This document shows positions 1 to 64,000 of a DNA stretch of 64,000 nucleotides, piece after piece. Location: assembly GCF_022394535.1 (NCBI RefSeq), contig NZ_CP089414.1:1178001-1242000 (forward strand), given 5' to 3'. The notes below the pieces were generated by a model. It ran no database searches, was not told where the DNA came from, and saw nothing but the letters and a program-made list of their open reading frames with translations. The number at the start of each line of letters is the position of its first letter. Within the stretch, counting starts at the first letter, position 1. The position numbers and the translations under genes are program-made. The DNA comes from Dyella terrae (GTDB lineage: Bacteria > Pseudomonadota > Gammaproteobacteria > Xanthomonadales > Rhodanobacteraceae).

Positions 1-1
1 C

Positions 2-451
2 GGCTCGGTTCGCCGGGTGATCTGTGGGAGCCCTGCCTATTTGGCGGCCCATGGCGTACCGACTCGTCCGCACGACCTCGCCGGACACCAGTGCATCAGT
101 TTCGAGGTGCTCGAATCCAAACGCGCGTGGACATTCCATTCGGACAAGGCGGAGTTGTCGGTGCCGGTGCATTCACGACTTGCCGTGAACACGGCAGAGG
201 CCGCCATCGCCGCCGCGATCCTTGGTGTCGGCTTGATACGCGTGCTGTCCTACCAGGTAGCCGACGCCGTACGTGACAACGCGCTTTCTGTGGTGCTCGA
301 CTCCTTCGAGTCGGCGCCCCAACCGATCCATCTGGTACACCGAGGGCAAGTGCCGCTGCCACTAAAGCTGCGCGCTTTTTTCGACTTCGTAACCCCACGC
401 CTGCGCGCACGCACCTTGCACCAACAAGTGGAACTTCCCGCTACCTCATAA
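2..451 (+). CDS. LysR-family transcriptional regulator, C-terminal part (5' end outside window)
   Basis: The open frame enters from the left edge (first full codon at base 2) and ends at 449-451, giving 149 residues. The reading RRVICGSPAYLAAHG near its start is the typical opening of the second half of a LysR effector-binding domain. It continues through GVGLIRVLSYQV, the usual late strand of that periplasmic-binding-protein-like fold. The N-terminal winged helix-turn-helix lies off the window, so target and effector cannot be inferred. LysR proteins commonly regulate a divergent neighbour, but the gene on the right is convergent, so any such partner lies upstream. An internal ATG at 17 only starts the visible part and is not a credible start. 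Confidence 0.85.
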   Translation, partial: GSVRRVICGSPAYLAAHGVPTRPHDLAGHQCISFEVLESKRAWTFHSDKAELSVPVHSRLAVNTAEAAIAAAILGVGLIRVLSYQVADAVRDNALSVVLDSFESAPQPIHLVHRGQVPLPLKLRAFFDFVTPRLRARTLHQQVELPATS

Positions 452-553
452 AACGTCGCATGCTGCGGCCCTATCTGCCACCTGCTGTGAAGCGCGGAAT
501 CGCCCTGGCAAAGTCCGCGACACATCCTTGTGCCGCGGCTGCGGGGAAACGGC

Positions 554-1291
554 TTAGAACGCCTTGGTAAAGCCCACGCTCAACGCGTTGTCGCTGAGGT
601 GGCTGGCGAACTGGCCCTGGTAATCCAGATACAGGCTCCACGATGCGCCAGCCTTGGCGCTGATGCGTGCGCCCACGGTTGCTGCACCACGGCCCAGGGA
701 ATCACCCGGCACCGCGAACACGGTGCCATCCTGCGTGGTTTCCCGCACCACCGGGGTGTTGCCGTTGCGCGTGTCGTAGCGATAGCCCACGTCGAACTGC
801 GGTACGTAGCTGACGCCTTGCGCCACGAACGCCGTGGCGAACGACACCTTTGCGTAGGGCTGCATGGTGTTGTAGGTGGTGTGCGCACCATTCACCCCAA
901 ACGCGGAGGCCAGCGGACTGGTGCTCGTCACGGTTTCGCTAAACGCGTCCAGTGTCTGGTGCTGATACAGCGCGCCCACGGCCGGCGTGATCTGCCACTG
1001 TGCCGCCGCCAGCGGCCATGCAGCCTGCACCGCAGCCGAGGTGATGTCGCCATCGGGCGAGGCCACGCCGTGGCCCAAGCCGGTCTGGCGATTCACGCGG
1101 TAGCTGTCACGCGCTGCGTCGAGCGTGCCCGACAACACCACCGGCCCGACGCTGCCGAACGCGTACAAGCCACCGTGCACGCTGTCGACGGAGCCGTTGC
1201 CGCCGTTGCGGTCATTGCCGTTGATGCGATTAAAGCCTGCTTCCACACCGATGTGCGCGACGTCCGCTACCGCATGATCCCAGCCCCCCCC
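554..1291 (-). other. Autotransporter beta-barrel segment of the broken gene, in its own frame
   Basis: Downstream of the G8 tract the minus strand reads WDHAVADVAHIGVEAGFN, then alternating amphipathic strands (VGPVVLSGTLDAARDSY, SYVPQFDVGYRYDT, SWSLYLDYQGQFAS) and a terminal FTKAF. This is the outer-membrane translocator domain of an autotransporter, including the C-terminal aromatic residue recognised by the BAM machinery. It has no credible start codon or ribosome binding site of its own, so it is the tail of the large gene and not a separate protein. Confidence 0.8.
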
Positions 1292-4200
1292 TGCAAACCA
1301 AATACGGTGCTGTTCAAACCGTTGTTGCCGGTAAGCGAATCGCTGCTGCCGCTGTACTGCACCCACAAACCGCTGTTGCATGCGGAGGTAACGGTATTGC
1401 TGTGCGCGGCATTCGCGGAGCCGCATGCCACTTCGGTGGAGCGCAGCGTCGCGTCGAGCACACTCGTCAGCGATTGCTGACCCACCAGGTTGACGCTGCG
1501 CATCAGGTTGGCATACAGACCGCCGTCAGCCGGTGCGATCACCTTGACCGTTGTCGCCGGAGGCGTGGTGGTCGGAGGCGTCGTTGCATCGCCTGCCAAC
1601 GTCAAATCCACCTGCGTCGCGCTGTAGCTCACCTTGGGATCAAGCGCTGTCGGCACCGAACCGGTGGCGTTGACCGAAGCAAATTGCCCGCTCACTGCCT
1701 TGGCCTGCACCAGCGCGTACGTCGTGCTGTTGTAGGTGCCCGGCGCGTAGATCAGGTTCAACGTACCGGCGAGGCTGGCGTTGCCGTTCACCAGCAACTG
1801 CGAAGCCGCCGTCGGGGTTACATCGATCTGCAATGCGCCGTCGCTGTTCTGCGTGTAGTTGCCATTGATGGTGAGCACACCAACGGAGCCGCCCGGCCAC
1901 ACGATGCCATCGTTGATCACATTGCCGTCAATCGTGCCGTGGCCGCGCAGGGTGCCGCCGCTTTCCACGTTCACTTGCGTGGTGGTGAGTTTGGCGGTGC
2001 TGCCGGAATTGGCGTCGCCAACTTCCAGCGTGCCCTTGGTGAGCGTGGTGGCGCCGGCGATGGTGTCGACACCATTCAAGATCTGCGTGTCGCCACCCTG
2101 CACGGCGAGCGTGCTGGCGATGACCGTGCCGGTAAAGGTGCTGCTACCGCCCGTGCTCAGCGTCAACGCATGGCTGCCGGTGGTGACGGTGCCAGTGCCG
2201 GTCAAGGACCCCAGCACCACGTTGCTGGTGATCGCCGAGAGATCCAGCGTGCCCTGCTGCACGTTCCAGGCAAGACCGCTCACCAACGTACCGGTGAGAG
2301 ACCAGGTGCTGCTACCGGTTTTCTCGTAGGTGTTGAAGCCGTAGTACTGGCTGGTGCTGCCGTTGTAGCCAGTCGGTGCACTGGCAACGATCTGCGACGC
2401 GTTGAACGTGGCATTCGTGTTGCCGCCGAAAGCAAGCGTATCGCCACCCTTTGTGCTGCCGCTGGTGGAAATCACATTGCCGATAAAGCTGTAGCCGCTT
2501 TCCAGCACCAACGTGTTGCCGCCGCCAGAGAAGTTCACCGCATCGGCCTGCGCGCCCTTGCCGCCGTTGGCAACACCACCTTCGATGATGCCGGCGTTGA
2601 TCACCGTGCTGCCGCCGGTGGAGACCACGCCCACACCACCCAGGCCCGCGATGCCGCTGGCGCCATTGGCACCTGTTGTGCCGGCAGCACCATACGCACC
2701 GCCATAACCATTGCTGCCACTGGGGCCCGTGGCGCCAGGGGGGAAAGCCAAGCGCGCCACCGGGGCCGCCAGCACCACCTATACCCGCCGTACCGCCGGT
2801 ACCGGCTCCGCCACCGGCACCGCCTTGTCCCCCCACACCGGCCCCGCCACCATCGCCACCCCAGATCTTGCCTGTATTGGTAAGGGTGAAGTTGCTGCCG
2901 GCGACGCCGACACCACCGGTGCCGCCGTTGCCACCATTGCCGCCATTGCCACCGACGCCGCCGTTACCGCCGACGCCGCCATCGCCACCATTGCCACCCG
3001 CGCCACCGTTACCGCCTGGCGTGCCCGGGAATGGGATTCCACCTGGGCCGAGAAAGCCGGGAGTACCAACGGTGCCCATGGTGCCCGAGCCGCCTGCACC
3101 GCCACTGCCACCGAAACCACCATTGCCGCCGCTGCCACCGTTACCGCCATCGCCGCCATAGCCGCCGATCCGGCCGGAGATGCTGCCGGTGTTGACCAGG
3201 GCGAAGTTGCTGCCGCTGACGCCGGCACCGCCCGTGGCGCCATTGCCGCCGTTTCCGCCATTGGCGCCAGCCGTGCCATTGCCGCCGATGCCACCATTGC
3301 CGCCGGCGCTTCCGCTAAAGAGTCCGCCCGGCACGCCAGCTGCGCCGGTGCTGCCGACGTTGCCAGCCGCTCCGTTGGTGCCGGTGTCGCCGCCGCCACC
3401 CGCGCCACCAAAGATGCCGCCCGCATTGGTAATGGTGGACTGAGTGCTGCTGGCTTCCACCATGACACCTGCGCCGCCAACGCCTGCGTCACCGTAGGCG
3501 TTGTTGCCTCCACCAATACTGCCGTCGATACCGCCAGTACTGGCATTGGTCAAACTGAAGGCGCTGCCGTCGACACCGGCACCGCCGACACCGCCCGCGC
3601 CGCTCACACCACCGGTGCCTTGCGTATAGCCGCCGCTGCCGCCTATCAGATTGCCGGCGTTGTTCACGGTGAAGCCACTGCCTTGCACGCCGGCACCGCC
3701 CGCACCACCGCTCGCGGCGCCGATACCCTGGCCATAGGTGTAACCGCCACCGCCACCGGTAACGCGCGCCCGCACGGCATTAGTCACGGTGAAGCCAGTG
3801 CCGCTAATGCCCGCGCCACCCGCAGCACCGCTGGTGTTCAGGCTGCTGCCACCATTACCTCCCTCGATGCGGTTGGCATTGGTCACAGTAAACCCGGCGC
3901 CGGTCACGCCCGCGCCACCCGCGCCCGCACTGCCCGTGCTACTGGAGGAGTAACCGCCCCCACCACCTTCGACCAGGCCGCTGTTGTTCAGCGTGTTGCC
4001 CATGCTGCTGGCCCCGAAATGGACGCCTGCACTACCGGCGCCGTTCGATACGGCATTACCACCCTGAAGTGAACCGGCGGTGGCGACAGTGGCGGTAAAG
4101 CCTGCGCCTGAAACGCCCGCGTTGCCGTTGCTGCCGAACAACCAGCCGTTGTTGACCACTAGGTTGGTGCCGGCAGCCATGGCGATGGAGAGGTTGGCCA

Positions 4201-5479
4201 GCTGGCCTTGGTACTGGGCGTTACCGATCTGCAAAGTACCGCCCTGCACGGTGATGACACCCTGCAGCGGTTCGTAATTGGCGAGCACCAAGGTGCCCGC
4301 GTCGGTCTTGGTGAAGCCGTCGTTGCCGCTGAGCTGGGTCTGTACGACGGCGGTCATGCCCGCACTGGCGCTGCTGCCGTTACCCACGCGGATGATCGGG
4401 GCGACGCTGGTGCCGTTGCTGGTCGTGGGATCCAGCTGGATCGCGCCACCGGACAGTGTGTAGCCGTCCACGGCGAACTGCATGCCGGTGGCATTCACGC
4501 TGAGGGTGTTGACGCTTACCGTGCCCGCCGTGCCGCCGAAAACAGCGAAGCTGTCTTGTGTCCACGGGCCGTTGGGTATGGCGGCGGTGGCGTTCGTCCA
4601 ATTACCCGTGTTGGCGCCGGAGATGCCCCACGTACCGCTGCCGCCACCCATTTGCGTGGCGTTCGCCTGACCATTGGCGTTCCAGTAGTTGAGCGTGTAG
4701 CCGGTGGTGTCGATCAGGTTGACCTGGTTCTGCCCGGTAAGCACTTGCAAGGCCAGACTTTGCCCCACCGGCGTGTTGCCCAGCGTGAGGCCGGAGCCAC
4801 TTTGCGAGAGGCCGCCCGTGTACGTGAATACGTTATAGATGCCCGGCCCCATGTTGCCGGCATTGATCACATTGAGCGTGGCGCCCGCCAGGGTGAGGCC
4901 ACCGTTTACCTGGATGCTGTCACCGATGCCTGCGCTCTGGAAGCTGCTGCCCGGTGCGCCAAATGCAAGATTGAAGGCGCTGCCTGCGTTGGCGACGAGG
5001 GAGCCGTTGACGGTGAACCTGCTCAGCGAGGTATCGCCAGCGATGCCTGCGCCGCCCAGGGTCAGGTAGCTGCCGCCTTCCAGCGTCACGCTACCGACGC
5101 CGCCATGACCACCCAGCGTGCCGCCGCTATTCACTAGCACGGTGCCGGCCAACGTGGCGCCGGTGTGCGAGGCATCACCCACCTGCAAGGTAGCGCCGGT
5201 CCCCACGCCGGTCGGGCCGGTATAGGTATTGACGCCATTGAGGGTTTCCATGCCGCCAGCAAGGGAAAGGTAGCCGTTCGTGCCGCTGATGACGCCGTTG
5301 AACAAACCATTGACCGGGTGGAGCGTGAGTCCATAACTGCCCAGGCTCACGGTGCCGGCACCGTCGAGTGATCCGATCGAGGTCGAATGGCCCTGGGAAA
5401 TGTCGAAGGTGGCGCCATTGGCGACGTACACGCCAGACGACGCAGCGATGCTGCCGCCAGACAGCAACTGCAACGTGCC

Positions 5480-6045
5480 GCTATTGATGGTGGTGGCGCC
5501 GGTGTAAGTGTTGGCGCCCGCCAGCGCCACGGCGCCGCCGCCCGCGCTATCCGTCACGGTCAGGCCGCCAGTGCCGCCGATCGCTTGCAAGATCCCCGTG
5601 TCGTTGCCGTTGGCGTCGATGGTGCCGCCGCCGGCATCGAGCGTGATCGCACGCGTGCTGGCGAGATTGAAGCTGCTGCCCAATTGCAGCGTGCCACCGT
5701 TGAACGCAAGACTACCGTTGGGATTACCGAGGGCGGCATCTGAGGACACCGATAACGTGCCACCGTTGATCGCGGTGCCGCCGGTGTACGCGTTGGCGCC
5801 CGCCAGCGTCAGCTTACCGCCGCCCGTGTTGTCTGCCACGGTCAGGCCGCCCACGCCAGCAATCGACTGAGAAATCGTGGTGGCGTTGCCGTTGGTGTCG
5901 ATGGTGCCGCCACCCGCATCGAGCGTGATCACGCGCGTGCTGGCAAGGTTGAAGCTGCTGCCGAATTGCAGCGTGCCGCCATCGAACGTAAGGCTGCCGC
6001 CATGGTCACCGAGGTTGGCGTCGGAGGACACCGACAACGTGCCGC
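5480..6045 (-). repeat. Two tandem copies of a ~282-bp direct repeat within the autotransporter passenger
   Basis: Identical anchor words recur exactly 282 bases apart (for example at 5654 and 5936, and at 5742 and 6024). The unit encodes 94 residues: a LSVSSDAxLG turn, a GGTLQxGSSFNLASTR strand, an ITLDAGGGTIDxNGN strand and the LAGANxYTG passenger-associated motif. A third, shorter and more diverged copy of the last motif lies just downstream in the gene (about 5430-5520). In-frame tandem repeats of this size can expand or contract by recombination and change passenger length. Confidence 0.75.
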
Positions 6046-7508
6046 CGGAGATCGTCCAAGGTGTTACCGCGGCGGTGACATTCGTCAGGGTCCAGGTGCT
6101 GGTGCCGGTTTTTGCGTAGCTGTCGAAACCCGTGAACGGACTGCCTGCACTACCGATGCTGGACACATCGAAGCTTGCGTTGGTGCTGCCGCCCAGTGCG
6201 AGCGTGTTGCCGTTGCCGGATACGGAAACCACCGTACCGGTGAAGCTATAACCGTGGTCGAGCTCCAGCGTGTTGTTGGTGCCGGTGATATCCACGGCAT
6301 CGTTCTGGTAGTTGCCCGAGGAATCCAGGCCGCCGGTACCGCCGCTGATAATGCCGCTGGTAGCCAGCGTGTTGTTGCTGCCTGAAATGCCAACGCCAAC
6401 ACCACCAGGCCCAACGACGGAGCCACCACCGCCCACACCGGCGGCAATGCTGCCGGTATTGCTTACCGAGTTACTGTTGCCCGTGATGCTCAAGCCGGCG
6501 CCACCTGCGCCACCGCTACCGATCTGTCCGCCAGCTTTGGCAACACCCGCATCGCCACCTTGGCCGCCAACAATGCTGCCGCTATTGGACAGCTGATTAC
6601 CGGCACCACCGAGACTAAGCCCCATGCCACCGCCGCCACCGCCGCCGGTATAGGCACTGTAGGCGCCAGCGCCGCCCTTGCCACCCGTGATCGTTCCTGC
6701 GTTCGTCACCGAAGCATTGGCGATAGCAACGCTCACACCGGCGCCGCCGCCACCACCGCCGCCACCTACGACCCATGCGGCGCCGCTTCCTTGACCAGCC
6801 CCCATCGCGGGAGCATCGCCACCGGCACCGCCAATGACCATCACTCCGCTGCCAAGGGTGGTGCTACCCGTGGCGACGATGCCTGGATTGCCGCCGCCAC
6901 CGCCGGTATTACCGCTGCCGCCGCCAGCGCCGCTACCGCCACCGCCATAAACCCCACCACCACCGCCATTGCCAACACGGTTGAATCCGGCACTGGCACC
7001 GAACCCACCATTGCCACCGAAAGCACCGCCCACGCCCGGGCTCGAAAAAATCGCACCCGTGCCGCTTCCGACTGCCAACGGACTTCCGCCCGCCCCGTAG
7101 CCAGCCGCCCCGGAGCCACCCGCACCGCCAATGGAACTGGTCGAACCGGTGCAGGAGCCCGTCAACGTGCCCGACGTCTGTGTGCAGGTCTGCGCCAAGG
7201 TCGGCAACGTCACCGTAGCGAGTGCGAGGCCCACCGCCGCCGCCAGCAGGCGCGACTTCAGGCCAAGCCTCGGCAACGTATCCACGCCACCGACAACCAC
7301 ACCACCGGGTGCGCTCGCCAGCTCGGAGACCACTTGCGGCACGCCGAGCGTGCGATTGAAAACGATGCGGTAGATGCGGTTCATGGTGTAGCCCCTGTGA
7401 TATTGCGGTGTTGTTGGCGTTGGTTTTTTCGCTCGCTATGCCGGCGAGCGCGGGGATCGAGCGACTTCAAGTCAGGCAGTGCAGAAACCAAGGAATGACA
7501 AACAAGCG

Positions 7509-8324
7509 TCAGACCACGCGTACGCCGCGCGGATTAAGGTTCGGATCCAACCAAAAGGCGTCGTTGGCAAAGCGGTTGAACACATCCGGTGGCAGGATCG
7601 TGTTGCGCTCATTGGCTTTCACGCGCGGCCGCACAGCGTGCAGCCCGGGCGTACCGGCCTTGGCGTCAAACTCGCTGGCGTCGTAGCGAAGGTTGTTGAT
7701 GTCGTGCGCGAACGCGGGTTCGCCGAGAAAGTCGTACACGGCAGCGATCGCACGCGCCGGATCGCTGGTCAGCGTCTCGTAGCGCAACAGCATCAGGTTG
7801 GTGGTGTCGTCACCGTAGAACGCTTCTTTCAATGCGTTGTAGGCGTAACCCACCATGCCGTCGCCATTGGCCAGACCTTCAGCGCGCGTATAAACGGTGC
7901 CGCCGGCCTGGTAATTGAAAATGGACGAAGGCTGGAAGGCGTTCTTGCGTACCAGTTGCTCGATGCTGTCGATGATCCACGACACATGCCGCACACAGGC
8001 AATCACCTTGCCCTGCGGGAACAGCTGCTTGAGCTGAGGCAGCTTGCTGCACCAGGCGCGATTGGTGTCGAACACGACTTCGGCGCTGTACTCGGGACCG
8101 TAGTAGTTGTCGAACAGGCCTTTGAGCATGCGGCGACGCTGTTCGTCGGAAACGAATACGGAGTACTCGTTGCGGCCGCTCAGTTCGCCCAGCATCGTGG
8201 TGAAGGCGCCGCCGATGGGGCCACTCATGCCCGCATGGAAGCGCGGGTTCTGGCTCAGAATGGCTGACAGCAACGTTGACCCGGACCTGGGCAGGCCCGA
8301 AATAAAGTGAAACCGGCGATCCAT
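7509..8324 (-). CDS. Sulfotransferase-family protein
   Basis: The protein has 271 residues from the ATG at 8324. That start is preferred over an upstream TTG because AGGGGAG sits a few bases before it. Residues 10-17 read GLPRSGST, the 5'-phosphosulfate-binding loop of PAPS-dependent sulfotransferases. A second conserved region, KVIACVRHVSWIIDSIE, corresponds to the 3'-phosphate-binding strand-loop-helix. The family transfers sulfate from PAPS to a hydroxyl or amine of a sugar, lipid, peptide or small molecule; the acceptor here is unknown. No signal peptide or membrane segment is visible, so it should be cytoplasmic. It lies upstream of the autotransporter on the same strand with about 125 bases between them, so co-transcription is possible but unproven. 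Confidence 0.8.
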   Translation of the reverse strand: MDRRFHFISGLPRSGSTLLSAILSQNPRFHAGMSGPIGGAFTTMLGELSGRNEYSVFVSDEQRRRMLKGLFDNYYGPEYSAEVVFDTNRAWCSKLPQLKQLFPQGKVIACVRHVSWIIDSIEQLVRKNAFQPSSIFNYQAGGTVYTRAEGLANGDGMVGYAYNALKEAFYGDDTTNLMLLRYETLTSDPARAIAAVYDFLGEPAFAHDINNLRYDASEFDAKAGTPGLHAVRPRVKANERNTILPPDVFNRFANDAFWLDPNLNPRGVRVV

Positions 8325-8577
8325 TAGCTCCCCTGAAAGCTCTGGCAAAAAACCCCGGACACGACCAGCCCCCGCCGCATCGCGCCGTTCATTTATGTGA
8401 AATTGATCACGCCCACTGGGCTTGCGGGGATGCTAGGTGATAGGCAGAGGGAGGGACATGTCTGTGCGTCTCAGGTTTAGGACGCACGGATAAGAAACGC
8501 GCGGCGATGTCAGACCGCTGTTCCAGCGACGCGCCGTCACGTCGACCGAAGGATTTTGTGAGTCGTCGATGCGCGTA

Positions 8578-9384
8578 CTAGGGAAGCACTTTCGCGAGAA
8601 AGGCGAGCACCACGCGATTGAACTCGTCCGGCCTTTGCAGCGGCGCAAAGTGGCTCACACCCCGCAAAATGATCAACTCTGCGCCCGGAATACTCTGCGC
8701 CAGATACTCGGCATACTCAGGTTTAATGAATTCATCGTGCTCGCTCTGCACCACCACGACCGGTACGCGGATCGTGGCGAGGCGATCAGCACCGTAGTTG
8801 GGCTGCGTTTTCATCATTTCAGTGATGGATCCAACGAAAGCATTGAAATCGTTGGGCGTGCTGGAGAGTTGTGCGTAATCGTTAGCATGACGACTGAAAC
8901 AGCGTTCAATGAGCGGCGTGGACACAAACTCCTTCGTACCGCTCGGGTCCATATTGCACCCGAAGAAAAAGACTCCCGCCACCCGCTCAGGCGCTTGCAT
9001 GCCAACGATGAGCGCGATACACGCACCATCGCTCCAACCGATGAGTGCCGCTTTCTCAAGCCGCAGGATGTCCATCACAGCTAGGACATCGGAAGCCATC
9101 AACTCGTACGAGTAAGGCTGCGAATCGCGGGTGCTCCTGCCATGCCCGCGACTGTCGATCAGCACGACACAGTGACCCGCCTCGACCAAAGTGGGGATCT
9201 GATAACCCCAGTTGCCACTATGACCTAAGCCACCGTGGAGCAGAATGACCGGAGGGCCTTCGCCGTAAGTTGCGTACCAGATCCGGGCGCCGTCGTGATC
9301 GATGTAGGCCGATGCAAGTTCCGGCGGAAGCGCGGCTGCACCCTGTACTTCGAACCGCTGAAGGTTATCGTCGTGGGCGTGCAT
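8578..9384 (-). CDS. Alpha/beta-hydrolase fold protein
   Basis: The protein has 268 residues from the ATG at 9384, chosen because GAGGA lies five bases upstream; a longer frame exists but lacks a ribosome binding site. It has the oxyanion-hole strand LLHGG at 48-52, the nucleophile elbow GWSDG with Ser118, an acid in QSEHDEF and the catalytic His in GVSHFAP. This is the complete triad of a classical hydrolase with no signal peptide, so it is probably cytoplasmic. Related proteins act as esterases, 3-oxoadipate-enol-lactonase-like enzymes or haloperoxidase-like hydrolases; the substrate cannot be read from sequence. It appears to be a single-gene unit, about 250 bases from the sulfotransferase gene. 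Confidence 0.85.
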   Translation of the reverse strand: MHAHDDNLQRFEVQGAAALPPELASAYIDHDGARIWYATYGEGPPVILLHGGLGHSGNWGYQIPTLVEAGHCVVLIDSRGHGRSTRDSQPYSYELMASDVLAVMDILRLEKAALIGWSDGACIALIVGMQAPERVAGVFFFGCNMDPSGTKEFVSTPLIERCFSRHANDYAQLSSTPNDFNAFVGSITEMMKTQPNYGADRLATIRVPVVVVQSEHDEFIKPEYAEYLAQSIPGAELIILRGVSHFAPLQRPDEFNRVVLAFLAKVLP

Positions 9385-9915
9385 GGGGATCCTCAGGCAA
9401 GAAGAAAGGTTGGAATGCATGCTTAGACTCGTTGCGGATTTCCCGGGAATGCCTCCGGTCAGGGAACCACATCAACTGGAAAAGCTCACTCGTATCCATG
9501 GCGGCTCCCATCCCCAGGACCTCAAAACGGAATGTCTGTTTTTGGTCTGCACACAGCTTGTTTGTACACCGAGAATAAAGGGTTCGCGACGACGCCCCGC
9601 TTTTGGCTCGGTTCCCCGGCGTCCATATTGTCCCAGGACCTGCTTGGACAGGCTCTTCAAATCAATCGCCGTGAAGCATTGCTCACCCATAGCAACAGAC
9701 GTCCACGTGCTTCCGGCGGAACGCTGGCCGGGGCACAGCAATGACCAACGACACATTTGTCGTCAATCGCAGTGGCGCTAGCCTTCCTTGTGGAGCAATG
9801 AGCAGGAACCGGACGCCATGTGAGGCGATGCTATGGCGGGCTGCGCTTTGGCATCTCGCAACGAGTCACGGGTGTCTGCAGCCTTCCAGGCGATGGAACC
9901 TAAAAAGGATTGAAC
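9385..9915. other. Intergenic region without a supported gene
   Basis: About 530 bases separate two divergent hydrolase genes. Several short open frames exist on both strands, but none has a coding-like composition, a recognisable domain or a convincing ribosome binding site apart from the one serving the gene at 9916. Promoters for both flanking genes should lie here, but I see no consensus hexamer pair strong enough to mark. Confidence 0.5.
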
Positions 9916-11130
9916 ATGGAAAAGCGTGACGCGTCACACTCACTGCTGGCCGTTGCGTTATCCGTACTGGCAGCGCTGGTTATCCCCATTTCTACGGCCT
10001 TGGCGCAGACGCAGCCGACGGATTTCCAGTTCACTGAGAAACCCGGGCCTTATGCCGTTGGATTGAAAGTAGTCAATCAATACGACCGATCCAGGAAGTT
10101 CGCTCTGCATCCCACGAACCATGCGGCGCCCTCCGTCAGCGACACGGGTCCGCGCCCTATCCAGACGTTGGTGTGGTACCCCGCCTCCGGTCACAACGCC
10201 AAAGCAATGACCGCTGGCGACTACGCACAGCTTGCGAAGACAGAAATTGATTTCGACCAACCCGATGAAAACAACCGGTGGGTGTCGAAGCTGGCTGCGT
10301 CAGCGAACACACTACTTTGGGCACAACGTGATGCGCCCATGGTCGAGGGGCGATTTCCACTTGTCGTTTATGCACCTGGCCAATCATCCGTGGCCTGGGA
10401 CAATGCGGACATCTGTGAGTATCTTGCGAGCCACGGGTATGTCGTTGTTGCCAGCCCCTCACTCGGTAAATCGACGCGGGATGCCGACGACAACCTCGAC
10501 GATATCAATGCTGCAGCGACCGACATATCGTTCCTGATCAGCTATGCAAAAACGCTTCCCGATGTGGACATGGCCAAGGTCGCAGTTGCCGGATGGAGCT
10601 GGGGTGGCATCGCCAATCTCTTTGCTGCCACTCACGACAGCCGGATCAAGGCGCTGGTCGCGCTGGATGGAAGCATGCGTTATTACTCTGGCCTGATAAA
10701 GAAATCCGGCGATATTCATCCCAAACGCATGACCATCCCCTTGTTGTTCTTTACGCGGGGATATTTGTCTCTGGAGGATTGGAATCGCTATGCCACTGCC
10801 GATAACGAAGGGCCCAGTGTGCTCAATGCGTGGACGCATGGGGATCTTTTGACCGTCCACATGCTTGGCATGTCCCACCCTGCCTTTGCTTCGATGTATC
10901 AGCGCGCCAGTAGCGAACAGAAGTTCGCCGAGAATCAGATGGAAGACTATGGCCGGGAGGACGTCAACATCAGTTATGGGTGGGTGGCACGCTACACCCT
11001 GGCTTTTTTGAACGCCTATCTGAAGGGCCAGGCCACTGAGATGGCCTTCCTCAAGGCAGCCCCTGCCGAGCACGGGGTCCCGAAGCATTTCATGAGCGTT
11101 GATTTCCGCGCTGCTGAACGCTCTCCTTGA
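9916..11130 (+). CDS. Exported alpha/beta hydrolase (dienelactone / PAF-acetylhydrolase-like)
   Basis: The protein has 404 residues from the ATG at 9916, preceded by AAGGA at six bases; a TTG six bases earlier is less likely. Residues 1-30 form a Sec signal peptide ending STALA-QTQ. The mature part has GWSWGG with the nucleophile Ser228, a strand and acid around ALDGSM, and a late MSHPAF that can supply the His. The WYPAS motif near the start of the mature domain is usual in this dienelactone-hydrolase / PAF-acetylhydrolase-like group. It is probably a periplasmic or secreted esterase of unknown substrate. It stands alone on the plus strand. Confidence 0.8.
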   Translation: MEKRDASHSLLAVALSVLAALVIPISTALAQTQPTDFQFTEKPGPYAVGLKVVNQYDRSRKFALHPTNHAAPSVSDTGPRPIQTLVWYPASGHNAKAMTAGDYAQLAKTEIDFDQPDENNRWVSKLAASANTLLWAQRDAPMVEGRFPLVVYAPGQSSVAWDNADICEYLASHGYVVVASPSLGKSTRDADDNLDDINAAATDISFLISYAKTLPDVDMAKVAVAGWSWGGIANLFAATHDSRIKALVALDGSMRYYSGLIKKSGDIHPKRMTIPLLFFTRGYLSLEDWNRYATADNEGPSVLNAWTHGDLLTVHMLGMSHPAFASMYQRASSEQKFAENQMEDYGREDVNISYGWVARYTLAFLNAYLKGQATEMAFLKAAPAEHGVPKHFMSVDFRAAERSP

Positions 11131-11320
11131 GCGTCCGCGGGGCTTCGTCATCGGTATTTATGCTGCGCTTCGCATCATACCCATCGCATCAAGCGGCCCG
11201 TTGCACGACTTTGCGCTCCAGATATCTTCTTGTGCGGACCTACGCGAAAGCCATTGAGCGAGCGTTGGAAGTACGGTCCAAAGTTCGTGGCAGGATTACC
11301 CGAACGATCAGGCGCTTGAA

Positions 11321-12196
11321 CTAGAACGAGCGCGAACTATCCGCGATGACCTTTATCTGCTCGATGCTTGCCGCGAGCTGCTTCCTGTAGCTCCGGCTGA
11401 CGCGTACGACTTGCCCCGTGCGGAGACGCAATTCCGCATCCCCGTTGGTCAGCGGCTTCAAATCCTGGATGCCATGCAGGCACACCATGGCCCGACGATG
11501 CACGCGAGCGAACTGTCGAGGGTCGAGCCGCACTTCGAAAGCTGTGATGGTTTGCCTGATGAGATACGTGGCATCACCCACATGCAAGGCAAGGTAGTTG
11601 CCCTGGGTTTCCAGCCAATCCACTTGATCCAGCGCCACCTGCACCTGGCGTCCACGGACCTTGGTAGTGACATGCGACAAGGGGCGAGCCGCCGTAGACG
11701 CTAAAGTCGAGGGTGCGTCGTCGTCCGTCGTCCGCACCCTACTCAACAAGCGGGCCACGGCAGCCTGGCCGATCAAGGCATAAACCAGCAGCAGCCAGTT
11801 GTCTGCCACCTGCCAATAGATCTCCCCCAGGGTGGGCAGCCACGTGTGGGAAAACGCCCAGGCCGCCAATACGCAGGAAAGCAGGATCAGGCCCAATGCA
11901 AATCCAGCGACGCCCAGGCCATGAAAAAGCAGGTTGCGCAGGCGATGCTGCCCACTGATTGGAAAGCGATCACCCAGCAACAGCATGGCCGGTGTCGTCA
12001 TCGCGCCAATCAGGGCGGCCCCAAGCATCCTGGCTGTCTCATGTGACAGAACCAGATGGGCGCCCATCTCCGACGCGCGCATAAGGTTGCCCGGCTCCAG
12101 CACCAGCAGAAAGGCCAGCCAGTAGATGAAGCCATACGCCCCCTGGCGCAACCACGGGGGAGGCACGGGGTGAATCATCGCCCGGGTGGCATCCAT
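11321..12196 (-). CDS. Membrane-anchored LytTR-family transcriptional regulator
   Basis: The N-terminal half has about four hydrophobic segments (GFIYWLAFLLVLEP, MLGAALIGAMTTPAMLLL, GVAGFALGLILLSCVLAAWAF, LLLVYALIGQAAVARLL). The C-terminal ~100 residues are a LytTR DNA-binding domain (VDWLETQGNYLALHV, ETQGN signature, FARVHRRAMVCL, VRVSRSYRKQL). This is a one-component membrane regulator, with the sensor in the membrane and the DNA-binding domain in the cytoplasm. The start is uncertain: ATGs at 12178, 12196, 12232 and 12316 are all open and none has a good ribosome binding site. 12196 (MDATRAM) is chosen because upstream residues look non-coding. It is divergent from the M48 protease gene, so that gene is an obvious candidate target. 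Confidence 0.8.
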   Translation of the reverse strand: MDATRAMIHPVPPPWLRQGAYGFIYWLAFLLVLEPGNLMRASEMGAHLVLSHETARMLGAALIGAMTTPAMLLLGDRFPISGQHRLRNLLFHGLGVAGFALGLILLSCVLAAWAFSHTWLPTLGEIYWQVADNWLLLVYALIGQAAVARLLSRVRTTDDDAPSTLASTAARPLSHVTTKVRGRQVQVALDQVDWLETQGNYLALHVGDATYLIRQTITAFEVRLDPRQFARVHRRAMVCLHGIQDLKPLTNGDAELRLRTGQVVRVSRSYRKQLAASIEQIKVIADSSRSF

Positions 12197-12349
12197 GCGC
12201 GCAGTCTGCCGCGAGCCATGCACACCGTCCATCCCTGGGGGCACTCGACCGGATTTGTGCCGAGTCGTGCCGAAATCGTGGCGAGCCGGTCTCAGGTACA
12301 AGCCAAGCCGAATCATAGGCTTGGCCAGTGATGTCTACGAGAGCGAAGC

Positions 12350-13615
12350 ATGGCGAAGAAGACGAACGTGTACTGGCGGACCTCTGGCATAGCGGCTGTC
12401 CTGGGGCTGACCGGCGTTGCCGCGACGGTGCACGCCCAGGTTTCTATTCCTCCGGCGCCGCTCCATGAGGCGAGCGTCAATCGACTGCTGGATGCGTATT
12501 GGTTGGGCAGTAAGGTGTTACAGCTAGTGCTGCCATGGGTGTTGCTTTACAGCGGATATGGCGCACGTCTATGTCGCTGGCTGGCCGGGCGGGTTGGCGG
12601 CTCGCGCTTTCTCACCATTGGCGTGTTCGGCAGCGTCTATATGGTGCTGTACACGTTGCTCAGCCTGCCATTGGACTACGCACGTCATTACCGGCTTCCG
12701 ATGTCTTTGGGGTGGCTGCACGGCGAAACCATCGGGCAATGGCTGTGGGCGCAGGCACTGGGCCTGATTCCATGGATCGTGGCGGCCATGCTCCTTCTGT
12801 GGATTCCCTATGCGTTGATGCGCCGGAGTCTGAAACGCTGGTGGCTTTGGGCAACGGTAGCCACCGCCCCCATCACCGTGTTCTTTCTGATCGCACAACC
12901 GGTATGGATAAAACCGCTGACAACGCCCTACGTGGCGCTGGCGGACACGAGCCTGCGCGCATCCATCGACGATCTCGCATCACGGTGCGGCCTCGCACAT
13001 GTGGCCGTGGTGGTGGGCGGCAGCGACACGGCGGTCTATGGGGTCGGCCCCACGGTACGCATCTTTCTCGAAAGCGACATAGCCAAGAAGGAAACGCCGG
13101 ACCAGATTCGCTTCACGATTGCCCACGAGCTCAAGCATTACGTGCTGGGCGACAACTGGAAACTGCTGCCTGTCGCCGTCGCGCTAGCACTGCTCGGGTT
13201 CTGGATCACCTACCAGGTAGGCCACTGGGCGACACGGCGCTTTCAGCGGCGCATGGGCTTTTCAAGCCTTGAGGACCCGGCATCACTGCCATTGCTCATC
13301 CTCTGCATCACTGCGTTGTGGCTGGCGGTGACACCAGCATTCCTCGCCTTCGATCGGCATATCGAGCGCGAAGCTGATCGCTTTGGCTTGGAGCTTTCGC
13401 ACGAAAACAACGCTGCCGCTCTTCTGTTTGCATCGTGGGCGCAAGATGGCACGGACTGGGTGCAACCCGATGCGTTCGCCCGCGCCTTCTTCTATACGCA
13501 TCCGTCCATCGCCGAGCGGATCACGATGGCCCATGACTATCATCCCTGGCGAGAAGGCGCACCGCTGCGCTACGCGGACAAATGCACCATGCCATCGGCA
13601 CCCGTAGCCCAATAG
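12350..13615 (+). CDS. M48-family membrane zinc metallopeptidase
   Basis: The 421-residue protein has a signal-like first segment, several membrane helices (LVLPWVLLYSGYG, FLTIGVFGSVYMVLYTLL, IPWIVAAMLLLWIPYALM, LWATVATAPITVFFLI) and a catalytic domain. The zinc motif is H259-E-L-K-H263 in FTIAHELKHYVLGD, with the third ligand E341 in EREADRFGLEL. This is the Ste24/HtpX arrangement, with a second helix pair between the two motifs. Such enzymes cleave membrane or secreted substrates at the inner membrane. The divergent LytTR regulator suggests inducible expression. The stop lies only three bases from the convergent cupin gene. Confidence 0.88.
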   Translation: MAKKTNVYWRTSGIAAVLGLTGVAATVHAQVSIPPAPLHEASVNRLLDAYWLGSKVLQLVLPWVLLYSGYGARLCRWLAGRVGGSRFLTIGVFGSVYMVLYTLLSLPLDYARHYRLPMSLGWLHGETIGQWLWAQALGLIPWIVAAMLLLWIPYALMRRSLKRWWLWATVATAPITVFFLIAQPVWIKPLTTPYVALADTSLRASIDDLASRCGLAHVAVVVGGSDTAVYGVGPTVRIFLESDIAKKETPDQIRFTIAHELKHYVLGDNWKLLPVAVALALLGFWITYQVGHWATRRFQRRMGFSSLEDPASLPLLILCITALWLAVTPAFLAFDRHIEREADRFGLELSHENNAAALLFASWAQDGTDWVQPDAFARAFFYTHPSIAERITMAHDYHPWREGAPLRYADKCTMPSAPVAQ

Positions 13616-13618
13616 CCC

Positions 13619-14104
13619 TTATGAACCGGGCGCTCCCTTGGGCGCGGGCACGAGCACATCGTCATCCTTACTCCACGCAGGGGTCGTGATGGCATAGAAC
13701 TTAAGAACCTCGCCTTTGCTGGCACGAATAGAGCGGACCACCGCGGGTGGAATCAAGATGTAGTCGCCCGGCCCTACCGGATGAGCCACACCACCCGTCC
13801 AAACCTCACCATGCCCTTCCAGAATGAAGAAGGATTCTTCGCCAGCCTTGTTGTGGCTCCACGCGCTTGCATGACCCGGATCGAGTTCAAATAGCGCGAC
13901 GCTGCCCAATTTCGATTTGGCGCCATCAGGGGCCGCATGACCCGTGAGCTCCTTCAGCCGCACACCCTCGGACACTTGCACAAAAGGCAGATCACTGGGA
14001 GTGATGACCTTGGGCGCGTTACCGCCCTGCCCGGCTTCTGCAGCCATCACCCCGAAGGATGCGAAGAGGCAGAGAGGAACTGTCCAAATGTACTTGTTCA
14101 ACAT
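13619..14104 (-). CDS. Periplasmic cupin-domain protein
   Basis: The 161-residue protein has a clear Sec signal peptide (residues 1-24, ending GVMAAEA). A single conserved-barrel cupin follows: WSHNKAGEESFFILEGHGEVWTGG is motif 1 (a His and Glu pattern), and GDYILIPPAVVRSIRAS is motif 2, in which the usual final His is replaced by Arg. Metal binding may therefore be altered. Function is unknown; exported cupins of this type are often sensors or isomerase-like. It lies downstream of the Tat-exported deiminase-family gene on the same strand, about 117 bases away, so the two may be co-transcribed. Confidence 0.8.
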   Translation of the reverse strand: MLNKYIWTVPLCLFASFGVMAAEAGQGGNAPKVITPSDLPFVQVSEGVRLKELTGHAAPDGAKSKLGSVALFELDPGHASAWSHNKAGEESFFILEGHGEVWTGGVAHPVGPGDYILIPPAVVRSIRASKGEVLKFYAITTPAWSKDDDVLVPAPKGAPGS

Positions 14105-14221
14105 GAGTCACCTAAAGGTATGGAGCTATAGCCAGTGATCAAGCGAGAGAAACACCTCTCGGTCCAATTGACCACGCCTGACTAGTTCAAGAGCGAGCAT
14201 GCATAACGCTGAGCCTTACGC

Positions 14222-15331
14222 TCAAGCAGGTTGCTGCTGCGTTGTGCAATGAATGCCACCGCCGCCAGCGGCAATGGCGTCGATATTAAGCTGTATCACC
14301 TCGCGAGAGGGAAACAGCTCGCGAAGCATGGCCCGGGCATCTCTATCAGCCTTGCCATCGCCAAACTCGGGGCCAATCACCGCGCCGTTGCACACATAGA
14401 AATTGACGTAGCCGGCCGCGAAGTCCTTCGTTTCATACTGCGGTCGAATGGCTGATGGCGCAGGTAACACGACGACCTCCAACTTGCGTCCTTTCGCATC
14501 CTCTGCACTACGAAGAATGTCGAGATGACGCTTGGTTACGGCATGGTCGTACGACGAGATGTCGGTATCCAATCCGACCACCACGACACCTGGCTTAGCG
14601 AATCGTGCGTAGAAATCCGTATGACCATCGGTGATGTCCTTGCCGGCAATGCCAGGGATCCAGATGATCTTGTCCAATCCCAAAAGTCGCTTCAGCTCGG
14701 CCTCGCATGCCGCCTTGGTCAAACCAGGATTGCGGTTACGGTTGAGTATGCAGCTTTCGGTCAAGATGGCCGTTCCCGCGCCATCCACTTCGATGGCGCC
14801 GCCTTCCAGTACCAGCCGCGTCGTCAGCGACTGCGCTCCGGCCAGCCGATTGACGGCGCTTGCCACCAAGGCGTCGGCATCATGCTCTTGCTTGCCACCC
14901 CAACCATTGAAGTTGAATTCAATGCCCGCTAATTCGCCCTGACCATTCTTCACAAAGACTGGGCCCGTATCGCGCATCCAAAGATCATCAATATCCTGGA
15001 CGATAAGATGGACGCTGGACCCACACAGCTCCTGTGCGAGATCGTAGTCATCCTCACGCACCAGCATGTTGACCGGTTCATGGGCCGCAATGACCTTCGC
15101 GATAGCGCCCAGCGCATGTTGAGCGCCGCTCAGAAGATCTCTTCCCCAGACTTCTTCGCTGGGGCCAAAGGCCATCCACGTTGCCTTGTGGTGCTCACCT
15201 TCATCCGGCATGAACCACGGTTTGAACTCCGAGGCAAAGGCGCCACCGACAAGTTCCTCACCCATCGAGCCCAGATACAAGGCGCCCGCCGCCATAGAGC
15301 ATTGCTTTAGAAAATCACGCCGCGTTTTCAT
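14222..15331 (-). CDS. Tat-exported agmatine deiminase / peptidyl-arginine-deiminase family protein
   Basis: The protein has 369 residues from the ATG at 15331, which has GGTGA five bases upstream; 15337 is the alternative. The N-terminus MKTRRDFLKQCSMAAGALYLG is a twin-arginine signal. The catalytic part has the PAD_porph family hallmarks: DLWMRDTGPVFV, FNGWGGK, LEGGAIEVDG, DGHTDFYARF and a late GGGGIHC that carries the active-site Cys. All appear intact. The family hydrolyses a guanidino group (agmatine to N-carbamoylputrescine, or peptidyl-arginine to citrulline). Export through Tat implies an extracytoplasmic substrate, unlike the usual cytoplasmic agmatine deiminase. Substrate choice is inference. 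Confidence 0.85.
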   Translation of the reverse strand: MKTRRDFLKQCSMAAGALYLGSMGEELVGGAFASEFKPWFMPDEGEHHKATWMAFGPSEEVWGRDLLSGAQHALGAIAKVIAAHEPVNMLVREDDYDLAQELCGSSVHLIVQDIDDLWMRDTGPVFVKNGQGELAGIEFNFNGWGGKQEHDADALVASAVNRLAGAQSLTTRLVLEGGAIEVDGAGTAILTESCILNRNRNPGLTKAACEAELKRLLGLDKIIWIPGIAGKDITDGHTDFYARFAKPGVVVVGLDTDISSYDHAVTKRHLDILRSAEDAKGRKLEVVVLPAPSAIRPQYETKDFAAGYVNFYVCNGAVIGPEFGDGKADRDARAMLRELFPSREVIQLNIDAIAAGGGGIHCTTQQQPA

Positions 15332-15757
15332 GGCCATCACCGGATAAGAGCGAGCGTCTTGGCTCGAGAAAGTGTTGTTGGAGAAATATGAACGTCGCGA
15401 CTCAACACAAACATGACATGCCGTCGAGACCGCACCCATCGCGGGAACGGATCATGCGGAAATGAGCTTCGCGACGCAAAAAGTTTCGCCATGGCCCATG
15501 ATGACATCATTGGGTTTAGCCATGTGCCGGGGTGGCTTTGATCGATTCAGCGAACAAATTTGATACTCGCCACCGTTTTCGAAAGCCCATGCGACGCAGG
15601 CTTTTTCGATGTGCAAAATTCGCTTTGTGATGCGGACGTATAGAAGTCCTGCTTGCTAATTTAATCCGAAGAAACCTGTCAAGAATCCTTCATGGGTGGT
15701 CACTAGCGTGGCCCTGCCCGCCCAACCCTGGGCGGGCCAGACCTTCTGGAGACCACC
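15332..15757. other. Intergenic region between divergent genes; contains a leader hairpin
   Basis: About 425 bases without a gene. It must hold the promoters of the deiminase gene (minus) and the secreted-protein gene (plus). The middle (about 15480-15660) is relatively AT-rich for this genome. The only strong structure is the G+C-rich hairpin at 15716-15737, listed separately. Confidence 0.5.
15716..15737 (+). promoter_or_regulatory. Perfect 8-bp hairpin just upstream of a ribosome binding site
   Basis: The arms GCCCGCCC (15716-15723) and GGGCGGGC (15730-15737) enclose a six-base loop. The hairpin ends about ten bases before the GGAG at 15748 that serves the ATG at 15758. No T-run follows. 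In the leader transcript this could stabilise mRNA, gate translation, or be the remnant of a terminator. No regulator can be named. Confidence 0.45.
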
Positions 15758-17434
15758 ATGACAAATCGTTTTGCTCGGCAGCGTATTGGCGCGACCCTTG
15801 CGCTCGTTTTGTTCGGCACCGGCATGGTTGCCCATGCCGATGATTCATGGAATCGGCGTGACTTCCACTTTTGGCCAGGCAATCTTGTGCTGAGTCGCAG
15901 TGTGTACGACAACAAGGCAAGCAACGTACAGGTCGGTACCGTCCTTCCCGTGAATTGCGCCAGCACAACAGGTGGCTGCGGCGCTGCCAGCGGCGCTCCA
16001 TTCGATGGCACGTACCCCTATGTGTGGAACAACGACCTGTACGATGGCAGCTTTGGCATCACGGCACGTATCTACCTCGACCAGCTCACACTAGACGGTC
16101 ATTTGATCGATTCGTTGCAAGTTCCCAATAGCCTGCTGCCGACCGCACCCGAAGGCGAGCTGGTGACCAGCTTTAGTTCAAAGTCCGAGCTTGCGCTGCA
16201 TCTGTCGCAGGATCACAGGTACCTCAGTTTCATGGGTTACGTCGCACCGGTGAATGCCATCGACGTCTCCAATTCCAATACACCCGGCGCGGTTGATCTG
16301 ACGAATCCGGATGGTCAAAGCATCTACCGGGCAGTGGCCACAGTTGATCGCAAGGGCCATTTCAACTTCACGGAAACCAATGCCTACAGCGGCAACAACG
16401 GCCGTGCTGCCATCCTGCTCAACCGCGACGGTGCCGACTATTTCTTCACCGCCGGCAATGCCGGCAATGGCAGCAATCCGCAACCCGCCGGAGTCGTTCT
16501 TGGGGCAGGCGCGCAGTTCATCACGCCGACACACTTGCCGGAGATTGCACAGCACCCCGTCGCCACTACCCCACTGGCCAGCTTCTCTATCGCTGCGCTT
16601 GGCCTGAAGGCCGACAAGATTGGCAAGGATGATAATTTTCGCGGCATGACCGTGCACGACGACGTTGTGTACTTCACCAAGGGCAGCGGAAGCAATGGCG
16701 TGAATACGGTGTATTTCGTCGATACCACGGGCACGGCATGCCCCAACGGTGTCGGCGTACCGGTGCTCGGCGCCGCGTTACCCAGTGCACCGCTGGCTTA
16801 TAACGCGAGCACCGTGCTGAGCGATGGACTGCCGACCAATATGTGCATCCTCGCCGGATTCCCGACCACGCCCGCGAAGACCGCGAAGACGCTGGCTTAC
16901 CCGTTCTCGCTGTGGTTTGCCGACGCCAATACGCTTTATGTGGCCGACGAAGGAGACGGCTATGTGGGAGGCGCCGATCTGTACACACACGCTGCCGCAC
17001 AGACGACGGCGGGTCTGCAGAAATGGACGTACGACAGCAGCAGCAAGACGTGGGTACTGGCTTATACCTTGCAGGCGGGACTCAATCTTGGCCACGCCTA
17101 TACGGTGGGTGGCTATCCAACCGGCATCAACGCCGCCACCGAGCTGCCTTGGTCGCCGGCCACCGACGGACTGCGCAACCTCGTGGGTCGCGTCGATCGC
17201 GATGGTCGCGTGACGATCTGGGCCACAACATCTACCGTCAGTGGCAATGGCGATATAGGTGCCGACCCGAATCAGCTAGTGGCCATTCGCGACACATTGA
17301 AGAACAGCAATGCCACTGTCGCCGCGCAGGAGAAGTTCGTGACACTGCGCACCGCTAACTTTGCAGAAGTGCTCCGTGGCATCTCGTTTACACCGGATCA
17401 GGACTCGGACGATCGTGACCACGATCACCATTAA
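15758..17434 (+). CDS. Secreted protein of unknown function, beta-propeller-like, Asp/His-rich C-terminus
   Basis: The 558-residue protein starts at an ATG with GGAG six bases upstream. Residues 1-27 are a Sec signal peptide (ending MVAHA-DDS). The mature protein is rich in short beta strands and repeated phrases such as DDVVYFTKGSG, FADANTLYVADEGDG and LVGRVDRDGRVTIWATT, suggestive of a propeller or NHL-like fold. No catalytic motif is recognised. A cysteine pair (NCASTTGGC) near residue 66 could form a disulfide. The C-terminus DSDDRDHDHH is acidic and His-rich, a possible metal-binding tail. It is followed by a terminator-like hairpin, so it is probably monocistronic. Confidence 0.75.
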   Translation: MTNRFARQRIGATLALVLFGTGMVAHADDSWNRRDFHFWPGNLVLSRSVYDNKASNVQVGTVLPVNCASTTGGCGAASGAPFDGTYPYVWNNDLYDGSFGITARIYLDQLTLDGHLIDSLQVPNSLLPTAPEGELVTSFSSKSELALHLSQDHRYLSFMGYVAPVNAIDVSNSNTPGAVDLTNPDGQSIYRAVATVDRKGHFNFTETNAYSGNNGRAAILLNRDGADYFFTAGNAGNGSNPQPAGVVLGAGAQFITPTHLPEIAQHPVATTPLASFSIAALGLKADKIGKDDNFRGMTVHDDVVYFTKGSGSNGVNTVYFVDTTGTACPNGVGVPVLGAALPSAPLAYNASTVLSDGLPTNMCILAGFPTTPAKTAKTLAYPFSLWFADANTLYVADEGDGYVGGADLYTHAAAQTTAGLQKWTYDSSSKTWVLAYTLQAGLNLGHAYTVGGYPTGINAATELPWSPATDGLRNLVGRVDRDGRVTIWATTSTVSGNGDIGADPNQLVAIRDTLKNSNATVAAQEKFVTLRTANFAEVLRGISFTPDQDSDDRDHDHH

Positions 17435-17467
17435 GTCGACTACTGGCAAGCGCTGAATCTCAACGGG

Positions 17468-17493
17468 GGCGCCGGCGAAAACGCGCCGGCGCC
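17468..17493. terminator. Strong hairpin between convergent genes
   Basis: The arms GGCGCCGGCG (17468-17477) and CGCCGGCGCC (17484-17493) are perfect complements with an AAAACG loop. The trailing sequence starts TTGTAG, a weak T-run, so termination from the left gene is likely but not certain. It lies between the stop at 17434 and the convergent stop at 17590. Confidence 0.6.
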
Positions 17494-17589
17494 TTGTAGA
17501 CAAATTCGACTGAGCATCCCTGTAGCAACGGCGTCGACGCGCCATAGCCCCTTTTAAGACCCAGCTAAGCTAGCCATGCGAATGGCAGA

Positions 17590-19848
17590 CTAGCTACCGA
17601 CGGGATACTTCCGCAGCAGCGCCTTGAAGCGTGGGTCGTCACGCAGCGGATCCCATAGGGGATCGAGCTGGAGCAATGCGCTCGACAGAATGGCCCCAGC
17701 CGGCATGGACAGCACGCGTTCGATCAGAGGAATAGCCTGATCGGGCTGACCGACCCGCACGTAAAGCTGCGCCTGGTACGCGAGCATGTCCGCACCCGTG
17801 AGGGCATCTTGGGCGACCGGCATCAAGGCAACAGCACGCTCGCCTTCAGCAACGGCTTCAGGCTTTCGTCCAAGCCCGGCGTAGGCAAATCCCAGGGTGA
17901 GGTGCAGGTCCGCGTCGTCCGGCCGCTCAGCCAGCGCAGCTTGAGCATGCGTGGCTACATCGTCATACACCTCTGCCGCCTTGGCCGTGTCTCCAGCGGC
18001 CTGCAAGGCCCACGCTAGATACAAGCGCCGAGGTAAAACAACGTTGTCCGGATCGTCCCAGTTCTCTGCCTTGTCCGCCTCAGCCACTTTGACGGCGCCT
18101 GCATAGTCGCGAGCCAACTCGCGCTCGAAATACATGGACATGATATTGGCAGCGTAGGCATCGCTGCCCGGCTTGAGTGCCGCTAGCGCGGCATGCATCG
18201 CTGCCGGATCGCCCTTCCACACCAGCTCATTGAAGACCTGAGCCATACGTTCGCCGACAGGATTTTTGCTCAACGCGAAAGCGGCGGCATAAGCCTGATC
18301 CGCTTCTGCGTAACGGCGCATGCTCTGATAGGTCACGCCGAGTTGGTTGAATGCATATTCGCTGTGTGGATCAAGCACAGTGGCTGCGCGAAAGCGCGTC
18401 AACGCTTCATCCCAGCGCCCCTGGCGCCGCGCGATCGCGGCGATAAGCAGCTCGACCGTGGCACTGTTCGGTAGCGTCTGCCGTGCCAACTCGAGTCGGG
18501 TAGTGGCACCGGCGTAGTCCCGGTGCCCCCAGTAGTCATACAAGCCGAGGGCGTAGTGTCCCTGGCCCAGGTTCGGCTGCAGCGCCAGCGCACGATCGGC
18601 GGCAGTTTTCGCCTCAGCCAATCTCGCGTTTGTGCGATCAGGTGCGAAGAAATACATCTGCATGTGAGCCCGCGCCAGCGCTGCCGAGGCGAGCGCGAAG
18701 TCCGGGTCCATGGCCAACGCCTGTTGATACATCGAGATCGCCGTGGGCAACTCGGACGATGACAGCGTGGGATCATCGTAGGCGCGGTTCGCGTGCACGC
18801 CGGCTCGCAGGTACAGATCGTAGGCGCCAGCGTTGCGGGTTGGCACGGTGTCGATACGCGCGGTCTCGGCGGACGTCAGTTGTACTTTCAGCGCCTCCGC
18901 AACGTTCTGCGCAACCTCGCCTTCCACATTGAAAACGTTGTCCAGCGTGCGTGTGTAGGCTTTCGCCCAAAGGTGATTGCCACTGCTTACATCGATCAAC
19001 TGCACATTGATCAGCACCTGATTGCCGACCTTTTGTACCGTGCCCTCAAGTAGCGTAGCCACACCCAACTGTCGCGCTATGGTTTTGATGTCTTCCGGAT
19101 GGCTGGGGTACTTCTCTGTCGAGGTGCGAGAGATCACCTTGAGGCCGCCAATGCCCACCAATTGGGTCAGGATCATGTCCTGCATGCCGCTGGCGAAATA
19201 CGCGTTGCCCTTGTCTGTACTGAGATTCTCGAATGGCAGCACCGCGATCGACTTGAGATCGACCACTGACGCTGCGTCCGCGGAGTGATGTACGAGCTGG
19301 TGACGACCGAGCAATACGGCAACCACCACGAGCAGACCTGCGATCACCGCGACGAGAAGCTTTCCAAACTTGCGTGTCTTATCTGGTCGCTGAGGTATTG
19401 CCGGGTTCGTGGCCGTTGCCGCCTCAGGCACGGCGACGTCATGGGCGAGGATCGGCACGAACACCGGTTCGGGGGCGACCAGTGCCTTGTTTGTGCTCAA
19501 CCCCTCGCGCGACGAGGCAAATTGCACCTCGGCATCGAGGCGAAAGCCAACGCCATGCACGGTATGCAGATAGTGGTTTTCTTCACCGCTCTCGCCAAGC
19601 GCATGGCGCAGCAACGCGATGATGCGACTGAGGGAGGAAGGCGTGACATGGCTATGCCCCCACACCTCGTCGAGAATCTCATCACGACTCAACACGCGGC
19701 CAGGGTCGCGCGCCAATAGGACAAGCACGGCGAACGCCTTGCGCTCGAGCCCGACTTCCTCGCCATCGACAAACAGACGATGGCCTAGGGTGTCGATCTC
19801 GATCGTGCCGAACGCCATCCACGCAGCAGAGGCGGACTCTACAGCCAT
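17590..19848 (-). CDS. CadC-like membrane transcriptional regulator with TPR repeats
   Basis: The 752-residue protein begins with an OmpR/PhoB-type winged helix (about residues 11-108: LFVDGEEVGLERKAFAVL, LSRDEILDEVWG, HTVHGVGFRLD). A linker and one transmembrane helix follow (KLLVAVIAGLLVVVAVLLG, about 163-181). The periplasmic part starts with the FlgO-like motif SIAVLPFENLSTDKGNAYFASGMQDMILTQL and then tetratricopeptide repeats to the end. This is the ToxR/CadC one-component layout: DNA binding in the cytoplasm, sensing or partner binding in the periplasm. There is no phosphoacceptor receiver domain. It is convergent with the secreted-protein gene, and its target is not evident. Confidence 0.88.
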   Translation of the reverse strand: MAVESASAAWMAFGTIEIDTLGHRLFVDGEEVGLERKAFAVLVLLARDPGRVLSRDEILDEVWGHSHVTPSSLSRIIALLRHALGESGEENHYLHTVHGVGFRLDAEVQFASSREGLSTNKALVAPEPVFVPILAHDVAVPEAATATNPAIPQRPDKTRKFGKLLVAVIAGLLVVVAVLLGRHQLVHHSADAASVVDLKSIAVLPFENLSTDKGNAYFASGMQDMILTQLVGIGGLKVISRTSTEKYPSHPEDIKTIARQLGVATLLEGTVQKVGNQVLINVQLIDVSSGNHLWAKAYTRTLDNVFNVEGEVAQNVAEALKVQLTSAETARIDTVPTRNAGAYDLYLRAGVHANRAYDDPTLSSSELPTAISMYQQALAMDPDFALASAALARAHMQMYFFAPDRTNARLAEAKTAADRALALQPNLGQGHYALGLYDYWGHRDYAGATTRLELARQTLPNSATVELLIAAIARRQGRWDEALTRFRAATVLDPHSEYAFNQLGVTYQSMRRYAEADQAYAAAFALSKNPVGERMAQVFNELVWKGDPAAMHAALAALKPGSDAYAANIMSMYFERELARDYAGAVKVAEADKAENWDDPDNVVLPRRLYLAWALQAAGDTAKAAEVYDDVATHAQAALAERPDDADLHLTLGFAYAGLGRKPEAVAEGERAVALMPVAQDALTGADMLAYQAQLYVRVGQPDQAIPLIERVLSMPAGAILSSALLQLDPLWDPLRDDPRFKALLRKYPVGS

Positions 19849-20021
19849 CGGTTCGACCTCCGTTACCGCCCTTGGTCCCGTTCAGGTTACACCAAATCTG
19901 TCGCAAGCCCGGGTAGAGCCTAGGTGTGGATTCCGTTGTGACTGAACAGCATTCCGGGGTCACGTGAACCAACCGCGGGGCTACCCAGCGTTACGCTCGT
20001 GCTGCAAGCACGCCCTCCCAC

Positions 20022-20733
20022 CTACATGCTCGGCGCAACGGTGCCGTCAGACCATTTGCCGGCAGGCATCATGAACACGTTTATCGGCTCAGGGGCGCCA
20101 TGAAACTGTGGATTCAGCATGACAGGGGACCCCGCTTGGTCCGCACCCCAGTTCACGCCAGTGGCCGTGTAGAACATCAGGTGGGGAATCCAGTGACCGG
20201 CCTGATCGTCCAGATATCCTTGCTTGAGACATCATGTAGGACATGGCCCCCGGCTCCAGTGGCGGCAGTTGCTTGGCGGCAAGCGCGGCCTCAATGCTCT
20301 TTTTGATCTCCTCCTTTGATTGCCCGGCCAGCACCAGGGCTGTCCTTCTATAAGTCATGGGCAGGATCGATCTGGCTGCCTCTGGATTGAAGCAGACAGG
20401 CCCCCGCAACTTGGGGTTCCAGAACTGGGGAGCGTCGAATGGGGACATCCACCCCCGCTCGACCACGCACACAAAGCCATTTTTGCCCTCGACTGCCGTG
20501 ACGTAGCCATGCGGCTCGAGGACCAGGATAGCTGCGGCGTCAGAGATCGCCGCAGGCGCGGCGCTTCGCGCCAACGCTATTTCCGCAGCACGGTCGTTCA
20601 TCAGGTATCGCGGTAACGGCGCCATGCGCGGGTAATTAGAATACGACTGAGCTGCCGCGACGGTGCTGACAACAAGCGCAGAGAGCATGCAAATCGCGAC
20701 CAGACAGCGGAAGCCATGGACTTCACTCTTCAT
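20022..20733 (-). pseudogene. Exported protein of unknown function, single-base frameshift
   Basis: The ATG at 20733 has AAGGAG six bases upstream. The first ~168 residues carry a Sec signal peptide (CLVAICMLSALVVSTVAAAQ) and a conserved-looking body (APLPRYLMNDRAAEIALARSAAP, VCFNPEAARSILPMTYRRT, GAMSYMMS). As read, the frame then degenerates and stops at 20089. If one base near 20226 is removed (minus strand TCT-C-AAG), the frame continues as GYLDDQAGHWIPHLMFYTA, NWGADQAGSPVMLNPQ and NVFMMPAGKWSDGTVAPSM, stopping at 20022. That continuation is clearly protein-like, so the gene is frameshifted or carries a one-base sequencing error. Intact length would be 236 residues. No enzymatic motif is seen. 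Confidence 0.75.
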
Positions 20734-20898
20734 CTCTCGCTCCTTTATGCCGTTCGCCAATCGAGGTTATTGGGGCGTACCGAGCCAGCCGCTGGTGGCT
20801 GCATCTAAGAACCCTGCCTCTAAACGACGAACCAGGGACTGGCAAATCGACATCCGTACCCGTGCGATCTTCCGTCCGAAAGCAAACCTCGGTCGACG

Positions 20899-21318
20899 CT
20901 AGCCGTTGCTGGCGACCCGCTCGAACACGCCTGACGCCACAAGGGCGGCAGTGACATCCACCAGCACCACCGCATGATGGCTCCGCGGAAGAATGAACAA
21001 ACCGCACCAATCATCGGAGATCTCAAAGGAGCCACCCAGGTATGAACAGACCCATAGAAAATCATCGGGCGCCGGCTCAGATCCCGATGCCATGAATCCG
21101 CTGAGTTGACGGTCAAGAATGGACATCACGGACGGAAAACCCTCCGCCCGATGATCTCCTCGAAACTCGAGAATCAGTCGGCCACTTCCATCCAGCGCGG
21201 GCCGAACTACGAACTGATTCACCACCCCTCCTGTCCACTCAACATTCGCTGCCGGCATGTCCGCCATCGGCTGTAATTTCAATCGGTCAAGCGGCCATTG
21301 AGAAGGTTTCAGGTGCAA
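20899..21318 (-). CDS. Hypothetical protein
   Basis: An open frame of 139 residues with coding-like composition (QFVVRPALDGSGRLILEFRGDHRAEGFPSVMSILD, DDFLWVCSYLGGSFEISDDWCGLFILP). No signal peptide, membrane segment or known motif is recognised. The start is unclear: the frame opens just after an in-frame TGA with a TTG at 21318, and the first ATG is at 21267; neither has a good ribosome binding site. It sits between two exported-protein genes on the same strand. Low-complexity artefact seems unlikely, but function is unknown. Confidence 0.5.
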   Translation of the reverse strand: MHLKPSQWPLDRLKLQPMADMPAANVEWTGGVVNQFVVRPALDGSGRLILEFRGDHRAEGFPSVMSILDRQLSGFMASGSEPAPDDFLWVCSYLGGSFEISDDWCGLFILPRSHHAVVLVDVTAALVASGVFERVASNG

Positions 21319-21343
21319 GTATCACGCGCGGGGTTGTCCCCCT

Positions 21344-21898
21344 TTAGTATCCGGGGGACTGGGTAAAGGCGCCTCCGGCAATCTGTGAGATCAGCGCAGG
21401 CAGATCATCGGGATCCTTTCCGCCCGCACCGCCCCACACCAACACCGGATCTTTCTTCGAGATATCCAGAACAACCGCTGCGCGAAAGGGCGCAAAGCCG
21501 CCTATCACATAGAAGATGATGCAACGATCGCTCGACACACCACCGATGAGCAATCGTCGCCAAGGCAACCGAGGGCCGCGACCGATGACATCAGTCGCCT
21601 GATAAGGCTGCCCTGGATTGGCCAATTCGAAATCTGGCGTGTGTGCTAACGCGGAAAATCCGCGCTTACAACTTGAGGGGAACGCGGTGATGTCGCGTAC
21701 CTCGACGAAATGCTCGGCGAGCAACTTTTCGCGTTCTGAGGATGAGGGCAACGAAGCCTTGAGCACCGCCGCGCCGACGTCCTGCGAAGGCACATGCGGC
21801 GCGGCACCCACCTGAGCCCATGCCGACGGGGAACTGCAGGCTAGAAGTCCGGCCAAGACCATGGCATGCACATGGGTAGAACGCGGAACATCCTTCAC
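21344..21898 (-). CDS. Exported hypothetical protein
   Basis: A GTG at 21898 with GGAG seven bases upstream is preferred over an upstream TTG. The first 29 residues form a signal peptide (HVHAMVLAGLLACSSPSAWAQ), and mature length is about 155. The body contains EHFVEVRDITAFPSSCKRGFSAL and CIIFYVIGGFAPFRAAVVLDIS with two cysteines, and ends in a Gly-rich WGGAGGKDPDDLPAL. I do not recognise the family. It appears to form part of a small run of minus-strand genes with its neighbours and is probably periplasmic. Confidence 0.6.
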   Translation of the reverse strand: MKDVPRSTHVHAMVLAGLLACSSPSAWAQVGAAPHVPSQDVGAAVLKASLPSSSEREKLLAEHFVEVRDITAFPSSCKRGFSALAHTPDFELANPGQPYQATDVIGRGPRLPWRRLLIGGVSSDRCIIFYVIGGFAPFRAAVVLDISKKDPVLVWGGAGGKDPDDLPALISQIAGGAFTQSPGY

Positions 21899-21990
21899 CG
21901 ATATCACTCCGTTGGCAGCACTTCCTATACAACGCAACGAGGACGCGAATGGGTTGGCCGGATCAAAAAGCCGCGCGAGTGCTTAAGCCT

Positions 21991-22785
21991 TCATACCCGA
22001 TAGGCTGCAATGCCAGGAAGGTCTCCGCGGAAGTCGTACCTGCCGGTATGCGTGATCGGTATCCACGAGCAGCCTAGGATCTCACCGCCGGTGGCGCGGA
22101 CCTGCTCGCAGAAATACATGTCCTCGCCAATCGTCATACCCTCGCGCGTCTCGGTACGAAAGAATTGGTAATACGGCGCGCGCCCGTCCTTGGCCGCCAT
22201 CGCGGGGAAGTCGGCATTCTCGATGCGTGGGGCACGGCCCGTATCAACGAGGCGCATCAGGCACTCTCGCGAGATCAGCATGATGCCAGCCCCGATGGCG
22301 GAAACACGCGTAGGCTTCGGGCCAATAACGACGGTCGGCTCGTCATCCGCCACGCGAAACATGTTCTCGTAGTTGCCCGCTAGCGCGGGAAGTACGGCGG
22401 GATCGATATTTGGGTGGGTAAGTACGGCCCGCCTGATGCGCGCCCAATCGATGGACTTCTTGGGACACATGGCGGCCACCACATCCGCGCGCCGCCATTC
22501 GAACATCTTCATTAGCTCGGGGACGCCAAAGCCCATGTCGTCGTCGACGAACAGCAGATGCGTCGCACTGGTGGTCCACAGGAACAAATTGGCCAATCGG
22601 TTTCTCGCGTGCTCGATGATGCTGACGTGAGCGACAAAGAGTGTCTCGAAACCAATGCTGCGCTGATTGCACTCGCGTTGAAGATCAAGCGCGCTGATCA
22701 CATAGCCAATGCAGAAGGATCCGCCGTGCGTTGGCGTTGCCATAGCAATGGAGAATTCGCCTACTGACAGGTCTTGAGGTTCCAC
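21991..22785 (-). CDS. Glycosyltransferase-like protein (GT-A fold)
   Basis: The 264-residue protein uses a GTG start with a strong GAGGTGA six bases upstream. It reads FSIAMATPTHGGSFCIGYVISAL (first strand of a GT-A domain), HARNRLANLFLW, then THLLFVDDDMGF, in which DDD matches the metal- and nucleotide-sugar-binding DxD motif. Later parts include GPKPTRVSAIGAGIMLISRECL and EDMYFCEQVRATGGEI, with the acidic EDMYF like the catalytic-base region of such enzymes. No membrane segment is present. Proteins of this kind occur both in surface-glycan and in phage-related contexts. There are no other glycan genes beside it, so its acceptor is unknown. Confidence 0.7.
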   Translation of the reverse strand: MEPQDLSVGEFSIAMATPTHGGSFCIGYVISALDLQRECNQRSIGFETLFVAHVSIIEHARNRLANLFLWTTSATHLLFVDDDMGFGVPELMKMFEWRRADVVAAMCPKKSIDWARIRRAVLTHPNIDPAVLPALAGNYENMFRVADDEPTVVIGPKPTRVSAIGAGIMLISRECLMRLVDTGRAPRIENADFPAMAAKDGRAPYYQFFRTETREGMTIGEDMYFCEQVRATGGEILGCSWIPITHTGRYDFRGDLPGIAAYRV

Positions 22786-23122
22786 CGGGCATCACCTCTG
22801 AGGCTAACGATGTCGAGATTGCTTGGTGTGACGAAACGCGTATCGTGGCGAGGCCGCGTACACGCGCCCAGCACGCCGTGCGTGCGTGCGCTGCATGGCG
22901 ACATGATGTTACGCGAAGATTCGCGCGCTCTGCCGCCTCCATCAGGCGCCCCTTCTGCGCATCAACTCCATTGACCTTGGATCGACCAGGCTAACGCTGT
23001 GCAGCCGAGAGCTGACGTTCACCCCCGTCTGCCCCGCTGTGTCGGAACCAGCCATGCATTCATTGATGCTGGAGGCGGTGGGTGGCCGCTTTTTCCGGGC
23101 ATTTTTTCGATAGGCAAAAGAA
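22786..23122. other. Intergenic region without a supported gene
   Basis: About 335 bases between the glycosyltransferase-like gene start and the terminator of the tRNA operon. No ORF with coding character, no repeat and no clear promoter pair is visible apart from the ribosome binding site of the minus-strand gene. Confidence 0.5.
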
Positions 23123-23148
23123 AGGGACTTAGCTTTCGCTAAGTCCCT
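23123..23148 (-). terminator. Rho-independent terminator of the tRNA operon
   Basis: Perfect 11-bp arms AGGGACTTAGC (23123-23133) and GCTAAGTCCCT (23138-23148) enclose a four-base loop. On the minus strand the hairpin is followed by TTTCTTTTG. It starts about nine bases after the CCA end of tRNA-Lys and is a textbook intrinsic terminator for the minus-strand tRNA transcript. Confidence 0.9.
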
Positions 23149-23156
23149 GTCTTAGT

Positions 23157-23232
<76 letters not shown>

Positions 23233-23259
23233 TGAAACTTTTGTACTTGCAACATCAAC

Positions 23260-23337
23260 TGGGGTGGAAGATGGGACTCGAACCCACGACCCTCGGAATC
23301 ACAATCCGATGCTCTAACCAGCTGAGCTACATCCACC
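23260..23337 (-). tRNA. tRNA-His (anticodon GTG)
   Basis: The cloverleaf includes the extra 5' G (position -1) opposite C73 that identifies tRNA-His, and the CCA is encoded. The anticodon loop is TTGTGAT (anticodon GTG) and the T-loop TTCGAGT. The acceptor stem has one U-U mismatch. It lies 27 bases upstream of tRNA-Lys. Confidence 0.95.
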
Positions 23338-23350
23338 GCAAACCTTGAAC

Positions 23351-23427
23351 TGGCGCGCCCGACAGGAATCGAACCTGCAACCGTCGGCTTAGAAGGCCGA
23401 TGCTCTATCCGGTTGAGCTACAGGCGC
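23351..23427 (-). tRNA. tRNA-Arg (anticodon TCT)
   Basis: The 77-base cloverleaf has acceptor GCGCCTG pairing CGGGCGC and an encoded CCA. The anticodon loop is CTTCTAA (anticodon TCT, decoding AGA and AGG), and the T-loop is TTCGATT. Thirteen bases separate it from tRNA-His. Confidence 0.95.
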
Positions 23428-23454
23428 TCGTGCACAGTGTGCATAGCATCTGCA

Positions 23455-23531
23455 TGGTCGGGGCAGAGGGATTCGAACCCCCGACATCCAGCTCCCAAAG
23501 CTGGCGCTCTACCAGGCTGAGCTATACCCCG
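23455..23531 (-). tRNA. tRNA-Pro (anticodon TGG)
   Basis: The 77-base cloverleaf has acceptor CGGGGTA, the 5' C1 typical of tRNA-Pro, and an encoded CCA. The anticodon loop is TTTGGGA (anticodon TGG), and the T-loop is TTCGAAT. It is the first gene behind the internal promoter at 23573-23601. Confidence 0.95.
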
Positions 23532-23572
23532 ATTTCGAACCCTCAACCACTTTCGCGGACTGAAGCCTTGAA

Positions 23573-23601
23573 ATGCTACGGGTGACGCCTAGTCTAGTCA
23601 A
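23573..23601 (-). promoter_or_regulatory. Sigma-70-type promoter upstream of the Pro-Arg-His-Lys tRNA genes
   Basis: On the minus strand TTGACT (23596-23601) is the -35 box and TAGCAT (23573-23578) the -10 box, separated by exactly 17 bases. It lies about 40 bases upstream of tRNA-Pro, in the 175-base gap after tRNA-Arg(ACG). It would allow the last four tRNAs to be transcribed apart from the first. Confidence 0.6.
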
Positions 23602-23706
23602 TCCGTATCAAAGCACACCGAACTTTATATCTTATGTCCGGCCCGTTTGGCGATTCACTGCCTTGCGGCGCAAGTGGTGATGCGAACATCACACCTTGCT
23701 ATTAAA

Positions 23707-23783
23707 TGGCGCGCCCGGAGAGATTCGAACTCCCGACCACCAAGTTCGTAGCCTGGTACTCTATCCAACTGAGCTACGGGCGC
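23707..23783 (-). tRNA. tRNA-Arg (anticodon ACG)
   Basis: The 77-base cloverleaf has acceptor GCGCCCG pairing CGGGCGC and an encoded CCA. The anticodon loop is CTACGAA (anticodon ACG, expected to be edited to ICG by TadA), and the T-loop is TTCGAAT. It is the promoter-proximal member of the cluster. Confidence 0.95.
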
Positions 23784-23847
23784 GTTTTTTAAACTTTTGC
23801 TTTGTCGCTTAACCACCGGAGTGGAAAGCGCCGAAGCCAGAAGCGGA

Positions 23848-23876
23848 ATTATTCAGATTTGAGAGTCGTGCGTCAA
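23848..23876 (-). promoter_or_regulatory. Sigma-70-type promoter of the tRNA cluster
   Basis: On the minus strand TTGACG (23871-23876) and AATAAT (23848-23853) are spaced by 17 bases. This is five of six matches to each consensus hexamer. Transcription would start around 23841, about 58 bases before tRNA-Arg(ACG). The bases just after the -10 box are C/G-rich, as in stringently controlled stable-RNA promoters. Confidence 0.75.
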
Positions 23877-24134
23877 TACTTTTTTTCAGATTTTTTTCAT
23901 CGCCGTCTGAGAATCTTCACGTTCGGCGATGAAAGCACTTCACTCGAGCCGAGTAGTTTAGCCATCTGTTTCACATTCGGCTAGACCTTTGCATGATTTT
24001 TTTCACATATGTGAAGCAGAGGCTACAGGCGGTATTCATGCCTGCGCTCTGTCGGCACCTTCCAATGATGCCGTCTATCGTCAAGCGCACGTACGTTCTG
24101 AACGCGCAAGGCGCACGCCCTACCCTACAAAGAA
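23877..24134. other. Intergenic region without a supported gene
   Basis: Together with the tRNA promoter region, about 400 bases lie between tRNA-Arg(ACG) and the end of ftsH. This part is AT-rich for the genome (several T-runs near 23880-23900 and 23996-24005). No ORF or RNA gene that I can support is visible. Confidence 0.45.
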
Positions 24135-24159
24135 AAAAGGCGGCCCATGGCCGCCTTTT
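24135..24159 (-). terminator. Rho-independent terminator downstream of ftsH
   Basis: The ten-base arms AAAAGGCGGC (24135-24144) and GCCGCCTTTT (24150-24159) enclose CCATG. Read on the minus strand the hairpin runs into TTTTTTCTTTG, which fits termination of the rlmE-ftsH transcript. Confidence 0.85.
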
Positions 24160-24182
24160 CTCAATTTGCCGCAACAAGCTGA

Positions 24183-26128
<1,946 letters not shown>

Positions 26129-26132
<4 letters not shown>

Positions 26133-26779
26133 GCACGGTTCTCGCCCGATTGCCCGCCGTGGACCTTTCGCCCCACGGCTAATGCATACACCTCCCGCGA
26201 ACGCGCGCGGGAGGCCTTAGGTTTACGCATCGTTACGCGGGTGAAGTCTGCGCGCAAGCTGCGTATGTATTCGTCAAAGCCGGTCCCCTGGAACAACTTG
26301 ATCAGGAACGACCCGCCCGGCTTCAGCCACTGCCGGCTGAAATCGAGCGCCAGCTCAGCCAGACCCATAGCCCGGATCTGGTCGGCCAAGGCCACACCAC
26401 TCATATTGGGGGCCATATCAGACAGCACAAGATCGACTTGCTGGCCAAGCAGACGGCTTTCCAGCTCCCGCAGGACCGATTCTTCGCGGAAATCACCCTG
26501 CAGGAAATCTACTCCGCCGATGCCCTGCATGGGCAGAATATCCATAGCCACCACGTGCCCGGTGTCGCCCAGGCGCTGACGCACCAGCTGCGACCATCCG
26601 CCCGGGGCGGCGCCCAGGTCCACCACCCGCATGCCAGGTTTGAGCAGGCGATCCTTATCGATCAGCTCTTCCAGCTTGAAGACCGCGCGCGAGCGCAGGC
26701 CTTCGGCCTGGGCTTTCTTCACATAGACATCATCGAAATGCTCCCGCAGCCAGCGGGAACTACTTTTGCTGCGAGACAT
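26129..26779 (-). CDS. rlmE: 23S rRNA (uridine-2'-O-)-methyltransferase RlmE
   Basis: The 216-residue RrmJ/FtsJ-family enzyme methylates U2552 of 23S rRNA in the 50S A-loop. The SAM-binding motif [13 protein letters not shown] is followed by the conserved Asp in [11 protein letters not shown] and the Lys in FLIKLFQG. Together with the N-terminal Lys in [18 protein letters not shown] these form the K-D-K-E catalytic tetrad. It is upstream of ftsH with an ATGA overlap and divergent from yhbY. Confidence 0.97.
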
Positions 26780-26861
26780 GGGTTGGCAACAGCCACAGAT
26801 ACGGGGAGATGGCGCATGATACCCTTAGCGGTCCTATCGCAGCGAATCCGAGACTGAACGC

Positions 26862-27158
26862 ATGGCACTTTCCCCCTCGCAGCGCCGTTACTTGCGCAGC
26901 CTTGCGCATGATCTCAACCCCGTCATCCTGCTGGGCGCCAAGGGTGCGACTGAAGCCGTGCTCAAGGAGCTAGACCTGGCGCTGTCTCACCACGAGCTGG
27001 TCAAGGTGAAGCTGTCAGGCGGTGACAAGGAAGAGCGCCAGGCCCAGATCGACTTCTTCACCGAAGGTACCCGGGCGGAGAATGTGCATCAGATCGGCCA
27101 TATCGTGGTGCTGTTCCGCCGCAACGAGGACGAGCCCAAGCTCGCCCTGCCCCGCTAA
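26862..27158 (+). CDS. yhbY: Ribosome assembly RNA-binding protein YhbY (CRM domain)
   Basis: The 98-residue protein is a single CRM domain, the normal full length for this family. It has the GxxG RNA-binding loop in NPVILLGAKGATEAVLKEL and a closing strand HIVVLFRRNED. It associates with pre-50S ribosomal particles. It is divergent from rlmE, another 50S-maturation gene, as in many proteobacteria, and is followed after 14 bases by the Mth938-like gene on the same strand. Confidence 0.94.
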   Translation: MALSPSQRRYLRSLAHDLNPVILLGAKGATEAVLKELDLALSHHELVKVKLSGGDKEERQAQIDFFTEGTRAENVHQIGHIVVLFRRNEDEPKLALPR

Positions 27159-27172
27159 GCAGGGGTTGGCTG

Positions 27173-27550
27173 ATGGACCTGTCGCTCGATCGTCCCGGCA
27201 ATTACCTGTTCGTTCGGCGGGTCGGCCCCCGTTCGATCTTCGTTGTCGATCGCGAGCTCACCACGAGCTTTCTTCTTTCGCCTGAGCGCGCCATCGAGAA
27301 TTGGCCGGTAACGGCCGCGAGCGAACTCGAGGCCAGCCATGTCGACGCGATCCTCGAACTGAAGCCCGAAGTGGTGCTTCTAGGCACGGGCGAACGACAG
27401 GTCTTTCCCGCTCACGCCTTCATGGCCGGCCTACTGCGCAAGGGCGTAGGCATAGAAGTAATGGACAACGCGGCTGCGGCCCGAACTTATGACCTGTTGG
27501 CCGGCGAGAGCCGGCGGGTGGTTGTGGCCTTTATTCTGCCGGCCCAATAA
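27173..27550 (+). CDS. Mth938-like domain protein (DUF498 / NDUFAF3-like)
   Basis: The 125-residue cytoplasmic protein fits the Mth938-domain family: RSIFVVDRELTTSFLLSP, PEVVLLGTGERQVFP, GIEVMDNAAAARTYDLLAGESRRVVVAFIL. The family resembles mitochondrial complex I assembly factor NDUFAF3; bacterial function is unknown. It follows yhbY closely and shares its transcript. A strong hairpin follows at 27567-27591. Confidence 0.88.
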   Translation: MDLSLDRPGNYLFVRRVGPRSIFVVDRELTTSFLLSPERAIENWPVTAASELEASHVDAILELKPEVVLLGTGERQVFPAHAFMAGLLRKGVGIEVMDNAAAARTYDLLAGESRRVVVAFILPAQ

Positions 27551-27566
27551 CCCGGGCTCTGAACGA

Positions 27567-27591
27567 CGAGGGCGCATGGAGTGCGCCCTCG
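27567..27591. terminator. Hairpin between convergent genes
   Basis: The ten-base arms CGAGGGCGCA (27567-27576) and TGCGCCCTCG (27582-27591) enclose TGGAG. There is no good T-run on either side, but its place between two convergent stops (27550 and 27610) fits a bidirectional terminator. Confidence 0.6.
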
Positions 27592-27609
27592 CAGTAAGCG
27601 CACACGCCA

Positions 27610-28629
27610 TCACCGCGATGGCAGATAGCCCATCGGGTCGACCGGGTTGCCGTCCTTACGGATCTGGAACTGGAGTTCGTCGCGCGACGAGCCTGTGGAA
27701 CCCATTTCCGCGATCTGCTGACCCGCCGTGACGCGCTGGCCTTCCTTCACCAGTCGCTTGCTGTTGTGGCCATAAGCCGACAGGTAGCTGTCGTTGTGCT
27801 TGACGATGACCAACTCGCCATAGCCCACCAGACCGTTGCCGCTGTACACGACCACGCCATCGGCCGCTGCCCGCACAGGGTCGCCCGTCTTGCCGCCGAT
27901 CTCGATGCCAGGAATGGCATCACCCGACTGGAAGCGCTTAATGAGCGTGCCGTCCGCAGGCCAGCGCCAGGTCACGCCGCCATTACTGCGGGTTGCCCCG
28001 GGCGCTGCTGGCACAGGCGGTGCCGGCGGGGGTGTATTGCTGGCGGTGGCAGCAGGCGCGCCAGCCACCGGAACCACCGGGGTGGTCGCAGCCGCTGGCG
28101 TGGTTGCCGAATGTGCAGGAGCCGCTGTGCTGGCGGCCGCTGCGGGAGCTCCGACCGACGCCACATCGGCCGCCACCGTTGCTGCCGGCTGTCCGCCCTG
28201 CTGAGTGTCCTGGGTCGACGAGACGACATGGCCAGCGGATGCCACCGGCTTGGCGGTCGTCACGACCGCAGCGGTGTGCATGGCTGCCGCGGCAGGCGGC
28301 CTGCCGTTGGCGGGAGCCAGTTGCAGCTCCTGCCCCGGCCAGATCGTGTAGGGCGAATCGATGTGATTCCAGCCGGCCAGGTCGCGGAAGTCCACGCCAT
28401 TGCGGAAGGCGATCGAATAAAGCGTATCGCCCTTCATCACCTTGTAGGTTCCGCCCGGTGCGGATCGGGCTGAAGGGGCGACAACGCGCGACGAGCTATT
28501 GGCTGCCGGCTCCACGACGACGGACCGCTGGGTGCCACAGGCAACCAGCAGGATGGCGGAGGTGAGGGTCAGCGACCGGAGATATCCATTCATGGTGGTC
28601 AGCATAACGAGGCGAGACGGTATTTTCAT
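27610..28629 (-). CDS. nlpD: NlpD-like murein hydrolase activator, lipoprotein with LysM and degenerate LytM domains
   Basis: About 339 residues from the ATG at 28629 (AGGG about six bases upstream); an ATG at 28593 would give a more usual signal peptide length. The signal ends in the lipobox LLVAC, so the mature protein is an envelope lipoprotein. A LysM domain follows (YKVMKGDTLYSIAFRNGV, WPGQELQL), then an Ala/Pro/Thr-rich linker of about 130 residues and a C-terminal M23-type domain. The M23 metal ligands are missing: GIEIGG replaces the HxxxD region and ELQFQIR replaces HLHFEIR. It should therefore activate an amidase (AmiC-type) and not cleave peptidoglycan itself. It is last in the surE-pcm-yqaA-nlpD run. 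Confidence 0.93.
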   Translation of the reverse strand: MKIPSRLVMLTTMNGYLRSLTLTSAILLVACGTQRSVVVEPAANSSSRVVAPSARSAPGGTYKVMKGDTLYSIAFRNGVDFRDLAGWNHIDSPYTIWPGQELQLAPANGRPPAAAAMHTAAVVTTAKPVASAGHVVSSTQDTQQGGQPAATVAADVASVGAPAAAASTAAPAHSATTPAAATTPVVPVAGAPAATASNTPPPAPPVPAAPGATRSNGGVTWRWPADGTLIKRFQSGDAIPGIEIGGKTGDPVRAAADGVVVYSGNGLVGYGELVIVKHNDSYLSAYGHNSKRLVKEGQRVTAGQQIAEMGSTGSSRDELQFQIRKDGNPVDPMGYLPSR

Positions 28630-28670
28630 GCGTACCCTGCTGACAGGCACGTGGACCTGCCGCCCAGCGT

Positions 28671-29279
28671 TCAGCGCGACAGGAACCACCATGCCGCCAA
28701 CGCTGCCAGGATGATCAGCGCCGCCCAGCCAATGCGCTCGATGTGCTTGTGCAGGATGCGCTCGGCACGCTCGCCGAAAAGACGAATAAGCAGCGCCAGC
28801 AACCACACGCGCTTGCCACGCCCCACCGCCATGCACACCAGGAACGGGACGATCGGCACGCCGACGATACCCGCCGCCCAGGTGACGAACTTCATCGGCA
28901 CCACCGGCTGCAGCGCAGCCAGCGCCAGCACCACCATCAGACCCAGCCAATGCTGGTTCATCTGCATTCGCAGGTTGTCCACGCCCTTTTCAATGGGCGC
29001 GAGCAAGTGCAGGCTGTCGAGCAATGGCGACAAGGCATGGAAAGCCCAATGGCCCAGCGCATAGCCCACCAGCGAACCCAGCAGCGAGAACAGCAGGCTG
29101 ATGTTGGCGTAGAAAAACGCCTTGTGGCGCTTGCCCAGCATCATCGGCGCAAGCATCACTTCCGGCATGATCGGGAAGATGAAGGCCTCGACGAAGCTCA
29201 GGCCGCACAGGTAATACAAAGCCCGGGGGTGGCGCGCCCACGTCAGTGCGCGCGCATACAACGGTCCAAACAGACGCAT
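28671..29279 (-). CDS. yqaA: YqaA/DedA-family inner membrane protein
   Basis: 202 residues from the ATG at 29279, which has AAGGAAG upstream; the longer frame would overlap pcm. Four to five hydrophobic segments (LCGLSFVEAFIFPIMPEVMLAPMML, LLFSLLGSLVGYALGHWAF, LGLMVVLALAALQPVVPMKFVTWAAG, ALLIRLF, AALIILAALAAWWFL) carry the conserved FPxxPE and a Gly-rich core of the SNARE-associated/VTT family. DedA relatives are implicated in lipid-carrier recycling and membrane homeostasis. The gene lies between pcm and nlpD, its conserved position in Xanthomonadales and Pseudomonas. Confidence 0.88.
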   Translation of the reverse strand: MRLFGPLYARALTWARHPRALYYLCGLSFVEAFIFPIMPEVMLAPMMLGKRHKAFFYANISLLFSLLGSLVGYALGHWAFHALSPLLDSLHLLAPIEKGVDNLRMQMNQHWLGLMVVLALAALQPVVPMKFVTWAAGIVGVPIVPFLVCMAVGRGKRVWLLALLIRLFGERAERILHKHIERIGWAALIILAALAAWWFLSR

Positions 29280-29301
29280 GCTTAGTAGCTTCCTTGTGAC
29301 A

Positions 29302-29982
29302 TCAGCCGATGCCGCCGAGCAGGGGCACGAAACTGACCGCGGCCAGTTCCTCTTGGACAAAATCGCCCTGCCCGTCGCCACGCATGCGGATCAGCGTCTG
29401 GTTGCTGGGTGAACCCACCGGCGCCACGAGCACACCGGTCGGGCTGAGCTGGTCCAGCACGGCATGCGGAATCGCATCGCCGGCTGCCGTCAGAATGATG
29501 GCGTCGAACGGTGCTTCATCCGCCCAACCCAACTTGCCGTCGTCATGGCGCGAGCGGATGTTGTTAAGACCGAGCTGGCGGAAACGACGACGCGCCTGGC
29601 GCAGCAGTTCCTCAATACGCTCGACCGTAAAGACCTGGGGCACGATCTGCGCCAGCACCACAGCCTGGTAACCCGAACCGGTGCCGATCTCCAGCACCTT
29701 CTGCGGCACTCCAAACTCGAGCAGCGCCTCGGTCATGCGCGCTACCACCCACGGCTGGGAAATGGTCTGACCATGACCGATCGGTAGCGCAGTGTTCTCA
29801 TAGGCGCGCGAATGCAGCGCCTGATCGATGAAATGATGGCGCGGCGTGTTGCGGATCACATCGATCACACGCTGATCGCGGATGCCTTCGTCCTTCAGCT
29901 TCACGACAAGGCGATCGCGCGCGCGTTGCGAGGTCATGCCCTCGCCTTTCAATGCAGATGGCGGCAACGGATGCACGTTCAT
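29302..29982 (-). CDS. pcm: Protein-L-isoaspartate O-methyltransferase
   Basis: The 226-residue repair methyltransferase uses SAM to methylate isoaspartyl residues in damaged proteins. The PCMT signature ALPIGHGQTISQPWVVARMTEAL and SAM motif VLEIGTGSGYQA are intact, followed by VFTVERIEEL and LILTAAGDAIP-type motifs. The start lies four bases after the surE stop; an in-frame ATG at 29937 is an alternative with AAAGG upstream. The surE-pcm pairing is a conserved stress-survival arrangement. Confidence 0.96.
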   Translation of the reverse strand: MNVHPLPPSALKGEGMTSQRARDRLVVKLKDEGIRDQRVIDVIRNTPRHHFIDQALHSRAYENTALPIGHGQTISQPWVVARMTEALLEFGVPQKVLEIGTGSGYQAVVLAQIVPQVFTVERIEELLRQARRRFRQLGLNNIRSRHDDGKLGWADEAPFDAIILTAAGDAIPHAVLDQLSPTGVLVAPVGSPSNQTLIRMRGDGQGDFVQEELAAVSFVPLLGGIG

Positions 29983-29986
29983 GCCC

Positions 29987-30781
29987 TCATGCTGCCTCGT
30001 CGGCGGGCTTGCCGGCTGCCACGCCCTGGTTCAATGCACCCACCCAACTACTGACCTTCTCCAATGCCTGGAAGCGCGTCAGGTCGACATGGATGGGCGT
30101 GACCGATACGTAACCGCGACGCACAGCGTTGAAGTCCGTACCGGGGCCTGCATCATCCACGTCACCGGCTGGGCCGATCCACCAGATTTCCTTGCCACGC
30201 GGATCGGTCTGCTTGATGCACGGCTCCGCACGATGGCGCTTGCCCAGGCGCGTCACCTCAAAACCGCAGATCTGATCCCATGGCAGGTCGGGCACGTTGA
30301 CGTTGAGGATGGTGTCCGCCGGAAGCGGATCGACCCGCAGGCGCTGCATGAGCAGCAGCACGGCGTTGGCGGCCGAGTCGTAGTGCTCGCCCTTGTGATC
30401 CTTGCTGACCAGCGACACCGCGATGGCCGGCAAGCCGAGGAAACGCCCCTCCATCGCGGCCGACACCGTGCCCGAATAGATGACGTCATCGCCAAGGTTG
30501 GCGGAATTGTTGATGCCAGATACCACCATGTCGGGCTCATGGTCGAGCATGCCCGCCAGCGCCAAGTGCACGCAGTCGGTCGGCGTGCCAGCAACACGGT
30601 AGTAGCCGTTGTCCATGCGCAACGCACGGATAGGCGCATCCAGCGTGAGGGAATTGCTGGCGCCGGAGCGATCGCGATCAGGCGCCACTACGGTCACCTG
30701 GCCGATCGCGCCAAGGCGCTCGGCGAGCACGCGGATGCCCGGTGCATCCACCCCGTCGTCGTTTGAAACCAGAACTCGCAT
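29987..30781 (-). CDS. surE: 5'/3'-nucleotidase SurE
   Basis: The 264-residue metal-dependent nucleoside monophosphate phosphatase / exopolyphosphatase carries the N-terminal NDDG (residues 7-10) that binds the divalent metal. It also has the active-site run [29 protein letters not shown] and the C-terminal [12 protein letters not shown] strand. It is first in the surE-pcm-yqaA-nlpD set, but unlike in E. coli truD is not immediately upstream: the smr gene and a repeat-bearing gap lie between. Confidence 0.97.
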
Positions 30782-30970
30782 GATGATCCGTTCAAGGCCA
30801 GTCGCGGCAACGCTGCGTAGGCAGCGCTCGCCGGGTCAAGCCTGAAGTCTACCGGACCGGCGCAGCGGTTTCACATCACGCCGGCTCACGTTTCCGATGC
30901 ATCCCAACTCAGGCAGCGACTCAACCGCGACGCGACGCGCCAGCACCCCGGGTGCATTAGGATTCAGGAC

Positions 30971-31516
30971 ATGAAACATCGTCCGCCCACCCCGGTTTCA
31001 GACGACGACACCCGCCTGTTCCGCGAGGCCATCGGCGACGTCAAACCGTTCGACCCGGTCGCGCCAGCGCCGGCCGCCCCCAAGCCTGAGCCGCATCCGT
31101 ACATGCTGGAAGCGGACGAAGCCGCCGTGCCGGGCGAACTACTCGACATGGCGTTCGATCCAACGCTGATCGAGGTGGGCGAGGAACTGAGTTACCTCAG
31201 AGACGGCTATTCACCCAAGCTGCTGCGCCAGCTCAAGCGCGGCCAATACAGCGTCCAGGACGAGATCGACCTGCATCAGATGAACGCAGCCACCGCGCAA
31301 GCCTGCATTGTGGATTTCCTGGCGGAAGCGAAGCACCAGGGCATTCGTTGCGTGCGCATCGTGCATGGCAAGGGGTTGCGGTCGCGGGCGGCCGGTCCCG
31401 TGCTCAAGGCACTGACGGATCGGATGCTTCGCCGACGGGACGATGTGGTGGCGTTTGCTTCGGCGCGGCCGATGCAGGGGGGAACGGGGGCGGTGGTGGT
31501 GCTTTTGAAGGGGTAA
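30971..31516 (+). CDS. Smr/MutS2-C-terminal domain protein
   Basis: 181 residues with a disordered, Pro-rich first half and a C-terminal Smr domain. The motifs are DEIDLHQMNAATAQ (LDxH-like), VRIVHGKGLRS and RPMQGGTGAVVVLLKG (GGxGAxxV). Smr domains act as nicking endonucleases on DNA or RNA; in E. coli the stand-alone protein SmrB cleaves mRNA at collided ribosomes. This protein has the stand-alone proteobacterial layout. It is divergent from surE and faces the repeat-bearing gap. Confidence 0.93.
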   Translation: MKHRPPTPVSDDDTRLFREAIGDVKPFDPVAPAPAAPKPEPHPYMLEADEAAVPGELLDMAFDPTLIEVGEELSYLRDGYSPKLLRQLKRGQYSVQDEIDLHQMNAATAQACIVDFLAEAKHQGIRCVRIVHGKGLRSRAAGPVLKALTDRMLRRRDDVVAFASARPMQGGTGAVVVLLKG

Positions 31517-31612
31517 TGGTGATTAATGTGGGGTTCTGTTTGTCGTTTCTTGTCGCGTATGCGGAGTGCGCGTGAGTCGTTTAGGTGTCGTCAGTGGTCG
31601 GCCGTCGCCTCA

Positions 31613-31739
31613 TGCGTTACCGCGACCTGGCCGCTTGCGCAGCGGGCGTTTCGATCGTCTGCCGACGACGCGAAGCTAGTCCCGTGGGACGCTCGAGTCA
31701 CTTTTCTTTGTTGGCCCAAAGAAAAGTAACCCGAAGAAA
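31613..31739 (+). repeat. Left arm of a long imperfect inverted repeat
   Basis: The core at 31697-31739 includes GTCACTTTTCTTTG and AAAGAAAAGTAACCC, itself nearly palindromic. Its reverse complement matches 32239-32281 at almost every base. Outward of the core, similarity continues in patches to about 31613 (for example GAAACGCCCGC and AGGTCGCG when read on the minus strand). The arms enclose about 500 bases. Confidence 0.7.
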
Positions 31740-32122
31740 TGGCCTGACAGGCCAACGCCTGCAGCATTACGTTGGGATAAGCCCGAACGGATGAGGAACG
31801 TTGTTGCTTGGAACCTTCGCCGCTACACAGCGGGTACTTCGGCGCGCTTCGCAACGCGCCATAGCGGAGAGGACTTAAAGCAGGCTTCGCTACGCTTTCC
31901 TACCGCAGAGGCAAGGGAAAGAAGACGCTACGCTTCCCGACCGTTGTGGAGAACTCGCCACGTAACGGCATCGCCCCCCCCTACCTCGACTTTGAGCATC
32001 AGAGCAGGAGCAACGCGACCTGCCGCGATGCGATGTGCAGCGCAGCTGCACGAGCCGTCCGCCTTCGCCTTTGACCTCCGGGCCCCCTGTGCAGCGGTGA
32101 GGGGCGGACGAGAAGGCCCGTA

Positions 32123-32152
32123 GGGGGATCGGCAAGGATGCCGACCCCTTTT
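32123..32152 (+). terminator. Terminator-like hairpin with T4 tail inside the repeat region
   Basis: GGGGATCGGCA and TGCCGACCCC pair around AGGA (32123-32148) with one bulged A and are followed by TTTT. It could end read-through transcription from smr, or simply be one of the repeat hairpins. Confidence 0.4.
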
Positions 32153-32238
32153 CGCCAGGGCAGGAGGCCCTGTCGAAAAGCCCGGCCGCCCCTCACGAAC
32201 TGGCCGGCTTCACCGGCCAGCGCCAAGTGGGGGTGCCC

Positions 32239-32343
32239 TTTCTTTGGGTTACTTTTCTTCGGGCAAGCAAAGAAAAGTGACTCGGCCTCCGGCAGGAGGG
32301 CGAAACGCCCGCCGCGTAGGCGGCTAGGTCGCGATCACACGAC
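32239..32343 (-). repeat. Right arm of a long imperfect inverted repeat
   Basis: The core at 32239-32281 (TTTCTTTGGGTTACTTTTC...AAAGAAAAGTGAC) is the inverted counterpart of 31697-31739. Outward similarity continues through GCGAAACGCCCGCC and GGTCGCGATCAC to about 32343. No transposase gene is linked, so this is either a non-autonomous element or two independent insertions of a dispersed repeat in opposite orientation. Confidence 0.7.
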
Positions 32344-32451
32344 AACCAAGCGCAAAGTCACTGGACCCCTGCCTACGCAGGGGTGACGGTTCTTTTGAAG
32401 TAATGAGGCAAGGGTGTCCCCTCACCCCAAAAGGAGAGAGGGAGCAGAAAC

Positions 32452-33468
32452 TCAACCCGCCCGCGCCAACTCCCGAACCACCGTCGTCGCATAAGCCCCC
32501 GCCGGCAATTCAAAACTCAACTCCAACGCAGCGTCATCCAACCAACGCCACTTCAGGTCCTTCGGAATCATCCGCAGCGCCCGACGCTCCTGATCCATCT
32601 TCGCCGCCACCAACCCATCAGCCAGATCCGCATTCTCAGCCGCAATCGCATTCTCTAGCGCCGCGACATCATCCTTCGCTGGCGTTTCATCACGCCCCCA
32701 CAACGGACCTGACGGATGAATATCACCCGTCGCCAATCGCTGCGACAACGTTGCGTCGAACGGCTCGGGTCCAAACCATGAGCGTGAGCCGGCGAGCGAC
32801 CAGATCTCACCCTCCATCGGAGAATCCCAAGCATCGCGCTCAACGCGCGCCGCGAGCACGGCGTTGAAGATGTGCGAACGCGCTGCAGACAGCAGGAAGT
32901 GGCGCTTGTCCCGATCCACTCGACGACCGGCGAACATGGCGCGCGCTTGCGCTACGTTGCCACCCTCGCGTCCGAAACGCTGCTCGCCAAAATAGTTGGG
33001 CACGCCGCGCTGCGCGATCTGCGTGAGCACCTGCTCGGCCACGCTGCGATCACCGTCGACCTGGCGAAGCACCAGCACGAAACGGTTGCCGCGCAAGGCG
33101 CCGCGCTTGAGCTTGCGCTTGTGGCGGGTGACGGCCAATACCTTCGCGTCCTCGCCAGGAAAGGCAGTCCAGTCCGGATGAGGCTTGCCTGCCAGCTGCA
33201 CCGAGAACGTCTGGCGCGTCACCGCGTGGCGATCCTTGAGTCCCGCATAGCCCACGTCCAGCGGTGGAACGCCCGCGAATTTCGCCAGCTCGCGGGCCAC
33301 CCAGTCGGTGTTGGCACCGCGCTTCTCCACCCACAGCAAGGCATGTTCACCCTCGCCGTCGGCGTCGTAACCGAGGATTTCCTCGACCTGGAAATCGTCG
33401 GGCGTGCTGCGCAGGACTGCGGTCAGCGGTGGGTTGCCATAGGCATAAGGCAGTTCGAGATCGGACAT
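32452..33468 (-). CDS. truD: tRNA pseudouridine(13) synthase TruD
   Basis: 338 residues with a start preceded by GGAG. The family signature AGLKDRHAVTRQTFSV carries the catalytic Asp. RGVPNYFGEQRFGREGGN is the second conserved block, and GSRSWFGPEPFDATLSQRL lies in the TRUD insertion domain. The enzyme isomerises U13 of tRNA-Glu. It lies downstream of ispF, about 230 bases away, keeping the ispD-ispF-truD order known from E. coli. Confidence 0.96.
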   Translation of the reverse strand: MSDLELPYAYGNPPLTAVLRSTPDDFQVEEILGYDADGEGEHALLWVEKRGANTDWVARELAKFAGVPPLDVGYAGLKDRHAVTRQTFSVQLAGKPHPDWTAFPGEDAKVLAVTRHKRKLKRGALRGNRFVLVLRQVDGDRSVAEQVLTQIAQRGVPNYFGEQRFGREGGNVAQARAMFAGRRVDRDKRHFLLSAARSHIFNAVLAARVERDAWDSPMEGEIWSLAGSRSWFGPEPFDATLSQRLATGDIHPSGPLWGRDETPAKDDVAALENAIAAENADLADGLVAAKMDQERRALRMIPKDLKWRWLDDAALELSFELPAGAYATTVVRELARAG

Positions 33469-33700
33469 AGGACTCCACCGGCATCGCCGGCAACAAAAGA
33501 AAGATCGCGCGAGCAGCGCATTACATCAGGAACAGTGTGGCGAGGCCGAGAAAGGTGAAGAACCCGCCCGAGTCAGCCGTTGATCAGGGTGACGGCGATC
33601 TCCTTGCACTACAGACGCCGCGCACGTGCGAGCGTGATTTCGCTGATCTCATCAAGCTGGTTGTGCAGGCGCGAGGCCGAACTTCGGCCGCCGGCCTCGC

Positions 33701-34177
33701 TTACGCCAGAACCAGCAACACGCAGGCTTGCGCCGCGATGCCCTCGCCGCGACCCGTGAAGCCGAGCTTCTCAGTGGTCGTGGCCTTAACGCTGATACGG
33801 TCGAGCTCGCAGCCCAACTCTTCGGCAACGGCTTCGCGCATGGCGAGGGAATGAGGCCCCACCTTGGGCGCTTCGCAAATGACGGTGACGTCGGCGTTAC
33901 CCAGCGCATACCCCTGATCACGCATCAGCTTGGCCGCGTGACGCAGGAATATCCGGCTGTCCGCGTTGCGCCACTGTTCTTGGCTGGGTGGAAAATGCCG
34001 GCCGATGTCGCCCAGTGCGAGCGCGCCGAAGATGGCATCACACAGTGCATGGATGACCACGTCGCCATCGGAGTGGGCCACGATGCCGCGTGTGTGCGGC
34101 ACGCGTACACCGCCAAGCATCACGTGGTCGCCTTCGCCGAAGATATGGACGTCGAAGCCCTGTCCGATCCGCATCAT
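33701..34177 (-). CDS. ispF: 2-C-methyl-D-erythritol 2,4-cyclodiphosphate synthase
   Basis: 158 residues with AAGGAG six bases before the ATG. It catalyses the fifth step of the MEP isoprenoid pathway. The zinc site is GFDVH at the N-terminus plus the later His in [20 protein letters not shown]. The substrate-binding HFPP and the C-terminal [22 protein letters not shown] motif are all present. It follows ispD closely (28 bases). Confidence 0.97.
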
Positions 34178-34205
34178 GGGAAACTCCTTGCAGCCGTTTG
34201 GGCTT

Positions 34206-34898
34206 TCACTTCATATGCGACAACAGGAATTCGGCCAATGCGAAATCCGTTGCCGTGGTGACCTTGATATTGTCTTCGGCGCCCTCGACCAGCAACGGCG
34301 CAAAACCTGCGCGCTCCATCGCCATGGCCTCGTCGCTCACCGTCACGCCGGCTGCATAAGCCGATTGCAGTGCTGCAGCCAGCTCGCCACGACGGAACAT
34401 CTGCGGCGTGAAAGCACGCCAGCGGTGGTCGCGCGGCTCGGTGACTTCGCTGCGCCCCTCGCCATTCGCACGCTTGAGCGTGTCGCGCAACGGTGCGCCA
34501 AGCAGGCCGCCGCCAGCGGGAACACCGATGTCGATGAGTCGCGTGATGTCGGCTTCGCGCACGCACGGACGCGCGGCGTCGTGTACCAGTACGAAGGCGT
34601 CTTCTGCTACGTCACCGGGCAAGGCGCGAACGCCAGCCAGTACGGAATCGCAGCGCTCGGCTCCGCCCAAGGTGGTGAGTACGGGCTTTCCGTACAGATT
34701 ATCGACGCCGGGCCAGTGCCCGTCGTTGCCACCCAGTACGACCATCAGTCCGGCGATGCGGGGATGGATCGCCAGCCGCTCCAGCGTATGCAGGATCAGC
34801 GGCCTACCGGTCAACGGCAGGTATTGTTTGGGAATGGTGCCACCTACACGCGTGCCACGCCCCGCCGCAGGCACCACGCACCAGAGGCCCGCACTCAT
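34206..34898 (-). CDS. ispD: 2-C-methyl-D-erythritol 4-phosphate cytidylyltransferase
   Basis: 230 residues. The N-terminal nucleotide-binding motif [33 protein letters not shown] and the late [14 protein letters not shown] are the IspD signatures. It transfers CMP from CTP to MEP. The ATG overlaps the end of ftsB by four bases, so the two are coupled. Confidence 0.97.
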
Positions 34899-35221
34899 GG
34901 GTTACCGCTGGTCGAACTGGTGGGCGCGGGCGCTTCGGCGGTGCCCGGCTTTTCGACGACCTGATAGAACGTTTCGCCCGGCTTGATCAGGCCGAGCTCG
35001 GCGCGGGCGCGAGCCTCCACGGCTTGCTCGCCATGCTTGAGGTCGCTCACGTCCGCACCCAGGGCCTGGTTTCGCGTGGTCAGCTTGTCGTTGTCCTCAC
35101 CCTGCTTTTTGACGGCGGCACGCAGTGTTTCCACTTCGTGCACGCCGCCATGACCGTTCCACAGTTTTACCTGCAGGGCGATCAGCAGAAGGATCAGGAT
35201 CAGGGCGACCCAACGCACCAT
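34895..35221 (-). CDS. ftsB: Cell division protein FtsB
   Basis: 108 residues: a short cytoplasmic start, one membrane helix (VALILILLLIALQVKLW), a heptad-like coiled coil (VHEVETLRAAVKKQGEDNDKLTTRNQALGADVSDLKHG) and the conserved RARAELGLIKPGETFYQVVE. It forms the FtsQLB divisome subcomplex that activates septal synthesis. A Pro/Ala/Thr tail of about 15 residues is extra compared with E. coli. It sits between eno and ispD, its usual place. Confidence 0.95.
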   Translation of the reverse strand: MVRWVALILILLLIALQVKLWNGHGGVHEVETLRAAVKKQGEDNDKLTTRNQALGADVSDLKHGEQAVEARARAELGLIKPGETFYQVVEKPGTAEAPAPTSSTSGNP

Positions 35222-35236
35222 GGGCTAAGCGTCTCC

Positions 35237-36571
<1,335 letters not shown>

Positions 36572-36831
36572 TTAGTGAGGTAGCAAACGAAGTACGACTA
36601 ATGCAATAACAATAACAGCGATACAGATGGCCAGCAGGCGGCCGCGCTTGCGAAAGCGCTCGATGAATTCCAGTGCGCGCCCCTGCCCGGCAAGGGCTTG
36701 CTCCTGCTTGGCCAAGGCCTGCTGGACCCTGGCCTCTGCCTGCTCGCTTTGTTTCCTGTAGAGCTCAAGATGCTCGCGCTGGAGATCACGGATCTCGGTC
36801 AGTAGCGCGATCAGCGGCTCTTGCGATGACA

Positions 36832-36832
<1 letters not shown>
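36572..36832 (-). CDS. Small coiled-coil membrane protein between kdsA and eno
   Basis: 86 residues from an ATG that overlaps the kdsA stop (TGATG). An acidic-basic helical stretch of about 55 residues (IRDLQREHLELYRKQSEQAEARVQQALAKQEQAL, coiled-coil-like) is followed by a basic FRKRGRLLA and one C-terminal membrane helix (ICIAVIVIALVVLRLL). This is a tail-anchored topology with the coiled coil in the cytoplasm. I do not recognise a function. Tight placement in the kdsA-eno run argues that it is real. Confidence 0.75.
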
Positions 36833-39351
<2,519 letters not shown>

Positions 39352-39377
39352 GGGATGCAGCCGTGCTGGAAATATGT

Positions 39378-39383
39378 ATTTTA
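39378..39383 (-). promoter_or_regulatory. Possible -10 element of the pyrG operon
   Basis: TAAAAT on the minus strand lies 26 bases upstream of the pyrG ATG, in the only AT-rich patch of this interval, and would give a leader of about 20 bases. No convincing -35 box is seen at 16-18 bases, so this is tentative. Confidence 0.3.
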
Positions 39384-39490
39384 GAGGAAGAACGGGCTGG
39401 CCGCGAGGGTTTGCGGGGGTGTAAATGACTGGCGCGTTCAAGTTAGGGGCGCTGGCGGCACCCTGGGGCGACGTCGGCGCTGCTTTTGCT

Positions 39491-39518
39491 CGTCATTCCG
39501 GCGCCGGCCGGAATGACG
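39491..39518. repeat. Perfect 12-bp palindromic repeat (REP-like)
   Basis: The arms CGTCATTCCGGC (39491-39502) and GCCGGAATGACG (39507-39518) enclose GCCG. Palindromes with this CGTCATTCC/GGAATGACG edge are common intergenic repeats in many proteobacteria. It lies between pyrG and the cyo terminator. Confidence 0.7.
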
Positions 39519-39561
39519 GATCGAAAAATTGAAGCCGCCCACCCAGCCCCAGAAACGACAA

Positions 39562-39579
39562 GGGCGCCCGAAGGCGCCC
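39562..39579 (-). terminator. UUCG-loop hairpin downstream of cyoD
   Basis: On the minus strand GGGCGCC-TTCG-GGCGCCC is followed by TTGTCGTTTC. The stable UUCG tetraloop and position 25 bases after the cyoD stop fit termination of the cyoABCD transcript, although the T-run is interrupted. Confidence 0.65.
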
Positions 39580-39603
39580 CGTCGCGAACCCTGACGAGCC
39601 GCC

Positions 39604-39978
39604 TTATTCGACCGGCATCATCTGGGACGTCGGATGCATCATGTTCGCATTCATGTTGTGCATCACCCACAGCGAACCGACCACCACGATGGCCAGGATC
39701 AGCAGAGTGAACAGCATGATGGCGAAATTGCTGCGCTGGGACGGTGACAGACCCATATGCAGGAAATACTTCAGCTGGACGATGAGCTGAGCCACGCCGA
39801 ACACGATGATGCCCGGCATCATCAGGTCGTGCGGAACCTTGCCGCTCATGACCACGCCGAATGACGCCAGCGTCAGCACCACCGACAGCACGAAGCCGAC
39901 GACGTAGGACTTGGTGCTGCCGTGATCGGCATGCTCGGCGCCGTGGTGGGCGTCGTGGGAATGGTGGTTGCCGGACAT
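39604..39978 (-). CDS. cyoD: Cytochrome bo3 ubiquinol oxidase subunit IV
   Basis: 124 residues from the ATG at 39978, which overlaps the cyoC stop (TGATG). A His-rich N-terminus precedes three membrane helices (SYVVGFVLSVVLTLASFGVV, MMPGIIVFGVAQLIVQLKYFLHM, FAIMLFTLLILAIVVVGSLWVM), matching the COX4-bacterial family. It aids assembly and stability of the oxidase. The longer upstream frame overlaps cyoC and is not used. Confidence 0.93.
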   Translation of the reverse strand: MSGNHHSHDAHHGAEHADHGSTKSYVVGFVLSVVLTLASFGVVMSGKVPHDLMMPGIIVFGVAQLIVQLKYFLHMGLSPSQRSNFAIMLFTLLILAIVVVGSLWVMHNMNANMMHPTSQMMPVE

Positions 39979-40610
39979 CAGATGGCCCCCCGCAGGTACA
40001 CAAAGGTGAAGACGCAGATCCAGACGATGTCCAGGAAGTGCCAGAACAGGCTCAGGCACGACAGGCGACGCTGGGTGGCATCGGTCAGACCGAAGCGACG
40101 GATCTGATCCATCATCACCACCAGCCAAATCAGGCCGCAGGTGACGTGCAGACCGTGCGTGCCCACCAGCGTGAAGTAGCTGGACAGGAACGCGCTATGG
40201 CTCGGGCCCGCGCCTTCATGGATGAGCTTGGCGAACTCGTAGACTTCCATGCCGATGAAGCCGGCACCGAAGAGGAACGTCACCGCCAGCCAAGCCACCA
40301 CGCCGCCCTTCTTGCCGGCATGCATGTTAAGCATGGCCATGCCGAAGGTGACCGACGAGAAGAGCAGCAGCATCGTCTCGCCGAGCACATACGGCAGCTC
40401 GAACAGTTCCTTGGCGGTCGGGCCGCCGGCCGTGCTGTTACCCAGCACGGCGAAGGTTGCAAACAGGCCTGAGAAGATCAGGCAGTCGCTCATCAGATAG
40501 ATCCAGAACCCCAGCAGGGTCTTGGATCCATCGTCGTGGTGATGGGCGTCTCCACCATGGGAGACGCCGTCGAGCGCGCCATGCGTGGCGCTTGCTGCAG
40601 GACTGCTCAT
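39978..40610 (-). CDS. cyoC: Cytochrome bo3 ubiquinol oxidase subunit III
   Basis: 210 residues with five membrane helices, e.g. [65 protein letters not shown] and [16 protein letters not shown]. This matches the quinol-oxidase branch of heme-copper oxidase subunit III. There is no redox centre. It lies between cyoB and cyoD in the operon. Confidence 0.95.
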
Positions 40611-40613
40611 GGG

Positions 40614-42638
40614 TTACGCCACCTTCTGACGCTGCGGCGCGGCCACCGGAGCCACCTGCGTGGTCTGGAACTGTTTGAGCTGCGCGTGACGCGAACGCTC
40701 GATCTTCTCGACCTCGGCCGCCGGCACCCAGTAATCGATGTCGCGGTCGTAAGCGCGGACGATGAAGGCACCAATCATGCCCAGCAGGCCCACGGCCGCC
40801 AGCCACCAGATGTGCCACACCAGGGCAAAGCCCAGGACCGTACCGAATGCGCCCATGACCACACCGACGCCGGTGTTACGGGGCATGTGAATGTCTTCGT
40901 ACTTGGCAGGCTGCACGTAGGCGACTCCGTTTTGTTTGTCTTCCCAGAATTGGTCGAGCTCTTTGACCTGGGGAACGATGGCGAAGTTGTAGAAAGGCGC
41001 GGGCGAGCTGATGGCCCACTCCAGGGTGCGGCCACCCCACGGGTCGCCGCTGGGATCGGTGAGGCTCTTGCGGTCGCGGATGGAGACATAGAACTGCACG
41101 AGGGTGCAGAGGATGCCCACCGCAATGACCGCGGCGCCGAGGGCGGCGACGATCAGGAACGGCTGCCAATCCGGGTTGGCGTAATGGTTCATACGACGCG
41201 TCATGCCCTTCAGGCCGAGCACGTACAGCGGTGCAAAGGCCATCCAGAAGCCGACCAGCCAGCACCAGAAGGACGCCTTGCCCCAGAACTCATTGAGGCG
41301 GAAGCCGAAGGCCTTCGGGAACCAGTAGTTGATTGCCGCGAACACGCCGAACACCACGCCGCCGATGATCACGTTGTGGAAGTGCGCGATCAGGAACACG
41401 CTGTTGTGCAGCACAAAGTCTGCGCCCGGCACAGCCATCAGCACGCCGGTGACGCCGCCGATCACGAAGGTGACCATGAAGCCCACCGTCCACAGCATCG
41501 GCACGTTGTATTCCACGCGGCCGCGATACATGGTGAACAGCCAGTTGAACAGCTTTGCACCCGTGGGCACCGAGATGATCATCGTCGTGATGCCGAAGAA
41601 GGCATTGACGCTGGCACCCGAACCCATGGTGAAAAAGTGGTGCAACCACACAACGAACGAGAGCACGCCGATGCACGAAGTCGCATAGACCATCGACTTG
41701 TAGCCAAACAACGGCTTCTTGGAGAACGTCGCGACGATCTCCGAGTACGCACCGAAGCACGGCAGGATCAGGATGTAGACCTCCGGGTGACCCCAGATCC
41801 AGATCATGTTCACGTACATCATGGCGTTGCCGCCAAGCTCGTTCGTGAAGAAGTGCATGTCGAGGTAGCGATCAGCCGTGAGCAGCGCCAGCGTCACCGT
41901 CAGGATCGGGAACGCGGCCACGATCAGGATGTTGGTGACCAGTGCAGTCCACGTGAACACCGGCATCTTCATCAGCGTCATGCCAGGGGCACGCATCTTC
42001 ATGATGGTGACGATGAAGTTGATACCGCTCAACGTGGTACCCAGGCCAGACAGCTGCAGTGACCAGATGTAGTAATCCACGCCTACTGTTGGGCTGTACT
42101 TGATGCCCGAGAGCGGCGGATAAGCGAGCCAGCCGGTGGCGGCAAAGTCGCCCACGAACAGCGACACCATCACCAGCACCACGCCCGACATGAACAGCCA
42201 GAAGCTGAGCGAGTTCAGGAACGGATAGGCCACGTCGCGCGCGCCGATCTGCAGCGGCACCACCATGTTCATCAGGCCCGTGATGAACGGCATGGCCACG
42301 AAGAAGATCATGATGACACCGTGCGCGGTGAACACCTGATCGAAGTGGTGCGGCGGCAGATAGCCGGCCGATTCACCGGCGGCCATGGCCTGCTGCATGC
42401 GCATCATGATGGCATCGGAGAAGCCACGCAGCAGCATGACCAGCGCCACGATGATGTACATGATGCCGATTTTCTTGTGGTCCACAGACGTGAACCACTC
42501 CTTCCACAGGTAACCCCATAGACGGAACTTGGTGATGATGGCGAGCATCGCCAGACCGCCAAGAATGACGGCAACGAGCGTGCCCATCACGATTGGCTCG
42601 TGATACGGGACCGCGTCAAGGGTGAGCTTTCCAAACAT
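40614..42638 (-). CDS. cyoB: Cytochrome bo3 ubiquinol oxidase subunit I
   Basis: 674 residues, the catalytic heme-copper subunit with about 15 membrane helices. The low-spin and high-spin heme ligands are seen in [11 protein letters not shown] and [13 protein letters not shown]. The CuB ligands and His-Tyr crosslink are in [20 protein letters not shown] and in [10 protein letters not shown]. It reduces O2 to water with ubiquinol and pumps protons across the inner membrane. It lies 3 bases after cyoA. Confidence 0.98.
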
Positions 42639-42641
42639 GGC

Positions 42642-43634
42642 TTACTTCTCTGCCTTGGCCGGGGTGATGTTCGAGGACACTGCGTCCCCGCCCTCGTGGT
42701 TGTGCATGTCCATCTGCATGCCTTCCTGCGGCGCGTCGTGATGCATGCCTTCCATCTGCATCTCGCCGTGCTTGGCGGCGTCATGCGACATCCCGCCCAT
42801 GTGCTGGTTGATCACGCCCACAAAGAGGTTGGGTGTGACGTTGCCGTAATACGTGACCGGAGCCTTCTCGCTGGGCTGCGCCAGCGCCTTGTAGCCCGCG
42901 TCATCAAGATTCGCCTGCGAGGCCTTGGCCTTGGCGATCCACTCGTTGAAGCCGTCTTCGGAGGTCGCGATGGCCTTGAAGTGCATGTCCGAGAAGCCTT
43001 CGCCACTGAAGTTGGTCGAAAGGCCTGCATAGGTGCCCGGCTCACGCGCGATCAGGTGCAGCTTGGTTTCCATACCCGCCATGGCGTAGATCTGACTGCC
43101 CAGCTGCGGAATGAAGAAGGCGTTCATCACCGAATCGGAGGTGAGCTGGAAGTTCACCGGGCGATCGGTCGGGAAGGCCAACTCGTTCACCGAGGCCACG
43201 CCGTATTCCGGGTAAACGAACAACCACTTCCAGTCCATCGAGACCACCTGCACGGTGATCGGCTTGGCTTCCGATTCCAGCGGCTTGTACGGATCAAGCG
43301 CATGCGAACTCGTCCAGGTGATCACCGCAAGAATCGCCACGATGATGGCCGGGATGGTCCACACCACCACCTCGATCTTGTTCGAGTGCGACCAGTTCGG
43401 CGCGTAGGTAGCTTTCTTGTTCGAGGAGCGGTAGCGCCAGGGGAACCACAGCGTCATCGCAATCACCGGAATCGCCACCACGGCCATCAGGCCCAGCGCG
43501 ATCAGGATGAGGGACTTCTCATGGGCACCCACATCGCCCTTGGGCGTGAGGACTTCCAAGTTGCAGCCGCTGAGCAACACAGCGACGCCAACGCCTGCGT
43601 AACGCAGGCGCGAAAAAAGGGCTTGCATGTTCAC
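42642..43634 (-). CDS. cyoA: Cytochrome bo3 ubiquinol oxidase subunit II
   Basis: 330 residues. The lipoprotein signal ends VAVLLSGC, two membrane helices follow ([42 protein letters not shown]) and then a periplasmic cupredoxin domain that lacks the CuA cysteines, as expected for a quinol oxidase. The C-terminal ~50 residues are Met/His-rich ([26 protein letters not shown]), a possible copper-handling tail also known in other CyoA proteins. The GTG at 43634 has AGG six bases upstream; an ATG at 43628 is the alternative. First gene of cyoABCD; no cyoE is present downstream. Confidence 0.96.
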
Positions 43635-43851
43635 TGACTACCTGGGGTGCAGCGTGGGGACGCGGCATGGTAGCCATGTTAGGTTCGCGTTGGTACTTCT
43701 TTGAGACACAATGCCGCACATGTAATTTTTTGCGCAGACGCCTGCGGCCACTTGACTAAAAAAAGCAAGTGCGCGCACCCGCATTCGCACGCCGACTTTC
43801 GTAGCAGAACCCCGAAAATCGACGGATCGACGCCCCTGCTACCATGCGTCG

Positions 43852-45651
43852 ATGGACCACACCACGCCCGCGAAACTGGTCGCCTTGCGGCAAGCCATGC
43901 AGCAGCACGACGTTGCCGCCTGCCTCGTCCCTAGCGCTGACCCACATCTGTCCGAGTACCTGCCCGCCCATTGGCAGGCTCGCGCATGGCTTTCTGGCTT
44001 TAGTGGCTCGGCCGGCACGCTCGTCGTCACCGCCAACCATGCGGGACTGTGGACCGACAGCCGCTATTTCGCGCAGGCCGCGACGGAACTGGCCGGTAGC
44101 GGCGTTGATCTGATGAAGCAGCGCGTAGCCCACGCGCCCGAGCACGTCGAGTGGCTGCTGGACCATCTGTCCGAGGGACAAACCCTCGCCGTGGCCGGTG
44201 ACAGTTTTCCGCTGGCCGTCGCACGACAGCTCGAGCGACGCCTGGAGCGCATCGGCGCCCGCCTGCGCACCGACCTGGACCTGCCCGGACTGATCTGGCC
44301 GGATCGTCCCACCCTGCCCTCCGCTCCCGTGGTTGAGCACGCCATCCGTTATGCGACCCAGCCGCGAAGCGACAAATTCGGCCGCCTGCGTACCGCCATG
44401 CGCAAACTGGGCGCGACGCATCACCTGGTGTCCAGCCTGGATGACATCGCTTGGTTGACCAACCTGCGCGGCAGCGATGTTGAGTGCAATCCGGTGTTCC
44501 TCGCACATCTGCTGGTGCAGGCAGAAGGTCACGCCACGCTGTTTGTCGATCGCGGCAAGCTCACCGACGCGCTCGTAAGCGCACTCGGTACTGATCAGAT
44601 TCGCATCGCTGATTACGGCACAGTGACAGACGCGCTTTCCGAGCTCGGTGCACAGGATCGCCTGCTGCTCGACAGCAATCGCGTCGTGGTGGCCGTGGCC
44701 GCCGCCATTCCCAGCACCACGGGACCGGTCGAAGCGGCCAACCCTTCCACACTACTCAAGGCGCGCAAGACGGAAGCCGAGCTGGAACATATTCGCGACG
44801 TGATGCGCCGGGACGGCGCAGCACTCGCACGCGCCTTCCGCCGGCTGGAGGAACGCGTCACCGCCGGCATGACGCAAACCGAGCTGGACGTGGACACACT
44901 CCTGCGCGAGGAACGCTCGGCCCAACCGAACTTCGTCGGTGAGAGTTTCTCGACCATCGCCGGCTATATGGCCAACGGCGCGCTGCCGCATTATCGGGCC
45001 ACGCCGGAGGCGCACAGCACGCTCAAGGCCCAGGGCCTGCTGCTGGTCGATTCCGGTGGCCAGTACCTGGGTGGCACCACCGATATCACGCGTGTGCTTG
45101 CCCTGGGCGAAACCACGGCCGAGCAACGGCGCGACGGGACGCTCGTATTGAAGGGCATGATTGCTCTCAGTCGCGCCCGCTTTCCGAAAGGGGCCAGCGG
45201 CCCGCAGCTCGACGCGCTGGCGCGCGCACCGCTCTGGGCCAGCGGCATGGACTATGGCCATGGCACCGGCCACGGCGTGGGCTACTTCCTTAATGTCCAT
45301 GAAGGGCCGCACGGCATCCGCCCGCCCGCCTCCGGCGCCACACTGGTGCCACTGGACCCGGGCATGATCACTTCGATCGAACCGGGCCTCTACAAGCCGG
45401 GGCGACACGGTATTCGCCACGAGAACCTGGCCGTTGTGGTCGAGGCCGAAAAGACCGAGTTCGGCGAGTTCTATGGGTTCGAAACGCTGACCCTGTGCCC
45501 GTTCGACCGCCGCGCGCTGGAACCGAGCCTGCTCAACCCCGAAGAGCGCGCCTGGCTGGATGATTACCACGCCACCGTCCGCGCCGCGCTGGCGCCGCTA
45601 TTGGAGGACGCTGACCTGGCATGGCTCGAGCGGCACTGCGCACCACTCTGA
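43852..45651 (+). CDS. Xaa-Pro aminopeptidase (M24B, long eukaryote-like form)
   Basis: 599 residues, clearly longer than E. coli PepP (about 440) and with the three-domain layout of the long aminopeptidase P. Two N-terminal creatinase-like domains (SGFSGSAGTLVVT, WLTNLRGSDVECNPVF) precede the pita-bread catalytic domain. The five metal ligands are visible: the two Asp in LLVDSGGQYLGGTTDITR, the His in GHGTGHGVGYFLNVHEGP, and the Glu in TSIEPGLYK and in HENLAVVVE. A C-terminal extension of about 60 residues follows. It removes an N-terminal residue preceding proline and is probably cytoplasmic. It is divergent from cyoA. Confidence 0.95.
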   Translation: MDHTTPAKLVALRQAMQQHDVAACLVPSADPHLSEYLPAHWQARAWLSGFSGSAGTLVVTANHAGLWTDSRYFAQAATELAGSGVDLMKQRVAHAPEHVEWLLDHLSEGQTLAVAGDSFPLAVARQLERRLERIGARLRTDLDLPGLIWPDRPTLPSAPVVEHAIRYATQPRSDKFGRLRTAMRKLGATHHLVSSLDDIAWLTNLRGSDVECNPVFLAHLLVQAEGHATLFVDRGKLTDALVSALGTDQIRIADYGTVTDALSELGAQDRLLLDSNRVVVAVAAAIPSTTGPVEAANPSTLLKARKTEAELEHIRDVMRRDGAALARAFRRLEERVTAGMTQTELDVDTLLREERSAQPNFVGESFSTIAGYMANGALPHYRATPEAHSTLKAQGLLLVDSGGQYLGGTTDITRVLALGETTAEQRRDGTLVLKGMIALSRARFPKGASGPQLDALARAPLWASGMDYGHGTGHGVGYFLNVHEGPHGIRPPASGATLVPLDPGMITSIEPGLYKPGRHGIRHENLAVVVEAEKTEFGEFYGFETLTLCPFDRRALEPSLLNPEERAWLDDYHATVRAALAPLLEDADLAWLERHCAPL

Positions 45652-45666
45652 CGGGCGGACGCCAGC

Positions 45667-46140
45667 ATGCTTGACCTGCCCAGCGGCATCGTGGACTTCG
45701 GTGACGGCGAAACGTTGGCCGTCGATAGCGAACTGACCGCCTTTGAGCAGACCCGGGCCTACGCCCGGCTCACCTGCCACCCCAATCCGCATGTGCCAGA
45801 CCTGCTCACATTCCAGGGCTGGCAGGAAGCCATCGAAGCGCACCGATGGTATGTAGCCCTCACGTTCTACCGGGGCCGTGGGGCCGGCATGTCCATGCAC
45901 CTCGCCAACGGCCCCCTGAGCCCGTTAGACTGGAACCGGGTCAGCGAGGCCCTGCTCAAGCGGGAGGTCCAGCTGTTAGTACGCATGGCGCAAGCCGCAC
46001 TGGGCCGGGCCGCCGATCACGCCACGTTCGCTCATGCGCCAGCATTCGGTGGTACCTGGGAGCTGCCCTGGGGCCAGCTCAGCGCACATGGCGAGCCGCG
46101 CTCCTACACCGCCGGGATCTATCTCACGCCCCGGCATTGA
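45667..46140 (+). CDS. Hypothetical cytoplasmic protein
   Basis: 157 residues with no signal peptide or membrane helix. It is rich in Trp and aromatic residues (FQGWQEAIEAHRWYVALTFYRGRGAGMSMHLANGPLSPLDWNRVSEALL, FGGTWELPWGQLSAHGEP). I do not recognise the family. It starts 15 bases after the aminopeptidase P stop and is probably in the same transcript. The composition is coding-like, so the gene is probably real. Confidence 0.65.
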   Translation: MLDLPSGIVDFGDGETLAVDSELTAFEQTRAYARLTCHPNPHVPDLLTFQGWQEAIEAHRWYVALTFYRGRGAGMSMHLANGPLSPLDWNRVSEALLKREVQLLVRMAQAALGRAADHATFAHAPAFGGTWELPWGQLSAHGEPRSYTAGIYLTPRH

Positions 46141-46365
46141 ATCGGCAAGACCTACCCTGACTAATCGCCTCCGGCAGGACGGGCGGCCGCTAACTACCCT
46201 GACTATATGTATATAAGTGGTCCGACGGCCTGGCAGCTCGCCATAGCGGGGGCGGCCGGCGGATCCCTCAATGCCCCGGAAGCACCGCAAGATCGTGTCA
46301 ATGCTTGACCTCCCCGCGCCCGCCACTCATCCTCCCGCGATTAACCACGCTGTCCACTTTCCCGC

Positions 46366-48255
46366 ATGAGCAGTCGCTACAACGCCGCCGACATTGAAGT
46401 CCTCTCTGGCCTTGACCCGGTCAAGCGCCGCCCCGGCATGTATACGGACACCTCCCGCCCGAACCACTTGGTGCAGGAAGTGGTCGACAACTCGGTGGAC
46501 GAGGCCCTCGCTGGCCACGCCAAATCCATTGAGGTGATCGTCCATACCGATGGCTCGGTCGAGGTGAGCGACGACGGCCGCGGCATGCCGGTGGACATCC
46601 ACCCGGAAGAAGGCGTGCCGGGCGTTGAGCTGATCCTCACTCGTCTGCACGCGGGCGGTAAGTTCTCTGGCAAGAACTACAACTTCTCCGGTGGCTTGCA
46701 CGGCGTCGGCGTGTCCGTGGTGAACGCGCTGTCCAATCGCGTGGAAGTTACCATCCGCCGCGACGGCAACGAATACCGCATGGCCTTCGAGAACGGCGAC
46801 CGCGCCAGTGAGCTCGAGATCATTGGCACGGTGCCGAAGAAAAAGACCGGCACCACGGTGCGCTTCTGGGCCGACCCGAAGTATTTCGACTCGCCGAAGA
46901 TCTCGCTGGGCAAGCTGCGCCACCTGCTGCGCGCCAAGGCCGTGCTGTGCGCCGGCCTCAACGTGAAGCTGGTGGACGAAGCCACGGGCGACGTCAACGA
47001 GTGGTATTACGAGGACGGCCTGCGCGACTACCTGCGCGACGAGTTGTCCAACGCCGAGGCCATCCCGGCCGAGCTGTTCGTGCACCACGTACAGCGCGAG
47101 GCCGATGGTCTCGACGTGGCCCTCGCCTGGCTGCCTGAAGGCGAGCTGGTGCAGGAAAGCTACGTCAACCTCATTCCCACCGCCCAGGGCGGTACGCACG
47201 TGAACGGCCTGCGCTCGGGCCTCACCAATGCCATTCGCGAGTTCTGCGACATCCGCAACCTGCTGCCGCGCGGCGTGAAGCTCGCGCCGGAAGACGTGTG
47301 GGAGCGCCTCGCCTTCGTACTGTCGGCCAAGCTGCAAGACCCGCAGTTCGCCGGCCAGACCAAGGAGCGCCTGTCCTCCCGCAATGCGGCTGGCATGGTC
47401 GAAGGCGTCATCCACGATGCCTTCAGCCTGTGGCTCAACCAGCACGTGGACCTGGGTGAGCGCATCGCCCAGCTCGCCATCGAGCGCGCCAGTGCGCGCC
47501 TGAAGGCCGCCAAGCAGGTGGTGCGCAAGAAGATTACCCAGGGCCCCGCCCTGCCCGGCAAGCTCGCCGACTGCACCGCCACCGACCTTAGCCGCACCGA
47601 GCTGTTCCTGGTGGAAGGCGACTCGGCGGGCGGTAGCGCCAAGCAGGCGCGCGACAAGGAATTCCAGGCCATTCTTCCGCTACGCGGCAAGATCCTCAAC
47701 ACCTGGGAAGTCGAGTCCGGCTCGGTGCTCGCCTCCGAAGAAGTGCACAACCTCGCCGTCGCCATTGGTTGCGACCCCGGCAAGGACGACCTGTCCGGCT
47801 TGCGCTACGGCAAGGTGGTGATCCTCGCCGACGCGGATTCCGACGGCCTGCACATCGCTACCTTGCTCAGTGCGCTGTTCCTCAGGCACTTCCCGTCGCT
47901 GGTCCGCGAAGGGCACGTGTTCGTTGCCATGCCGCCCCTGTTCCGCGTGGACGTGGGCAAGCAGGTTTTCTACTGCCTGGACGAAAACGAAAAGAACGCG
48001 ATGCTCGAGCGCGTGCAACGCGAAAAGATGAAAGGCCAGGTCAGCACCACCCGCTTCAAGGGTCTGGGCGAGATGAATCCGGGCCAGTTGCGCGAGTCGA
48101 CCATCCATCCGGACACGCGCCGCCTGGTGCAGCTCACCGTGGATGGCGACGATGGCACGACCAAGCTGATGGACATGCTGCTTGCCAAGAAGCGCGCCAG
48201 CGACCGCAAGGCGTGGCTCGAGGAAAAGGGCGATCTGGCGACATTGGAGGTTTGA
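46366..48255 (+). CDS. parE: DNA topoisomerase IV subunit B
   Basis: 629 residues, the length expected for ParE rather than GyrB (about 800). The GHKL ATPase domain has VVDNSVDEAL, DDGRGMPV and GGLHGVGVSVVNALS. The TOPRIM domain has LFLVEGDSAGGSAKQARDKEFQAILPLRGKILN, then ILADADSDGLHIATLL. It decatenates replicated chromosomes together with ParC, which is not in the window. About 225 bases upstream carry no gene. Confidence 0.97.
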   Translation: MSSRYNAADIEVLSGLDPVKRRPGMYTDTSRPNHLVQEVVDNSVDEALAGHAKSIEVIVHTDGSVEVSDDGRGMPVDIHPEEGVPGVELILTRLHAGGKFSGKNYNFSGGLHGVGVSVVNALSNRVEVTIRRDGNEYRMAFENGDRASELEIIGTVPKKKTGTTVRFWADPKYFDSPKISLGKLRHLLRAKAVLCAGLNVKLVDEATGDVNEWYYEDGLRDYLRDELSNAEAIPAELFVHHVQREADGLDVALAWLPEGELVQESYVNLIPTAQGGTHVNGLRSGLTNAIREFCDIRNLLPRGVKLAPEDVWERLAFVLSAKLQDPQFAGQTKERLSSRNAAGMVEGVIHDAFSLWLNQHVDLGERIAQLAIERASARLKAAKQVVRKKITQGPALPGKLADCTATDLSRTELFLVEGDSAGGSAKQARDKEFQAILPLRGKILNTWEVESGSVLASEEVHNLAVAIGCDPGKDDLSGLRYGKVVILADADSDGLHIATLLSALFLRHFPSLVREGHVFVAMPPLFRVDVGKQVFYCLDENEKNAMLERVQREKMKGQVSTTRFKGLGEMNPGQLRESTIHPDTRRLVQLTVDGDDGTTKLMDMLLAKKRASDRKAWLEEKGDLATLEV

Positions 48256-48360
48256 CCGCAGGGGCGCAGCAAGTCGCCCCGGATTTGCCCGTTTTGGCCG
48301 TCGCTGCAGCACAAACGACGGCCATGCTTATGGACAAGGCCCCTAACCAAGAACGGCACC

Positions 48361-50859
48361 ATGCTACTCGCAGAGTATCCACAGGAAGTGGAAGGCCACC
48401 CGGATGTGGCAACAGTCACCACGCAGATCGTTCCATCCGTCCACACACGACTTTCCGGACTCGATGGCCTCCGGGCCATCGCGGTGTCGGCCGTCGTGCT
48501 TTTTCATGCCGATTTTTACTGGGCGCGAGGTGGCTACCTCGGCGTCGATCTGTTCTTTGTCATTTCCGGCTTCCTCATTACGGGGCTGATGGCCCGTGAA
48601 GTGGACCGCAGGGGTCGGCTGGATCTGCGCGACTTCTACTGGCGTCGCGCCAAACGCCTGCTGCCCGCATCGTGGCTGATGATGGCCGTGGTGGTGGCGA
48701 TCGCCACGTGGGTCGCGCGCGATGCACTGCCCCATCTGCGCAACGACGTCGTCGCTTCGCTCGCCTACGTCACCAACTGGGAATTGCTGCGCAGCCAGAC
48801 CTCCTACTTCGAGGCCACGGGCCGACCACCGCTTCTGCAGCACCTGTGGTCGCTCGCCATCGAAGAGCAGTTCTACATCCTGTGGGCGCCGCTGGCCTTC
48901 ATTCTTCTACCGCGCATGAAGCGTCGAGGCATGGCGGTTATCGCCATCGCGCTTGCCGCGGCTTCCGCCGCATGGATGGCGCTGTTGGCGCACAAGATCG
49001 GCTATCCCGGACAGGGTGATCCGTCGCGCCTGTATTTCGGCACCGATACCCACGGCTTTGCCCTGCTGCTCGGTTCGGCCCTGGGCCTGCTCTGGCAGCC
49101 GTCACCCGAACTGGATCGCCCAGGTGTGATGGCCCGCGCCACCGGCTGGCTGCTCGGTCTGATCGCACTGACATGCATGGTCGCGCTGTTCGCCATGATG
49201 GGCGAAGACACGCCCAGGCTTTATCCGTGGGGCTTCCTTGCCGCTGCGGCGACGTCGCTCGCACTGATCATGATCGCCACGCATCCGGGCATGGCGTTCG
49301 GCCGCTGCCTTGATAACCCCGTGATGCGCTGGATCGGCGAGCGCTCCTACGGGATCTACCTGTGGCACTGGCCGGTGTTCATGCTGACGCGCCCGGGTAT
49401 GGATCTGCGCGCGCTGGACAACCGCTCGGTGCTCGTCGTGCGCATCGTGCTGACGCTCGTCGTGGCAGCGCTCTCCTACCGCTATCTGGAAATGCCCATT
49501 CGTCGCGGTGCGCTCGGACGCATCTTCACCAGCACGCGCCGCCACGCATGGCCGGGACGCGTGGCGGTGATCGCTACGCTGGTGCTGGTATTCGCCTCCA
49601 TGGGCGTCTCGCTCTGGCACGCGCCCGCGCAAGCGAAGCCCGCGCAAGACGTGCGCGATGCGCTCGACCTCACTGCACCCGTAGCACCAATCCAACTACA
49701 GGACACGATTGCACCCATTGCAGCCGTGTCGGTGGAAGCGCCTGTCGAACCCGTGGTTGCACCGGTAGTCGACACGCAACCGGATCAACCCGCCGTGGAG
49801 GCGTTCACCGGTGACGAGCTGACGGCCGTGGGCGACTCCGTGTTGCTGGGCTCCAGCCGCCTGCTGAAGGCCACGCTGCCCGGCGCGGACGTGCACGCAA
49901 CGATGGGCTGGCAGGCCGCCGATGTCATCCGACAGATCAAGACGCTCAAGAGCGCAGGCGCCGTGCGCGAAGTGGCACTGGTACACCTGGGAACCAACGG
50001 CTACGTCACCGAGGATCAGCTGCGGCAGATTCTTTCCATGCTGTCCGACTGCAAGCGCGTGGTGCTGGTCAACACGCACGTGCCGCGTCGCTGGATGGAA
50101 GCCAACAACGCACTGATCGACCAAGTGGCGCCCGACTATCCGAACGTGGTTACTGTGCGCTGGAACGATGCGTCGGATAACCAGCCCGATTACTTCGTTT
50201 CCGATGGCGTTCACCTGACCACCATCGGCCAGCGCGCCTTCATCACGGAAATCATGCGCACAGGTCATCTGGCGCGTGACAAGGCGGAAACCGCAGCAGC
50301 AGACACGACCGAGACCGCGGCGACCCATGCCACGGGCGATCTTTCACCTACGCTCGAACTGGCCCCGCAACCGGCGGCCAGCGACGACTACTGGAACAAA
50401 ATGGCCCGTTGCGAGACGGATGCCAATTGGCAGAACGGCGGTCGTCATTCCGGCGGCCTTGGCATGTCGGTGGACGACTGGAAAACCTGGGGTGGTAATC
50501 AATTTGCCCCTACCCCGGCCGAAGCTACGCCCGCCCAGCAGATCGAAGTCGCCAATCGCATCTCGACGCAGGGCTGGACGAATGACACGGGCGATATCGT
50601 CAAACCCATCGGCTTCGTACGCTGGCGCTGCGTGGCAGCATTGGGTCGCCCGCACTCCGCCTCACCCAACACGTATACGCGAGATAGCGTGCTGGCGCAG
50701 ACGTTCCATCTGGGCGAGCGCGGCGACGTCGTGCGTGATCTGCAGCTGATCCTCACCGAAACACCCGATGGCATCTACACCATGAAGCTACGCAAGAAAC
50801 ACCTTGCGTATCTGAAGCAGAATGGCCTGCCCGAGAACCTCGCGGGCACGGATTCTTGA
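48361..50859 (+). CDS. Acyltransferase-3 / SGNH / Rpf-like transglycosylase / peptidoglycan-binding fusion
   Basis: 832 residues in four parts. (1) About 25-400: membrane acyltransferase 3 (GLDGLRAIAVSAVVLFHADF, YLGVDLFFVISGFLITG, WRRAKRLLPASW, HLWSLAIEEQFYILW), ending in a last helix near 395-410. (2) About 485-635: SGNH domain with GDS at 491-493, GTNG at 544-547 and DGVH at 615-618. (3) About 675-757: lysozyme-fold domain like actinobacterial Rpf, with MARCETDANW (Cys684, Glu685), GGLGMSVDDWKTWGG, APTPAEATPAQQIEVANRI and RWRC (Cys757). Glu685 aligns with the Rpf catalytic Glu, and Cys684/Cys757 with its disulfide. (4) 781-828: LGERGDVVRDLQ, DGIYTM and LKQNGLPEN, like a peptidoglycan-binding module. 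Parts 2-4 should be periplasmic. Parts 1-2 are the O-antigen/peptidoglycan O-acetyltransferase plan; parts 3-4 are unexpected. Identification of part 4 is weaker than of part 3. Confidence 0.85.
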   Translation: MLLAEYPQEVEGHPDVATVTTQIVPSVHTRLSGLDGLRAIAVSAVVLFHADFYWARGGYLGVDLFFVISGFLITGLMAREVDRRGRLDLRDFYWRRAKRLLPASWLMMAVVVAIATWVARDALPHLRNDVVASLAYVTNWELLRSQTSYFEATGRPPLLQHLWSLAIEEQFYILWAPLAFILLPRMKRRGMAVIAIALAAASAAWMALLAHKIGYPGQGDPSRLYFGTDTHGFALLLGSALGLLWQPSPELDRPGVMARATGWLLGLIALTCMVALFAMMGEDTPRLYPWGFLAAAATSLALIMIATHPGMAFGRCLDNPVMRWIGERSYGIYLWHWPVFMLTRPGMDLRALDNRSVLVVRIVLTLVVAALSYRYLEMPIRRGALGRIFTSTRRHAWPGRVAVIATLVLVFASMGVSLWHAPAQAKPAQDVRDALDLTAPVAPIQLQDTIAPIAAVSVEAPVEPVVAPVVDTQPDQPAVEAFTGDELTAVGDSVLLGSSRLLKATLPGADVHATMGWQAADVIRQIKTLKSAGAVREVALVHLGTNGYVTEDQLRQILSMLSDCKRVVLVNTHVPRRWMEANNALIDQVAPDYPNVVTVRWNDASDNQPDYFVSDGVHLTTIGQRAFITEIMRTGHLARDKAETAAADTTETAATHATGDLSPTLELAPQPAASDDYWNKMARCETDANWQNGGRHSGGLGMSVDDWKTWGGNQFAPTPAEATPAQQIEVANRISTQGWTNDTGDIVKPIGFVRWRCVAALGRPHSASPNTYTRDSVLAQTFHLGERGDVVRDLQLILTETPDGIYTMKLRKKHLAYLKQNGLPENLAGTDS

Positions 50860-50879
50860 ATGACCGGAGCATATGGCGC

Positions 50880-52238
50880 ATGGCACCAGTAACACGTTTT
50901 TTGATGATCAGTGCCTGGTGCGCTGGCCTTTCCGCTCTTTCCTGCAGCCTTCCCGCTCAAGCACAGGATGCCCCTTCGTCGCTCGACGGCGTCAGCGACC
51001 TTGTCTGCCCCAACGCGCCGCCAGCGCCACCCAAGCCGATAGCGGGCCGCCCCGCCGCCCGCGTCAACATGAGCGGCACCCAGATGCCCAGCGACGCCGA
51101 ACTCGGCCCGCTGGCCAGGACGACCATCCGCCCGCAACCCCTGGTTGATACACAGACCCTTGCTGGATTCGCGCCGGGCAACAGCGAGCAACCGCGACGC
51201 ATCGCCATCTGGGGAGACAGCCATATCGCCGGTGGTCCGTTTGCATCGACGCTGATCCAGTCGCTGCGCGACAAGGGACTGAGCGTCGCCCCTCGCTTAC
51301 TGCCGCCAACGATGGGCCGCGCCAATGTGGTGCTACCGGGTTTGCGCGCGTACTGCATCGGCTCGAGCTGGACGACCGACATCGCCTACACCTCGCCATC
51401 GCCGCTCGACATCGGGCCAGGCTTGGCTAACCGTGTCGTCGACGCCGGGCCGGACAGCTACGTCTGGCTCGACGTGCGCAATCCCTCGCGGCAAGCCGAT
51501 GTGCGACAGCTCCAGGTGATCTATAGCGCACCCGCCGGCGCGACCATCGATTACGTGATCGACGATGGCGCACAGCGCACCGTGACATTGCCTGCATCGA
51601 ATACCAGCCAGGCGTTAGCGCTCGGCACCAACGGCGCCATGTCCACCATCAAGCTGCGCGTATCGCAGGGCAAGCTGGTGCTGCAGGGTTTCATCCTTGA
51701 CCGACCGCAGATGCCCGACGTCAGCTTCGACGTGTTCGGCCTGCCTTCCGCGACGGTAAAGGGCTGGGCCAACGTCAATCCGAGCACGTTCGCCCAATCA
51801 CTGCATGGCGTGAGTTACGACGGCGTGTTGTTGGAATTCGGTACCAACGAAGGCGCGGACCCTGACTTCGACACCGAGAAGTACGCCGCGATGCTGGAGC
51901 GCGCGCTCGGCAATATGCGACAAGTATTTCCCAAGGCATCGTGTGTGCTGGTGGGGCCACCCGATCGCGGCGTGTTGCGCCAAGGCAAGGGCGGCACGCT
52001 GCCGCTGCTCACCTACAGTCGCGTACACCAGCGCATCGAGCAGGTACAACGAGACGTAGGCAGCCGTTTCGGCTGTGCGGCCTGGAGCTGGCAAGACCTC
52101 ATGGGCGGACAAGGCGGCAGCTACGGTTGGGCGCATGCGCAACCCAGTCTGATGGGCCACGACCTGATCCACCTCAGCCCGGACGGCTATCGGCTCACCG
52201 GCCGCTCGCTGGCTCACAGCCTGGGCTGGTCGCCCTGA
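50880..52238 (+). CDS. Secreted SGNH/GDSL-family hydrolase or O-acetyl-transfer protein
   Basis: 452 residues from the ATG at 50880; a TTG at 50856 overlapping the upstream stop is an alternative. A signal peptide (LMISAWCAGLSALSCSLPAQAQ) is followed by a long domain with the SGNH blocks: IWGDSHIAGG (Ser114), FGTNEGAD (Asn323) and DLIHLSPDGY (Asp428, His431). An insertion rich in beta strands (residues ~190-310: WLDVRNPSRQADVRQLQVIY) could be a carbohydrate-binding module. Relatives act as acetyl esterases or transferases on peptidoglycan or polysaccharides. It starts about 20 bases after the acyltransferase fusion gene, so the two are co-transcribed and probably act on the same glycan. Confidence 0.82.
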   Translation: MAPVTRFLMISAWCAGLSALSCSLPAQAQDAPSSLDGVSDLVCPNAPPAPPKPIAGRPAARVNMSGTQMPSDAELGPLARTTIRPQPLVDTQTLAGFAPGNSEQPRRIAIWGDSHIAGGPFASTLIQSLRDKGLSVAPRLLPPTMGRANVVLPGLRAYCIGSSWTTDIAYTSPSPLDIGPGLANRVVDAGPDSYVWLDVRNPSRQADVRQLQVIYSAPAGATIDYVIDDGAQRTVTLPASNTSQALALGTNGAMSTIKLRVSQGKLVLQGFILDRPQMPDVSFDVFGLPSATVKGWANVNPSTFAQSLHGVSYDGVLLEFGTNEGADPDFDTEKYAAMLERALGNMRQVFPKASCVLVGPPDRGVLRQGKGGTLPLLTYSRVHQRIEQVQRDVGSRFGCAAWSWQDLMGGQGGSYGWAHAQPSLMGHDLIHLSPDGYRLTGRSLAHSLGWSP

Positions 52239-52310
52239 TCGCAAAGGCAACAACGCCTTGTCCATGATCGGGGACAAGGCGTTCACTCGACCGGGTGCTA
52301 ATCTCGCCGA

Positions 52311-53381
52311 ATGCACGCCCATTGGATCAGCCACGCCATCCAGACGCTGGACGCCGAGGCCCATCGCTCGGCGGACACGCACCTCATCCGATTGGATTTG
52401 CCTGCCTTTCCCGGCATTCCGCTTTACCTCAAGGATGAATCGGTCCACCCCACCGGCAGCCTGAAGCATCGACTGGCACGTTCGCTGTTCCTCTATGCCA
52501 TCTGCAACGGCTGGCTCGAGCAGGGACGCCCCGTGGTGGAAGCATCCAGCGGCAGCACCGCAATCTCCGAGGCTTATTTCGCGCGGCTGCTCGACCTGCC
52601 CTTCTTTGCGGTAATGCCGCGTAGTACCTCACGCGACAAGATCACGCAGATCGAATTCTTCGGCGGCCACTGTCATCTCATCGACGACACCGACGTCTAT
52701 GGCGCCGCGCAACGGCTGGCCGACGAGATCGGCGGCCACTACATGGACCAGTTCACCTATGCCGAGCGCGCCACCGACTGGCGCGGCAACAACAACATTG
52801 CCGAATCGATCTTCCGGCAGATGCAGCACGAGCCCGATCCCACGCCGCGCTGGATCGTCGTACCGGCCGGCACGGGCGGCACTTCCGCCACCATCGGCCG
52901 CTACATCCGTTATCGCGGCGGCCAGCTTGATCGCACGCAACTGGCCGTGGTCGATCCGGAACACTCAGTGTTCTACGACTACTACCATCATCGCGATCCG
53001 TGCCTGCAACTATCGCGCGGCTCGCGCATCGAAGGCATCGGTCGTCCGCGTGTGGAACCGTCGTTTATGCCCGGCGTCATCGACCGCATGCTGCGCGTGC
53101 CCGACGCCGCCAGCATTGCCGCCCTTGGCCTATTGGAAATGCTGCTCGGGCGGCGATGCGGTGGCTCTACCGGCACGAACTTGGTCGGTGCGCTACAACT
53201 GATGGCTGAAATGAAAGCACGAGGTGAACACGGCCCGATGGTCACCCTGATCTGCGACGGCGGCGATCGCTACAGCGGCAGCTATTACGACAGGAATTGG
53301 CTGGATCGCGAAGGCCTCCATCAGCCCGACGAACGCTCGCGTCTGGAAACGGTGCTCGGCGAAGGACGCTGGATCGACTGA
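52311..53381 (+). CDS. PLP-dependent cysteine synthase-family enzyme
   Basis: 356 residues of the fold-type II PLP family. Lys52 in [11 protein letters not shown] should bind [21 protein letters not shown] is the substrate loop, [16 protein letters not shown] binds the phosphate, and [16 protein letters not shown] and [12 protein letters not shown] close the site. The extra length and the GGSTGTN block place it with the CysK-like group that includes L-cysteine desulfhydrase-type proteins. Whether it makes or breaks down cysteine cannot be told. It is followed 53 bases later by the 3-hydroxyanthranilate dioxygenase gene. Confidence 0.85.
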
Positions 53382-53434
53382 GCCGCGGTGCTTACACTCC
53401 CCACCTGTCGCCCTCCCCACCGACGGAGCCCTAC

Positions 53435-53956
53435 ATGGCCCTGACGCCACCCATCGACCTGCAACGCTGGATCGACGAACACCGTCACCTGCTGAAGCCG
53501 CCCGTCGGCAACAAGTGCATCGTGGACGGTGACTTCATTGTGATGATCGTAGGCGGCCCGAATGCGCGCACGGACTTCCATTACGACGAAGGTCCGGAAT
53601 TCTTCTATCAGCTCGAAGGCGAGATGGTGCTGAAGGTGCAGGACGAGGGCATGTTGCGCGATATACCGATCCGCGCCGGCCAGATGTTCTACCTGCCGCC
53701 CTGCGTGCCGCACTCCCCGCAACGCATGCCCGAATCCATCGGCCTGGTGATCGAGCGGCGACGCCTCGCCGGCGAGAAAGACGGCCTGATGTGGTACTGC
53801 GAGCGCTGCAACCACAAGTTGTACGAGGAGTACTTCACCCTCGACAGCATCGAGCAGGATTTTCCACCCGTGTTCGAACGCTTCTACCGCTCGATCGATG
53901 CCCGCACTTGCGTGGAATGCGGGCACCTGAATCCGGCACCCGCGAAGTACGCCTAA
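53435..53956 (+). CDS. 3-hydroxyanthranilate 3,4-dioxygenase
   Basis: 173 residues from the ATG at 53435, which has GGAG six bases upstream. This cupin enzyme opens 3-hydroxyanthranilate to 2-amino-3-carboxymuconate semialdehyde, a step in tryptophan degradation or quinolinate (NAD) synthesis. Metal ligands are in [20 protein letters not shown] and the later His in [12 protein letters not shown]-terminal rubredoxin-like pair of CxxC motifs (CERC, CVEC) is present, as in bacterial enzymes of this class. No other kynurenine-pathway gene is in the window. Confidence 0.93.
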
Positions 53957-53965
53957 GCAGCGGCC

Positions 53966-54499
53966 TCAGCTACGCTGCAGCCACTTGCTCGCCATGCGGC
54001 GCAATGATTCGTCGCTCGCAGGGTCGTCGGCGATTTCCCGAATGGAGCGCCACGCTAGTGCGTGTGATTCCTCGCTGACTTCGAAGGCCTCGTTCGCACC
54101 CGCACGCACGACGTAACGCACGTCGTAATGCCAGTGCTCCGGCTCCTGCGCGCGGGCGGGAATGCGATGGCGATCGAGATCGAATGGCCCAAGCTCGACG
54201 TTGAGACCGGTGAGTCCGGACTCCTCTTCCGCCTCACGCAAGGCAACCTGCGAAAGATCCATATCACCGTCAGCATGGCCGCCCAGTTGCAGCCAACGAC
54301 TCAATTTGCGGTGGTGGGTCAGCAGGACGCGTTCGCCATCGGCACTGACGAGCCATGCCGATCCGGTGAAATGTCCCTCAAGGGATTCGCGCAGAAACAC
54401 CTGCTGGCCGCCTGCCAAAAAATCGATGAAGTGCGAGACATCGCCCTCATGGGGCCACTGCTGGCCGTAATGCTGAAACTGTGCGAGCAGTGCGCTCAT
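53966..54499 (-). CDS. Nudix hydrolase
   Basis: 177 residues from the ATG at 54499; an ATG at 54523 is also open and neither has a clear ribosome binding site. The Nudix box is complete (GGHADGDMDLSQVALREAEEESGL, matching Gx5Ex7REUxEExGU). The surrounding LLTHHRKLSRWLQLGG and HWHYDVRYVVRA are typical of a subgroup of unknown substrate. It is convergent with the dioxygenase gene, with nine bases between stops. Confidence 0.9.
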   Translation of the reverse strand: MSALLAQFQHYGQQWPHEGDVSHFIDFLAGGQQVFLRESLEGHFTGSAWLVSADGERVLLTHHRKLSRWLQLGGHADGDMDLSQVALREAEEESGLTGLNVELGPFDLDRHRIPARAQEPEHWHYDVRYVVRAGANEAFEVSEESHALAWRSIREIADDPASDESLRRMASKWLQRS

Positions 54500-54755
54500 G
54501 GATCGTCCATTGCGTAAGAACATAAAGAAGTGGCCGCGTACCTACGTCGCCGCCGAACTGCATTATTTCAGAGATGGGCGGGCTTGACCCAGTTCAGAAG
54601 CGGGCCGCAGGCGACCGCAGTGCAACTTGTACCGCCAAGGTCCGCTGGGCTATGGTGGCCTGTCGTCGCTGGGGAGGCGACGCATGCATGGACCGTGGCG
54701 AAAGTCACGGTGGCAAGTTCATAAGAAACGACAGATCCGGCGGTAGGGGAGAAAC

Positions 54756-56249
54756 ATGCTGAAAAACCTGTTCGCGACGCACCCGATTCAGGCGTCGCCA
54801 CACGTCGATGCAGGCGAATTGCCGCACGACAGCCTGGAAGGCGAAGCCAGCCTCAAGCGCGTACTTACCGCCCGCCATCTGGTGACGCTCGGCGTCGGCG
54901 CGGTCATCGGCGCCGGCATCTTCGTCATCACCGGACAGGCCGCCGCCGAACACGCCGGCCCCGCCTTGATCATCAGCTTCATCGTCGCCGGCATTGCTTG
55001 CGCTTTCGCGGGCCTGTGCTACGCGGAATTCGCGGCGATGATTCCCGTTTCCGGCAGCGCGTACGCCTATTCCTACGCAACCCTGGGCGAAATCGTCGCC
55101 TGGTTCATCGGCTGGAACCTCGTCCTCGAATATTTGTTCGCCGTGGCAACGGTGGCGGCCGGCTGGTCCGGCTATTTCAACGAGTGTCTTTCCATCCTCG
55201 GCCACTGGACTGGACTATCGCTGGCGCTGCCCGACTATCTGTCGACCGCGCCGCTCAAGTTCACCGACACGCACCAGATCGTCACCACCGGCGCACTGAT
55301 CAACCTGCCGGCGGTACTCATCGTCAGCGGCCTGACCTGGCTCTGCTACGTGGGCATCACACAGTCGACCTTCGTCAACTCGCTGATCGTGACCATCAAA
55401 GTGGTGGTCATCGCGCTGTTCCTGATCTTCGCGTTCCGCTTCATCAATCCGGCCAACTGGCATCCGTTCATTCCGCCGGAAGAAGGCCCGGGCCGTTTCG
55501 GCACCAGCGGCATCTTCCGCGCCGCCGTACTGGTGTTCTTCTCCTACGTAGGCTTCGACGCCGTGTCGACGGCGGCAGGTGAAGCGAAGAATCCGCAGCG
55601 CGACATGCCCATCGGCATCCTCGGCTCGCTGGCTATCTGCACCGTTCTGTATATCGCGATGGCACTGACCCTCACCGGCATTGCTCCGTACTACAAGCTG
55701 GGCACACCGGAGCCGGTCGCTACCGCGCTGAGCCTCTACCCGCAGCTGAACTGGCTGAAGGCCATCGTGTCGTTCGGCGCGCTTGCCGGCCTGTCGTCAG
55801 TGATCCTGGTGATGCTGCTGGGCACCTCGCGTATCTTCTTCAGCATGGCGAAGGACGGCTTGCTGCCGAAGGGTATGTCACGCGTGCACGCCAAGCACCG
55901 CACGCCGCACGTGGCCACCATCATTGGTGGCGTTGCGGCGCTGGTGATTGCCGGCCTGTTCCCGGTGAGCATCCTTGGTGAATTGGTATCGATGGGCACA
56001 CTGCTGGCGTTCACCACGGTGTGCATCGGCGTGCTGATCCTGCGCTATACCCGCCCTGAACTGCCGCGTTCGTTCCGCGTGCCTGGCATCTGGTTTGTGA
56101 GCGTGGCCGGGTCGGTGATCTGCCTTTACTTGTTCTGGCAGTCGTTCCGCGCCAATTGGCCGCTGATGCTCGGCTGGACTACCATCGGCATGCTCATCTA
56201 TGCCATCTATGGGTATTCCCATAGCAAGCTCCGCAAGCAAAACTCCTGA
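54756..56249 (+). CDS. Amino-acid permease, APC superfamily (paralogue 1)
   Basis: 497 residues with GGGGAG just before the ATG. About 12 membrane helices. The helix-1 substrate motif GVGAVIGAGIFVITGQAAAEHAGPA and the conserved FSYVGFDAVSTAAGEAKNPQRDMPIGI are typical of the cationic amino-acid transporter (YfnA/CAT-like) branch of the APC superfamily. It should import amino acids at the inner membrane; specificity is not readable. It is followed by a terminator-like hairpin and then by a close paralogue in the same orientation. Confidence 0.93.
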   Translation: MLKNLFATHPIQASPHVDAGELPHDSLEGEASLKRVLTARHLVTLGVGAVIGAGIFVITGQAAAEHAGPALIISFIVAGIACAFAGLCYAEFAAMIPVSGSAYAYSYATLGEIVAWFIGWNLVLEYLFAVATVAAGWSGYFNECLSILGHWTGLSLALPDYLSTAPLKFTDTHQIVTTGALINLPAVLIVSGLTWLCYVGITQSTFVNSLIVTIKVVVIALFLIFAFRFINPANWHPFIPPEEGPGRFGTSGIFRAAVLVFFSYVGFDAVSTAAGEAKNPQRDMPIGILGSLAICTVLYIAMALTLTGIAPYYKLGTPEPVATALSLYPQLNWLKAIVSFGALAGLSSVILVMLLGTSRIFFSMAKDGLLPKGMSRVHAKHRTPHVATIIGGVAALVIAGLFPVSILGELVSMGTLLAFTTVCIGVLILRYTRPELPRSFRVPGIWFVSVAGSVICLYLFWQSFRANWPLMLGWTTIGMLIYAIYGYSHSKLRKQNS

Positions 56250-56259
56250 TCCGACACGA

Positions 56260-56282
56260 AGGGCCGGCCCAGCGCCGGCCCT
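56260..56282 (+). terminator. Rho-independent terminator between the two permease genes
   Basis: The nine-base arms AGGGCCGGC (56260-56268) and GCCGGCCCT (56274-56282) enclose CCAGC and are followed by CTCGTTTT. It lies eleven bases after the first permease stop, so the two genes are probably not a simple operon, or read-through is partial. Confidence 0.75.
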
Positions 56283-56323
56283 CTCGTTTTGACCCCGCGC
56301 CTCCCGCAGCACCAGGCCGACGC

Positions 56324-57775
56324 ATGCTCAAACAGTTATTCGCTCGCAAAACCGACTTCTCCGACGCCGACGACGCTTCTCACGGCCCTACCCTTCGCCG
56401 CACGCTAGGCCCCTGGGGCATCACTGCGCTGGGCATCGGCGCGGTCATCGGCACCGGCATTTTCGTGGTGACCGGCCAGGCCGCTGCGGAACACGCCGGC
56501 CCGGCCGTGCTGATCTCCTTCATGCTGGCAGCGATCTGCAGTGCCTTCACCGCGCTGTGCTACGCCGAGTTCGCCACGCTGATCCCAATCTCAGGCAGCT
56601 CGTACTCATACGCCTACGCGACGTTAGGCGAACTGGTGGCCTGGTTCATCGGCTGGAACATGGTGCTTGAGTACGGCATCTCCGCCTCCGCGGTGGCGGC
56701 GAGTTGGACCGGCTATTTCACCAGCCTGCTCGACAGCATGGGTGTCCATCTGCCGGTGTCGCTGACGGAAGCCCCACTAGCCTTCACTGATGGTCATCTG
56801 GTGGCTACGGGTCACCTGATGAACCTTCCTGCAGTGGCGATCGTGCTGGCGCTGACCGCGCTGTGCTACGTGGGCATCAAGGAGTCGTCCGGGCTCAACG
56901 TCCTCATGGTGGCGCTCAAGGTGGGCCTGATCATCATCGTGGTGGTCGCCGGCTATCGCTATATCAACCCGGCCAACTGGCACCCGTTCATTCCGGCCAA
57001 CGAAGCACCTGGCAAGTACGGCTGGTCGGGCATCATGCGCGGCGCCGCCATGGTGTTCTTCGCCTACATAGGTTTCGAGGCGACATCCACTGCGGCGCAG
57101 GAATGCAAGAACCCCCAGCGCGACCTGCCATTCGGAACGCTGGTCTCGCTGGTGATCTGCACGGTGCTCTACCTCGCGATGGCCGCCGTGCTCACGGGCC
57201 TGCTCTCCTACACCCAGCTCGGCACGGCAGAGCCTGTCGTGACGGCGGTGAAGAACTACCCGCAACTCGGCTGGTTGCGACTGGTGGTTGAGATCGGTGC
57301 GCTCATCGGCCTGTCGTCCGTGATCCTGGTCATGATCATCGCGCAGCCGCGCATCTTCATGATCATGTCCCGCGATGGTCTGCTGCCGAAGGTGTTCAAC
57401 CGCATCCATCCCAAGTACCGCACGCCACATATCAACACCGTCATTACGGGTATCGGCATCGCTGTCCTGGCGGCGGTGTTTCCGCTGGATCTGCTCGCCG
57501 ACCTGACGTCAATGGGCACGCTGATCGCCTTCGTGGCGGTCTGTGCAGGCGTGCTGATCCTGCGCTATACGTCGCCCCACCTGCACCGCGGCTTCCGCGT
57601 GCCCTGGGCCTGGTTTATCTGCCCCGCGGGCGTGATCAGCTGCCTGTCCCTGCTCTATTTCATGAGCTGGTTCAACTGGCTCCTGATGATCATCTGGACG
57701 GTGCTGGGCATGGCCATCTACTTCGGCTACGGAATGCGCCACAGCCGGCTCCACCGGCAGGCCAAACAGGGTTAA
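56324..57775 (+). CDS. Amino-acid permease, APC superfamily (paralogue 2)
   Basis: 483 residues, clearly homologous to the preceding permease along its whole length (GIGAVIGTGIFVVTGQAAAEHAGPA, FAYIGFEATSTAAQECKNPQRDLPFGT). It has a shorter N-terminus and diverged outer loops. About 12 membrane helices. The GE-to-QE change in the conserved AxExKNPQRD motif and other differences suggest a different amino-acid range. Tandem duplication followed by divergence is the likely origin. Confidence 0.93.
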   Translation: MLKQLFARKTDFSDADDASHGPTLRRTLGPWGITALGIGAVIGTGIFVVTGQAAAEHAGPAVLISFMLAAICSAFTALCYAEFATLIPISGSSYSYAYATLGELVAWFIGWNMVLEYGISASAVAASWTGYFTSLLDSMGVHLPVSLTEAPLAFTDGHLVATGHLMNLPAVAIVLALTALCYVGIKESSGLNVLMVALKVGLIIIVVVAGYRYINPANWHPFIPANEAPGKYGWSGIMRGAAMVFFAYIGFEATSTAAQECKNPQRDLPFGTLVSLVICTVLYLAMAAVLTGLLSYTQLGTAEPVVTAVKNYPQLGWLRLVVEIGALIGLSSVILVMIIAQPRIFMIMSRDGLLPKVFNRIHPKYRTPHINTVITGIGIAVLAAVFPLDLLADLTSMGTLIAFVAVCAGVLILRYTSPHLHRGFRVPWAWFICPAGVISCLSLLYFMSWFNWLLMIIWTVLGMAIYFGYGMRHSRLHRQAKQG

Positions 57776-58188
57776 GCGGGCTTTGGCGGCGATTTGCCGC
57801 CAACGTCGCCGAAAATGTCGCCAGGGGGTACATCACCTCCTGGGTACGAATGATTGGTCCCCGGCAAGGATTCGTGAGGCCCAGTCTTTAATAAACTTAC
57901 AACTCGTTGATTTTAATCATTTTAACGAGACTTTTTCGAGAAAATTTTGAGGCCCCCGGGCCCCAAAATGCCCTGCCAGGAGTATTATCTGTGCTCCGTG
58001 GGTTGATCACTTGGCAGTGGGCCCCGGATTGCCGCCCGGCGCGTCAGGCGGGTCAGCTCCTCGGCCTGACGCGTCTGGGCAGCACCTTCTCTCACCGAGT
58101 TCTTCGGTTCGAGTTTTCCTTTGCGAATACAACATGCGCATCACGCAAAACGTGATCGTGTGTGTGACGAGCACGTCATAAAAAAAGA
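57776..58188. other. Intergenic region, AT-rich core, no supported gene
   Basis: About 410 bases between the second permease and the HiPIP terminator. A short hairpin (TTGGCGGC 57783-57790 / GCCGCCAA 57796-57803) follows the permease without a T-run. The core 57885-57970 is unusually AT-rich and contains CTCGTT...AACGAG and GATTTTAATC dyads and an imperfect TTTTG/CAAAA hairpin at 57945-57968. No ORF with coding character is found. Confidence 0.5.
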
Positions 58189-58212
58189 AAGGCCGGCGTG
58201 GTGGCCGGCCTT
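58189..58212 (-). terminator. Rho-independent terminator of the HiPIP gene
   Basis: The nine-base arms AAGGCCGGC (58189-58197) and GCCGGCCTT (58204-58212) enclose GTGGTG. On the minus strand the hairpin is followed by TCTTTTTTTATG, a strong U-tract, 24 bases after the HiPIP stop. Confidence 0.9.
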
Positions 58213-58235
58213 CTGTGTCGCGTCGAACGCAGTGA

Positions 58236-58568
58236 TCAGGCTTTCTTCGGCGCGTGCGATACGCACCAGCCCTTCGAGCTCACTGCCTTGCCTGGGAACA
58301 ACTGGCACGGACCGTAACCCGTCGGACCACCGGAGTAGAACTGGCAGTTGGCGCAAGAGTCGCCCGCCTTGTGCTTTGCGTCGGCCGTCTTGCTGGCGTC
58401 TTCGACGTAACCGAGTGCTTTGGCGGTCGGATCCGAATCAGCCAGGTGCGGCAGATCGGCAGCGCGCGCGACGCGCGGCAAGGTCCCGATCATGGCAGCT
58501 GCGACAGCCGTCCCGGCTGCGGCCTTGAGAAACCGGCGGCGCGATTCGATATCTTTCTCTTGCGACAT
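58236..58568 (-). CDS. High-potential iron-sulfur protein (HiPIP), Tat-exported
   Basis: 110 residues from the ATG at 58568, preceded by GGAGG at eight bases; the longer frame is not used. The twin-arginine signal ESRRRFLKAAAGTAVAAAM ends near RVARA. The mature protein (about 76 residues) has the four cluster cysteines in CANCQFY, YGPCQLF and KGWCVSH, the HiPIP spacing. It carries a [4Fe-4S] cluster and shuttles electrons in the periplasm; the partner is not evident here. It is divergent from the methionine-salvage genes. Confidence 0.94.
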   Translation of the reverse strand: MSQEKDIESRRRFLKAAAGTAVAAAMIGTLPRVARAADLPHLADSDPTAKALGYVEDASKTADAKHKAGDSCANCQFYSGGPTGYGPCQLFPGKAVSSKGWCVSHAPKKA

Positions 58569-58698
58569 GGATCCAACCTCCGTCGTAAAGCATTCATGTT
58601 CGCCACGCCCGTGACAAACCTTCGCCGATCCTACTCGTCCCGTCGATAAGTCGTGAGAATGGATCGCATTTTCGGCGCATCGAGGAAAACGGGCGTGG

Positions 58699-58725
58699 TA
58701 TAGTGCCACCCCGTTTGGACGTCCA
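58699..58725 (+). promoter_or_regulatory. Putative -10 box and palindromic operator before mtnB
   Basis: TATAGT (58699-58704) resembles a -10 element. The perfect ten-base palindrome TGGACGTCCA (58716-58725) lies over the predicted transcription start, six bases before the mtnB ATG. Such a location suits a repressor operator. No convincing -35 box is seen, and the regulator is unknown; the core GACGTC resembles, but does not equal, the MetJ box AGACGTCT. Confidence 0.35.
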
Positions 58726-58731
58726 TACATT

Positions 58732-59379
58732 ATGAGCCAGGTTCTCCCAGACACCATTTCGCCCGCGTTGTTCGCCGAGCGTTCCGACGCCATCGCCGAC
58801 GCTGCGCGCGAACTCGCTGCCGCCGGCTGGACGCCCGCCACCAGTAGCAATTTCTCGATGCGCATCGATGGCGACCACGCCGCGATCACCATCTCGGGCC
58901 GCGACAAGGGCAAGCTCGGTCGCGACGACATCATGCTGATCGACATGCACAGCAAGGCTGTCGGCACCAGCGCTCGTCCCAGCGCTGAGACCGAACTGCA
59001 CACGCAGATCTACCGTCGCTTCCCTGAGATCAACGTGGTGCTGCACACGCATTCGCGTACCCAGAGCGTGGCCTCGCGCCTGTTCGCTCCCGATGGCGTG
59101 GTGAAGCTGGAAGGGTGGGAGTTGCAGAAGGCCATCGCCGGGCAGACCACACACGACGCCGAACTGGCAATCCCGGTGTTCCCGAACACGCAGCACATGC
59201 CGGAGCTGGTTGCGCAGGTGGATGCGTGGCTGGACAGCGGTCGTCCCTTGCATGCCTATCTCATCAACGGCCACGGTATCTACACCTGGGGCCGCGACAT
59301 GGCCGAGACGCGCCGTCATCTGGAAGCGCTCGAATTCCTACTCGGTTGCGAACTTGATCTCCGGAGGTTGTCGGCATGA
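58732..59379 (+). CDS. mtnB: Methylthioribulose-1-phosphate dehydratase
   Basis: 215 residues of the class II aldolase fold. Substrate and metal motifs are [19 protein letters not shown], the Glu of [12 protein letters not shown] and the Zn His pair in [12 protein letters not shown], with a late His in [10 protein letters not shown]. It dehydrates methylthioribulose 1-phosphate in the methionine salvage pathway. Its stop overlaps the mtnD ATG (four bases), so the pair is translationally coupled. Confidence 0.95.
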
Positions 59380-59942
59380 GCCGTCTGCGCATTTTCAATG
59401 ACACCCAGCCCCATGCCCCGCTATCGGTCCACACCGAGCACAGCGACATCGCCAGCGAGCTGGCCAAAGTCGGCGTGCGCTTCGAGCAATGGGAAGCCAA
59501 CCAGCCGATCGCACCGGGCGCCAGCCAGGACGAAGTGATCGCGGCTTACCGCGGCGACATCGACCGCCTGATGTCCGAAGAGGGCTACCAGGCCGTCGAC
59601 GTGATCAGCCTCAAGCCGGACCATCCGGATCGGGCCACGCTGCGCCAGAAGTTCCTCAGCGAGCACACGCACAGCGAAGACGAAGTGCGCTTCTTCGTTG
59701 CCGGTGCCGGCCAGTTCACCCTCCACCTCAACGGCAAGGTCTACGACGTGCTGTGCGAGCAAGGCGACCTGATCGGCGTGCCGGACGGTACCCGCCACTG
59801 GTTCGACATGAGCGAAGCCCCCTACTTCGTGGCGATCCGCCTGTTCACCAACAAGGATGGCTGGGTGGCGCAATTCACCGGCGAGGATATCGCCACACAG
59901 TTCCCCCGCATGACGCCGCACACCTCCGCGCAGGCCGCCTGA
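59376..59942 (+). CDS. mtnD: Acireductone dioxygenase
   Basis: 188 residues, a cupin with the metal ligands in [23 protein letters not shown] (HxH...E) and the later His in GTRHWFDMS. It oxidises acireductone to the 2-oxo acid precursor of methionine plus formate (Fe form) or a dead-end product (Ni form). It has an ATGA overlap with mtnB and is followed by mtnC after 110 bases. Confidence 0.95.
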
Positions 59943-60052
59943 GCCTTGCACCGGCCCGGCCGGGTGACCCGGATCATGAACCGGCATACCGCCCCTCGCT
60001 CCAGGGGTGGGGGCCGGGTAAGCTTGTCGCTCCCCCTATCAAGCCTTCCCGC

Positions 60053-60739
60053 ATGACTGTCATCCGCGCCATCGTCACCGATATCGAAGGCACCACCAGC
60101 TCGATCAGCTTCGTCAAGGACGTACTGTTCCCGTACGCCTACAAGCGCCTGCCTGCCTTCATCGAAACGCATGGCGACACGCCGGAAGTGCAGCACTGGC
60201 TGCACGAGGCGGCCAAAGAGGCGGGCATCGTCGAAGCACCGCGCCAGGAAGTGATCGAACTGCTGCTGCGCTGGATCAAGGAAGACCGCAAGTCCACCGC
60301 GCTGAAAGCACTGCAGGGCATGATCTGGCAAGAAGGCTATGCCGGTGGCGAGTACCAGGCACACCTCTACCCCGAAGTGTCGGCCAAGCTGCATGAGTGG
60401 CGCGCCGACGGCCTGCACCTGTACGTCTATTCGTCGGGCTCAGTACCTGCGCAGAAGCTGTTCTTCCGCTATAGCGAAGCGGGCGACCTGACCCCGATGT
60501 TCTCTGGTTACTTCGATACCGAGACTGGGCCCAAGCGCGAACAGCGTTCCTACGAGCTGATCGCCGACGCCATCGGCGAATTGCCCGAGCACCTCCTGTT
60601 CCTGTCCGACATCGTGGAGGAACTCGACGCCGCGCGTGCCGCCGGATTCCGCACCGGCTGGCTGCTGCGCGAGCCGCTGGAGATACCGGACGCACCGCGT
60701 CACCCGGCCTACCGCACGTTCGACGACATCGTCCTCTGA
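60053..60739 (+). CDS. mtnC: Enolase-phosphatase E1
   Basis: 228 residues from the ATG at 60053. A HAD-fold enzyme with the catalytic start VTDIEGTTSSISFVKDVLFPYA (motif DxEGTT), YVYSSGSVPAQKLFF (motif II) and LFLSDIVEELDAARAAGF (motif IV). It enolises and dephosphorylates the diketone intermediate, the step between mtnB and mtnD. A longer frame from 59489 overlaps mtnD and is not real. Confidence 0.95.
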   Translation: MTVIRAIVTDIEGTTSSISFVKDVLFPYAYKRLPAFIETHGDTPEVQHWLHEAAKEAGIVEAPRQEVIELLLRWIKEDRKSTALKALQGMIWQEGYAGGEYQAHLYPEVSAKLHEWRADGLHLYVYSSGSVPAQKLFFRYSEAGDLTPMFSGYFDTETGPKREQRSYELIADAIGELPEHLLFLSDIVEELDAARAAGFRTGWLLREPLEIPDAPRHPAYRTFDDIVL

Positions 60740-60756
60740 CCTTTCGGGTTGCCGCC

Positions 60757-61785
60757 ATGCGTACTGCCCTGACCGCACTGCTCGCCTTTGCAGCCGGCGT
60801 ATTGCTCATGGTGGGCCTGTCTCATCACGCACCTCCTGCTCCGGCGGCCGGCGCGCTGGAGCAGGCAGCGCAAAGCACGACCGCACCCGCACCCGCCAGC
60901 ACGGCGGAAACGGACGACGACAACTCCCCCTCGGACAATTGGCCCCAACAGGCACCGTCACCCGAACAAGTCATGTACGCCCAGCGCAACATGGTGCACA
61001 AGGCGCTGGCCGAGCTGGGCCCGCGCACGCCGGGTCGACCCAATCTCTATGTCGTGGCCTTCGGCGGCGATGGTGGTGAGGATGTCTTCCGCAACGAGGC
61101 CGAGTACGCAGCGAAGATGTTTCCAGAGCGCTTCGGCCACGACACACACGTAGTCGTGCTGGAGAACAATCCTGGCTCGCTGGAGCGACACCCCCTCGCC
61201 AGTTGGAGCAATCTGGAGGAAACCCTCGACGGCATCGCGAGCCTGATGAAGCCGGACGAGGACATCCTGCTGCTCTATCTCACCACGCATGGTGGTGAGG
61301 ACCACACGCTGCTGGTGGATATGGATCCACTCCCGCTGGACCAGATCGGCACGGACGATCTGTCCGGCATCCTGTCCAAGCGCCCCTTCAAGTGGAAGGT
61401 CGTGGTGGTCAATGCCTGCTACTCCGGCGGCTTCGTGCCATCGCTTCAGGGCCCTGGCACGCTGGTCATCACGGCGGCACGCGCTGATCGCAGCTCGTTC
61501 GGTTGCGGTAGCGATTCGGACATCACTTATTTCGGGCACGCGTGGTTGGTCGATGGGCTCAACCACACCACCGATTTCATGGAAGCCTACCGCCAGGCCT
61601 CTTCCGAAATCGCCAAATGGGAAACCAAGGACAAGCTGACACCGTCGGAGCCGCAGATGAGCGTGGGCACCGGTATTGCCGAACAGCTCGCCTTGTGGCG
61701 CAAGCACATCACGCCGGGGCCGGTCGTCGCCTTCAAGCCGGCTGTCCCCGCAACGATACTGGGCCGCCCCGGCGAAGCTCGCTGA
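60757..61785 (+). CDS. C13-family (legumain/caspase-fold) cysteine protease-like protein, membrane-anchored or exported
   Basis: 342 residues. A hydrophobic N-terminus (ALTALLAFAAGVLLMVGL) acts as a signal or anchor, followed by a Pro/Ala/Thr-rich linker to about residue 70. The catalytic part has LYVVAFGGDGGEDVFRNE, LLLYLTTHGGED with His178, and VVVVNACYSGGFVP with Cys221, the His-Gly / Ala-Cys dyad of clan CD. It is therefore probably active in the periplasm. Specificity (Asn, Asp or other) is unknown. The gene starts 17 bases after mtnC and may share its transcript, but no functional link is evident. Confidence 0.85.
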   Translation: MRTALTALLAFAAGVLLMVGLSHHAPPAPAAGALEQAAQSTTAPAPASTAETDDDNSPSDNWPQQAPSPEQVMYAQRNMVHKALAELGPRTPGRPNLYVVAFGGDGGEDVFRNEAEYAAKMFPERFGHDTHVVVLENNPGSLERHPLASWSNLEETLDGIASLMKPDEDILLLYLTTHGGEDHTLLVDMDPLPLDQIGTDDLSGILSKRPFKWKVVVVNACYSGGFVPSLQGPGTLVITAARADRSSFGCGSDSDITYFGHAWLVDGLNHTTDFMEAYRQASSEIAKWETKDKLTPSEPQMSVGTGIAEQLALWRKHITPGPVVAFKPAVPATILGRPGEAR

Positions 61786-61800
61786 GCCGCCCAGCTGCGT

Positions 61801-62916
61801 TCATGCGGGCACAGGGCTGCGTGCGTACCAGATCCAGCGCTCCTCGCTGAGCGGCTCGCCCCTCCCATCCAGTGGAAACAGCACCACGTTGCGCGGCGCC
61901 ACGCGTAGATCCATGCCCGGCTGCAGCCCGAACCGCGAAAGATCTTCGCTAGCCACGTCCGCTTCGAGCGCAAGGTCGAGCGAGGCGACGTGGAGATCCA
62001 GATGGGCGACACCGCCAGCTAAATAGATATGCCTTAGATGCGCCTGCCACGCCGGCGACGACGACGGCGTTGCCAGCCGCAGTTGCTCCGGTCGTACATA
62101 AGCCACGGCTTCGGTGAAGCGCCCTTGCCATGGATCACCCTCCGCCATCCATCCACCAGCAGCAAACCCGCCAGCGTGCCGGCGTACCGAAAAGCGGTTC
62201 ACCTTGCCGATGAACTCGCAGACGAAGGGCGTAGCAGGCTGCTGGTAGATGACCTCGGGTGGCGCCACCTGCTCGATGCGTCCCTTATTCATCACGGCAA
62301 CGCGGTCGGCCAGTTCCAGGGCTTCTTCCTGGTCATGCGTGACGAAGATGCTGGTAAGCCCGAGCTCTTCGTGCAGCTCGCGCAGCCAGCGTCGCAAGGC
62401 CACGCGCACCTGCGCGTCGAGCGCACCGAATGGCTCGTCCAGCAGCAGCATGTCCGGCTCCACCGCAAGCGCACGAGCCAGCGCCACGCGTTGTCGCTGA
62501 CCACCGGAAAGCTGAGTGGGGTAACGCGTACCCAGGCCATCCAGTTGCACGCGACGCAACAGCCGGTCCACACGCGCACGGATCTCGACACGCGACGGCC
62601 GTGTACGCCAGGGCCGCACACGCAAACCGAAGGCGATGTTCTCGATCACCGTGAGGTGGCGAAACAAAGCGTAGTGCTGGAACACCATGCCGATGCGGCG
62701 CTCGCGCGCTGGCGTGGCGAGGAAGTCATCGCCGTTCCTGAGCACGCTGCCACTGTCGGGGTAATCGAGGCCGGCCAGGATTCGCAGCAACGTCGTCTTG
62801 CCCGAGCCCGAAGGCCCGAGCAAGGCGAGGAATTCGCCCGGCGCAATGTCCAGGCTGACGTCATCCAACGCCTGGAAACCCGCGAAACGGCGATGGAGTC
62901 GGGACAATTCAAGCAC
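61801..62916 (-). CDS. cysA: Sulfate/thiosulfate ABC transporter, ATP-binding protein
   Basis: 371 residues from a GTG with GAGGG seven bases upstream. Walker [18 protein letters not shown]-loop VFQHYALF, signature [16 protein letters not shown] and Walker [13 protein letters not shown] are all intact, with a C-terminal TOBE-like regulatory domain. It powers sulfate uptake with CysT and CysW. It is the last gene of cysT-cysW-cysA. Confidence 0.93.
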
Positions 62917-62928
62917 CGCGTGGCCCTC

Positions 62929-63792
62929 TTAATGCCCGCCGGGAGCGTGCGCGGCGATCTCATCACCGTAGCGCCATTCCAGCAGGGTTTTCACCGCCAG
63001 CGTCACCAGCGCCAGCAAGGCCAGCAACGAGGCGACCGCGAAGGCACCGACGTATTCGTACTCGTTGTAACGCATTTCCACTTCCAACGGCATCGTAGTG
63101 GTCAGCCCACGTATGTGACCCGACACGACCGAAACCGCGCCGAACTCGCCCATGGCGCGGGCATTGCACAGCAGAACGCCGTACAGCAGCGCCCAGCGGA
63201 TGTTGGGCAGCGTGACGCGGAAGAACATCTGCCAGCCGCTGGCGCCAAGTACACGGGCCGCCTCTTCTTCTTCGCTACCTTGCGACTGCATCAGTGGAAT
63301 GAGTTCGCGCGCAACGAATGGCAACGTGACAAACATGGTCGCTAATACCAGCGCCGGCACGGCGAAGATGATCTTGATGCCATGACTGTCCAGCCACGGT
63401 CCGAACCAACCCTGCGCACCGAACAGCAACACATAGACCAAGCCAGAAACCACCGGCGACACGGAAAACGGCAGGTCGATGAAGGCCCCGAGCAACGCCT
63501 TGCCGCGAAATTCGAAGCGCGTCATGGCCCAGGCAGCGGCAACACCGAACACCACATTCATCGGCACGGCAATCGCCGCAACCAGCAGCGTCAGCTGGAT
63601 CGCGGACAACGCCTCGGGCTCCTTGATGGCGTCAAGGTAAGGCACGACGCCCTGCCGAAATGCCTCGACAAAAACTGTCGCCAACGGCAAGAGCAGGAAC
63701 AGCGTGAGAAATAACAACGCCAGCACGATGAGTACGAAGTGCACCACGCGGCGGGGCCACGCTACCGGACGCGAAGGTTTCCGGGCATTCAT
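62929..63792 (-). CDS. cysW: Sulfate ABC transporter permease CysW
   Basis: 287 residues from the ATG at 63792, which overlaps the cysT stop (ATGA). Six membrane helices ([63 protein letters not shown] and others) and the ATPase-coupling EAA loop [24 protein letters not shown] are present. [15 protein letters not shown] is typical of the sulfate permeases. It is the second membrane subunit of the transporter. Confidence 0.94.
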
Positions 63793-64000
63793 GCCGCCCG
63801 CTCCGCCCAACGCCGGCTCCAGCGTTGCAACAGCGACACCAGCACCAACAAGCCGAACGACAGCAACAGCATGGCCACACCCAGCGCCGCGGCGCCCGCC
63901 ACATCGAACTGCTCAAGCTTCTGCACGATCAGCAAGGGCGCAATTTCCGAACGCATCGGAATATTGCCGGCGATGAAGATCACCGAACCGTATTCGCCCA
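63789..64000 (-). CDS. cysT: Sulfate ABC transporter permease CysT, C-terminal part (5' end outside window)
   Basis: The open frame enters from the right edge and ends at 63789. It reads [33 protein letters not shown] and a last membrane helix ([21 protein letters not shown]), which is the conserved C-terminus of CysT/CysU. The stop overlaps the cysW ATG. About 70 residues are visible; the rest lies outside the window. Confidence 0.9.

What the first reader, a model, noticed from the sequence alone, without database searches (positions are those of the whole stretch)
48361..50859. Four-module fusion: O-acyltransferase + SGNH + Rpf-like muralytic domain + peptidoglycan-binding-like tail
Seen: after an ordinary acyltransferase-3/SGNH chain the protein continues for about 190 residues. 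This part matches the Rpf fold at its key points: CE then NW (Cys684, Glu685), GG-turn then W, AP...QQIEVANR helix and a closing WRC (Cys757). The tail then reads LGERGDVVRDLQ, DGIYT and NGLPE like a peptidoglycan-binding module. Known: Rpf domains (resuscitation-promoting factors, lysozyme/transglycosylase fold) are characteristic of Actinobacteria; acyltransferase-3/SGNH proteins O-acetylate peptidoglycan, O-antigen or other glycans. Inference: one polypeptide may both acetylate and cleave or bind peptidoglycan, coupling modification (which blocks lysozyme-like enzymes) to local cleavage, perhaps in growth resumption. I know of no described enzyme with this order in a gammaproteobacterium.
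Basis: partly seen in the sequence, partly recalled or inferred. Interest (0 to 1): 0.82.

Follow-up and report, generated by a model that had tools for sequence, protein, structure and literature searches.

The report
Wall acetylase fused to wall cutter
A bacterium carries one protein that appears to join a cell-wall acetylating enzyme to a cell-wall-cutting domain, encoded next to a likely remover of the same acetyl groups, which offers a direct way to ask how wall protection and wall cutting are coordinated.

Summary

Best reading: a module that adds (OatA-like), removes (Ape1-like) and locally cuts or grips (Rpf plus tail) peptidoglycan. Lytic transglycosylases need the C-6 hydroxyl that OatA blocks, so writer and cutter on one chain would compete for one atom. 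Cleavage is not shown: Glu is lost in 8 of 99 Rpf-bearing relatives, three RpfB sugar-contact residues differ, and some relatives lack the domain. Growth resumption has no support here. My searches found no published description.

The parts
48361..50859 (+). Fusion gene, 832 aa: AT3 - OatA-like SGNH - Rpf domain - PGBD-like tail
48454..49479 (+). AT3 membrane acyltransferase domain, residues 32-373
   Evidence: PF01757 E 3.9e-39. A simple hydropathy scan gives 10 peaks in the whole protein, one at 401-419 where the 11th helix is expected and one in the linker at 452-470; this is no topology proof
49816..50274 (+). OatA-like SGNH O-acetyltransferase domain, residues 486-638; Ser493, Asn546, Asp615, His618
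   Evidence: PDB 6vjp E 5e-19; profile: the best four distinct sequences are OatA (identity of three of the four recalled); Ser, Asn, Asp, His in 121 of 121 relatives
50374..50631 (+). Rpf (PF06737) lysozyme-fold domain, residues 672-757; Cys684-Glu685 at 50410-50415, Cys757 at 50629-50631
   Evidence: Glu in 91 of 99, both Cys in 99 of 99 Rpf-bearing relatives
50677..50844 (+). PG_binding_1-like tail, residues 773-828 (no Pfam hit of its own)
50880..52238 (+). Partner gene, 452 aa from ATG 50880: signal-peptide-like start, Ape1-type peptidoglycan O-acetylesterase; 20 nt after the fusion's stop

Best explanation
The two genes form a self-contained peptidoglycan O-acetylation module. The AT3 domain carries acetyl groups across the inner membrane to the OatA-like SGNH domain, which writes them on MurNAc C-6. 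The secreted Ape1-like partner takes them off. The Rpf domain and PGBD-like tail, on the writer's own chain, hold it on glycan strands, and in most members (those with Glu, this one included) can cut un-acetylated strands in the manner of a lytic transglycosylase. A transglycosylase needs the C-6 hydroxyl that the writer blocks and the partner frees, so acetylation state would decide where this protein may cut. Shown: anatomy, homology, predicted folds, gene linkage, conservation, selection. Inferred: all activities, the substrate, the coupling.
Against: No activity was tested. Glu685 is replaced in 8 of 99 Rpf-bearing relatives (Q 3, A 3, V 1, H 1); the tree needs five changes at this site, one of them the degenerate P0187 that is outside the 99. 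RpfB sugar contacts Q310, D312 and T315 are G701, S703 and D706 here; across the 99, position 701 is never Gln, 706 is Thr in 21; Q347 is kept in 84. Of the 121 relatives examined, 18 lack the Rpf domain and 3 more have an Ape1-like part instead. OatA's Val/Ile in Block II is Met515 here. The genome has eight AT3 matches over the cut-off, so other acylases could do the job. Of 13 named loci with the fusion, L010, L011 and L015 lack an intact partner beside it.
Confidence: 0.6

Rival explanations
1. The Rpf domain no longer cuts: with the tail it is a glycan-binding and positioning module that presents MurNAc residues to the SGNH domain. The system writes and erases acetyl groups only.
For: Glu lost in 8 of 99 while both Cys stay in 99 of 99; the fewest changes at the Glu site on the tree are five, the degenerate P0187 counted; three RpfB sugar contacts changed; a PGBD-like tail next to it; the module is dispensable.
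Against: Glu kept in 91 of 99, including P0001-P0052; Q347 equivalent kept in 84 of 99. The Gln310-to-Gly change is shared with free-standing actinobacterial Rpf proteins (GGxG in 15 of 25 fetched loci, read by eye, a sample drawn by similarity), so it need not mean inactivity.
Confidence: 0.3
2. The acylase modifies another envelope glycan (O-antigen, capsule, exopolysaccharide), and the Rpf domain and tail merely tether it to the wall.
For: OafA and OafB, studied AT3-SGNH proteins of a Gram-negative bacterium, act on O-antigen (PMC7448272, PMC9558356, passages); OatA's Block II Val/Ile is Met here.
Against: SGNH is closest to OatA, and no row named OafB was listed; the partner is Ape1-type; the neighbouring genes read as pepP, parE, cysK and haao, not as a glycan cluster (names given by eye, no family search; only 44-55.5 kb of the window was looked at).
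Confidence: 0.08
3. The Rpf part is a decaying passenger or a chimera of assembly without function.
For: Patchy distribution (8 of 233 family genomes over the cut-off); one degenerate relative, P0187.
Against: Same architecture in 65 of 66 proteins from many contigs; purifying selection comparable to that on the AT3 and SGNH domains; confident fold.
Confidence: 0.02

Closest known systems
OatA (AT3-SGNH peptidoglycan O-acetyltransferase of Gram-positive bacteria)
   Same: AT3 plus SGNH order; SGNH closest to solved OatA domains; Ser-His-Asp and Asn in place
   Different: Gram-negative host; Rpf domain and tail added; Met instead of Val/Ile at Block II position 5; encoded next to an Ape1-type esterase, whereas OatA was said in 2018 not to be known coupled to one (PMC6174289)
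Rpf proteins (RpfB, RpfC, RpfE; PF06737)
   Same: Fold, catalytic Glu, Cys pair, hydrophobic-pocket Trp
   Different: Here the C-terminal part of a membrane acylase; RpfB sugar contacts Q310, D312, T315 replaced
Ape1 (peptidoglycan O-acetylesterase; C. jejuni 8gkd/8gld; 4k3u, recalled as the N. meningitidis enzyme)
   Different: Only 16-19% identical; coupled to an OatA-like writer instead of PatA/PatB
LtgA-Ape1 complex of Neisseria meningitidis
   Same: A lytic transglycosylase and Ape1 working together on O-acetylated wall (PMC7083599, passages)
   Different: Separate proteins there, and LtgA is not an Rpf-type enzyme (recalled); here an Rpf-type domain sits on the writer's own chain
PatA/PatB (OAP cluster) of Gram-negative bacteria
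   Same: Same overall job, writer beside Ape1 (PMC6174289, passages)
   Different: No MBOAT match in this genome; the writer is AT3-SGNH

Membership tests
[quoted passage not shown]
   the extracytoplasmic side is inferred
OatA | Ser-His-Asp triad and Block III Asn | tested here: met
   S493, N546, D615, H618 in 121 of 121
OatA | Val or Ile at Block II position 5, described as invariant in OatA (PMC5697884, passages) | tested here: not met
   Met515 in the window; in 121 relatives V 62, M 50, I 5, T 2, Q 2. So OatA-like, not filed as OatA
OatA | Acetyl transfer to MurNAc C-6 | not testable with these tools
   Needs muropeptide analysis
Rpf (PF06737) | Match above the curated Pfam cut-off | tested here: met
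   46.7 bits against 27
Rpf (PF06737) | Rpf fold | tested here: met
Rpf (PF06737) | Catalytic Glu and Cys pair (Glu292, Cys291-Cys355 of RpfB, PMC11978375) | tested here: met
   Glu685, Cys684, Cys757; 91, 99 and 99 of 99 relatives
Rpf (PF06737) | Muralytic and resuscitation activity | not testable with these tools
   Needs an assay; RpfB sugar contacts only partly kept
PG_binding_1 (PF01471) | Match above the curated cut-off | tested here: not met
   No hit for the window's tail; 12 of 25 tails hit weakly, best E 4.2e-4
PG_binding_1 (PF01471) | PGBD-like fold | tested here: inconclusive
Ape1 (partner gene) | Ape1 fold over the whole mature protein | tested here: met
Ape1 (partner gene) | Ser, Asp, His and Asn of SGNH enzymes | tested here: met
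   S122, N331, D436, H439 invariant in the 51 aligned sequences
Ape1 (partner gene) | De-O-acetylation of peptidoglycan | not testable with these tools
   Needs an assay
PatA/PatB system | MBOAT-family PatA | tested here: not met
   0 MBOAT matches in the genome

The most novel reading that the evidence does not exclude
A single-chain writer and cutter that compete for the same atom: the OatA-like domain acetylates MurNAc C-6, the Rpf domain needs that hydroxyl to cut, and the linked Ape1-type esterase resets it. The protein would cut only strands it has not yet capped and then cap the neighbourhood, a built-in brake that limits each wall opening in space. This would be an O-acetylation switch for lytic transglycosylation carried by one two-gene unit that is gained or lost as a block.
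Probability: 0.3. Interest if true: 0.88.

Novelty: new variant of a known kind. Interest (0 to 1): 0.73.

Why it matters
O-acetylation blocks lytic transglycosylases, and how bacteria decide where these may still cut is hard to test when the parts are scattered. Here an OatA-like writer, an Ape1-type eraser and a transglycosylase-type domain come in two adjacent genes, with natural variants that lack the cutter, have lost its Glu, or fuse writer and eraser. These are ready-made controls. It also puts an OatA-like writer, known from Gram-positive bacteria, beside an Ape1-type esterase in Gram-negative bacteria, a coupling of OatA that a 2018 review said was not known (PMC6174289, passages).

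Tried and rejected
Rejected: Rpf match by chance or assembly error. Weak PF06737 matches in G433 and G958, both below the cut-off: read by eye they look like SLT-type transglycosylases, one with a LysM-like end (my reading of the sequence, no family search run), so not counted as Rpf. Partner as PatB: I first recalled 8gkd/8gld as PatB; one search names them Ape1, and PatB of N. gonorrhoeae scores far lower. Tail as a sure PG_binding_1: left as PGBD-like; a profile of 25 tails found no PGBD among the four PDB rows at E up to 10. Papers: no hits for 4K40+Ape1 or 8GKD+PatB, nor for three of the four AT3/Rpf/O-acetyl/LT-domain terms; the three papers listed for Dyella looked unrelated (listing only). 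Contig-length matching of the two protein lists: 37 of 118 family proteins share a longest-contig length with one of the 120 listed partner hits. It rests on equal lengths alone; partner hits 121-160 were not listed and many contigs are short, so I did not build on it. Foldseek searches of 'pdb' and 'viral' never started.

Limits: searches listed 120 of 160 and 120 of 201 hits, so the 121 relatives are the best-scoring part. The tree is a quick one of 111 of 121 rows after dropping near-copies, unrooted, with long branches meeting; Rpf presence or absence needs 8 changes on it, and gain cannot be told from loss. dN/dS values with dS above 1 are saturated. Gene names pepP, parE, cysK, haao and nudix are my reading of the sequence.

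Full report
What is there. The gene at 48361-50859 encodes 832 residues. Pfam finds Acyl_transf_3 at 32-373 (E 3.9e-39) and PF06737 at 673-739 (46.7 bits, cut-off 27); PF13472 is below its cut-off. A simple hydropathy scan gives ten peaks over 1.3, one at 401-419, the place of the eleventh helix that AT3-SGNH proteins use to put the SGNH part outside, and one in the linker at 452-470, so it proves no topology (PMC7448272, passages). Residues 471-638 match 6vjp from solved structures (E 5e-19). A profile of eight relatives gives 6wn9, 6vjp, 5ug1 and 5ufy as the best four distinct sequences (E 1e-22 to 5e-6). 5UFY is S. pneumoniae OatA (PMC5697884, passages); that 6vjp and 6wn9 are S. aureus OatA and 5ug1 again S. 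pneumoniae OatA is recalled. Ser493, Asn546, Asp615 and His618 are kept in 121 of 121 relatives.

Selection. Against six relatives (L004-L009) the Rpf part has dN/dS 0.06-0.13, AT3 0.04-0.24, SGNH 0.02-0.20, the tail 0.08-0.21, and the linker before the Rpf part 0.10-0.91 with two values not computable. The domain is maintained, not a passenger.

Linkage. In 233 genomes of the family PF06737 is over its cut-off in 8; all eight are fusions followed by the partner. The partner is in 9, the same eight plus G465, an 80% complete genome whose AT3-SGNH protein lacks the Rpf part. Among 13 named loci with the fusion (L004-L016) the partner follows on the same strand in 9, is a shortened remnant in L015, is only a weak match on the other strand in L010, is not found in L011, and cannot be judged in L013, where the contig ends. 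Several named loci are the same genomes as unnamed ones (equal contig lengths). In three relatives (P0203, P0209, P0215; one branch, SH-aLRT 100) the OatA-like protein continues into an Ape1-like protein, 46-49% identical to the partner, without an Rpf domain. Such fusions are a usual sign that two proteins work together.

Distribution. PF06737 was found in 1 of 369 sampled genomes of the class (the window's own), in 2 of 398 of the phylum, the second a match below the cut-off to what looks like an SLT-type enzyme, and in 3 of 61 relatives, the window's genome included. Named hits include Dyella, Rhodanobacter, Thermomonas and Luteimonas, Paraburkholderia, and Rhizomicrobium MAGs; Dyella is Gammaproteobacteria and Rhizomicrobium Alphaproteobacteria. 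Many hits come from unnamed metagenome contigs. The window itself is Dyella by inference: its partner is 91% identical to one named D. jiangningensis. I picked 11 of the 225 family genomes without a fusion. In the nine of the same genus parE is followed within 254 bases by cysK (8) or haao (1); in the two of other genera neither was found in the stretch. Where the pair is present with this neighbourhood it sits between parE and cysK or haao; in L008 the neighbours differ. So it is present or absent as a unit at one site; which state is older is not settled.

How it probably works. OatA's AT3 domain passes acetyl from acetyl-CoA to the SGNH domain, which acetylates MurNAc (PMC9558356, PMC9487903, passages). 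The genome has no MBOAT match and nine AT3 matches, eight over the cut-off, so this protein is the best candidate for a wall O-acetyltransferase that I saw, though not the only AT3. O-acetylation at C-6 blocks lytic transglycosylases, which need that hydroxyl, and Ape removes it (PMC6174289, passages). In N. meningitidis Ape1 and the transglycosylase LtgA form a complex and act together (PMC7083599, passages). In mycobacteria RpfB works with RipA, and PBP1 inhibits the two (PMC2912383, abstract). Here writer, eraser and a transglycosylase-type domain come as one unit. Whether the Rpf domain cuts or only holds is open: Glu is kept in most members but not all, and the whole module is optional. 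I put about two to one on cutting in this member.

Novelty. Two AT3 papers describe AT3-only and AT3-SGNH forms, one also an AT3-racemase form; the word transglycosylase does not occur in either main text. The literature library holds only openly licensed PMC papers. It gave one paper with OatA, resuscitation-promoting factor and acyltransferase together, a Listeria review seen only in the listing; five for the Rpf/Proteobacteria/acyltransferase query, seen as listings except PMC1084345, of which I saw passages; none for the AT3/Rpf query; and none of the seven listed holds both PF06737 and PF01757. Rpf was described in 2005 as confined to actinobacteria (PMC1084345), but PF06737 is also reported in Lactobacillus plantarum (PMC3533731, passages) and in phage lytic proteins (PMC8310338, one passage). 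The parts are known; the combination, and an OatA-like writer coupled to Ape1, I found nowhere in these searches.

Noticed in passing
P0203, P0209, P0215: AT3-SGNH fused directly to an Ape1-like protein in one chain of 1116-1144 residues, without an Rpf domain.
   Followed up: partly
P0187: A relative whose Rpf and tail region is strongly degenerate although its SGNH part is intact: perhaps a decay intermediate.
   Followed up: no
L015, 1-1051: A contig labelled Acidimicrobiia MAG carries the end of the fusion and a partner with its middle missing; mis-binning or transfer.
   Followed up: no
L014, L018, L036: MAG titles naming Klebsiella pneumoniae or Bifidobacterium breve look unlikely for these sequences; names of such records should not be trusted without a check.
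   Followed up: no
window 52252-52283: A 12-pair inverted repeat between the partner's stop and the cysK-like gene, listed as terminator-like on the minus strand.
   Followed up: no
window 52311-53381: The cysK-like gene after the pair is also variable: present in L004 and L009 and in 8 of 9 same-genus genomes without the pair, not found in L005-L007 and L093.
   Followed up: partly
window 23157-23783: Cluster of five tRNA genes on the minus strand.
   Followed up: no
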